DNA of 36,473 bases from positions 1 to 36,473 of the forward strand of contig JAFIFU010000036.1 in NCBI GenBank assembly GCA_020831885.1, given 5' to 3'. Each line of letters opens with the position of its first letter. The stretch's first letter is position 1. The DNA is from Ectothiorhodospiraceae bacterium. GTDB taxonomy: Bacteria > Pseudomonadota > Gammaproteobacteria > Nitrococcales > Aquisalimonadaceae. Below the pieces are notes generated by a model. That model ran no database searches. It was not told the DNA's origin and worked only from the letters and a program-made list of their open reading frames with translations. A program made the position numbers and the translations under genes. Of this stretch, positions 1-36,473 are shown one piece after another.

Positions 1-1
1 C

Positions 2-292
2 CAGCTCAATGAGCGCCTGGCCCAGTTCGTCGGCTCGCTGGAAGCGGCCCGCATATTGACCGCCCGGGAGCGGGTGCCCCGGAGCCTCGCTCTGCTGTAC
101 AACCCGCGCCTGTATCCCGGCATAGACAGGCGCCTCCACCTGTCCCAGGAGGAACTGGGTTACCTGGCCGGCGTATCGCGGCAGGTCGCCAACCAGGCGC
201 TGCAACAATTGAAGGCGCAGGGGATCGTGAGCATTGAGTACGGCAAGGTGACTGTGCTGGATTTCGACGCACTACGGCGATATCTGGATTAG
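2..292 (+). CDS. Crp/Fnr-family transcriptional regulator, C-terminal part (5' end outside window)
   Basis: The frame is open from the first bases of the window with no start, so this is the 3' end of a longer gene. The visible 96 residues hold a Crp-type winged helix: a helix-turn-helix of the form LSQEELGYLAGVSRQVANQAL, then a wing (LKAQGIVSIEYGKVTVLD). That arrangement is typical of Crp/Fnr regulators, whose N-terminal cyclic-nucleotide-like sensor domain would lie upstream. The ligand cannot be inferred from this part. The TAG stop is followed directly by GGGAATCCG, which resembles a decayed end of the fold-back repeat found elsewhere in the window. The family call is firm; the specific role is unknown. 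Confidence 0.85.
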   Translation, partial: QLNERLAQFVGSLEAARILTARERVPRSLALLYNPRLYPGIDRRLHLSQEELGYLAGVSRQVANQALQQLKAQGIVSIEYGKVTVLDFDALRRYLD

Positions 293-388
293 GGAATCCG
301 TCGGCGCTTCTTCATCCCGACCTGCCGAGCGGGATTATCACCCCTTCGAACACTGGTTACGATCCGTTGATCCGCGGTGTGTGCACCG

Positions 389-1369
389 CTACCCGGGGGC
401 ATAGTGGTTCGCGCTCCGGATACGCGCAACCGCTTCCGTGACCACGGCGGGAACGATGTCACCGGCCGGTACGATTTCCCTGATCAGATCGACCACCTCC
501 CCAAGAATAACCGGCGCGATCCGGAAATCCCCTTCTTCAAAGGCGGCCTTGAAGCGGGTGCGCTCTTCGGCCTGTACCGCATTAAGCCCGAGAGCGTCGT
601 CGTGCCAACGCTCGGTCATCTCGTTGCGCAGGCTTCGCAATGTATAGGGCGCCGGCCAGTTCAACTCGCGCAGGCGGTCGAACACGGAACTACGAATCGT
701 ATCGTCGCCTGAGGCTCCGGTGGCAATGGATTTTGCAGCAGGATGCGCCAGAGACTCTTCCGTCGTATAGAAACGGCTGCCCATCAACACGCCGCTGGCT
801 CCAAGCATCAAGGCTGCGGCCAGGCCGCGGCCGTCCGCAATGCCTCCCGCAGCGACAACCGGTACCGAACCCACGGCATCCGCCACGGCCGGCACCAGCG
901 GAAACGTCGCGCGGCTGGCTCCATGACCGCCCGCCTCGGTCCCCTGGGCCACCACGACATCGGCCCCTTGCGCCACCGCATCACGCGCTTGAGCAACAGT
1001 CTGCACCTGTGCAATAAGCCGACATCCGGCATTCTTTATCTTCGCCGCAAACGGCGCGAGGTCGCCGAAAGACAGCATCACCGCCTTTGGGCTTTGTTCC
1101 AGCGCGTAATCCAGAAGCTCCGGCTGACGCAGCAGGCTCCAGGTAATGAACCCGACGCCTACCGGCGCCCCCTCCGCCAGGGCGAATTCGCGTTCCAGCC
1201 ATTCCCGATCGCCGTATCCGCCGCCGATCAGGCCCAGCCCACCCGCCCGGGAGACAGCAGCCGCAAGCCGCCCGCCCGCCACCATCGCCATGGGCGCGAG
1301 GAGAATCGGGTGTTCAATGCCAAGCAGCCGCGTAAGCGGTGTTTCCATACGTCCGTCATCGTTCGTCAT
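389..1369 (-). CDS. Nitronate monooxygenase (NMO / 2-nitropropane dioxygenase family)
   Basis: This is a 326-residue FMN-dependent TIM-barrel enzyme predicted to oxidise alkyl nitronates such as propionate-3-nitronate. Visible family marks are the N-terminal LLGIEHPILLAPMA segment, the GGLGLIGGG loop, GTEAGGH at residues 143-149 containing the expected catalytic histidine (His149), and the phosphate-binding VPVVAAGGIADGRG and GASGVLMGSRF segments. I chose the ATG at 1369 because GAGG lies about five bases upstream; the frame runs open to a GTG at 1387. It is a single gene and its upstream region is occupied by a repeat element. Some members of this family act on other substrates, including 2-enoyl-ACP in FabK-like enzymes, so substrate specificity is an inference. 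Confidence 0.9.
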   Translation of the reverse strand: MTNDDGRMETPLTRLLGIEHPILLAPMAMVAGGRLAAAVSRAGGLGLIGGGYGDREWLEREFALAEGAPVGVGFITWSLLRQPELLDYALEQSPKAVMLSFGDLAPFAAKIKNAGCRLIAQVQTVAQARDAVAQGADVVVAQGTEAGGHGASRATFPLVPAVADAVGSVPVVAAGGIADGRGLAAALMLGASGVLMGSRFYTTEESLAHPAAKSIATGASGDDTIRSSVFDRLRELNWPAPYTLRSLRNEMTERWHDDALGLNAVQAEERTRFKAAFEEGDFRIAPVILGEVVDLIREIVPAGDIVPAVVTEAVARIRSANHYAPG

Positions 1370-1395
1370 GCCAACCTCAAAAGTCACGCCCGTAT

Positions 1396-1568
1396 AGGAA
1401 GCACTGATCTATTCCCATGATGCTCCGCGGAGCCCCTCGGGGCTTTGCAGCGTGTCCGGGTGCGGTGTTGCGGCGCTTGCCAAGGGCTTGCCATTGCCTG
1501 CGAGCCGCGCCTTGCCCCCGAACACGCTGCAAAGCCAGAGCACCATGGGAATAGTTCAGTGTTTCCCT
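1396..1568. repeat. Fold-back repeat, form B, complete copy (B1)
   Basis: This 173-bp element has imperfect terminal inverted repeats of about 32 bp. The left end reads AGGAAGCACTGATCTATTCC and the right end reads the same way on the other strand with a few changes (AGGGAAACACTGAACTATTC). Inside is a perfect 15-bp inverted pair, GGCTTTGCAGCGTGT at 1441-1455 and its complement at 1522-1536. A smaller stem-loop around GGCTTGC/GCGAGCC sits near the centre. It contains no plausible gene. The same element recurs, in opposite orientation, at the right edge of the window, and its right half is found inside the form A element at 12561-12886. MITE-like or structured-repeat identity is inferred; no transposase is present. 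Confidence 0.85.
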
Positions 1569-1643
1569 AACGGGGGTGTTCCCTGCTGTTTGACCATTTC
1601 ATCCCGTATCCCGGGCTTTCACCAGCGTCAGACGTTCCGTCCG

Positions 1644-1676
1644 CAGAGTACCATGGGAATGGATCAGCGTTTCACT
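1644..1676. repeat. Single decayed end of fold-back repeat B
   Basis: GCAGAGTACCATGGGAATGG followed by ATCAGCGTTTCAC matches the right end of element B with a few changes. The bases between 1569 and 1643 show only weak resemblance to the element core, so this may be a decayed second copy lying beside B1. The rest of the gap up to 1865 shows nothing I recognise. Confidence 0.6.
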
Positions 1677-1865
1677 CGAGTGATACGGTGTCGGCCATCA
1701 TCGTTCCCAAAGCTCAATCGGGCTCCGATCCACAGCTGATTGACCGCGGTAAACCGATTCAAACACGTCAGGCCGCATCGATAATCGATGAATGCCAGGT
1801 GTGGATGTTTCCGGGGGTGCAGGGACAGCGAGCGCAATCAAATGTCATGCATAAGGAGAAAAGCG

Positions 1866-2258
1866 ATGCACCTGGACATCGTGAGATTTAATGAAAAGCA
1901 GGAGCCTGTTCAAAAGGAAATCTGTGATCTTCTTGCTCAGGCAATCCATGAAAAACTCCCTGATGCGGAAAGCAGGGTATGGCATGGGCATCCGGTCTGG
2001 TTTCTGGACGGGAATCCCATTGTCGGGTACAGCAAGCAGAAGCCGGGTATACGCCTCATGTTCTGGAGCGGTGCGGATTTTTCCGAGCCGGATTTGAAGG
2101 TGATAGGTAAGAAATTCAAGGATGCATCTGTTTTTTTTAATCATGTTTCAGAAATCCAAAAATCCGATTTGTATCGGTGGCTGGAGAAGGCAAGAGAGAT
2201 TCAATGGGACTACAAAAACATCACGAAACGAAAGGGGCGTCTGGAAAAGCTGAAATAA
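1866..2258 (+). CDS. DUF1801-family protein
   Basis: This is a small cytoplasmic protein of 130 residues. The WHGHPVWFLDGNPIVGYSKQKPGIRLMFWSG segment is characteristic of the DUF1801 / YdhG-like fold (iron-chaperone frataxin-like proteins and relatives). No enzymatic function is established for this branch. The ATG at 1866 is preceded by AAGGAG at a good distance; the frame stays open upstream to 1788 but lacks a comparable ribosome site there. Its composition is clearly more AT-rich than its neighbours, including a run of eight T at 2131-2138, and it lies between repeat copies on both sides. This suggests horizontal acquisition. Function unknown. Confidence 0.8.
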   Translation: MHLDIVRFNEKQEPVQKEICDLLAQAIHEKLPDAESRVWHGHPVWFLDGNPIVGYSKQKPGIRLMFWSGADFSEPDLKVIGKKFKDASVFFNHVSEIQKSDLYRWLEKAREIQWDYKNITKRKGRLEKLK

Positions 2259-2318
2259 TCGACTGAAGTCGAAGACTTGAACCATCCTGGTTCCCACGCC
2301 GGTGCGTCGGCTCAAATT

Positions 2319-2344
2319 ACACCCCCCCACGACAGGGGGGGTGT
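2319..2344. terminator. Strong GC hairpin between convergent genes
   Basis: ACACCCCCCC and GGGGGGGTGT form a perfect 10-bp stem with a 6-base loop (2319-2328 / 2335-2344). It sits between the DUF1801 gene and the oppositely oriented Ntn-hydrolase gene. It lacks a following T-run, so a role as a bidirectional terminator or transcript-end stabiliser is inferred from position. Confidence 0.55.
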
Positions 2345-2368
2345 CTGCGTTCCGGAACGCCGCGGGGC

Positions 2369-2410
2369 AAGGGAAGCGCTGATCTACTCCCATGGTGCTC
2401 TGCGGAGCCC
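2369..2410. repeat. Single end of fold-back repeat B
   Basis: AGGGAAGCGCTGATCTACTC followed by CCATGGTGCTCTGCGG closely matches a terminal repeat of element B. The matching other end is not found nearby, so this is a one-ended fragment. It lies just beyond the stop codon of the Ntn-hydrolase gene that ends at 2425. Confidence 0.75.
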
Positions 2411-2424
2411 TTCGAGCAGGTGCA

Positions 2425-3450
2425 TCAGGTGCCCGGTTCAAGCCGCTGGGAGATCTCGCCGCTGAGCGTGTAGTCGTAGGCATCCACCTTCAGCACGGGA
2501 GCGCCTTCGCTGAAGTCGATATTGTCGAAATCCACCCAGTAGAGGTTGGGGCTTCGGGTGGACTGGAAGTAATAGGTGAGATTGGTGGTATCGGCCAGGG
2601 TGAACCACAGCGTGGACCAGGTGTCCTCGGCACCACCGGCCGAGGAGTCCTGGGCGCCGAAGGGCACGGCCACGTTGCGTGCGATGCTGTAGGCACCGGC
2701 CACCGCCTCCCGCACGTTCTCCGGTTCCGGCAGCGTCTCCAGGTACGTGGACGCGCGGACAAAACGGCTCAGCGGGTCGATGTCGCCGGGTAGGGAAAGG
2801 TCGCCCCCGAACGGCTTGTAGTTCGCGAGATTGGCGATCTGTTCGCTATAGGTGGGCTCGTTGGTCATCACCCTGACGTCCTTGCCCTGATGGACCACCA
2901 TCTCGCCGTCGATGAACTCGATGACCGCGGAATCCCCGCCCGCGTCGGCGAGGGACAGGTGCAGCGGCCATGTCCGGCCGGCTACCTCGGTTGCCACCAC
3001 CTGGACGGAGCCCAGGGCATCCACCGCCTCGTCGACGGTGGCGAAATTGTCCAGGACGTACTGGGCAAGCATGACGTTGGACAGGCCCGGCAGGCTTTCG
3101 TCACGCTCTGCATATTCGCTGCCGGTCAGGTAGAGCAGATTGGCCGAAAGCCCGGCCTCGTTCAGGCCGTCGGTGGCGGCGATCCCGAAAGCCGTCACCG
3201 CGGAGCTGCCGTACCGCGAAGTCCAATTGGCCGGATTGTCGTCCCCGGTCCGCCCATCCCGTGCGATTCCCCGGGGGCTGATCACCAGGTCGGCCTCATC
3301 GGACATGTACAGGTCCATGGTCCGAGCCACCACATTGGCCTGGCCGTTGTCATTCCAGAAAACGCGGGAACAGGCCATGGCGGTTTCACCGATCAGGGAG
3401 AGGGTAAAGGTGAGCGTCAGGGCGGAAACGGCGAGCTGAGTTGGTGTCAT
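2425..3450 (-). CDS. Exported linear amide C-N hydrolase, choloylglycine hydrolase / penicillin V acylase family
   Basis: This is a 341-residue Ntn-hydrolase. An N-terminal hydrophobic segment (residues 5-20) ends in AMA before Cys27, so signal-peptidase cleavage would expose Cys27 as the N-terminal nucleophile needed for autocatalytic amide hydrolysis. Arg43 and Asp46 (ARTMD) follow at the spacing seen in bile salt hydrolases and penicillin acylases. Family members cleave bile salts, penicillin V or N-acyl-homoserine lactones; the substrate here cannot be decided. The ATG at 3450 has GAGG five bases upstream. It stands alone, convergent with the DUF1801 gene. In a free-living organism, acyl-homoserine lactone or lipopeptide hydrolysis in the periplasm is a reasonable inference. 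Confidence 0.88.
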   Translation of the reverse strand: MTPTQLAVSALTLTFTLSLIGETAMACSRVFWNDNGQANVVARTMDLYMSDEADLVISPRGIARDGRTGDDNPANWTSRYGSSAVTAFGIAATDGLNEAGLSANLLYLTGSEYAERDESLPGLSNVMLAQYVLDNFATVDEAVDALGSVQVVATEVAGRTWPLHLSLADAGGDSAVIEFIDGEMVVHQGKDVRVMTNEPTYSEQIANLANYKPFGGDLSLPGDIDPLSRFVRASTYLETLPEPENVREAVAGAYSIARNVAVPFGAQDSSAGGAEDTWSTLWFTLADTTNLTYYFQSTRSPNLYWVDFDNIDFSEGAPVLKVDAYDYTLSGEISQRLEPGT

Positions 3451-3823
3451 TCTATCCTCGCGAGGGCAGTTCTACGGTGAACAGGCAGGCGCGATGATCG
3501 TCGCGCAGGCCTTGGGAATCGCTAACAATGGAGAGAGTGTTGCTCAGAATACTGAATAAGGGGAAAGGGTCAAGCGGGCAAAAAATTATAACGTGCCCGC
3601 CGGGAGCCTATCCTGTTGGGTGGAGGCAAGAGCATTTTCCCGTGGGACGGACAAGCCCGTCCCCTTGAGCTCGTATCCGCTACCCAGACGGGAACCGGCG
3701 TTCTGATCTGCGTCTACCGGCCCGTTGCCGGAACCGGATCGTGAGCCCGTTGGCCTTGCCTGTTTCGCGACGCCACGCGGGGCGGCTGGTCAGCCGATGC
3801 CGTGATCAACACAAGGAGACGTC
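3451..3823. other. Gene-free gap, 373 bp
   Basis: This gap separates two divergent genes for exported hydrolases, so it should hold both promoters. A 7-bp stem, GGGACGG/CCGTCCC, is visible near 3650, and an AT-rich stretch (AAAAAATTATAA) near 3584. I see no credible small gene or repeat copy here. Confidence 0.5.
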
Positions 3824-4729
3824 ATGAAGCCTTTTCACATTCCGACCCTGCGCCGTTACGGGCGCTTCCTTGCGCTTGTGCCGCTCCTGGCGATGGCGGT
3901 TGCCGTGGGGGCGGAGACGACCTGGCCGCGGATGACCGGGTCGGCGGACGGCGTGCCGATTTCCTATGAAGTGCATGGTGCCGGTGAACCGACGCTGGTC
4001 TTTGTGCATGGCTGGAGTTGTGACGGGCGCTATTGGCGGGAACAGGTGTCGTACTTCTCCCGGGATCACCGCGTGGTGGTGGTTGATCTGGCCGGTCACG
4101 GGCATTCCGGCCCGGGACGGGAAAACCACACCATGGATGCCTACGGGCAGGATGTGACGGCGGTGCTCCGCGACCTGGATGCCCGCCAGGTGGTGCTCAT
4201 CGGTCATTCCATGGGGGGACCGGTGAGCGTGGCGGCTGCCCGGCGGCTGCCGGGCTCCGTGCTCGGCATCATCGGGGTGGACACCTTCCACGACGTGGGC
4301 GGATCCCTCAGTCCGGAAGAGGCCGAAGCCTGGCTGGCGCCGCTGCGAGAGGATTTCCGAACCGGGGCCGTGGGGTTCGTGCAGCAGATGTTCGTGGATG
4401 CGACGGATCCCGAACTCCGCAACTGGATTGTGGCCGATATGGCGGCAGCGCCGCCGGAGGTGGCCATCAGCGCCATGGAGGAAATGTTGTCCGACGTGGT
4501 CAGCGGAGAGGCCCTGGAAGCCTTCCACGGGTTGGAGGTTCCGATCGTAGCCATCAATGCCGATCTGTGGCCCACCGATGTTGAGGCCAACCGTCGTTAT
4601 CTCCCCGGGTTTGAGGCGGTGATCCTGGAGGGCACGGATCATTTTCTGCACATGGCCGAACCGGAGGCGTTCAACCGTGCACTGGCGGAGGCGATAGCCG
4701 CGCTCACCGGCCCCGGCGAACGGGACTGA
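3824..4729 (+). CDS. Alpha/beta hydrolase with signal peptide
   Basis: This 301-residue protein begins with a basic N-terminus and a hydrophobic stretch (about residues 14-30, ending VGA-E), giving a predicted Sec signal. The fold is a classical alpha/beta hydrolase: oxyanion-loop HGW at residues 62-64, nucleophile elbow GHSMGG with Ser129, and likely catalytic histidine His273 in GTDHFLH. A perfect AAGGAG lies before the ATG. Substrate is unknown; simple esters or lactones are typical for this group. It is transcribed divergently from the choloylglycine-hydrolase-type gene, so the two exported hydrolases may share a control region, which is an inference. Confidence 0.9.
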   Translation: MKPFHIPTLRRYGRFLALVPLLAMAVAVGAETTWPRMTGSADGVPISYEVHGAGEPTLVFVHGWSCDGRYWREQVSYFSRDHRVVVVDLAGHGHSGPGRENHTMDAYGQDVTAVLRDLDARQVVLIGHSMGGPVSVAAARRLPGSVLGIIGVDTFHDVGGSLSPEEAEAWLAPLREDFRTGAVGFVQQMFVDATDPELRNWIVADMAAAPPEVAISAMEEMLSDVVSGEALEAFHGLEVPIVAINADLWPTDVEANRRYLPGFEAVILEGTDHFLHMAEPEAFNRALAEAIAALTGPGERD

Positions 4730-4934
4730 GTCGTGTGCCGACCGGTGTATGATCCGGAGGTGGCGGAGCACGCCCGAATGGCCCGCCCGGGGGCGTTGCA
4801 GCGTACCGGCGATCGCCGTTGCGTTACTGTGGGCTACCATGCCGGTTTGGTTGCCGAACCGGCTGCGCTGTCGGTGCGTGCACGCCCGCGAGGGTGTCGT
4901 CTGACCTGAACCGGGGTGTGACTCAGGACGCGGA

Positions 4935-5675
4935 ATGTTCAAGGACTATTTCTCTCAACAGGCGAACCTGTATGCGCGATTCAGGCCGTCCTATCCAAGA
5001 CGGTTAGGTGCGCAACTGCGTCGACTGGCTCCGGGGACCGGCCTGGCGGTGGACTGTGGTTGCGGTTCCGGTCAGTTATCCGTCTTGCTCACCGAGTACT
5101 TTGAAGAGGTGGTCGGTATTGACCCAAGTGCGGAACAGATCCGCAACGCATTCAGTCATGATCGCGTCAGGTACGTGGTTGCGCCGGCGGAATCAACCGG
5201 GCTTGCGGCGAATTCCGCGGATCTGATCGTGGCTGCGCAGTCAGCCCATTGGTTCGATCTGCCGGCGTTTCTGCGGGAAACCGCGCGTATCGCGAAGCCC
5301 GGTGCCCTGTTAGCCCTGGTTGGTTACGGGCTGCCCAGCGTGTCCCCCGAGATCGATGACCTCATCCGTGAGCTTCACGATGACATTCTGGGGCCGTACT
5401 GGCCACCGGAGCGGGCGATCGTCGTGGCGGGGTACACGCAGCTTCAGGTGCCGTATCCGGAAATCGTTTCGCCTCCTCTTGCGATCACGGTCACGTGGTC
5501 CCGCATTGCGTTCTGCGGATACATCCAGACCTGGTCAGCGCTGAACCAGGTGCGCGATGCGCAGGGAGGGACGCGGTTCATGGCCTGGGAGACCAGGTTG
5601 GGACATCTATGGCCCGACGGCATCGAAAGACGGGTCACATGGCCCCTTGTTGTAAGGCAGTTCAGGCTGCCGTGA
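4935..5675 (+). CDS. Class I SAM-dependent methyltransferase
   Basis: The protein has 246 residues with a Rossmann-type SAM domain. Motif I is VDCGCGSGQLS (about residues 39-49), the acidic motif II is VVGIDPSAEQI, and motif IV lies around DLIVAAQSAHWFD. The AQSAHWFD stretch is typical of methyltransferase_11 / trans-aconitate methyltransferase-like proteins. No target-recognition domain is evident, so a small-molecule substrate is likely. The ATG is preceded by AGGACGCGGA, an acceptable ribosome site. The 205-bp gap upstream shows no other gene. The gene is followed by a long perfect palindrome at 5795-5834. Confidence 0.88.
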   Translation: MFKDYFSQQANLYARFRPSYPRRLGAQLRRLAPGTGLAVDCGCGSGQLSVLLTEYFEEVVGIDPSAEQIRNAFSHDRVRYVVAPAESTGLAANSADLIVAAQSAHWFDLPAFLRETARIAKPGALLALVGYGLPSVSPEIDDLIRELHDDILGPYWPPERAIVVAGYTQLQVPYPEIVSPPLAITVTWSRIAFCGYIQTWSALNQVRDAQGGTRFMAWETRLGHLWPDGIERRVTWPLVVRQFRLP

Positions 5676-5794
5676 CTGATCCGGATGGCATGGCGGTATC
5701 CGGGCTTGCCCCGGCGTACGCTCCCCTCAGCCGTTTGTACAACGCCGTTGCGGAGGCTGCTCCGTGCGACGGCATGCGTTCGGGTTCATTTTTC

Positions 5795-5834
5795 GTTCCG
5801 ATAATCATAATAATTTGATTATGATTATCGGAAC
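5795..5834. promoter_or_regulatory. Perfect 17-bp-arm palindrome upstream of an acyl-CoA dehydrogenase
   Basis: GTTCCGATAATCATAAT (5795-5811) and its exact complement (5818-5834) flank a 6-base spacer. The arms contain GATAAT-CATAAT and ATTATG-ATTATC hexamers that resemble the repeated-hexamer form of Fur-type operators. A T-rich stretch follows (about 5840-5860), so the alternative is a terminator for the methyltransferase gene. Position 70 bp before the acyl-CoA dehydrogenase start fits an operator equally well. The bound factor is unknown. Confidence 0.6.
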
Positions 5835-5903
5835 TTAATTGTATTTTTTTTATTTTTATCCCCTTGCTATCGTCGTTTCTCGGATCTACGAGGAGCGAGC
5901 ATC

Positions 5904-7097
5904 ATGGTTCACGCGAATCCGGTTGATGACGGCGACGAACTTAAGCGGCGTGTGGCGACGGCTGCGGAGCAGATAATCCAACGGCAAAATCCGGATGAGG
6001 CGGATTCAGCGTCTGGCCTCGTCGCTCTCGCCATGCAGGGCTTCCACGAGCACGGGTTGTTAGCGCTGGATTTTCTTAAACCCGGCAGCGGACCAGCAGA
6101 CGGCGGGTACTTCGATCCGGTTTCTGTCAACGATGTCCGTCGGGCCGTGACCGTGATCCAGACGCTGGCAGCATGGTCGGGAACGCTTGCGTCCATCTAC
6201 ATGGTGAACGTGGTCCTTGGGGGGGCGGTGATCGCCATGTCCGGCACCCGGGAGCAGCAAGGGCGGCTCCTGGATGGGTTGCGCTCCGCCCGATTGGAGG
6301 TTGCCTTTGCGATGACGGAGCCCGATGCGGGTTCCGACGCCGCGGCGATGCGTACCGCGGTCCGGCGTGAAGGCTCAGCCCTCATCATGGACGGAGAGAA
6401 ACTCTATGCCACAGGGGCGCTGTCCGCCGACATGCTGTTGGTTGTCGCGCGCAGCCCCGGGGACGCCAGCGAGGGCAGAGCGTTCGGTCTGTTCCTGGTG
6501 CCAACCAGTGCTGCCGGCGTTTCCATCGAACCCCTGGAGAAACTTTCGGCCGACGCACATGCCTCTTGCCGGGTGCGGCTGGACGGGGTGCGACTGGATG
6601 CTGATGCGATTCTGGGCGGCGAGCGGAATATCGATGGTGCCTGGTCAACGCTACGCCGCAGTGGCGCCCTGGAGCGGCTGATCATGGCGTCCATGGCAAC
6701 CGGGCTGGGTCATGCCGTGCTGGAACGCAGCATCACCTTTGCCCGTGACCGAAGGCAGTTCGGCCGGCACCTGACCGAGTTCCAGAGCATTCAGCACAGG
6801 CTTGTGGACATGCGTGTGGCGCTAGAAGGCATGCGGTTGTTTGTCCAGCAAGCGCTGTCGGCGGTGGAAGCGGGGGGTGATCCCACGGAGGCGATCTGCA
6901 TGGCGAAGCTGCATTGTGCCGATCAATTGCAGGGCCTGGTGGGGTCGGGGATGCGCATCCTCGGCGGGAGAGCCTATTTCGATTTCGAGTCCATGTCCCG
7001 TTATTATCGGGAAGCCCCCTTCAGCCTCTACGCAGGCGGGACCCTGGAGGTCCAGAAAATGCTCATTGCGCGGGCTATGGGGCTCGGCCGGCCTTAG
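5904..7097 (+). CDS. Acyl-CoA dehydrogenase family protein lacking the usual catalytic glutamate
   Basis: This 397-residue flavoprotein has the three-domain acyl-CoA dehydrogenase layout. The FAD/substrate loop AFAMTEPDAGSDAAAMRT is in the middle, and an all-alpha C-terminal domain carries FARDRRQFGRHLTEFQSIQHRLVDM. The C-terminal motif normally reads YEGTSEIQ, where the first Glu is the catalytic base. Here it is YAGGTLEVQ (residues 376-384), so the aligned position is Gly378. The enzyme may use a base elsewhere, as isovaleryl-CoA dehydrogenase does, or may catalyse a different reaction. AGGAG precedes the ATG. The TAG stop lies inside a compact repeat hairpin shared with the convergent TetR gene. 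Confidence 0.88.
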   Translation: MVHANPVDDGDELKRRVATAAEQIIQRQNPDEADSASGLVALAMQGFHEHGLLALDFLKPGSGPADGGYFDPVSVNDVRRAVTVIQTLAAWSGTLASIYMVNVVLGGAVIAMSGTREQQGRLLDGLRSARLEVAFAMTEPDAGSDAAAMRTAVRREGSALIMDGEKLYATGALSADMLLVVARSPGDASEGRAFGLFLVPTSAAGVSIEPLEKLSADAHASCRVRLDGVRLDADAILGGERNIDGAWSTLRRSGALERLIMASMATGLGHAVLERSITFARDRRQFGRHLTEFQSIQHRLVDMRVALEGMRLFVQQALSAVEAGGDPTEAICMAKLHCADQLQGLVGSGMRILGGRAYFDFESMSRYYREAPFSLYAGGTLEVQKMLIARAMGLGRP

Positions 7098-7121
7098 GGA
7101 ATCGATCAGCGCTGCCCTAAG
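7093..7121. repeat. Bare fold-back repeat hairpin between convergent genes
   Basis: CTTAGGG (7093-7099) and CCCTAAG (7115-7121) form a perfect 7-bp stem. The enclosed AATCGATCAGCGCTG shows both ends to be degenerate copies of the element terminus GGGAATAGATCAGCGCTTCC. The TAG stop of the acyl-CoA dehydrogenase (7095-7097) lies inside the left arm, and the TetR gene on the other strand ends at 7106. It probably acts as a shared transcription-end hairpin. Confidence 0.65.
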
Positions 7122-7714
7122 CCCTCGGCCCGACGTGGTCGCTGGAGGGCGGCCCAGGCGGCCGCCTCCAGATCGCTGCTATGGTCCAGTGGTGAGGAGG
7201 GGAGTATCCCCGTGAGCCAGGCTCTGCAGATGAACTGCGCCGGTCCCAGCAGGCAGGCGAGAGCAACCTCGCGGCTCACCGGCTTCACGGCGTCCTTCTG
7301 GATGTGGTGCTGGAGCCAGCCGTCGAAGACCCCCAGGAGACGCGCATTCGCCTGTTCAACCTGATCGGACAATGTGCCCGACCAGGCGGCGTGGCCGCGC
7401 TCGGCGAGAAAGGCGGCCCAGTCCCGGTTCCGGAAGGTCCAGTTGAGGTGGTAGCGCACGATGCGGCAGACGCTGGCCCGCGCCGGCGGATTGGCATCCA
7501 GCTCCGCAATCAGGCCGTCCTGATAATGCCGGATCCCCTCCAGGTACAGGCTGGCGCCAAGCGCGTCCTTGCTCGGGAAGAAATGGAACAGGCTCCCGTT
7601 GCTGACGGCCGCCCGCCGGCGAACCTCCTGCATGGTGGCTGTGTCGTATCCGCGCTCGGCGAACACCTCCAGGGCGGCCATGAGTATCTTCTGTCGGGTT
7701 TGGGATCTGGTCAT
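7106..7714 (-). CDS. TetR/AcrR-family transcriptional regulator
   Basis: This is a 202-residue repressor. The N-terminal DNA-binding domain starts at residue 1 (MTRSQTRQKILMAALEVFAERGYDTATMQEV) with the helix-turn-helix at about 26-46, ending SNGSLFHFFPSKDAL, a textbook TetR signature. The C-terminal ligand domain is not specific enough to name an inducer. I start it at the ATG at 7714; an in-frame TTG at 7774 is possible but would add 20 atypical residues. It lies downstream of, and in line with, the PaaI-type thioesterase gene, so it probably represses that operon through the palindrome at 8298-8321. Confidence 0.9.
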   Translation of the reverse strand: MTRSQTRQKILMAALEVFAERGYDTATMQEVRRRAAVSNGSLFHFFPSKDALGASLYLEGIRHYQDGLIAELDANPPARASVCRIVRYHLNWTFRNRDWAAFLAERGHAAWSGTLSDQVEQANARLLGVFDGWLQHHIQKDAVKPVSREVALACLLGPAQFICRAWLTGILPSSPLDHSSDLEAAAWAALQRPRRAEGLGQR

Positions 7715-7793
7715 CCGGGTTTCATCTGGCGTGACGTTACCCGGAAACCTATTGGCTTGCCTTGTCCGGTGCAAGTTCTCCGGAGTGCGTACC

Positions 7794-7813
7794 GGGTGGA
7801 TATCACTCCACCC
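7794..7813. terminator. Hairpin at the 3' end of the thioesterase gene
   Basis: GGGTGGA (7794-7800) and TCCACCC (7807-7813) form a perfect 7-bp stem with a 6-base loop over the thioesterase stop codon. There is no T-run. It may reduce read-through into the TetR gene or stabilise the upstream message. Confidence 0.4.
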
Positions 7814-8207
7814 TCACGATGGTTCCCTGGGCTGCGGCAACAAGTACCTCCTTGCCTTCCCGGACAACATGCACCTTGCATTCACAGACAGCCTGCCGTT
7901 GACCGGTTGCAAGCACTGTTGCGTTGGCGACCAGCAGGTCTCCGACAGCCGGTCGGACGTAATTGACCTTGAATTCCGAGGTGACGCAATTGCCGAGCAC
8001 CGTGCCGCCCGCGTACGTCAGGCAATTGTCCGCGAGATAGCTGACCACGCCGCCATGCACGAACCCGTGTTGCTGTTTCACACTCTCCCGGATCGCCAGC
8101 CGGAGTTCAGCGTGGCCGGGTTCAAGGGCCGTAAGCTCGGTCCCCATCAGGTTGCTGAACGGTTGTGCGGCGAGTATGGCCTGTCCGCGTTCCAGCAGTT
8201 CATCCAC
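7803..8207 (-). CDS. PaaI-family hotdog thioesterase
   Basis: This predicted acyl-CoA thioesterase has 134 residues, the normal size for PaaI-type hotdog enzymes. The signature HGFVHGGVVSYLADNCLTYAG carries the HGG turn and the conserved acidic residue on the central hotdog helix. I chose the GTG at 8207 because AAGGAGAT lies exactly seven bases upstream. The frame stays open to a TTG at 8288, and an ATG at 8234 is a less likely alternative with no good ribosome site. The next gene on the same strand is a TetR regulator, and a palindromic operator candidate lies upstream at 8298-8321. It probably trims acyl-CoA or aryl-CoA species; the substrate is unknown. Confidence 0.88.
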   Translation of the reverse strand: MDELLERGQAILAAQPFSNLMGTELTALEPGHAELRLAIRESVKQQHGFVHGGVVSYLADNCLTYAGGTVLGNCVTSEFKVNYVRPAVGDLLVANATVLATGQRQAVCECKVHVVREGKEVLVAAAQGTIVRVE

Positions 8208-8297
8208 GGTGTATCTCCTTGCGTCAGTTGGCATCGGTGGGGCTGGACTAACGTGGGTCCGCGCATCCCGTGGCCGGTTGTTTGTCAATCTGAAATA

Positions 8298-8321
8298 GAG
8301 TATTACTCTAGAGTATAACTC
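8298..8321. promoter_or_regulatory. Near-perfect 24-bp palindrome, candidate TetR operator
   Basis: GAGTATTACTCT followed by AGAGTATAACTC is a palindrome broken only at two symmetric positions per arm. It lies between the divergent thioesterase (minus) and SRPBCC (plus) genes, and the thioesterase is followed by a TetR gene. Control of both transcripts and autoregulation by that TetR are inferred from position. Confidence 0.65.
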
Positions 8322-8359
8322 CAGTCAACTGCCTTGCCATGTCTGAGGAGGTGATCCGG

Positions 8360-8851
8360 GTGGCCGTAGAGAATGTTCATGCGCGTGTACTGGCTGTCGG
8401 GTCTGCCGCAGCGGGCAGGCTCATCGATACCCTGGGCAGTGAGGCCGATGCGTTGTGGCCCCGTGGACGGTGGCCGGCCATGCGGTTCGATCGGCCGTTA
8501 CAGATCGGCGCGAAGGGCGGGCACGGCCCGATCCGATACACGGTTGCCGACTACCAACCCGGCTGTGGGGTTCGATTCGTCTTCGATAGCCCCAGCGGGT
8601 TCCATGGCGAGCACGGTTTTGAGGTGCGGTCACTGGAGGATGGGCGCTGCTCGCTGCGGCACTTCCTGCGGCTCCAACCCAGGGGGGTCGCGCGGTTGAG
8701 CTGGCCGTTGATCTACCGCTGGCTGCATGATGCCTGCGTGGAGGATGCCCTGACCCGGGCGGAGATCTCGCTCGGACTGCGGCCCCGTGCGCGGCCGTGG
8801 TGCCGTTGGGTGCGGGTTTTACGGTGCCTTTACCGCTTAAGGAAGGGTTGA
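8360..8851 (+). CDS. SRPBCC-family protein
   Basis: This protein of about 163 residues has the START/SRPBCC (polyketide-cyclase-like) pattern. It begins with a beta strand then AAAGRLIDTLGSEADALWP, and contains GPIRYTVADYQPGCGVRFVFD and a long C-terminal helix. Such proteins bind hydrophobic ligands in a helix-grip cavity. Start choice: an ATG at 8339 exists, but AGGAGGTGATC at 8346-8356 matches the anti-Shine-Dalgarno sequence fully and sits eight bases before the GTG at 8360, so translation probably begins there. It is divergent from the thioesterase across the palindrome. The last codons run into a bare repeat hairpin. The ligand is unknown. Confidence 0.75.
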   Translation: MAVENVHARVLAVGSAAAGRLIDTLGSEADALWPRGRWPAMRFDRPLQIGAKGGHGPIRYTVADYQPGCGVRFVFDSPSGFHGEHGFEVRSLEDGRCSLRHFLRLQPRGVARLSWPLIYRWLHDACVEDALTRAEISLGLRPRARPWCRWVRVLRCLYRLRKG

Positions 8852-8864
8852 TCGATTCCCTAAG
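8836..8864. repeat. Bare fold-back repeat hairpin over the SRPBCC stop
   Basis: CTTAAGGAA (8836-8844) pairs with TTCCCTAAG (8856-8864) with one mismatch. The sequence between, GGGTTGATCGA, shows this to be two element ends (AGGAAGCACTGATCTATTCC type) reduced to a hairpin. The SRPBCC stop codon at 8849-8851 falls in the loop, and the convergent LysR gene ends 15 bp further on. Confidence 0.6.
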
Positions 8865-8878
8865 GCCTGGAAGTGCCG

Positions 8879-9772
8879 TCAGCGGCTCTCCAGAAAGCGC
8901 CGGCCCAGGGCGTCGGAAAGATGGTCCATCAGTGCCGTGCCCGGGGCGCTGAGCCCGGGACTGGTGCGGTGACAGATGGCGACAGGGACATGCGCGTCGT
9001 CCGGCAGGGTGAGTATGCGTATTCCGGTGGCGTCTTCGGCGGCCGCCTTGAGCAGGGTTCCTACGCCGGCATTGCGACGCACAAGTTCGATGATGATGGG
9101 AACGGATTCCGATTCCGCCACGATGTTGAGATCCCGCTCCGCTTCCGCGGCCGCTTGTTCAATGCGCAAGCGCTGGAAGTAGGTGGGCGGGAACTGAATA
9201 AGCGGGTGATCGAACAGTTCCGCCCAACTGATGGCGTGTCGGCCGGCTAGTGTGGAACGCGAGGCGGTGGCCGCTACGATGGGGTGCCGGTGCAGCAGTC
9301 GCGTCGTTAAGCCTCTAAGTGGCCTCCAGTCCGCAATCACGCCCAGGTCCAGTTCGCCGGTCATCACCTGTTCACGGATGACCTCCGCTCCGGCTTGAAA
9401 TATCCGCAACCGGATGCCCGGGCGTTCTTCCAGGAAGTGAGCGATAGGGCCCGGAAGCAGGTAGCTGGCGACCATGGGTGGGGCGCCAAGACGGACCTCC
9501 CCGCTTTCCGCCGCGTTGATCGACGCCACTTCTCTTCTCGCCGATTCCGTCTGGGCGAGAATCGCTCTGGCGTGTCGGAGGAATGCGTCGCCCTCGGCGG
9601 TCAGCCCTATGTGACGGGCGTCCCTGACCAGCAGGCGCACGCCCAGGTCGCTCTCGAGCTTGCGCAGTGTGCTACTCACCGCGGGTTGGACTGTGCACAG
9701 CTTTTTCGCGGCGGCCGTGAAACTGCCCGTTTCCACGATGGCGATGAAGTAGCGGAGTTGTCGGAGGTTCAT
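8879..9772 (-). CDS. LysR-family transcriptional regulator
   Basis: The protein has 297 residues, the standard LysR length. It has an N-terminal winged helix (MNLRQLRYFIAIVETGSFTAAAKKLCTVQPAVSSTLRKLESDLG, residues 1-44) and a periplasmic-binding-protein-like effector domain from about residue 90. The effector is not evident. It is divergent from the FlK-like thioesterase gene, the usual arrangement for a LysR regulator and its target, so control of the thioesterase-GNAT pair by this protein is a good inference. An AT-rich gap with a small near-palindrome lies between them. Confidence 0.93.
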   Translation of the reverse strand: MNLRQLRYFIAIVETGSFTAAAKKLCTVQPAVSSTLRKLESDLGVRLLVRDARHIGLTAEGDAFLRHARAILAQTESARREVASINAAESGEVRLGAPPMVASYLLPGPIAHFLEERPGIRLRIFQAGAEVIREQVMTGELDLGVIADWRPLRGLTTRLLHRHPIVAATASRSTLAGRHAISWAELFDHPLIQFPPTYFQRLRIEQAAAEAERDLNIVAESESVPIIIELVRRNAGVGTLLKAAAEDATGIRILTLPDDAHVPVAICHRTSPGLSAPGTALMDHLSDALGRRFLESR

Positions 9773-9774
9773 AG

Positions 9775-9790
9775 ATAACTAATTTAGTAT
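9775..9790. promoter_or_regulatory. Candidate LysR binding site
   Basis: ATAACTAATTTAGTAT is a near-palindrome (ACTAA/TTAGT core) in an AT-rich 70-bp stretch just upstream of the lysR-type start codon. It fits the T-N11-A pattern of LysR boxes. The position suggests autorepression plus activation of the divergent thioesterase gene; this is inference from layout. Confidence 0.45.
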
Positions 9791-9884
9791 GAAATAAGGA
9801 AAACAATACTATTTAACATATATATTCACGGTTGATAGCCTCATGTGCAAGACGTCGCAGACGCAAGGGCGGAGGAAATCAGAC

Positions 9885-10313
9885 GTGGAACGTCTTCTCG
9901 TAAGTCATACGCTGGTGGGCTTGTCGCACTCCACCACAATCACGGTTGACCGGACCGTGATCGTCTCAGCGGTGTTTCCAGGGGATTCCGTCTTCTCCGG
10001 CCTTCCTCCCGTATTCGCCACGGCTTTCATGGTTGGACTGATGGAACGGACCTGCGCGGAGGCTCTCATACCGCATCTCGCTCCGGGGCAGGCGACCGTT
10101 GGTACGGATGTGAACGTCAGCCATTGTTCGGCAACGCCTGTGGGGGTCCAGGTGACCGCTTATGCCGAACTTGCGGATGTGGATGGTCGCGTACTGACGT
10201 TTCGCGTCCGTGCGGATGATGCGGCGGGGCTCATCGGGCAGGGAACGCACCAACGGATGCTGATCGACAAGAAGCGGTTCCTTGCTCGTGCGCTTGACAG
10301 AGTCCACAGCTAA
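9885..10313 (+). CDS. Fluoroacetyl-CoA thioesterase-like (FlK-type) hotdog thioesterase
   Basis: This 142-residue protein closely resembles, from memory, Streptomyces cattleya FlK along its length. It shares FMVGLME, the glycine of VGTDV, an ATP turn, and GTHQR near the C-terminus. FlK's catalytic Thr42, Glu50 and His76 correspond to Thr46, Glu54 and His80 here, all kept. FlK's lid residue Phe36 corresponds to Leu40. I chose the GTG at 9885 because GGAGGA lies eight bases upstream and the resulting length fits FlK; an ATG at 9843 in the same frame has no clear ribosome site. The TAA stop runs into a repeat-end sequence and a GNAT gene follows 12 bp on. Fluoroacetyl-CoA as substrate is only one option; other short acyl-CoAs are likely. 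Confidence 0.82.
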   Translation: MERLLVSHTLVGLSHSTTITVDRTVIVSAVFPGDSVFSGLPPVFATAFMVGLMERTCAEALIPHLAPGQATVGTDVNVSHCSATPVGVQVTAYAELADVDGRVLTFRVRADDAAGLIGQGTHQRMLIDKKRFLARALDRVHS

Positions 10314-10325
10314 GGAAGCACTGCA
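10312..10325 (+). repeat. Fold-back repeat end acting as ribosome binding region
   Basis: AAGGAAGCACTGCA, directly after the thioesterase stop and directly before the GNAT start, matches the first 12 bases of the element terminus (AAGGAAGCACTG). AAGGAAG lies seven bases before the ATG and would serve as the Shine-Dalgarno site. The match is short, so chance is possible. Confidence 0.45.
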
Positions 10326-10835
10326 ATGATCCGCTCTGATTCCGTCCGGAAAACGCCTTTCGTACTCCGTCCCCCGGTCCCTGGGGATATCGGCTGGGTC
10401 ATCTACCGGCACGGGGCGCTGTACCATCAGGAGTATCAGTGGGACGACCGGTTTGAACTCCTGGTGGCCGATATTGCCGTGCAATTCCTCCGGTCCTCGG
10501 ATCCACAGTGTGAACGGTGCTGGATCGCTGAAATGGACGGAGAGAACGTGGGTTGTGTGTTCTTGATGAAAGCGTCCGCGGACGTCGCGAAATTGAGATT
10601 GCTTCTGGTGGAGCCTACCGCCAGAGGGCTTGGCATCGGGAAATGCCTGGTACAGGAGTGCATCACGTTCGCGCGGCTCAAGCATTACCAGAAGCTCGTG
10701 CTCTGGACCAACGACGTCCTGGTCGCTGCCCGAAGAATCTATGCCGATGCGGGGTTCGTGCGCCTGGACCGGCATGTGCACCAGAGCTTTGGCCAGGAAC
10801 TGGTGGGGGAACACTGGGAACTCACGCTGGCCTAG
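10326..10835 (+). CDS. GNAT-family N-acetyltransferase
   Basis: This is a 169-residue acetyl-CoA-dependent acyltransferase. LRPPVPGDIGWVIYRHGALYHQEYQWD resembles the acetyltransferase half of MarR-GNAT fusion proteins. The acetyl-CoA loop lies in LLLVEPTARGLGIGKCLVQECI (about residues 97-118), followed by LWTNDVLVAARRIYADAGF, the usual strand-helix pair. The MarR half is absent. It sits 12 bp behind the FlK-like thioesterase gene, probably in the same transcript. The acceptor is unknown. Confidence 0.9.
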   Translation: MIRSDSVRKTPFVLRPPVPGDIGWVIYRHGALYHQEYQWDDRFELLVADIAVQFLRSSDPQCERCWIAEMDGENVGCVFLMKASADVAKLRLLLVEPTARGLGIGKCLVQECITFARLKHYQKLVLWTNDVLVAARRIYADAGFVRLDRHVHQSFGQELVGEHWELTLA

Positions 10836-11422
10836 TGCGGCGTCTCAACAGCTTGTCCCGGAGCAACCAGCACGCCCCGCCAAGCGGCATGGAGCGGAAC
10901 TGCCGTAGTGGGTCTGGCGCGCTGCCGGGGCCGAAGCCCAGAAACCGGATTTTCCTGAATCGAGCCCCAATCCATGTGCCATCAGTGCAGACAGACACTG
11001 GGGTGGCACGATCACAAGTCGCGCTTGCGCGCCCGGCCTTCGACCGACTACTCCTGGTTGAATATCATGTAACTGATTGTAAAAACGTTTGTTATTATCG
11101 GGTTCGATGACCCGGTGTCCGGTAAGGTGTCTTGCTGTTTGACGTGTTAACTCAAAAGTAACTATATTGGATCCCGGGTTCTTACAAAGGCCTCTCGCGC
11201 CATGGCCCGGATCACAGCGTTCGTACGCAACTCATCGCATCTGCCCTGGTTATGTAGCCTGCTACACCGCCCTCCTCCCGCCATGGGAATAGATCAGTGC
11301 TTCCCTTGCCACAGCGGCCACGGAAACCACTGAGACATGGCTTTACCTCAACGCGCTGAAAAGCGATTTACCGGAACGGCGTACGGATCCCCGTAATCGA
11401 CTGGCAACCTCTGGAGTTTCTG
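10836..11422. other. Gene-free gap, 587 bp, with a repeat fragment
   Basis: I see no credible gene here. A long plus-strand frame across 10553-11110 overlaps the GNAT gene and lacks protein-like features. The middle (about 11070-11175) is AT-rich and may carry the promoter of the downstream acyl-CoA dehydrogenase. A single end of repeat B lies at 11278-11306. TGCTGTTTGAC (around 11131) also occurs near 1583, in the repeat-rich gap there. Confidence 0.5.
11278..11306. repeat. Single end of fold-back repeat B
   Basis: CGCCATGGGAATAGATCAGT followed by GCTTCCCTT matches the right end of element B almost exactly. No paired end is seen upstream, so it is an isolated terminus about 120 bp before an acyl-CoA dehydrogenase gene. 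Confidence 0.7.
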
Positions 11423-12562
11423 ATGATCTTCGATCTTACTGATGAGCAACGTGAAGCCGTAACCCAGTTCCGACGGTTTGCCGAGGATCGTGTCCGGCCT
11501 GTGACCGAGCCTTTGGCTGCGACCAGCATTGAGAAAGATGTCGCACTCTCCTTGATGAGAGAGGTTCTCCCATTCGGCATTGGTAGTGGCTGGATCCCTG
11601 AGGAGCATGGTGGCCTGGAAATGGGATACCTCACAAGCGGGTTGCTCTACGAGGAATTAAATCGTGTTTCTGCGGAGTTTGCGGGTATCGCCTTCATCAA
11701 CGAGGGCGCTGCATTGATGTTGTCCCGACTCGCGACCCCTGAGGTTCGGGATCGATACCTGCGACGCATGCTGGGTGGCGAGTTAATCGGTGCGACCGCG
11801 GTAACCGAGCCATCCGGAGGCTCCGACGTCAAGTCCATCCGCACCCGCGCGAAGCGCGTTGGGGATCATTACGTGCTGTCCGGTCGCAAGATCTGGATAT
11901 CCAACGGACATAACTGCGATTTCCTTGTTGTGCTTGCCCAGACCGAGTCGGGTCAGGGTCTTTTTGTTGTCGACCGTGACGAGCATGGCTTCGAGAGCCG
12001 GAAGCTTGACATGCTGGGTTTTCGAAGCTGGGGTCTGGCTGAAATCGTGCTGGACGAGGTCCAGGTTCCGGTCGCCAATCTGCTGGGATCAGAAGGACAC
12101 GGCCTGGTGGAAACCCTGAAGCTTTTCCAGCACGCCAGATCCTTTGTCGCAATCGGGGCGATCGGTATAGCCGCCGCCGCTTTGGATTGCGCCATATCCT
12201 ATGCGAAGACACGGACACAGTTCGGTAAGACCATTGCCGAGCACCAGTTGATTCAAGCGCACATCGCCGAGATGGCAACAGACCTTGATGCGGCGCGGTT
12301 GTTGGCCTATCGAAGCCTGGCCATGGCTGACCGCGGGGAGCGGTATGAGAAAGAGGGCGCGATGGCTAAATTTTTTGCAAGCGAAGCGGCTGTGCGCATT
12401 GCCTCGGCGGCGGTTCAGGTTCACGGAGGTTACGGCCTTTCGGCTGAGCTACCGGTCGAAAGGCATTTCCGGAACGCACGGATGATGACAATTCCGGAAG
12501 GGACGTCCGAGGTTCAGAAACTCATCATCGGCAGAAGTATCCTTGGCGTCAGCGCATTTTAG
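11423..12562 (+). CDS. Acyl-CoA dehydrogenase
   Basis: This 379-residue enzyme has all standard family marks: GATAVTEPSGGSDVKSIRTRA (FAD/substrate loop), WISNGHNCDFLVVLAQT, TRTQFGKTIAEHQLIQAHIAEMATD and the C-terminal IPEGTSEVQKLIIGR with catalytic Glu359. It should oxidise an acyl-CoA to the 2-enoyl-CoA, passing electrons to electron-transfer flavoprotein. Unlike the homologue at 5904-7097 it keeps the catalytic glutamate. TGGAG precedes the ATG. No partner genes follow, and its TAG stop is formed at the junction with the large repeat element A1. Chain-length preference cannot be read from sequence. Confidence 0.93.
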   Translation: MIFDLTDEQREAVTQFRRFAEDRVRPVTEPLAATSIEKDVALSLMREVLPFGIGSGWIPEEHGGLEMGYLTSGLLYEELNRVSAEFAGIAFINEGAALMLSRLATPEVRDRYLRRMLGGELIGATAVTEPSGGSDVKSIRTRAKRVGDHYVLSGRKIWISNGHNCDFLVVLAQTESGQGLFVVDRDEHGFESRKLDMLGFRSWGLAEIVLDEVQVPVANLLGSEGHGLVETLKLFQHARSFVAIGAIGIAAAALDCAISYAKTRTQFGKTIAEHQLIQAHIAEMATDLDAARLLAYRSLAMADRGERYEKEGAMAKFFASEAAVRIASAAVQVHGGYGLSAELPVERHFRNARMMTIPEGTSEVQKLIIGRSILGVSAF

Positions 12563-12886
12563 GGAAGCACTGAAGTATTCCCGCTGTCGCGCTCGTGTCC
12601 GGTTTTCGTTCGTGGCCAGGAGCAAGGTGCCGCAGGTAGTGGTTCTACCTGTGGTGGCTTGCGACACCGCCACGGGCGAAAACCGGCCGAGCCCCAAGGG
12701 GTTACGGTCAGCTATTTCGCGCTGGGTTGTTGCGGCTCTTGCCAAGGGCTCGCCATTGCCTGCGAGCCGCGCCTTGCCCCCGAACACGCTGCAAAGCCAG
12801 AGCACCATGGGAATAGATCAGCGCTTCCCTAGCACCGCGAAATAGCTGACCGTAACGCGACGGCGTGAACACTTCAGTGCTTCCCT
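12561..12886. repeat. Fold-back repeat, form A, with half of form B nested inside (A1)
   Basis: This 326-bp element has 31-bp terminal inverted repeats with three mismatches (AGGGAAGCACTGAAGTATTC at the left). Inside are two arms. One is bounded by CCGGTTTTCG and its complement. The other is bounded by TTACGGTCAGCTATTTCGCG (12702-12721) and its exact complement (12836-12855). The second arm's loop (about 12722-12830) contains the right half of element B, ending GGGAATAGATCAGCGCTTCC. The copy at 25060-25329 is the same element in the opposite orientation without that half. The left end supplies AG of the upstream TAG stop. No protein-coding content is evident. Confidence 0.85.
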
Positions 12887-13081
12887 GGTTCCTCTGGGTG
12901 GTTTCCGGTGGTGTTCCTCACGCTGAAGCGAATACGGCCCGACACAGCCCGCGGCGCGAAGGCAGGCCGGGCGGTTTTCATCGGATAGGACGGGTGGGAT
13001 CGGATCGGCCGACGGGATTGGCGAATGAGCTACAGTCAGTGAAGGGCTGGGAATAGGCTCAGCAGTCTGGGGAGAACGGGC

Positions 13082-15103
13082 ATGCGCCTTACCGGCAGTT
13101 TTCCGTACCGCGTTCGTGTGACGGAGCATCTCTGGATTCCTTTGCCGGATGGTACGCGCCTTGCGGCGCGCGCCTGGATCCCCGAGCAGGCCGCCCGCGA
13201 TCCCCTTCCCGCCATCGTTGAATACATTCCCTACCGCAAGCGGGATTTCACCCGTTTGCGGGATGACGTGATGCACGCCTGGTTTGCCGGGCATGGCTAT
13301 GTATGCCTGCGGGTTGACCTGCGCGGCAGTGGAGAATCGGAGGGGTTGTTGACCGACGAATACCTGCCCCGGGAACTGGAGGATGGCGAAGCAATGCTGA
13401 ACTGGGTTGCGGCGCAGCCCTGGTGCAACGGGCGTGTGGGCATGATCGGAATTTCCTGGGGCGGATTCAACGGGCTTCAGCTGGCGGCGAGGCAGCCGGC
13501 CCCGCTGAAAGCGATCATCACCGCATGCTCCACCGATGACCGCTATACCGATGACGTGCACTACATGGGCGGCTGTTTGCTGGCGGATAATCTGTCCTGG
13601 GCTTCCACCATGTACAGCCACACCGCGTTACCGCCTGATCCGGATCTGGTGAGGGACGGATGGCGTGAATCCTGGCATCGACGGATGGAAGGGAGCGGTT
13701 TCTGGCTGGAGCCCTGGCTCGAGCACCAGTTCCGAGACGCGTATTGGCGGCATGGTTCGGTGAACGAGCATTATGACCAGGTGTGGGTTCCGGTGATGGC
13801 GGTATCCGGTTGGGCCGATGGCTATTCGAACGCCGTGTTCCGACTGCTGGAGCACCTGCGGGTACCACGCATGGGGCTTATTGGTCCCTGGGGACACAAG
13901 TACCCCCATCAGGGGCAGCCCGGCCCGGCCATCGACTTTCTCTCCGAAGCGCTGCGCTGGTGGGACCGTTGGCTCAAGGGTGTGGAAAGCGGTGTGGAGG
14001 CGGAGCCCATGCTCCGCGTGTGGATGCAGGAGAGTGTGCCGCCCACGACGGACCTGAAGTCCCGGCCCGGTCGGTGGGTGGGGGAGATGTGTTGGCCGTC
14101 GCCGCAGATCGAGCGTACGGTTTACCCGTTCCGACTGGGACGGGTGGGCGTTCCGGGCAGCGTGGCGGGGAGGAGCAAGCTGCGGGTCCAGTCCCCGTTG
14201 TCCGTGGGGCTTTTCGCGGGCCGCTGGTGTTCGTTCACGGCCACCCCGGATCTGCCCCACGACCAGCGTGAGGAGGATGGCGGGGCGCTCACCTTCGACA
14301 GCGCATCCCTCAAGGAGCCCCTGGAAATCCTGGGCGCGCCGGTGGTCACCCTTCGCATCGCAAGTGATCGGCCCGTGGCGATGGTGGCGGTGCGGCTGTC
14401 CGATGTGGCGGAAAACGAGGAAGCCACGCGGGTCACCTATGGACTGCTGAACCTCACGCATCGGGACAGTCATGATCACCCGGAGCCGCTGGAGCCGGGC
14501 AGCTTCTATGAGGTGCGCGTGCAACTCAACGACGTGGCCCAGCGCTTTCCTGTCGGCCATCGCCTGCGGGTCTCCATCTCCACCTCGTACTGGCCTGTGG
14601 CCTGGCCGGCCCCGGAGTCGCCGCGGCTGACCGTGGATACCGCTGCCAGTACGTTGGAACTGCCGGTCCGGCGGGCCCGGGAGGCCGACGACCCCGTATG
14701 GGAATCGTCCCCCCCGCAGGGGGCGCCGGAATCGGAAACGACCCGGATCGACCCGCGCGATTACGGCTGGACGGTGACCCGCGATCTGGCAGCGGATCGA
14801 TCCGTGCTGGAAGTGAAGAAGGACGAGGGCGCCTTCCGCATCGATGGCATCGGCTTGACCATGCGCATCCGCACCACGGAGTGGTACAGCCATGTGGCCA
14901 ATGATTACGGCTCGGTCCGCGGTGAAACGGAAAGCCTGCGCGGTCTTTCACGGGGTGAGTGGTCCATCGTCGTCAGGACACGTACCGTGCTGACGTCCGA
15001 TGCCGGGTATTTCCACCTGCGGGCGGAAATGGACGGCTACGAAGGTGACCAGCGGGTGCATTCCCACAATATCGCGCGGTCGATTCCCCGGCATCTGATC
15101 TAG
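13082..15103 (+). CDS. CocE/NonD-family serine hydrolase (copy 1)
   Basis: This large hydrolase has 673 residues. The N-terminal alpha/beta-hydrolase domain has Ser125 in GISWGG, Asp246 in GWADGY and His272 in GPWGH, the triad layout of cocaine esterase and alpha-amino-acid ester hydrolases. The C-terminal half is the jelly-roll X-Pro dipeptidyl-peptidase-like domain (LEILGAPVVTLRIASD...). There is no signal peptide. GGGGAGAACGGG precedes the ATG. It is roughly half identical by eye to the protein at 16168-18201, with the triad at the same residue numbers. An ATP-grasp gene follows 28 bp downstream, very likely co-transcribed. Family substrates include acyl amides, esters and acyl-beta-lactams; this one is unknown. 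Confidence 0.92.
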   Translation: MRLTGSFPYRVRVTEHLWIPLPDGTRLAARAWIPEQAARDPLPAIVEYIPYRKRDFTRLRDDVMHAWFAGHGYVCLRVDLRGSGESEGLLTDEYLPRELEDGEAMLNWVAAQPWCNGRVGMIGISWGGFNGLQLAARQPAPLKAIITACSTDDRYTDDVHYMGGCLLADNLSWASTMYSHTALPPDPDLVRDGWRESWHRRMEGSGFWLEPWLEHQFRDAYWRHGSVNEHYDQVWVPVMAVSGWADGYSNAVFRLLEHLRVPRMGLIGPWGHKYPHQGQPGPAIDFLSEALRWWDRWLKGVESGVEAEPMLRVWMQESVPPTTDLKSRPGRWVGEMCWPSPQIERTVYPFRLGRVGVPGSVAGRSKLRVQSPLSVGLFAGRWCSFTATPDLPHDQREEDGGALTFDSASLKEPLEILGAPVVTLRIASDRPVAMVAVRLSDVAENEEATRVTYGLLNLTHRDSHDHPEPLEPGSFYEVRVQLNDVAQRFPVGHRLRVSISTSYWPVAWPAPESPRLTVDTAASTLELPVRRAREADDPVWESSPPQGAPESETTRIDPRDYGWTVTRDLAADRSVLEVKKDEGAFRIDGIGLTMRIRTTEWYSHVANDYGSVRGETESLRGLSRGEWSIVVRTRTVLTSDAGYFHLRAEMDGYEGDQRVHSHNIARSIPRHLI

Positions 15104-15131
15104 GTGTGGAGGGGAGGGGAGTTTTCTACCC

Positions 15132-16154
15132 ATGGGCAAGCAGACAAAGCTGCAGTTGGGCCTGCTGACCGGGGATCCCTCCCTGCCGTTCGAATATGGT
15201 CCAGCGGGTGTATCCGGTGAGACGGAGCGGAAGGCCTTGGAGCAGGCGCTGACGGCCGTGCGCAGCCTGGATCGCTATACAGTGACGCTTTTCAGTGATC
15301 ACGAGCAGTTGCTGGATGCGTTGCGGGCCCGGCCACCCGAGTTGATGCTGAACCTGTGTGATGCGGGCTATCGTAATCGGCTGGCGCTGGAACCCAACGT
15401 TCCGGCCTTGTTGGAGCTGCTGGGGATTCCGCATACCGGGGCCGGTCCCGTGTGTATGAGTCTCTGCAGCGACAAGGCCATGGTCAGGCTCCTGGCGGCC
15501 ACGCACGGAATCCCCGTCCCCAGTGAGACCTTCGTTGACCTCACTGCGGATCCCCTGGTGCTCCCGGCGCTGTACCCCGCGCTGATAAAGCCCAACGCCG
15601 GCTGTGGCAGCATCGGCGTGTCGGCGGGCTGTGTTGTTAACACCCCCGCGGAAGCCGATGTCTGGCTGCGCCATCTGGCGGACGTGCTGGAGCGGCCCCA
15701 GGCGCTGATCCAGGATTTTCTCACCGGGTCCGAGTACACCCTGGGCTTGGTGGGCAACCCCGATAGCGGCATGACCATACTGCCAGCGCTGGAAATCGAC
15801 TACAGCCGCCTGGATCCGGCGCTGCCGCCCATTCTGACCTACGAGTCGAAAGTGGATCCCGATTCCGCTTACTGGCAGGCGCTGCGTTTTCGCAAGGCGG
15901 AGCTGCACGTGGATACAGAGGCGCGGATGATCGAGCATGCGCTGTTTCTTTTCGAGCGGCTCGGTCTCCGTGACTATGCGCGGATCGACTTCCGCGCCGG
16001 CCCGGACGGCGTGCCCCGGTTGCTTGACGTGAACTTCAACCCCACATGGCATTGGGACGGGAAGCTTGCGGTCATGGCCGGTTGGGCCGGTCACACCTAT
16101 CCGGAGTTGATCGGCATGATCCTTGAGGCGGCCAGGCAACGGTATGCGATGTAA
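15132..16154 (+). CDS. ATP-grasp ligase related to D-alanine-D-alanine ligase
   Basis: This 340-residue ATP-grasp enzyme is predicted to form an amide or peptide bond through an acyl-phosphate. ATP-binding lysines are likely Lys115 (SDKAMVR) and Lys153 (LIKPNAGCGSIGV). IQDFLTGSEYTLG (193-205) matches the Ddl-type GxEYT segment, and metal ligands are likely Asp286, Asp299 and Asn301/Asn303 (RIDFRAG, LLDVNFNP). The usual Ddl ending ENTxPG is replaced by DVNFNPTWHWDGK, and the gene is far from cell-wall genes, so a housekeeping Ddl role is unlikely. It is joined to the CocE gene upstream and converges with a second CocE gene 13 bp away. Confidence 0.88.
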   Translation: MGKQTKLQLGLLTGDPSLPFEYGPAGVSGETERKALEQALTAVRSLDRYTVTLFSDHEQLLDALRARPPELMLNLCDAGYRNRLALEPNVPALLELLGIPHTGAGPVCMSLCSDKAMVRLLAATHGIPVPSETFVDLTADPLVLPALYPALIKPNAGCGSIGVSAGCVVNTPAEADVWLRHLADVLERPQALIQDFLTGSEYTLGLVGNPDSGMTILPALEIDYSRLDPALPPILTYESKVDPDSAYWQALRFRKAELHVDTEARMIEHALFLFERLGLRDYARIDFRAGPDGVPRLLDVNFNPTWHWDGKLAVMAGWAGHTYPELIGMILEAARQRYAM

Positions 16155-16167
16155 CCGGCACGCCCGG

Positions 16168-18201
16168 CTACAGCAGGTCACGTGCGATCACCTCGTCCCA
16201 TTCGCGTTCGTAAACCAGTGCACGTCCCTCGAAGGCCTGCAGGCTTGCCTGCAGGCGGAAGGTGTCCCGGCGGGATGACAGTGCGGTTCGACATTCGATG
16301 CGCACCGACCAGTTGTCCCGGCGGAGGATGGTCTTCTGTTCGATGTTTGCCCGCGCTGACAGCGGGTCGGTTTCGTTGATGCGGAATTCCTTCCGCATGG
16401 TGTAGCCCACCGTAAGCCCGATGTCCTCGATGCGCGCGAGCGCTGCGCCGCCGAAATCCCCGCCATCGCTGTACGTCGTGTATACCGTTTCCTCGGTGGT
16501 CAGGTCCAGCTCCACCATGCGCTGTGGTGTCACGATTTCCAGGGCTGTGTGCTCGGGCTCCGGGCCTTTTTCGGGAGCCTGGAAAGCCGGCAGGGTGTTG
16601 TCCTCGGGCCGGGATGGGCGCACGGGAAGTTCCAACGTGCTGGTGCCGGTATACAGGGTCAGTTCCACCGGTTCCGGGGCGGGCCAGATCATGGGCCAGT
16701 AGGCAGTGGAAACGGCGAGCCGCAGGGTGTGTCCGGCGGCAAAGCAGTAGGCGATGTCGTTCAACTGCAGGTGGACCCGGTAGTGCTGGCCCGGTATCAG
16801 CGGTTCCGGTCGTTCATGTCCGTTGCGATGCGTGAGATTCAGCGTGCCGTAGCTGACTCGGGCGGAGGAACCGTCTGGTGCAACGTCATTCAGGCGAACG
16901 GCGATGAGGGCTACCGGCTGGTCCACCGCCAGCTCCAGGGTGACGACCGGTGCACCGAGAATCTCCAGAGGTTCCGGTAGCGGGTCGGAGTCGAAGACCA
17001 GGGACTTGCCATCGTCCGCACGTTGATCCAGCGGGGAGTCGCCTTCTGTACCGAAACCGTAGAAGTCACCACCGCGCAGCCCGGTGGTCTGCGGCGAACG
17101 AACCCTGACCGCATCCTCGGGATCGGGCCGTTCGCCCAGCGACATCACGTTCAAGTACCGGCGTTGTGGCGTGTTTCGGGGTGGAGGCCATCGGTCCTCT
17201 GCGATCCAGCGGCCGGGGCGGAGGTCGAGATAGGGCGCCGGCGCGACCCAGGATTCCATCCAGACCCGGATACGGGGTTCTTCCATGATCCCCGTATCCT
17301 CCCCTTTGAGCCAGTGATCCCACCAGCGGACCGCCTCCTGAAAGAATCCGATCCGGGGTCCGGGCACAGCGGCATGGGGAAAGGCATGCGGCCAGGGGCC
17401 GATCAGGGCCTTTCCCGGTGCTTTCAGGCCCTGCATCAGCCGGGGAATGGCGTTCACATAGCCGTCCGCCCAACCGCCCACCGCGTAGACGGCACACTCG
17501 ATGGCACCGTAGTCCTCGCAGACGGATCCATGCTTCCAGTAACTGTCCCGGTGGGGGTGGCGCATCCACACGGCGGGAAACAGCCGGTTGCTCTGCAGGC
17601 GCTCCATCCATTGTTCCCGCCAGATGTCCCCGACGATTTCCGGGTCGGGGGGGCAGGCAGTCAGGGCGAAGAAGGCGGAACCCCAAACCAGGTTTTCATT
17701 CAGCAGGCAGCCGCCCTTGAAGTGGGCGTCGTCGGCGTAGCGGTCGTCGGTGGAACACATGGTGATGATGGCCTTCAGTGCAGGGGGGCGACGGGCGGCA
17801 ACCTGCAGCGCGTTGAACCCCCCCCAGGAGAGGCCGATCATCCCCAGCTTGCCGTTGCACCATGGCTGGCGGGTGATCCAGTCGATGGCGTCGATGGCAT
17901 CGTCCTGTTCCTGTTGCAGGTATTCGTCGCGCAGTATGCCTTCGGAATCACCGGTGCCGCGGACGTCCAGGCGGATGCCGGCATATCCGTGCCCGGCGAA
18001 GTAGTGGTGCAATGGCTCGTCCCGCAGACGGGTGAAATCGCGCTTCCGATAGGGCATGTACTCCAGGATCGCCGGTACCGGTGCCTCTTCGGCGTCTTCA
18101 GGCAGCCAGATTCTGGCGGCCAGACGAACGCCGTCACGCATGGGTATCCAGATGTTCTCGATGACCTCCACCCCGGCGGGAAAGCGGTTGATGACCTTCA
18201 T
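16168..18201 (-). CDS. CocE/NonD-family serine hydrolase (copy 2)
   Basis: The protein has 677 residues, with the same two-domain build as the gene at 13082: an alpha/beta-hydrolase core with Ser125 (GLSWGG), Asp246 (GWADGY) and His272 (GPWPH), then the C-terminal beta-sandwich. YMPYRKRDFTRLRDE and HGYAGIRLDVRGTGDSEG are shared nearly word for word with copy 1, so the two arose by duplication, although they now sit on opposite strands. The start overlaps the stop of the M20 peptidase gene in an ATGA, which indicates translational coupling. It probably cleaves a related but not identical ester or amide. Confidence 0.92.
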   Translation of the reverse strand: MKVINRFPAGVEVIENIWIPMRDGVRLAARIWLPEDAEEAPVPAILEYMPYRKRDFTRLRDEPLHHYFAGHGYAGIRLDVRGTGDSEGILRDEYLQQEQDDAIDAIDWITRQPWCNGKLGMIGLSWGGFNALQVAARRPPALKAIITMCSTDDRYADDAHFKGGCLLNENLVWGSAFFALTACPPDPEIVGDIWREQWMERLQSNRLFPAVWMRHPHRDSYWKHGSVCEDYGAIECAVYAVGGWADGYVNAIPRLMQGLKAPGKALIGPWPHAFPHAAVPGPRIGFFQEAVRWWDHWLKGEDTGIMEEPRIRVWMESWVAPAPYLDLRPGRWIAEDRWPPPRNTPQRRYLNVMSLGERPDPEDAVRVRSPQTTGLRGGDFYGFGTEGDSPLDQRADDGKSLVFDSDPLPEPLEILGAPVVTLELAVDQPVALIAVRLNDVAPDGSSARVSYGTLNLTHRNGHERPEPLIPGQHYRVHLQLNDIAYCFAAGHTLRLAVSTAYWPMIWPAPEPVELTLYTGTSTLELPVRPSRPEDNTLPAFQAPEKGPEPEHTALEIVTPQRMVELDLTTEETVYTTYSDGGDFGGAALARIEDIGLTVGYTMRKEFRINETDPLSARANIEQKTILRRDNWSVRIECRTALSSRRDTFRLQASLQAFEGRALVYEREWDEVIARDLL

Positions 18202-19538
18202 GGTCCGCCTCCGCTGTGATGTCCGGGATTAGAGCGATCGCCCCGATCGCTTGCCTCGGGGAGTTTCAGGGATTGCGGGTCGGCTTCCAGAAGACGTTCG
18301 GTGGCTCGAACCAGGGTGCGCGCCACCTTGTAGGTGGCCTCCAGCGATACCGATTCGTTGGGTCCGTGGGCCAGTTCGATCTCGCCGGGCCCATAGATCA
18401 CCGTGGGGATCCCGGCGAGCCGCACCCACCCGGACATGTCGCAGCCGTAGGGGGCGGCGGCAATGTTGGGTGCATGGCGGAACTCCTCCTCGGCGGATTC
18501 CGCCATAGCCTGGACCAGAGGGTGGTCCCGGGGAATGCCTGCGGAGCCGAACCCGGATGCCAGGCGGGTGATATGCGGCGGATTGCCCGAGAGCCAAGGA
18601 TCGTCGCGAATGTGTTCCATGATGGCGTTTCGGAAGCGTGCTTCCGCCTGCTCGATGGTTTCGTCCAGCGCCACGCCCACCCGGACCAGCGCTTCCAGGG
18701 AGTCCATGACGCTGGACGACCAGTTGCCCCCACGGAGGATGCCCACGTTGGTGGCATAGGGGAGGGGGTGCACCTTCATCAGCGGGTGGGTTTCCCGTTC
18801 GTTGATGGCGCGTTCATCCTTCCGCATGGCTTCGTAGATGGTCAGGAAGTGATCCAGGGCGCTTTCTCCCAGCGTGCGCCGACTGGCGTGGGCGGCCTTT
18901 CCGCGGACTTCCACGCGCAGCGACATGGCGCCGGCATGCGCGATCACCAGTTCCGGGTTTCCGCCGGCGGACAGGGTTGGCTCCGGAATGATGGCCGCAT
19001 CCGCCTGCCAGCCGCCACGAATCGCTGCCAGGGTGCCTAGTCCGCTGTCCTCCTCGGCGGGAACGGCGGCGAAGATGATGCGGCCGGGAAAGTTCCTCCC
19101 GCTCTCGGCAAAGGCCTCGAAGGCCGCCATGGCAGCCACCAGACCGCTCTTCATGTCGCTGGCCCCGCATCCATAGACGCGGTCCTGGCGTACCACGCCG
19201 GAAAACGGTTCCTCGGCCCACAGGGAATAATCGCCGGGTGGGACCGCGTCCACATGGCCGGTGAGCAGGACGGTCGCTCCGGGCTGTTCGCCCCGGAGTA
19301 CGCCGACGACCACCGGCGCCCACGCACGCTCGACCTCATGCCCGGGGTAACGCGGGTCCCGCTGGAGGGCGGCAATACCGTCGTTCCAGTAATCGATCTC
19401 CACATCCAGTCGCTGCAGCCAGTTGGCGATCTGGCTGATGGCCGCGTCTTCCTGCCCGGTTATCGAGGGGATCCGGATCAGGGACACCAGCCGTTCCTGG
19501 ATATGGTCGTAGTCGACGTGCGAGGTCCGTTTTGCCAT
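18198..19538 (-). CDS. M20-family metallo-amidohydrolase (ArgE/DapE type)
   Basis: This is a 446-residue zinc-dependent deacylase/peptidase. Metal and catalytic residues are visible: His95 and Asp97 (TGHVDAVPPGD), Asp128 (GCGASDMKSG), Glu162/Glu163 (VPAEED) and Glu186. The dimerisation insert is present. The ATG at 19538 has AGGGAGAG just upstream; the frame extends to 19922 but without ribosome sites or family similarity. It overlaps the CocE copy 2 start by four bases, so the pair is one operon. It likely removes an acyl or aminoacyl group from an amino-acid derivative. Arginine or lysine biosynthesis is unlikely given the neighbours. Confidence 0.92.
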   Translation of the reverse strand: MAKRTSHVDYDHIQERLVSLIRIPSITGQEDAAISQIANWLQRLDVEIDYWNDGIAALQRDPRYPGHEVERAWAPVVVGVLRGEQPGATVLLTGHVDAVPPGDYSLWAEEPFSGVVRQDRVYGCGASDMKSGLVAAMAAFEAFAESGRNFPGRIIFAAVPAEEDSGLGTLAAIRGGWQADAAIIPEPTLSAGGNPELVIAHAGAMSLRVEVRGKAAHASRRTLGESALDHFLTIYEAMRKDERAINERETHPLMKVHPLPYATNVGILRGGNWSSSVMDSLEALVRVGVALDETIEQAEARFRNAIMEHIRDDPWLSGNPPHITRLASGFGSAGIPRDHPLVQAMAESAEEEFRHAPNIAAAPYGCDMSGWVRLAGIPTVIYGPGEIELAHGPNESVSLEATYKVARTLVRATERLLEADPQSLKLPEASDRGDRSNPGHHSGGGP

Positions 19539-19710
19539 GGTGCTCTCCCTGGGTTCGGAGCGGTGGATCATTCCGTCCGCAGGAACGGAGTTCGCAGCTT
19601 GCGAACGGCGCCTCGAGATTGTTGAAGCCCCTTTTCCGTCACTGCCGGTGATGGCTGAAACTATAGAGCGTGCCGCGAGCATTGACAGAACCGGGTGATA
19701 TGCTGGCGGA

Positions 19711-20307
19711 ATGAACCGGACAACCGATTTGGCGCAGGGCCATCGGCCAGCGGACGTGGCGCCGGCCGGCGATTTTCCTCCGCAACCGCGGCTGGCACGG
19801 GGGTCAATCGCGTTGCGCCCCAGTACGCCCGATGATTGCGACTTCGTCCTTGGTGCGGAGAGACACCCGGACAACGTCCGCTTCGTGGAGCAGTGGACCC
19901 GGGGCCGGCATCTGCGCTGCATGGAGCGCGCGGATTGCCTGCACTGGATTGTCGAGCACGGAGGGCAACCGATAGGTTACGCGATCCTGCAGGATGCCGA
20001 TGATCCGGGGCGCAGTCTGTTGCTGCGGCGCATCGTGATCGCCAGCAAAGGGCGCGGTCACGGACGCGCCGCGCTGATTCTGCTTGCACGCTACTGCTTC
20101 GACGTGCTGCGTTTTCATCGGCTGTGGCTGTATGTAGCGGTGAATAACCGCCGGGCGCGGGCGCTGTACCGTAAGCTGGGTTTCGTGGAAGAGGGCATTG
20201 CCCGGGAATGCGCGAGAGAAGGCGATCGCTATGTCTCCATGGCCATGATGTCCATGCTGGAGGCGGAGTATCGCCTAAAGCCAGAGCACCATGGGAATCG
20301 ATCCTAG
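19711..20307 (+). CDS. GNAT-family N-acetyltransferase with repeat-derived C-terminus
   Basis: This protein has 198 residues with the GNAT fold of the RimJ/RimL type. IALRPSTPDDCDFVLGAERHPDNVRFVEQW starts the domain, ILLLRRIVIASKGRGHGRAALILLARYCFD-like residues form the acetyl-CoA loop, and VNNRRARALYRKLGFVEEG is the typical C-terminal part. About 30 poorly conserved residues precede the domain, so the start is uncertain. The last nine codons (KPEHHGNRS) are encoded by a terminus of repeat B. It is divergent from the M20-CocE operon and its stop overlaps that of the convergent ATP-grasp gene in CTAG. The acceptor is unknown. Confidence 0.87.
   Translation: MNRTTDLAQGHRPADVAPAGDFPPQPRLARGSIALRPSTPDDCDFVLGAERHPDNVRFVEQWTRGRHLRCMERADCLHWIVEHGGQPIGYAILQDADDPGRSLLLRRIVIASKGRGHGRAALILLARYCFDVLRFHRLWLYVAVNNRRARALYRKLGFVEEGIARECAREGDRYVSMAMMSMLEAEYRLKPEHHGNRS
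20277..20303. repeat. Fold-back repeat B end inside the GNAT reading frame
   Basis: AAAGCCAGAGCACCATGGGA followed by ATCGATC matches the right end of element B with one change over 27 bases. It is in frame with the GNAT gene and encodes its C-terminal tail. The element's outermost bases have been lost. Confidence 0.75.
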
Positions 20308-21602
20308 TGAAAGTTCGTCGGCACCACTTCGGCGAAACGGAAATCAAGTGCCGCCATCATCCTGTAGAACTTCTCGTGCAGCGCTTTCTCATCGTTGGCA
20401 CCCATAAACAGATCCGCGATCTCGAAACTGTAGCTGTCCTGGTTGCGCAACTCCGACAGGCGCATGCCTTCCGTGACATGCACGTGGACGGTCAGGTCCG
20501 GATGGAGCCGTTGCAACGCCTCGATCTGGTCCCGGGAAGGGACGCGGGTGACCACCGTGTCACTGAAGACCCGGGGCATGAATTTGCCGGCCATGGGGTA
20601 GTGTCCCTCCGGGCGCGGAAAATCCGGCCGCCGACCAAGGGCGATGTCGAGCGCCACCTCGTGGTGGGAGGCTCCGGTGGCGATCCGGAACAGCGGGCAG
20701 TGCGATTTGGAGATACGTGGATTGATTTCCAGTAGCCAGATCTTGTCGGTGGCCTCGTTCCAGAAAAACTCCATGTTGAAGGGGCTGTTGTCCAGTCCGA
20801 TATGAGCCAACAGCCGTTCTGCGTCGACAATCATGCGGTTCTGAACCCCGGCGGGCAGTTGCGAGGGGTACTGGTAACTGAAGAAACTGACCTGGTTGGC
20901 CGCCCGCAGCGAGTCGACCACGGCATACACAACGACCTCCTGGTCGTAGACGTAGCCTTCCAATGTGCAAAGCCGACCGCTGATCAAGCCCTCACCGATG
21001 CAGGTGGAGCCGCTTCCGTGATCCGGCAATGCGCTGCGGTTGTCGGAATACCCGAGGAGGTGATCGAAGGGGTGGGCGAAGACGTGAATATTGTCGTGCA
21101 TCGCAGCCATGGCCTGCAGGAACTGCTGTTCGTCGTCGATACGAAATCCCAGGTAGGATGAGAAGGCCACGCTGGGCTTGAGCCAGAAAGGGTACTCCAG
21201 TTCCAGATCCGCCACCGGATCGTCAGTATGCGCATTGAAGCCTTGAAAGGCAGGGGTGCACTCCGGCACCGCTTGTTGTCCCGCGAGACGGTTCCAGTAC
21301 TTGTGATCGCAGTACAGGACGCTCTCCAGGGAGGGCGCCGGCATTCCCCTTTCCCGTCGGAGGATGGGCAGCATGCAGGTGGTGGGAAAGTCCCAGTGGC
21401 CGATGATCGCATCCACTCTCGGAGCGGCGTCCAGCGTGGCGCGGGCCTGGGCCAGGATCTGCGGCATGTCATAGGAAGGCGGATTGACGATGGTGTCGTA
21501 GGGAACGAGGCCATGAAACTCATAGGCCGCGGCGTTGCGCACACTGCGCAGTTCCCGGAGATTGAGATCGTCCAGGCCGATCACGAAAACTTGGGTGGTC
21601 AT
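20304..21602 (-). CDS. ATP-grasp domain protein, ligase of unknown substrate
   Basis: This 432-residue protein belongs to the carbamoyl-phosphate-synthase-like ATP-grasp group. Likely ATP contacts are Lys101 (YCDHKYWN) and Lys142 (PFWLKPSVAFSS). Mg-binding residues are Glu278, Glu292 and Asn294 (NMEFFWNE and LLEINPRISKSH). A further C-terminal region of about 110 residues follows. GACAGGAG precedes the ATG at 21602. It is unlike the Ddl-type ATP-grasp protein at 15132, so the cluster holds two ligases of different type. Members of this group join a carboxylate to an amine or thiol; which ones cannot be told here. Confidence 0.87.
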   Translation of the reverse strand: MTTQVFVIGLDDLNLRELRSVRNAAAYEFHGLVPYDTIVNPPSYDMPQILAQARATLDAAPRVDAIIGHWDFPTTCMLPILRRERGMPAPSLESVLYCDHKYWNRLAGQQAVPECTPAFQGFNAHTDDPVADLELEYPFWLKPSVAFSSYLGFRIDDEQQFLQAMAAMHDNIHVFAHPFDHLLGYSDNRSALPDHGSGSTCIGEGLISGRLCTLEGYVYDQEVVVYAVVDSLRAANQVSFFSYQYPSQLPAGVQNRMIVDAERLLAHIGLDNSPFNMEFFWNEATDKIWLLEINPRISKSHCPLFRIATGASHHEVALDIALGRRPDFPRPEGHYPMAGKFMPRVFSDTVVTRVPSRDQIEALQRLHPDLTVHVHVTEGMRLSELRNQDSYSFEIADLFMGANDEKALHEKFYRMMAALDFRFAEVVPTNFH

Positions 21603-21840
21603 ACCCCGCTCCTGTCACATGGCCAGTCGTCTCCATCCAGTATGGAATGGGGGGCCTGACTCTGCCCGACGTCAGCCTGCAGTCGTTGAAGTGGTGTGCT
21701 CCTAATCCAACCGGCGCGGTCGTCGCATGAGGCAACGCGCGGGACAGCCGTGGATCGTTCAATGACGCCGGTTGCCTAATCTGTTGAAATGTCCGCGCTG
21801 ATCCCAGCCGCCTTTTGCAGACGACCAAAGGAGACATCAC

Positions 21841-22254
21841 GTGATTTCAACAAGTGTGCCGGTGGACGAGTTCACGACCCCGGATCCCATCACCGCCAAC
21901 GAAGGCATGGCGATCGAGGAACTGCGGGATCTGATGGATAGGCACGGTATCCGCCACATTCCCATTCTTCGCGGCGATACGGTCGTCGGGGTGATCAGCG
22001 ACCGGGATGTACGCATCGTCTCCGGCTTGCCCGAGGCGCAGAAATCCCAGGTGCGGGCCGGTGACATCATGGCGGCGGACCCGTTGACTGTGGATGCCGC
22101 CACGCCTCTGGACGAAGTGGCCTACGCCATGTCCGAGAAGAAGGTCGGCAGTGTGATCGTCATGGATGAGGACAGCCGTTTTCTCGGCATTTTCACGGCG
22201 ATTGATGCCCTGAACGCGCTGATCGAGATTATTCGAGGTGAGCAGGACGCCTGA
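21841..22254 (+). CDS. CBS-domain protein
   Basis: This 137-residue protein consists of a tandem CBS pair (Bateman module). The first repeat runs from about residue 8 to 65 (VDEFTTPDPITANEGMAIEELRDLMDRHGIRHIPIL, then VVGVISDRDVR) and the second from about 74 to 132 (DIMAADPLTVDAATPLDEVAYAMSEKKVGSVIVMDED, then FLGIFTAIDAL). Such stand-alone modules bind adenine nucleotides and tune other proteins. It starts with GTG, with AAAGGAGA upstream. It is convergent with isocitrate dehydrogenase. The partner is unknown. Confidence 0.9.
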   Translation: MISTSVPVDEFTTPDPITANEGMAIEELRDLMDRHGIRHIPILRGDTVVGVISDRDVRIVSGLPEAQKSQVRAGDIMAADPLTVDAATPLDEVAYAMSEKKVGSVIVMDEDSRFLGIFTAIDALNALIEIIRGEQDA

Positions 22255-22349
22255 CAAGCCCCTTACAGCTATCCCGCCGGACTGAAGCAGGGGTGTTCCC
22301 CGTTCTGGCGGGTGACCGTGCGCCCATGGATCGAACAGGAGCCGCGGTC

Positions 22350-22380
22350 GGCGACAGACATCACCGTGATGTCTGTCGCC
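22350..22380. terminator. Bidirectional terminator-like hairpin
   Basis: GGCGACAGACATCA (22350-22363) and its exact complement (22367-22380) form a 14-bp stem with a 3-base loop between the convergent CBS-domain and isocitrate dehydrogenase genes. No T-run follows on either strand. Confidence 0.6.
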
Positions 22381-22402
22381 CCCACGTGTCGATGCGGCTG
22401 GT

Positions 22403-24634
<2,232 letters not shown>

Positions 24635-24768
24635 GGGCTCCCCTTATCCTGTTTTTGGCAGATGACCCCGCACGCCAGCGATTACCTGGCGCGCACCAAT
24701 TCACCGTAGAAACATAACCCGACTTTTGATCGGGTAGCGGCGGTGGAGCCATCTGCGTGGCTGCCTTT

Positions 24769-24815
24769 AAGGAAGCGCTGATGTGGCGTCACTGGCGTTG
24801 CATCAGCGCTTCCTT
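24769..24815. repeat. Bare fold-back repeat hairpin
   Basis: AAGGAAGCGCTGATG (24769-24783) and its perfect complement (24801-24815) enclose a 17-base loop that contains TGGCGT twice. The arms are the ends of the repeat family with no internal module, a minimal version of the element. It sits upstream of isocitrate dehydrogenase. Confidence 0.75.
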
Positions 24816-25059
24816 GAACCCCTTTAGGGTACTCATTCGGTCCATGCTTGGGCAAACCGCAATCTTCTGAAACCCGTTCTGGTGATACCGTCTCGAGTCT
24901 ATCTATGGGGCCCTGTGCCACTCCGTGAGCACCCCGGTGCGACCACTCGTCGCAAACAGCCACGGCGCGGTGTCTGGACGTCGCGTCATGGACAAAAACC
25001 TGAAAGGCTATAGTGGAAGTACTGTGCCGGCCCGGGCCTGGCGCGTAACAGGTGGTTAA

Positions 25060-25329
25060 AGGAAGCACTGAAGTATTCACGCCGTCGCGTTACGGTCAGC
25101 TATTTCGCGATGCTAGGCGTGATGCGCAGCGCCGTGGTCATTCCACGGCCAAGCGCCACAACAACGCAGCGCGAAATAGCTGACCGTAACCCCTTGGGGC
25201 TCAGCCGGTTTTCGCCCGTGGCGGTGTCGCAAGCCACCACAGGTAGAACCACTACCTGCGGCACCTTGCTCCTGGCCACGAACGAAAACCGGACACGAGC
25301 GCGACAGCGTGAATACTTCAGTGCTTCCT
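25060..25329. repeat. Fold-back repeat, form A, complete copy (A2)
   Basis: This 270-bp element has 30-bp terminal inverted repeats differing at one base (AGGAAGCACTGAAGTATTCA...). It contains two perfect or near-perfect internal arms. Arm 1 is TTACGGTCAGCTATTTCGCG (25090-25109) with its exact complement (25170-25189). Arm 2 is CCGGTTTTCGCCCGTGGC (25205-25222) with its partner (25275-25292), tipped by CAGGTAG/CTACCTG (25240-25258). The flanks show TAA on both sides, a possible 3-bp target duplication. It is the reverse-orientation sister of the element at 12561-12886. Drawn as one strand it would fold into a cross with two arms. Confidence 0.88.
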
Positions 25330-25340
25330 TAAAGGTTAGT

Positions 25341-26678
25341 ATGCATCAAGCACTACAGCGCCTGTTCAACATCCGCCGGGAGGAAGTGCTGCCGGTGCTG
25401 CTGGCGGCGTTTTTCTTCTTCTGTGTGCTCACGGCCCTGATGCTGTTGCGCCCGGCGCGTGAGGCGCTGGGGCTGCAACGGGGCGTGGAGGTGGTCCGCT
25501 GGCTGTTCATGGGCACCGCCGTGATCACGCTGCTGGTCAATCCCCTGTTCGGCCTGCTGGTCAGCCGCCTGCCGCGCATGCAGTTCATTTCCGCCACCTA
25601 CCTTTTCTTCGCCGCGAGCCTGTTCGGCTTTTACGCGGTAATGGTCTTTGCACCGGAGGCCATCGGCATCACCACCGGGCAGGTGTTCTACGTCTGGTTC
25701 AGCGTGTTCAATCTGTTCATCACCATGGTGTTCTGGGCTCTGATGGCGGATCGCTTCACCCTGGAGCAGGGCAAACGCTTTTTCGGCATGATCGCCGTCG
25801 GCGGCACGCTCGGGGCGATTTTCGGGCCCTGGCTGGCCTCGGTGCTGGCAGGCATGATCGGTACCCCCGGTCTGCTGCTGGTGGCCATCGGGTTTCTGCT
25901 GCTGGCGCTGGGCGCCGCCTGGGCGCTCACGCGGGTGCAACCCGAACGCCCGGCGGCGGAGCGGATGCCGGACGCTGAAGCGGGCATTATCGGGGGCAGT
26001 GCCTGGGCGGGTTTCCAAGCCGTCTTCCGGTCCCGTTACCTGATGGGCATTGCCGGTTACGTGATCATTCTGGCCATCATGGCCACGTTCATCTACTTCA
26101 CCCGGCTGCAGATGGTGGCGGCCATGGAGCAGGAGCTGGATGCCCGTACCACGCTGTTCGCCTACATTGACCTGATCACCCAGATGGCCACCCTGGTGAT
26201 GCAGGCGCTGGTTGCCGGGCACCTGATGCGGCGGGTGGGGGTGCCCGTTACATTGGCACTGTTGCCGGCCACCGCCGCCATGGGTTTTCTGGGCCTGGCG
26301 ATCGTGGGGTCGCTGGCGGCGTTGATTGTGCTGGAGGCCAGCTTCCGCGCCGTGCAGCGGGCGCTGATGCGACCCGCCCGGGAGACGCTCTACACGGTGG
26401 TCAGCCGGGAGGACAAGTACAAGTCCAAGGCTTTTATCGACACCTTCGTCTATCGTGGAGGTGATGTGGTTGGCGCCCAGGTGGAGGGTCTGCTGGGGCG
26501 ACTGGGCATGGCCCTGGCCGGTGTGGCCAGTGTGGCTGTTCCCCTGGCCTTGGTGTGGGCCCTCCTGGGGCTGTGGTTGGGCCGGGCGCAGGCGCGCATT
26601 GCGGCGGCCGGCGACCCGTCCCGCAGCCGTGCCGCGACCCGGGATCATGCGGTTTCCGTCGGGAGGACAGGGCCATGA
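25341..26678 (+). CDS. NTP/NDP exchange transporter-like membrane protein
   Basis: This is a 445-residue integral membrane protein with about 11-12 hydrophobic segments. The N-terminal FNIRREEVLPVLLAAFFFFCVLTALMLLRPAREALG is characteristic of the ATP/ADP translocase (Tlc/Npt) superfamily branch found in free-living bacteria, which resembles MFS carriers. True nucleotide exchange is proven mainly in intracellular parasites and plastids, so the cargo here is open. The ATG at 25341 follows AAAGG closely. An open frame extends upstream through the A2 repeat to 25110, but that part reads repeat sequence and is not credible as protein. The stop overlaps the aldo/keto reductase start (ATGA), so the two are coupled. 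Confidence 0.85.
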   Translation: MHQALQRLFNIRREEVLPVLLAAFFFFCVLTALMLLRPAREALGLQRGVEVVRWLFMGTAVITLLVNPLFGLLVSRLPRMQFISATYLFFAASLFGFYAVMVFAPEAIGITTGQVFYVWFSVFNLFITMVFWALMADRFTLEQGKRFFGMIAVGGTLGAIFGPWLASVLAGMIGTPGLLLVAIGFLLLALGAAWALTRVQPERPAAERMPDAEAGIIGGSAWAGFQAVFRSRYLMGIAGYVIILAIMATFIYFTRLQMVAAMEQELDARTTLFAYIDLITQMATLVMQALVAGHLMRRVGVPVTLALLPATAAMGFLGLAIVGSLAALIVLEASFRAVQRALMRPARETLYTVVSREDKYKSKAFIDTFVYRGGDVVGAQVEGLLGRLGMALAGVASVAVPLALVWALLGLWLGRAQARIAAAGDPSRSRAATRDHAVSVGRTGP

Positions 26679-27622
26679 TGACGCGACGTGATTACCTGCG
26701 GCTGATGCTTGCCGCCGGCGTATCCCTGACCCTCAAGCCGGGCCTGCTTGCGGCCCGGCCGGACGAGGCATTGCCTCTGATCACCCGGGCCATTCCGGCT
26801 TCCGGGGAGCGGATGCCGGTGGTGGGGCTCGGGAGTTCCGCCACGTTCTCGCGAGTGGCGGGACAGGGTGCAACCGACCGGCTGGGTGAGGTGCTGGCGG
26901 CCCTGGTGGAAAAGGGGGGGCGGGTGTTTGATACCGCGCCGTCTTATGGCGAGGCTGAGCGGGTGGCGGGCGAGCTCGCGCGGGCCCGGGGTTTAACGGA
27001 TGACATGTTCTGGGCCACAAAAGTCAACGTGGCCGGGCGGGGCGGGGGCAGCGCCGACCCGGACGCGGCCCGGGCGCAGATCGAGCGGTCTTTCGACTAC
27101 GCCCACAAGTCACCCATCGACCTGATCCAGGTGCATAACCTGGGCGACGTGCCCACCCAACTGGGCATACTCAAGGACCTACGGGAGCAGGGGCGGGTAC
27201 GCTATATCGGTGTGACCACCACTTTCCCGCGGCAGTATCAGGAGCTGGAGCGGATCATGCGCCGCGAACCCCTGGATTTCATCGGCATCGATTATGCGGT
27301 GGACAACCGGGTCATGGAGGAGCGCATCCTGCCACTGGCGGAGGAGCGGGGGATCGGGGTGCTTGTTTATGCCCCGTTCGGGCGCGACCGCTTGTGGGAC
27401 CGGGTTGAGGGCCGGCCCGTGCCCGACTGGGCGGAAACCTTCGATGCCCATTCCTGGGCGCAGTTCTTCCTGAAGTTCGTGGTCTCCCACCCCACGGTGA
27501 CCGCCGCCACCCCGGCCACCAGCCGCCGGCAGCATATGGTGGATAACATGGGCGCAGCCTATGGCGCACTGCCGGGTGCGGAAATGCGCCAGCGCATGGT
27601 GCGTCATATCGAGTCGCTGTAG
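26675..27622 (+). CDS. Aldo/keto reductase with a Tat-like signal
   Basis: This 315-residue protein has the complete aldo/keto reductase tetrad: Asp86 and Tyr91 (FDTAPSYGE), Lys116 (WATKVNV) and His154 (IQVHNLGD). The N-terminus, TRRDYLRLMLAAGVSLTL, is a twin-arginine type signal followed by a hydrophobic stretch and LAARPDEA, so export of the folded enzyme is likely. The first residues overlap the end of the transporter gene. GGGAGGA precedes the ATG. An exported NADPH-dependent reductase is unusual, because the cofactor is normally cytoplasmic; it may bind its cofactor before export or use a different redox partner. The substrate is unknown. Confidence 0.88.
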   Translation: MMTRRDYLRLMLAAGVSLTLKPGLLAARPDEALPLITRAIPASGERMPVVGLGSSATFSRVAGQGATDRLGEVLAALVEKGGRVFDTAPSYGEAERVAGELARARGLTDDMFWATKVNVAGRGGGSADPDAARAQIERSFDYAHKSPIDLIQVHNLGDVPTQLGILKDLREQGRVRYIGVTTTFPRQYQELERIMRREPLDFIGIDYAVDNRVMEERILPLAEERGIGVLVYAPFGRDRLWDRVEGRPVPDWAETFDAHSWAQFFLKFVVSHPTVTAATPATSRRQHMVDNMGAAYGALPGAEMRQRMVRHIESL

Positions 27623-27646
27623 CGTGCATACGCGGGAATCCGGGTA

Positions 27647-28333
<687 letters not shown>

Positions 28334-28343
28334 TCACAAGCTC

Positions 28344-28471
28344 TTGGGCCTGAGGCGGTTTTCGCCCGTGGCGTGTGGCAAGCCACCATGGCCGGAGCCA
28401 TGGCCTGCGGCGCCTTGCCCCCAAACAGGTGGAAAGCCGGCGCGCCATGGGAATGGATCAGCGCTTTCTTA
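28344..28471. repeat. Fold-back repeat, mixed half-element (C)
   Basis: This is about 130 bp between the convergent endonuclease V and methyltransferase genes. Its left part follows arm 2 of form A (CGGTTTTCGCCCGTGGC, then GCAAGCCACCA...CCTGCGGCGCCTTGC). Its right part ends like form B (CCATGGGAATGGATCAGCGC TTTCTT). The tip hairpin is ATGGC/GCCAT instead of CAGGTAG/CTACCTG in A2. The left terminus is missing. It shows that forms A and B exchange modules. Confidence 0.7.
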
Positions 28472-29287
28472 ACGATTCGCGGCGACAAAATGGGTTTCCA
28501 TTGGAAAGGTCACGCCATGGTCGTCCGTGAAGGCCGCCAATGCCGGTTCCAGATCGGCGATCAGTGCTTCCAGACTGTCCCCGTGGAGTTCAGCCAGCGG
28601 CTCCGCCAGAGGCGAGCTCGCTGCCTCCTGACGGAGGTACTCCGACGGGCTGGGGAACCGTACATCCAGGATGTCGTGCTGGACCGAAACCCCGGAGAAG
28701 CCCTGGGCTTTCAGTTCTTCCCGGAGTGTGTCGGCGTCCGGGCCACTGAAGGGCGAGCGCATCATGTCCCCGGCCGCTTTGCCGGCATGCCGTTCCAGCG
28801 TCGTTGCCAGTACTCCGTAGCTGGGGTTGAACGCAAGATCACGGAGCGATGCCAGCACCAGTCGACCCCCCGGTGCGAGCACACGGTGAAGCTCTGCGAG
28901 CGCCTTGGCCCGGTCAGCCACGAACTGCAGCACTTGCTGGCTGAGGGCGACATCGAAGGTGCGGTCCTCAAATGGCAGTTCCTCCAATGCTCCTTTTTCC
29001 CAGGCCACTGTCTGGTCTGCGTCCTGGCGGCGCGCCTCGGCGAGCATTCCGTCGTTGATATCGACGCCCACCACCTTGCTTGCCCGGCCCAGGCGCGAGG
29101 CTGCGGTCCGGGCGACAATGCCGGTACCACATCCGGCGTCCAGGATGCGGTCTCCCGGTGCGACGTCCGCGTGCGTCAGCAAGCGCTCGGCCCATCGCCG
29201 GAAGAAACGTCCCACAAGGTAGTCTTCGTAGGCGGTGGCGCTGTTCTGATCAAGTTGCCAGGCTGATCTGTCCTCTTCATTTTTCAT
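28469..29287 (-). CDS. Class I SAM-dependent methyltransferase
   Basis: This 272-residue methyltransferase has motif I ILDAGCGTGIVARTAA (about residues 49-64), the acidic VVGVDINDGMLAEARR, and the post-motif FDVALSQQVLQFVADRAKALAELHRVLAPGGRLVLAS, all as in UbiE/methyltransferase_11 proteins. AAGGAGG sits ideally before the ATG at 29287; the frame is open to 29353 but reads through an operator region. It is divergent from a TetR regulator, with repeated GTAGACCG sites between, so it is probably the repressed target. The substrate is unknown. The stop touches the end of a repeat element. Confidence 0.9.
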   Translation of the reverse strand: MKNEEDRSAWQLDQNSATAYEDYLVGRFFRRWAERLLTHADVAPGDRILDAGCGTGIVARTAASRLGRASKVVGVDINDGMLAEARRQDADQTVAWEKGALEELPFEDRTFDVALSQQVLQFVADRAKALAELHRVLAPGGRLVLASLRDLAFNPSYGVLATTLERHAGKAAGDMMRSPFSGPDADTLREELKAQGFSGVSVQHDILDVRFPSPSEYLRQEAASSPLAEPLAELHGDSLEALIADLEPALAAFTDDHGVTFPMETHFVAANR

Positions 29288-29306
29288 GACTGCCTCCTTG
29301 GAATAA

Positions 29307-29335
29307 GTAGACCGTCTGACATAGTATGTAGACCG
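29307..29335. promoter_or_regulatory. Repeated GTAGACCG operator, candidate TetR (LmrA/YxaF-type) site
   Basis: GTAGACCG occurs at 29307-29314 and again at 29328-29335, exactly 21 bp (two helical turns) apart. The first copy also forms the palindrome AGACCGTCT. As I recall, TAGACC is part of operators used by LmrA/YxaF regulators, and the adjacent TetR gene is of that type. Control of the divergent methyltransferase and autoregulation are inferred. Confidence 0.6.
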
Positions 29336-29369
29336 AACATCATATTTCGTCAACTACAACGGAACCCGG

Positions 29370-29966
29370 ATGATGAGAACGGACACGCGAATGCGGATGA
29401 TCGAGACGACGGCGAGACTGGTCCAGGCACGGGGCCTTCATGGCGTCAGTCTCAGTGAGATCCTCCGGGAGAGCGACGCCCCCCGGGGCTCGCTGTACTT
29501 TCATTTCCCCGGGGGCAAGTCGGAGCTGATTCTGGAAGCCGTGCGGTCCGGGATAGAAGAGGCGAGTGAGGCGCTCAGGGCGTGCCTGGACGGGGCGGAC
29601 AACCCTGCGGAGGGGGTGCGGGATTTTTTTCGGATTGTCGCGCGGGAACTGGTTGATTCCGATTACGTGTTCGGCTGCCCGGTCGCGGGGGTTGTTCTTG
29701 ATCGGCCTGAGATCGGCTCGGAGTTGGAGAGGACATGTCAGGCCGCATTGGATCAGTGGGGCCGTATGTACCGTGAAGCCTTCCTGGCGGCCGGCATGGC
29801 GCCGGACCGCGCCGAGCGTCTGGCGATGACGGTTCTGGCCGGCCTGGAAGGCGCGTTGATGATGGCGCGCAGCGAACAGCGCCCCACCGCGATCGAGGGG
29901 GTTGGCGAAGAGGTTTCACGGTTGATTGCGGACGCACTGCCGCCACGGAACGCCGGAGTTTCGTAA
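29370..29966 (+). CDS. TetR/AcrR regulator, LmrA/YxaF type
   Basis: This is a 198-residue repressor. The DNA-binding domain contains RGLHGVSLSEILRESDAPRGSLYFHFPGGKSELI; the FPGGK ending and the later FGCPVAGVVLD segment are typical of the LmrA/YxaF branch. The gene starts ATGATG at 29370, with ribosome-site similarity weak. It is divergent from a methyltransferase, with repeated GTAGACCG sites in between. Members of this branch often respond to aromatic or antibiotic-like ligands; here the ligand is unknown. Confidence 0.92.
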   Translation: MMRTDTRMRMIETTARLVQARGLHGVSLSEILRESDAPRGSLYFHFPGGKSELILEAVRSGIEEASEALRACLDGADNPAEGVRDFFRIVARELVDSDYVFGCPVAGVVLDRPEIGSELERTCQAALDQWGRMYREAFLAAGMAPDRAERLAMTVLAGLEGALMMARSEQRPTAIEGVGEEVSRLIADALPPRNAGVS

Positions 29967-30121
29967 GCCGCGGTTCCGGCGTTTCCCGACCGGGCCTCAG
30001 CCCTTGCCGGGTGGGCGTTGACAATGCCTGCGCCGTGACTCTGTCAGTGGCGGATTGCACGCCGATTGGCCAAAAACGACATCGCGGGTACGTTTATCAA
30101 CGTGTTACCTGCGGCGGGTGC

Positions 30122-30841
30122 TCAGGCGGGTCCGGTGTACTCCAGAGCCAGCATTGCGCAGAGTTCCCGCAGGCACTCCTCGAACAGCGGTTCCACGTCC
30201 CCGCAGGCGAAATCAAGTTGGTTCAGCACCTCCATGCACACCAGGCCGTAGAGCCGGATCCAGCATGTGATGAACACATGCACGGCTTCCGGTGGCAGCG
30301 CGCCGTCAATCTCCAGTGAGTAGGCCTCCAACTGCTGCTTGTGGGCCGGCGGAAAATCGGCCGGATCCGGAACCGGAAAGGGCGTTGATTCCCACAGCTC
30401 CGCGAGCTGTTTCAGGAAGACGTGCCCGAACCGGCAGCCGGCCATGTGTAGCGGAGATTCCGGCCGGAGCTGGCTTCTCGGGGGAACCGGGCTTGCGAAT
30501 ACCCAGCGAAACTCCGGCGGATGACGGACTGCCCATGCACGGAACGCCCGCGAGGTGGCCAGCAGGCGGTCACGGTGGGCTCCGGTCGGGTGCGCATCAC
30601 GCGCTGCCTCCATTTGCGTGGTGAGTTCGGTGTAGAAATCCGCCGTAACGGCCTCGACCAGTTCCTCATGACTGGCGTAGTAGCGGTATATGGCGGGCCC
30701 GCTCATTCCCATGCGCCGGGCGATCGCGTTGATGGTGACTGCCGCCGGTCCCTCCGCGATTAACAGTTCACGCGCTGTGGCGCGTATCTCCCTCAGTGTG
30801 TCCAGGCGGATTTTCTCTCGTCGGCTGACCTGCGGCGACAT
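30122..30841 (-). CDS. TetR/AcrR regulator with WHG-type C-terminal domain
   Basis: This is a 239-residue repressor. The helix-turn-helix spans GPAAVTINAIARRMGMSGPAIYRYYASHEELVEAV (about residues 30-65). The C-terminal half (RDRLLATSRAFRAWAVRHPPEFRWVFASPVPP) is the TetR_C/WHG-type domain. GAGG lies before the ATG. It is divergent from the siderophore-interacting protein gene, and two inverted repeats lie between them, so it probably represses that gene and itself. The inducer is unknown. Confidence 0.92.
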   Translation of the reverse strand: MSPQVSRREKIRLDTLREIRATARELLIAEGPAAVTINAIARRMGMSGPAIYRYYASHEELVEAVTADFYTELTTQMEAARDAHPTGAHRDRLLATSRAFRAWAVRHPPEFRWVFASPVPPRSQLRPESPLHMAGCRFGHVFLKQLAELWESTPFPVPDPADFPPAHKQQLEAYSLEIDGALPPEAVHVFITCWIRLYGLVCMEVLNQLDFACGDVEPLFEECLRELCAMLALEYTGPA

Positions 30842-30869
30842 CCCATGACCTCTCGTTGCGCTTCCAAAT

Positions 30870-30905
30870 GATAGACGAGCTATCTTTAGTTACATATTGT
30901 AACTA
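30870..30905. promoter_or_regulatory. Two inverted repeats between TetR and SIP genes
   Basis: GATAG-ACGAG-CTATC (30870-30884) is followed by TAGTTACA-TAT-TGTAACTA (30887-30905), a palindrome with perfect 8-bp arms. Both lie in the 94-bp divergent gap. The second is the better TetR operator candidate and would overlap the promoter of the SIP gene. Confidence 0.65.
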
Positions 30906-30935
30906 GTGTTATATGGACAAACATGGAGATGGAAG

Positions 30936-31709
30936 ATGATGACCAGTCGAACCTCCGGGCGCCGCATGTCGCTCAACCCGTTGCCCAGGCTTTTCGCTGG
31001 TCACTATGCGGAAGGCGTGGTGGAAGAGACGGTGCTGGAAACCTCTTCGGTGCGGCGTATCCGCATCGTATCCCCGACTGTGAAAACCCTGGCTTACCGA
31101 CCCGGGCAGCATGTGCGGATTCAGATCAACGACCCGCTTTCCCTGTATGGCCTGTTGCGCCCGGGCGAAACCCTTCGGAGCTACACCATCTGCAATTTTT
31201 CACGGGAAGAGGGCGCCTTCGAGCTGCGTATCCATCTGTATCCCGGGGAGGGTATCGGTCTGCGGTGGGCGACATCCGTGAGCGCCGGGGATCCGGTGGT
31301 GTTCTGGGGTCCCCAGGGTGATTTCGTCACCCGGCCCGGGCCGTACCACCTCTTTCTGGGCGAGGAATCCGCCACGCTGGCGTTCCAACCCATGATTGAG
31401 ACCCTGGACGATGCGGCACCGGTGTATGCCTTGCTGGAAAGTGATCATGAGACCGACGCCATTCCCATCGATGGCGTTAGCCATCTGCAGCGGGCCTTCC
31501 GGTGCGGTGCGTCGGCGGTCGCGTCCCAGGCGATGCTGGATGCGCTCTCCGCGATGGAACTCCCCGATCGGCCGGGGCGGGCCTACATCGCCGGCGAGGC
31601 CCGGACCTGCCAGCTGGTGCGCCGCCATCTCATCAATCAGCGGGGGTGGCCGCGTACGGCCATCAAGATCAAACCGTTCTGGGCTGTCGGCAGGCGCGGC
31701 CTGCACTGA
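30936..31709 (+). CDS. Siderophore-interacting protein (FAD-dependent ferric reductase family)
   Basis: This 257-residue flavoreductase has an FAD-binding beta-barrel whose signature RSYT lies at residues 81-84 (LRSYTICNF), then GPQGDF. The C-terminal half ends with GEARTCQLVRRHLINQRGWPRTAIKIKPFWAVGRR, which in the family binds NAD(P)H and matches the usual SIP ending (Y/FW..G). Such proteins reduce ferric siderophores in the cytoplasm. I use the ATG at 30936, with GGAG seven bases upstream; an earlier ATG at 30906 is in frame. The neighbours are a TetR regulator rather than siderophore transport genes, so the electron acceptor may differ from the textbook role. Confidence 0.88.
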   Translation: MMTSRTSGRRMSLNPLPRLFAGHYAEGVVEETVLETSSVRRIRIVSPTVKTLAYRPGQHVRIQINDPLSLYGLLRPGETLRSYTICNFSREEGAFELRIHLYPGEGIGLRWATSVSAGDPVVFWGPQGDFVTRPGPYHLFLGEESATLAFQPMIETLDDAAPVYALLESDHETDAIPIDGVSHLQRAFRCGASAVASQAMLDALSAMELPDRPGRAYIAGEARTCQLVRRHLINQRGWPRTAIKIKPFWAVGRRGLH

Positions 31710-31835
31710 TACGTCATTGCCCCGTTTCAGGATCTCAACGGTGATGGATCGCTGGATACCGTTCTGGTGGCTCAGCGCACCGAGCCCTTCGCCTTGAGCG
31801 GGGAGAATAGCCCGCTGCATGACGGCGATCTCCTG

Positions 31836-32345
31836 TCAGACGGCGGAGCCGGTGAGTTTGCGCAGGGCACCCAGCAGGCGTTGTTCATGCTGGCCGGGCT
31901 GGTAGCTGCCGGCGGGCATGCCGAAGGCCACGTTCAGCCGGTTCCAGCCGTTGATGGCGATGATGGTGAAGGTGATCCGGGTCATGTCCTTTTCCGGGAA
32001 ATGCCTGGCCAGGGCGGCGAAGGCTGCCTCAAGATCACCGCCGGCGCCGAGGTCGGTGAGCGCCTCGGTCCAGGCCAGGGCGGCGCGTTCGGCGTCCGTG
32101 TAGACGTCCGCCTCCCGCCATACCGGCAGCAGGTCGATGCGCAGCGGTTCCTCGCCCATGGCCCGCAGCTCCTTGGTGTGCATGTCCACGCAATAGGCGC
32201 AGCCGTTCATCTGCGACGCGCGAAGCTCTATCAGCTGCATCAGTGATGGGTCGAGGCCGGAGGTGTGCAGATAGCCGCTCAGCGCGGACATGGCCTGCAG
32301 GGGCACCGGGTCGGCGTGGGTCGTGTAATCCAGGCGAATAGGCAT
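31836..32345 (-). CDS. Carboxymuconolactone decarboxylase / AhpD-like protein
   Basis: This 169-residue helical protein has the CxxC redox pair Cys49/Cys52 and His56 (NGCAYCVDMHTKEL), the AhpD-type peroxidase-like active site. GAGGGAG precedes the ATG. It is divergent from an ECF41 sigma factor gene, the classic partner arrangement: ECF41 factors are linked to carboxymuconolactone decarboxylase, oxidoreductase or epimerase genes. A matching ECF41 promoter (32386-32412) faces it. It likely disposes of hydroperoxides or reactive electrophiles; the exact reaction is unknown. Confidence 0.93.
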   Translation of the reverse strand: MPIRLDYTTHADPVPLQAMSALSGYLHTSGLDPSLMQLIELRASQMNGCAYCVDMHTKELRAMGEEPLRIDLLPVWREADVYTDAERAALAWTEALTDLGAGGDLEAAFAALARHFPEKDMTRITFTIIAINGWNRLNVAFGMPAGSYQPGQHEQRLLGALRKLTGSAV

Positions 32346-32385
32346 GTTTACTCCCTCGTGGGTTTTGGTGAAGGTTCAAGGCTCA

Positions 32386-32412
32386 GACGGGGCGGGTATG
32401 CCGGATGTGACA
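32386..32412 (-). promoter_or_regulatory. ECF41-type promoter for the carboxymuconolactone decarboxylase gene
   Basis: On the minus strand TGTCACA (32412-32406) is followed by 16 bases and CGTC (32389-32386). This fits the published ECF41 consensus TGTCACA-N16-CGTC exactly. The -10 element is about 40 bp before the start codon at 32345. Recognition by the neighbouring sigma factor is inferred. Confidence 0.85.
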
Positions 32413-32424
32413 GCCGGTCCGGAC

Positions 32425-32451
32425 TGTCACGATTTGGCGGAACGGGACGTC
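32425..32451 (+). promoter_or_regulatory. ECF41-type promoter for the sigma factor gene
   Basis: TGTCACG (32425-32431), 16 bases, then CGTC (32448-32451), one change from the consensus TGTCACA-N16-CGTC. The start codon is 34 bp further on at 32485, which indicates autoregulation. Its -35 and that of the opposing promoter form an inverted repeat (GTGACAG/CTGTCAC) only about 12 bp apart. GACGTCAC/GTGACGTC at 32446-32466 forms a further palindrome over the -10. Confidence 0.8.
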
Positions 32452-32484
32452 ACTGCTGGTGACGTCAATCGATGAGGATTCGCC

Positions 32485-33348
32485 GTGGAGCACAAGACAC
32501 GGGTTTACCAGCGGGCTCGGCCAAGACTGTTCGGCCTGGCTTATCGCCTGCTGGGCAGCCGGATGGATGCGGAAGACGTTGTGCAGGATGCATGGTTCAA
32601 ATGGAGCGACGCCGATGCCACCGAGATCCGCAACCCGGAGGCCTGGCTGGTGACGGTGGTCACCCGCCTGGGTATCGACCGGCTGCGCCAGTTGCAGGCG
32701 CGGAGGGAGGACTATTTCGGGCCCTGGCTACCGGAGCCGGTGCTGGGCGCCCAGGGACGTAGCGCCGAGGATCTGAACGAGCTGGCCTCGGATCTGTCCA
32801 TGGCCTTTCTGCTGGCGCTGGAGCGGCTGGGGCCCGAGGAGCGTGCCGCCTTCCTGCTACGGGAGGTGTTCGATTACTCCTATGCCGAGCTTGCCGACGC
32901 TTTGGGAAAGAACGAGGCGGCCGTGCGCCAGATGGTCTCCAGGGCGCGTGGCCGTGTCCGCGAGGACCGGCCGCGTTTTCAGGTAAGCGAAGAAGAGCAC
33001 CGGCGGATCGTCCAGCGCTTCGTCCATGCGTTGATGGGAGAGGATGCGGAGGCGTTCGTGAACCTGCTGGCCGAAGAGGTGAGCTGGGTTTCCGATGGCG
33101 GAGGCAAGGCGGTGGCGGCAACCAAGGTCGTACACGGCGTCCGGGCCGCATCGCGGCTGGCCATGGGGCTGGCGCGACGGTGGCGTGGCCGGTTCCAGGC
33201 TGAGCTGGAAACGGTGAACGGTCAGCCCGGTATCATGATTCGTGTACAGGGGCGGCTGCATTCGATCATGACGCTGGAAATCGACGGCAACAGGATTTTC
33301 CGGATTTACTCGGTCGTGAATCCGGACAAGCTCCCGGGCGGACCGTGA
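32485..33348 (+). CDS. ECF41-family sigma factor with SnoaL-like C-terminal domain
   Basis: This 287-residue extracytoplasmic-function sigma factor has region 2 at about residues 8-75 (LAYRLLGSRMDAEDVVQDAWFKW) and region 4 at about 105-160 (LGPEERAAFLLREVFDYSYAELADALGKNEAAVRQMVSRAR). The ECF41 hallmarks are all there: WLPEP at 81-85 in the linker, and DGGGK (204-208) and NPDKL (279-283) in the fused SnoaL-like domain, which acts as a built-in regulator in place of an anti-sigma factor. It starts at GTG with GAGG upstream. Both flanking promoters fit its consensus, so the sigma factor probably drives itself and the carboxymuconolactone decarboxylase gene. Confidence 0.96.
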   Translation: MEHKTRVYQRARPRLFGLAYRLLGSRMDAEDVVQDAWFKWSDADATEIRNPEAWLVTVVTRLGIDRLRQLQARREDYFGPWLPEPVLGAQGRSAEDLNELASDLSMAFLLALERLGPEERAAFLLREVFDYSYAELADALGKNEAAVRQMVSRARGRVREDRPRFQVSEEEHRRIVQRFVHALMGEDAEAFVNLLAEEVSWVSDGGGKAVAATKVVHGVRAASRLAMGLARRWRGRFQAELETVNGQPGIMIRVQGRLHSIMTLEIDGNRIFRIYSVVNPDKLPGGP

Positions 33349-33441
33349 CCGTGACCGTGGCCTGCGCCAGGAGCGCCAGGTCCCAGGATCCGGCCGGGCC
33401 TCAGGTCCGGCGTTGCGTGAGCCCCGGAGAGGGATTTCGTG

Positions 33442-34083
33442 TCAGCCGGCCTGGCCGGCGACGAACGGGTTGGTCTTGCGCTCGTGGCCGAAGGTGGAGG
33501 CCGGGCCGTGCCCCGGCAGGAACTGCACGTCGTCGCCGAGCGGAAACAGCTTTTCCCGGATGGAACGGATCAGCGTCCCATGGTCGCCCCGCGGGAAATC
33601 GGTGCGGCCGATGGAGCCCTGGAACAGCACGTCCCCCACCACGGCAAAGCGTCCTTCAGGGCTGAAGAACACCACGTGCCCCGGGGTATGGCCCGGGCAA
33701 TGCAGCACCTGGAGTTCGGTCTCGCCCACGGTCACGGTGTCTCCGTCCTCCAGCCAGCGGTCGGGGGTGAAGGGTCGGGCCCCGTCAAAGCCGAAGCGCT
33801 GGCTCTGTTCGGCCAGGCCGTCGATCCAGAACTGGTCGTCACGGTGCGGACCCTCCACAGGCACCCGGAGCCGCTCGGCCAGTTCCGCCACGGCGCCGGC
33901 GTGATCCAGGTGCCCGTGGGTCACCAGAATTCGCTCCACCGTTACCCCGGCCTGCTCCACGGCTTCCAGGATGCGCCCGGTCTCCCCGCCCGGGTCCACC
34001 ACTGCGGCCTTCCCGGTGCGCTGGCAGCAGAGGATGGAACAGTTCTGTTGGAACGGCGTGACGGGAACGATGTAGACCTTCAC
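33442..34083 (-). CDS. Metallo-beta-lactamase-fold hydrolase (glyoxalase II-like)
   Basis: This 213-residue metallohydrolase has the binuclear zinc motif HGHLDH at 56-61 and further ligands in LHCPGHTPGHVVF and GDVLFQGSIGRTDFPRG. This is the YcbL/GloB-like group, which hydrolyses S-lactoylglutathione or related thioesters. Start: a GTG at 34083 with AGGAG six bases upstream gives the normal KVYIVPVTPFQQNC beginning; the frame is open to 34170. It is a single gene ahead of an SDR gene on the same strand, separated by 130 bp. Confidence 0.93.
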   Translation of the reverse strand: MKVYIVPVTPFQQNCSILCCQRTGKAAVVDPGGETGRILEAVEQAGVTVERILVTHGHLDHAGAVAELAERLRVPVEGPHRDDQFWIDGLAEQSQRFGFDGARPFTPDRWLEDGDTVTVGETELQVLHCPGHTPGHVVFFSPEGRFAVVGDVLFQGSIGRTDFPRGDHGTLIRSIREKLFPLGDDVQFLPGHGPASTFGHERKTNPFVAGQAG

Positions 34084-34213
34084 GGCAACTCCTGAGGATG
34101 CGGCTTGGTGGCTGGCAACATGGTGCCACAAGCGGTCGTGGTGGCAAGTACCGTCTCTGGTTGGGGTCAAGGCGGGCCGGTGGGACGGAGCGGAATCCGC
34201 AATGTGCGCCGGC

Positions 34214-35047
34214 CTATCTCAACCGATAGTAGGCCTGAACGAGCCGTTCGAACAGCGAGAACGGTATGACACGTCTTGTTCCGATCAGGAAGCGCTGGGA
34301 CGCGGAGCCGGTGGTGTAGCAGAATCGCGGGGACGGGTCGTTCATGATCTGCTCAAGGAGGTGGGCGATCCGCTCCGGGGACGGCCCACGGAGCTCGTCC
34401 TTCTCCGTTATGTCCAGGGCTGTATCGAATTGCCGACGGTATGGCGATTCATCCCCCGGCTGCACCTTCCGGCGGTGCGCCGTGAAACCGCTGCGGAAGT
34501 CGCCTGGCCGGATGAGCGCCACACGGATCCCGAAGGGCCTCACTTCCTGTCTCAGGGCCTGTGTCATGCCTTCAACGGCGAATTTGCTTGCACTGTAGAA
34601 GCCTTGGAAGGGAACCCCGAGCACGCCTGCCATTGAGCTCATGTTGACGATGTGTCCACCGCCCTGGGCCCGCATGAGCGGAATCGCCGCGCGACAGACG
34701 CGGGCGACTCCCATGAAGTTGGTATCGAGCTGGTCCCGGGCTTCGGAAGCCGGTGTTTCCTCCACCGGTCCTGCCAGACCATATCCCGCGTTGTTCACGA
34801 CGACGTCAATGCGGCCTTCCCGTTCTACGATGGTTTCCAGGGCCTGCTGAACCGATTGGTCCGAGCGCACATCCATTCGCAAGACCGGATACGCCTCCGG
34901 CCTGTCTCCCGTGCGTTGTCCGACCGCTTCCTCTGGGTCCGTTGCATGCCGACTGGTGCCGTAAACACGGTGCCCTTTGCCGTGGAGATAGGCTGCACAG
35001 GTCTTGCCGATGCCGGATGAGGCTCCCGAGATCAGGACAACGCGCAT
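34214..35047 (-). CDS. Short-chain dehydrogenase/reductase
   Basis: This 277-residue classical SDR enzyme has the NAD(P)-binding GASSGIG at 8-14, NNAG at 85-88, catalytic Ser138, and Tyr151-x3-Lys155 (FYSASKFAVEG). Arg33, after TS in TSRHA, suggests NADP preference. GGGAGG precedes the ATG. It resembles the oxidoreductases acting on hydrophobic alcohols or ketones, with an extended C-terminal part. The substrate is unknown. No operon partner is clear; the MBL-fold gene lies downstream on the same strand. Confidence 0.93.
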   Translation of the reverse strand: MRVVLISGASSGIGKTCAAYLHGKGHRVYGTSRHATDPEEAVGQRTGDRPEAYPVLRMDVRSDQSVQQALETIVEREGRIDVVVNNAGYGLAGPVEETPASEARDQLDTNFMGVARVCRAAIPLMRAQGGGHIVNMSSMAGVLGVPFQGFYSASKFAVEGMTQALRQEVRPFGIRVALIRPGDFRSGFTAHRRKVQPGDESPYRRQFDTALDITEKDELRGPSPERIAHLLEQIMNDPSPRFCYTTGSASQRFLIGTRRVIPFSLFERLVQAYYRLR

Positions 35048-35184
35048 GAATAGCCTCCCAATGGTTGGGTTTCAGGCACTCCGTGCCAGCGGCGCTTCTG
35101 CCCGGGGATGTTTCGCAGTTCCTGGATGGTGGCGTCTGTACGACCGGGCACCAACGGCCGCGGGTCCGAGATTGCTTTCCCAGA

Positions 35185-36252
35185 TTAGCCGAACTTGTAG
35201 AAGTCCGTGCTGTTCTTGGCCAGATACATGGCCTTGTCCGCCCGGTCCAGGATGTCGGCGATGTGCCGGTCGTCTCCGCTGAAAAGCGTGATGCCCATGC
35301 TGGAGTGAATGTCCAGGGACAGGGGTTCGCTCCCGTTCTCGAGCTGTACCGGGCGGTTGATGGTATCGACCACGCGCTGGGCCAGTTCGGCCGCAAGTGA
35401 TCCGGCTGCTTCCGGCGTGTCTCCCAGGTCTTCCAGCAGAACAACGAACTCATCGCCGCTGTAGCGGGCGGCGAGATCGGAGGAACGGATGGCATCACGA
35501 ATGCGCGCGGCGTATGCGCACAACAGGGCATCCCCACGCCGGTGACCGTAGGTATCGTTGACGTCCTTGAAGTTATCGATATCAAGGAAAAGCACGGCGC
35601 CATACTGCCCGGTGCGCGTGCTTCTGACCAGGGCGCGGTTCGCGCTGAGATCGAAATGATGCCGGTTCGGCAGCCGGGTCAATGTATCGAGTTTTGCCAG
35701 CTTGCTCATCCGGGCGGCGTCACGCTTCTCCAGGGCAAAGGAGATCACGTTGGCCACGGTCTGGATCAGGTCGATTTCCCCGGGCAGGAATTCCCGGTTT
35801 TCATGGACGGAGTCGTAACCGACGAAACCGGAAAGGGCGCCGTCGCTCCGCATCGGAACCGCAAGCAGCGATTTGATATCCTGCCGCTGAAGAATCCGCT
35901 TTTCCGGACGCCCGTCATCCAGCCGTTCCACATCCGGGATATACATCACGCCGCCGGAATCGAAGGCTTCCCACCAGTAGGCGGCGACCTCGATCGGAAC
36001 CTCCTGCAACTGCTCCCGCATCGGGCTGACGCCGTCGGCAACCCATTCATGGGTATTGTCGATGTAGTGCTCATCCCGGATCCGGAAGACATAGGTCCGG
36101 TCCGATTTCGTGAACTCCCCCAGTTTCGCCAGCCCCTTGCCGATCATGCGATCGAGTTCAACCTCCGGTGCCTGGAGGATGTCGTTGATGATATCGACGC
36201 TGAGCCGCAGACCTTCGGTGAGCCGGTCCAGTTTGCGTGATGCTTCGCTCAT
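35185..36252 (-). CDS. GAF-GGDEF diguanylate cyclase
   Basis: This 355-residue cytoplasmic enzyme has an N-terminal GAF sensor domain (about residues 30-175) and a GGDEF domain (about 185-350) that makes cyclic di-GMP from GTP. The active-site motif is SGDEF at 265-269, an accepted active variant. The product-inhibition I-site RxxD is intact as RSSD at 256-259, five residues before it. No membrane segment is present, so the signal is likely intracellular. The ribosome site is weak. Bare and full repeat elements sit directly upstream of its start. Confidence 0.95.
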   Translation of the reverse strand: MSEASRKLDRLTEGLRLSVDIINDILQAPEVELDRMIGKGLAKLGEFTKSDRTYVFRIRDEHYIDNTHEWVADGVSPMREQLQEVPIEVAAYWWEAFDSGGVMYIPDVERLDDGRPEKRILQRQDIKSLLAVPMRSDGALSGFVGYDSVHENREFLPGEIDLIQTVANVISFALEKRDAARMSKLAKLDTLTRLPNRHHFDLSANRALVRSTRTGQYGAVLFLDIDNFKDVNDTYGHRRGDALLCAYAARIRDAIRSSDLAARYSGDEFVVLLEDLGDTPEAAGSLAAELAQRVVDTINRPVQLENGSEPLSLDIHSSMGITLFSGDDRHIADILDRADKAMYLAKNSTDFYKFG

Positions 36253-36269
36253 CGTTGCACTAAGCCTTT

Positions 36270-36290
36270 AGGAAGCGATCAGCGCTTCCT
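36270..36290. repeat. Bare fold-back repeat hairpin
   Basis: AGGAAGC and GCTTCCT pair perfectly around GATCAGC, two element ends fused tail to tail. This is the shortest version of the family here and lies 18 bp upstream of the diguanylate cyclase start. Confidence 0.65.
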
Positions 36291-36309
36291 TCACGGGGGT
36301 AAGTCCATT

Positions 36310-36473
36310 AGGGAAACACTGATCTATTCCCATGGTGCTCTGGCTTAGCAGCGTGTTCGGGGGCAAGGCGCGGCTCGCAGGCAATGGCGAGCCCTTGGCA
36401 AGCGCCGCAACGCGGCAACCGGACACGCTGCTAAGCCCCGTAGGGCGGGCCATTCGCGCACGCTGAGCGGCGT
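36310..36473. repeat. Fold-back repeat, form B, second copy (B2), right end divergent or cut by the window
   Basis: It starts AGGGAAACACTGATCTATTC and follows the complement of B1 through the whole central region to the second internal arm (about 36440). After that the sequence no longer matches the B1 end. The internal arm pair reads GGCTTAGCAGCGTG / CACGCTGCTAAGCC, where B1 has GGCTTTGCAGCGTG / CACGCTGCAAAGCC: both strands of the stem changed together. Confidence 0.8.

Follow-up and report, generated by a model that had tools for sequence, protein, structure and literature searches.

Six neighbouring genes on a gammaproteobacterial contig encode two CocE-type hydrolases, two ATP-grasp ligases, an M20 amidohydrolase and a GNAT acetyltransferase (Table 1). 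They raise the question of whether such a set constitutes a pathway and, if so, which kind of compound it might make or degrade. A first-pass annotation had placed all six within positions 13082-21602 of the window (the whole stretch of 36,473 nucleotides that was analysed), and all of them are indeed present there. No description of this block was found in the open-licence literature searched.

Table 1. Features of the gene block and their positions in the window
Feature	Position	Strand	Description
CocE1	13082..15103	+	CocE/NonD serine hydrolase, 673 aa; optional member
DDL	15132..16154	+	Ddl-like ATP-grasp ligase, 340 aa
CocE2	16168..18201	-	CocE/NonD serine hydrolase, 677 aa; core member
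M20	18198..19538	-	metallo-amidohydrolase, ArgE/DapE type, 446 aa
GNAT	19711..20307	+	acetyltransferase, 198 aa
AG2	20304..21602	-	ATP-grasp_4 ligase, 432 aa
Repeat element with inverted ends	12558..12886		left border of the block; outside the pathway

Organisation of the gene block

The strand order from CocE1 to AG2 is +,+,-,-,+,-, a point on which the first-pass annotation was silent, and there must therefore be at least four transcription units, namely CocE1-DDL (+), M20-CocE2 (-), GNAT (+) and AG2 (-). These alternating strands rule out a single operon. The three proposed couplings are nevertheless real: DDL begins 28 bases past the CocE1 stop on the same strand, an ATGA at 18198-18201 holds both the stop of M20 and the start of CocE2, and GNAT and AG2 share a CTAG stop overlap at 20304-20307. 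M20 and GNAT are divergent and 172 bases apart, while CocE2/DDL and GNAT/AG2 are convergent pairs. The 574-aa frame given for M20 in the list of open reading frames has its start placed too far upstream, as matches to the family models begin at approximately residue 11-18 of the 446-aa version. The repeat element at the left border has a near-identical inverted copy at 25056-25333.

Conservation of the neighbourhood

AG2, GNAT, M20, CocE2 and DDL are found in the same order and on the same strands in eight of the 54 genomes of the host's order (G000, G001, G002, G003, G018, G021, G022 and G031), and partial or contig-split versions of the block occur in six more. Flanking genes are common only within a genus (10 loci, six genera), and since other genera have the neighbourhood as well, bordered by different genes, the block is more than a product of chance. 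The expected co-occurrence of all six families in other genomes holds for five genes; CocE1 is an optional member outside the conserved core, with a codirectional, adjoining DDL also in G001, G004, G013 and G176. An independent history of each gene is not borne out either: the gene distances are correlated for all ten pairs (r 0.67-0.91) once the paralogues of one genome, G051, are set aside. That genome was dropped for CocE and DDL because its copies are paralogues (56% and 45%); with it, the AG2-CocE2 correlation is r=0.20 (p=0.23), and without it r=0.85.

The most widely distributed part of the block is the pair formed by AG2 and an adjoining CocE hydrolase. Within the host's order 38 of 54 genomes carry AG2, against 16 of 366 in the remaining class sample; the gene adjoins CocE in 11 of these 16 and in all five further AG2 genomes of the phylum sample, counts that are lower bounds, as the class and phylum searches scored few candidates per genome. 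Co-occurrence of the two families was seen in 15 of 18 AG2 genomes versus 15 of 351 others. GNAT adjoins AG2 in 10 of 109 loci. DDL is present in 22 of the 54 genomes of the order, and a contig scan with DDL gave two loci only. AG2 is also kept in nine of the 14 g15 genomes, which measure only 1.6-2.1 Mb, and lies there mostly without the other five genes and near photolyase-like, MGMT and M42 genes; an interpretation of these neighbours as TRAP transporters proved wrong, the genes being photolyase-like, MGMT, M42, NYN, PPK2 and Iso_dh. A plasmid search with AG2 returned six records, all below 33% identity, with no CocE gene listed in the single neighbourhood viewed (the gene table of that collection is incomplete). 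With DDL there were 473 records, all below 60% identity and at 24-30% among the matches listed, and neither of the two neighbourhoods viewed resembles the block.

Properties of the encoded enzymes

In profile searches CocE1 and CocE2, which share 48% identity, match TIGR00976 with 227.6 and 272.7 bits (cut-off 66.3). They have the catalytic and PepX_C domains in common with cocaine esterase and alpha-amino acid ester hydrolase (CocE/NonD, S15), the best PDB match of CocE2 being cocaine esterase. The Ser, Asp and His of the triad of these enzymes are aligned and conserved: S125, D246 and H272 of CocE2, which we take from their aligned positions to be the catalytic triad, are kept in at least 95% of 66 aligned sequences. 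Unlike these relatives, the CocE proteins of the block carry a further C-terminal part past approximately residue 523 (in CocE1 an extra part of about 150 aa beyond the PepX_C match) and are genetically linked to ATP-grasp ligases.

DDL matches PF07478 and aligns with VanA and DdlB across the ATP-grasp domain. Its residues K115, K153, E201, D286 and N301, presumably those binding Mg and ATP, are kept in at least 95% of 42 aligned sequences (the window sequence included). Against the curated Ddl models it reaches 82.8 bits (cut-off 243) and 63.5 bits (cut-off 245.65); at 160 bits below the cut-off of the D-alanine--D-alanine ligase family, a canonical D-Ala-D-Ala ligase is ruled out.

The second ligase, AG2, matches PF13535 (ATP-grasp_4) with 36.7 bits at a gathering score of 27, and K101, K142, E204, E278, E292, N294 and R296 are kept in at least 95% of 75 aligned sequences. 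The conserved N294 and R296 belong to an NPR-type motif, as in L-amino acid ligases and other ATP-grasp_4 enzymes; the match to the solved L-amino acid ligase 3vot is very weak (E=0.29), and a single-sequence structure prediction was too poor for use (pLDDT 33.9). The libraries searched gave no specific function name for the AG2-CocE pair.

M20 matches TIGR01910 (profile search, 246.1 bits, cut-off 217.6), and its H95, D128, E162/E163, E186 and H391, which we assume to be the metal ligands, are kept in at least 95% of 17 aligned sequences. GNAT matches PF00583 with 53.4 bits (cut-off 20.7).

Comparison with the NAGGN system

The block had been likened to the N-acetylglutaminylglutamine amide (NAGGN) osmolyte system without its asparagine-synthase-like gene, and this description is accurate. 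With the operon asnO-ngg-peptidase (PA3459-PA3461) it has a GNAT, a ligase activity and a metallopeptidase in common, and it may share the osmolyte role of that operon. Unlike in the operon, the GNAT and ATP-grasp proteins are encoded separately and belong to other families, the block has a second ligase, its peptidase is of the M20 kind, and CocE hydrolases come in addition. No AsnO-type amidotransferase (TIGR03104) exceeds the 570.1-bit cut-off in any of the 54 genomes of the order, the highest score being 375.6 (312 in the host genome itself). The fused GNAT-ATP-grasp protein Ngg (TIGR03103) is absent from the complete family lists of GNAT (nine families) and AG2 (one family) at E<=0.01, and is not among the best 25 of 30 families for DDL at the same threshold. 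The peptidase partner in the NAGGN system is of the M42 type, whereas that of the block is of the M20/ArgE-DapE type. Taken together, the scores for TIGR03104 and TIGR03103 and the type of the peptidase rule out that the block is a member of the NAGGN system.

Osmolyte context

The proposed link to osmolytes gains from independent genomic context of three kinds. In three genomes (G330, G052 and G035) AG2 is fused to an EctC-like domain that matches PF06339 over the cut-off. This domain is shared with ectoine synthase EctC and with orphan EctC-type proteins, to which the passages concerned in PMC6344544 assign no clear function. Unlike EctC, however, all three fused domains have the iron-ligand His replaced (V, V and I) while Glu and Tyr are kept, and because this ligand is missing they may not make ectoine. 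Secondly, a + strand run in G105 comprises GSMT (505 bits, cut-off 350), SDMT-like, ProV, ChoW-like, ChoX-like, AG2 and CocE, that is, genes of betaine synthesis and uptake together with the pair. Thirdly, EctC scores over the cut-off in nine of 18 AG2 genomes versus 44 of 351 others and in 17 of 30 CocE genomes versus 36 of 339 others, figures that ignore relatedness and are confounded by halophile habitat. Within the host's order, where AG2 is so much more frequent than in the remaining class sample, EctC is found in 53 of 54 genomes. DDL outside the order shows no EctC enrichment (2 of 12 versus 48 of 354, p=0.67).

A BCCT transporter lies directly 5' of CocE in G323 and G416, both loci being without AG2. 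Beyond the fusions and G105, no betaine or ectoine gene adjoins any AG2-CocE pair in the loci examined; of ten neighbours that were scanned, seven belong to no family, some of them perhaps false reading frames, and the other three are an amidase, an aldose epimerase and an amine oxidase. MscS-type channels were matched at L032/L051, L053, L066/L078, L086 and L204 (some being the same place); not clearly above chance, they were set aside as osmotic evidence.

Proposed pathway and alternatives

From the genes, their conserved neighbourhood, the conserved residues expected to be catalytic, the fusions and the genomic context we infer a module that would make and recycle an amide-linked, amino-acid-derived compound. 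The likeliest candidate is a compatible solute in halophilic Proteobacteria, and the module would then work in the manner of NAGGN while being built with other families. We give this reading an even chance of being right; every reaction, its direction, and what the product is and does belong to the inference. Nitrogen storage or scavenging is a less probable alternative. Judging by their conserved ATP-grasp residues, AG2 and DDL would each couple a carboxylate with an amine at the expense of ATP, and GNAT would cap an amino group with acetyl. Once osmotic pressure falls, deacylation by M20 and cleavage of the amide by the CocE hydrolase would give back nitrogen and carbon. AG2 and CocE would represent the minimal module for making and unmaking the compound, which DDL, GNAT and M20 may extend in the host's order. 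The earlier idea that ligases and acetyltransferase build what the hydrolases recycle thus keeps its ligase-plus-hydrolase logic, but not as an operon and not with CocE1 in the core. N-carbamoyl-glutamine amide and betaine conjugates were dropped as specific products, since the gene evidence singles out neither.

It is conceivable, though rather doubtful, that the AG2-CocE pair makes and unmakes a whole undescribed family of amide-type compatible solutes across halophilic Proteobacteria, and that in the three fusion genomes the EctC-like cupin with its altered metal site cyclises or binds the product.

A catabolic or detoxifying cluster, in which CocE and M20 would break down an ester or amide from outside the cell, leaving products for the ligases to conjugate or activate, is unlikely. 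CocE/NonD and M20 proteins are typical hydrolases for such a task, an OppDF-type ABC gene lies 5' of two CocE genes in G058, and it is in G223 that the amidase adjoins CocE-AG2. However, two ATP-consuming ligases would be costly for catabolism, no importer family recurs among the neighbours scanned, and AG2 is retained in the small g15 genomes.

Quite unlikely, too, is a role in nitrogen storage or dipeptide metabolism, with cyanophycin-related isopeptide or dipeptide reserves being made and recycled in place of an osmolyte. The types of ligase, peptidase and hydrolase would fit, and in G035 (locus L199) AG2, CocE and M20 follow cyanophycin synthetase CphA (TIGR02068, 1115.6 bits, cut-off 850) and isoaspartyl dipeptidase (TIGR01975, 394.4 bits, cut-off 331.25) in one minus-strand run. 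L199 is, however, the only one of 223 loci searched (overlapping loci counted apart) with matches to CphA and IadA, tblastn gave no match to either in the window, and a different direction is suggested by the EctC-like fusions and the betaine locus. A term search of the main text of PMC10206079 gave no occurrence of ATP-grasp, CocE or M20. Pointing as it does to amide-bonded amino-acid chemistry, the run in G035 also counts for the module proposed above.

The distant relationship of DDL to VanA and Ddl, together with DDL homologues carrying a fused N-terminal methyltransferase in six class genomes, might suggest a D-amino-acid ligase branch serving a peptide natural product or cell-wall ligation, with CocE and M20 for tailoring or self-protection. 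This is improbable, since the Ddl models score far under their cut-offs, no exporter or peptidoglycan gene recurs among the neighbours scanned, and the hydrolases that accompany the ligase, both within the class and outside it, suggest turnover. A chance neighbourhood of unrelated housekeeping genes, which the alternating strands would allow because they do not require joint transcription of the six, is refuted by the recurrence of the block in six genera with different flanks, and with the correlated gene distances and the AG2-CocE adjacency in the phylum sample it is hardly credible.

Implications

If a compatible solute is indeed the product, a peptide-like osmolyte pathway would be added beside ectoine, betaine and NAGGN. 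It could help to explain the minor solutes of purple sulfur bacteria, for which sucrose, N-carbamoyl-glutamine amide and NAGGN are named in passages of PMC7824335, and it would offer a testable role for the fused EctC-like proteins. Should the more doubtful reading, in which AG2-CocE makes and unmakes a solute family, be true, it would supply a function for one group of those EctC-type proteins that lie apart from ectoine clusters. The ligase-hydrolase pair itself recurs both within this class and, beyond it, in genomes sampled from the rest of the phylum.

Conservation of the six-gene block

The window is the complete contig C74 (36,473 bases) of a host genome (G000) of 4.13 Mb in 129 contigs. 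The six genes reported by the first-pass annotation, CocE1, the Ddl-like ATP-grasp ligase DDL, CocE2, M20, GNAT and the ATP-grasp_4 ligase AG2, are present at their coordinates (see table). M20 and CocE2 do overlap by ATGA, and the stops of GNAT and AG2 by CTAG. The strand pattern implies at least four transcription units; 172 bases separate the divergently oriented M20 and GNAT. CocE1 and CocE2 are 48% identical, and BLASTP aligns AG2 and DDL only in chance-level pieces. The contig also carries a choloylglycine-hydrolase family gene (CBAH, 182 bits) and, within a 294-aa open reading frame, a stretch weakly like a sarcosine/dimethylglycine methyltransferase-like protein (29%, 154 aa).

Features and their coordinates (G, genome; L, locus; g2, a genus)
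Feature	Sequence	Position	Strand
CocE1, DDL, CocE2, M20, GNAT, AG2	window	13082-21602	+, +, -, -, +, -
Choloylglycine-hydrolase family gene	window	2425-3450	
Repeat elements	window	12558-12886; 25056-25333	mutually opposite
Repeat fragment in GNAT	window	20277-20303	
Methyltransferase-like stretch	window	28769-29209	-
Open reading frame around it	window	28469-29353	-
EctC-like-AG2 fusion	L149	12056-13807	
EctC-like-AG2 fusion	L192	3670-5364	
EctC-like-AG2 fusion	L198	72-1751	
CphA-to-M20 run (G035)	L199	1688-10127	-
GNAT-histone-deacetylase-like fusion	L085	9211-10962	
ATP-grasp/Alpha-E and transglutaminase-like genes (g2)	L017	4370-7905	

The proposed cluster is not only real but larger than noted: the block is conserved within the host's order, and its AG2-CocE core also turns up elsewhere in the class and outside it. 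We compared 109 neighbourhoods, some of them overlapping or cut by contig ends, with the six window proteins. The window and L017, L018, L020, L047, L048, L058 and L059 share AG2/GNAT/M20/CocE2/DDL with identical order and strands, which places the arrangement in eight of the 54 genomes of the order (G000, G001, G003, G002, G018, G031, G021, G022); in G031, M20 and AG2 are each split into two open reading frames, with one TAG in AG2. Six further genomes of the order hold a partial block: G025 (GNAT not detected), G023 (CocE2 not detected), G037 (DDL located elsewhere), G028 (M20-CocE2-DDL), and G013 and G029, where it is divided between contigs and, in G029, no GNAT was found. CocE1 adjoins DDL on a single strand in G000, G001, G004, G013 and G176; in G002 the pair is more distant and divergent. 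A peptidase M1 gene lies within the block in G002, G013 and G031.

Across the 109 loci, a CocE lies within 1.5 kb of DDL in 25, of AG2 in 29 and of M20 in 16, and GNAT adjoins AG2 in ten. Counting the six families alone, CocE and AG2 are consecutive in 27 loci (L063 and L214 being the same site). A second block type recurs in the order, with 39-44% identical versions of DDL and AG2; it includes CocE in L023, L024 and L062, and none in the stretch read of L061, L064 and L025. In genus g2 (L017-L020), a circularly permuted ATP-grasp/Alpha-E protein and a transglutaminase-like protein adjoin DDL or CocE1.

Spread of the AG2-CocE pair

DDL was found in 22 of the 54 order genomes (E ≤ 1e-30) and in 13 of the 369 genomes of the class sample (E ≤ 1e-40), AG2 in 38 (fragments counted) and 18, respectively. 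Sixteen of these 18 lie outside the order; CocE directly adjoins AG2 in eleven of them (G105, G176, G198, G207, G223, G298, G317, G330, G373, G413, G414) and in none of the other five (G173, G208, G287, G318, G363). A search of the 289-genome phylum sample detected AG2 in seven genomes: the host, G053 with the AG2-CocE pair, and five others (two within the class, three outside), all with the tandem. The host itself has a second pair on contig C51. No family recurs among ten further neighbours of such pairs. In the small-genome genus g15, 9 of 14 genomes retain AG2, in the places read mostly without other block genes, G051 being the exception. In G058, an OppDF-type ABC protein gene is followed by two CocE genes.

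DDL also occurs with a fused N-terminal SAM methyltransferase domain in six class genomes (L080, L082-L085, L088), as judged by Pfam in three and by similarity in all six; in these genomes, no AG2 or CocE2 relative was detected at the class-search thresholds. In L085, a GNAT-histone-deacetylase-like fusion adjoins this gene; on the opposite side lies a peptidase M32 gene.

Shared ancestry and possible mobility

The first-pass annotation named independent phylogenetic histories of the genes as a refuting outcome. Distances among the five core genes speak against such histories: they correlate in every one of the ten gene pairs (r 0.67-0.91; permutation p ≤ 0.0015; 10-12 genomes) once the paralogous CocE and DDL copies of G051 are excluded; with G051 included, AG2-CocE2 gives r = 0.20 (p = 0.23). 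Since such a correlation is also expected from common descent, it refutes independent histories and nothing more. G051 has paralogous DDL and CocE genes next to an AG2 and an M20 that cluster with genus g2 (local support 0.95 for AG2 and 0.99 for M20), which suggests joint transfer of AG2 and M20.

Flanks were compared for ten block loci from six genera (E ≤ 1e-15, > 35% identity), of lengths that are unequal because of contig ends. Open reading frames outside the block are common only within g2 (L017, L018, L020) and within genus g9 (L058, L059, L060); the window, L047, L048 and L202 share none among the ten.

In the window, the whole block lies inside a 12-kb segment bounded by two repeat elements that are almost identical and whose inverted ends have 184-nt arms with 97% complementarity. 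With 40 of 226 candidates scored, the element has at least 61 matches in the host genome, mostly to a part of about 104 nt, and it resembles a MITE-like family. The final codons of GNAT (tail KPEHHGNRS) come from a fragment belonging to this family, so the CTAG overlap in the window was shaped by the repeat.

Osmolyte context and possible function

In G330, G052 and G035, a domain like ectoine synthase (EctC) and a complete AG2 share one open frame of 560-584 aa. The EctC-like domains exceed the PF06339 cut-off, and the one tested against the ectoine-synthase model NF009806 passes (157.5 vs 128 bits). Compared with five stand-alone EctC (G000, G052, G330, G037, G414), all three retain Glu and Tyr, but the iron-ligand His is replaced by V, V and I. 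In G105, a plus-strand run comprises GSMT (505 bits, cut-off 350), an SDMT-like enzyme (413, under 550), ProV (376, cut-off 326.6), a ChoW-like permease (359.7, narrowly under 363), a ChoX-like binding protein (141, far under 379; PF04069 above cut-off), AG2 and CocE. G323 and G416, of one family, have a BCCT transporter gene immediately before CocE and a LysR-type gene after it, and no AG2 at E ≤ 1e-40.

In the class sample, EctC exceeds its cut-off in 9 of 18 AG2 genomes against 44 of 351 others (p = 2e-4) and in 17 of 30 CocE genomes against 36 of 339 others (p = 1e-8), in statistics that ignore kinship and searches that score few candidates per genome. With the host's order left out, the figures are 7/16 (p = 0.003) and 14/27 (p = 7e-7); DDL genomes outside the order show no enrichment (2/12, p = 0.67). 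EctC has no discriminating value inside the order, where 53 of 54 genomes carry it.

Nitrogen storage and scavenging are both live alternatives for the role of the block. In G035, a minus-strand run joins cyanophycin synthetase (CphA, 872 aa) and isoaspartyl dipeptidase (389 aa) to AG2, CocE and M20.

Among the proposed roles, that in osmolyte metabolism has the best support, though it falls short of proof. Alignments of CocE, M20, DDL and AG2 show conservation of the residues expected to be catalytic in these families, so the four enzymes are probably active. The first-pass annotation noted that the set lacks the asparagine-synthase-like gene of the N-acetylglutaminylglutamine amide (NAGGN) system; the amidotransferase of that system is above cut-off in none of the 54 order genomes, with more distant relatives in all 54. 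In the NAGGN system the product is accumulated and later recovered (PMC8070244). The enzyme set of the block fits a similar scheme, with a putative product that ligase and acetyltransferase may accumulate and that hydrolase and deacylase may recover, each reaction being a predicted one.
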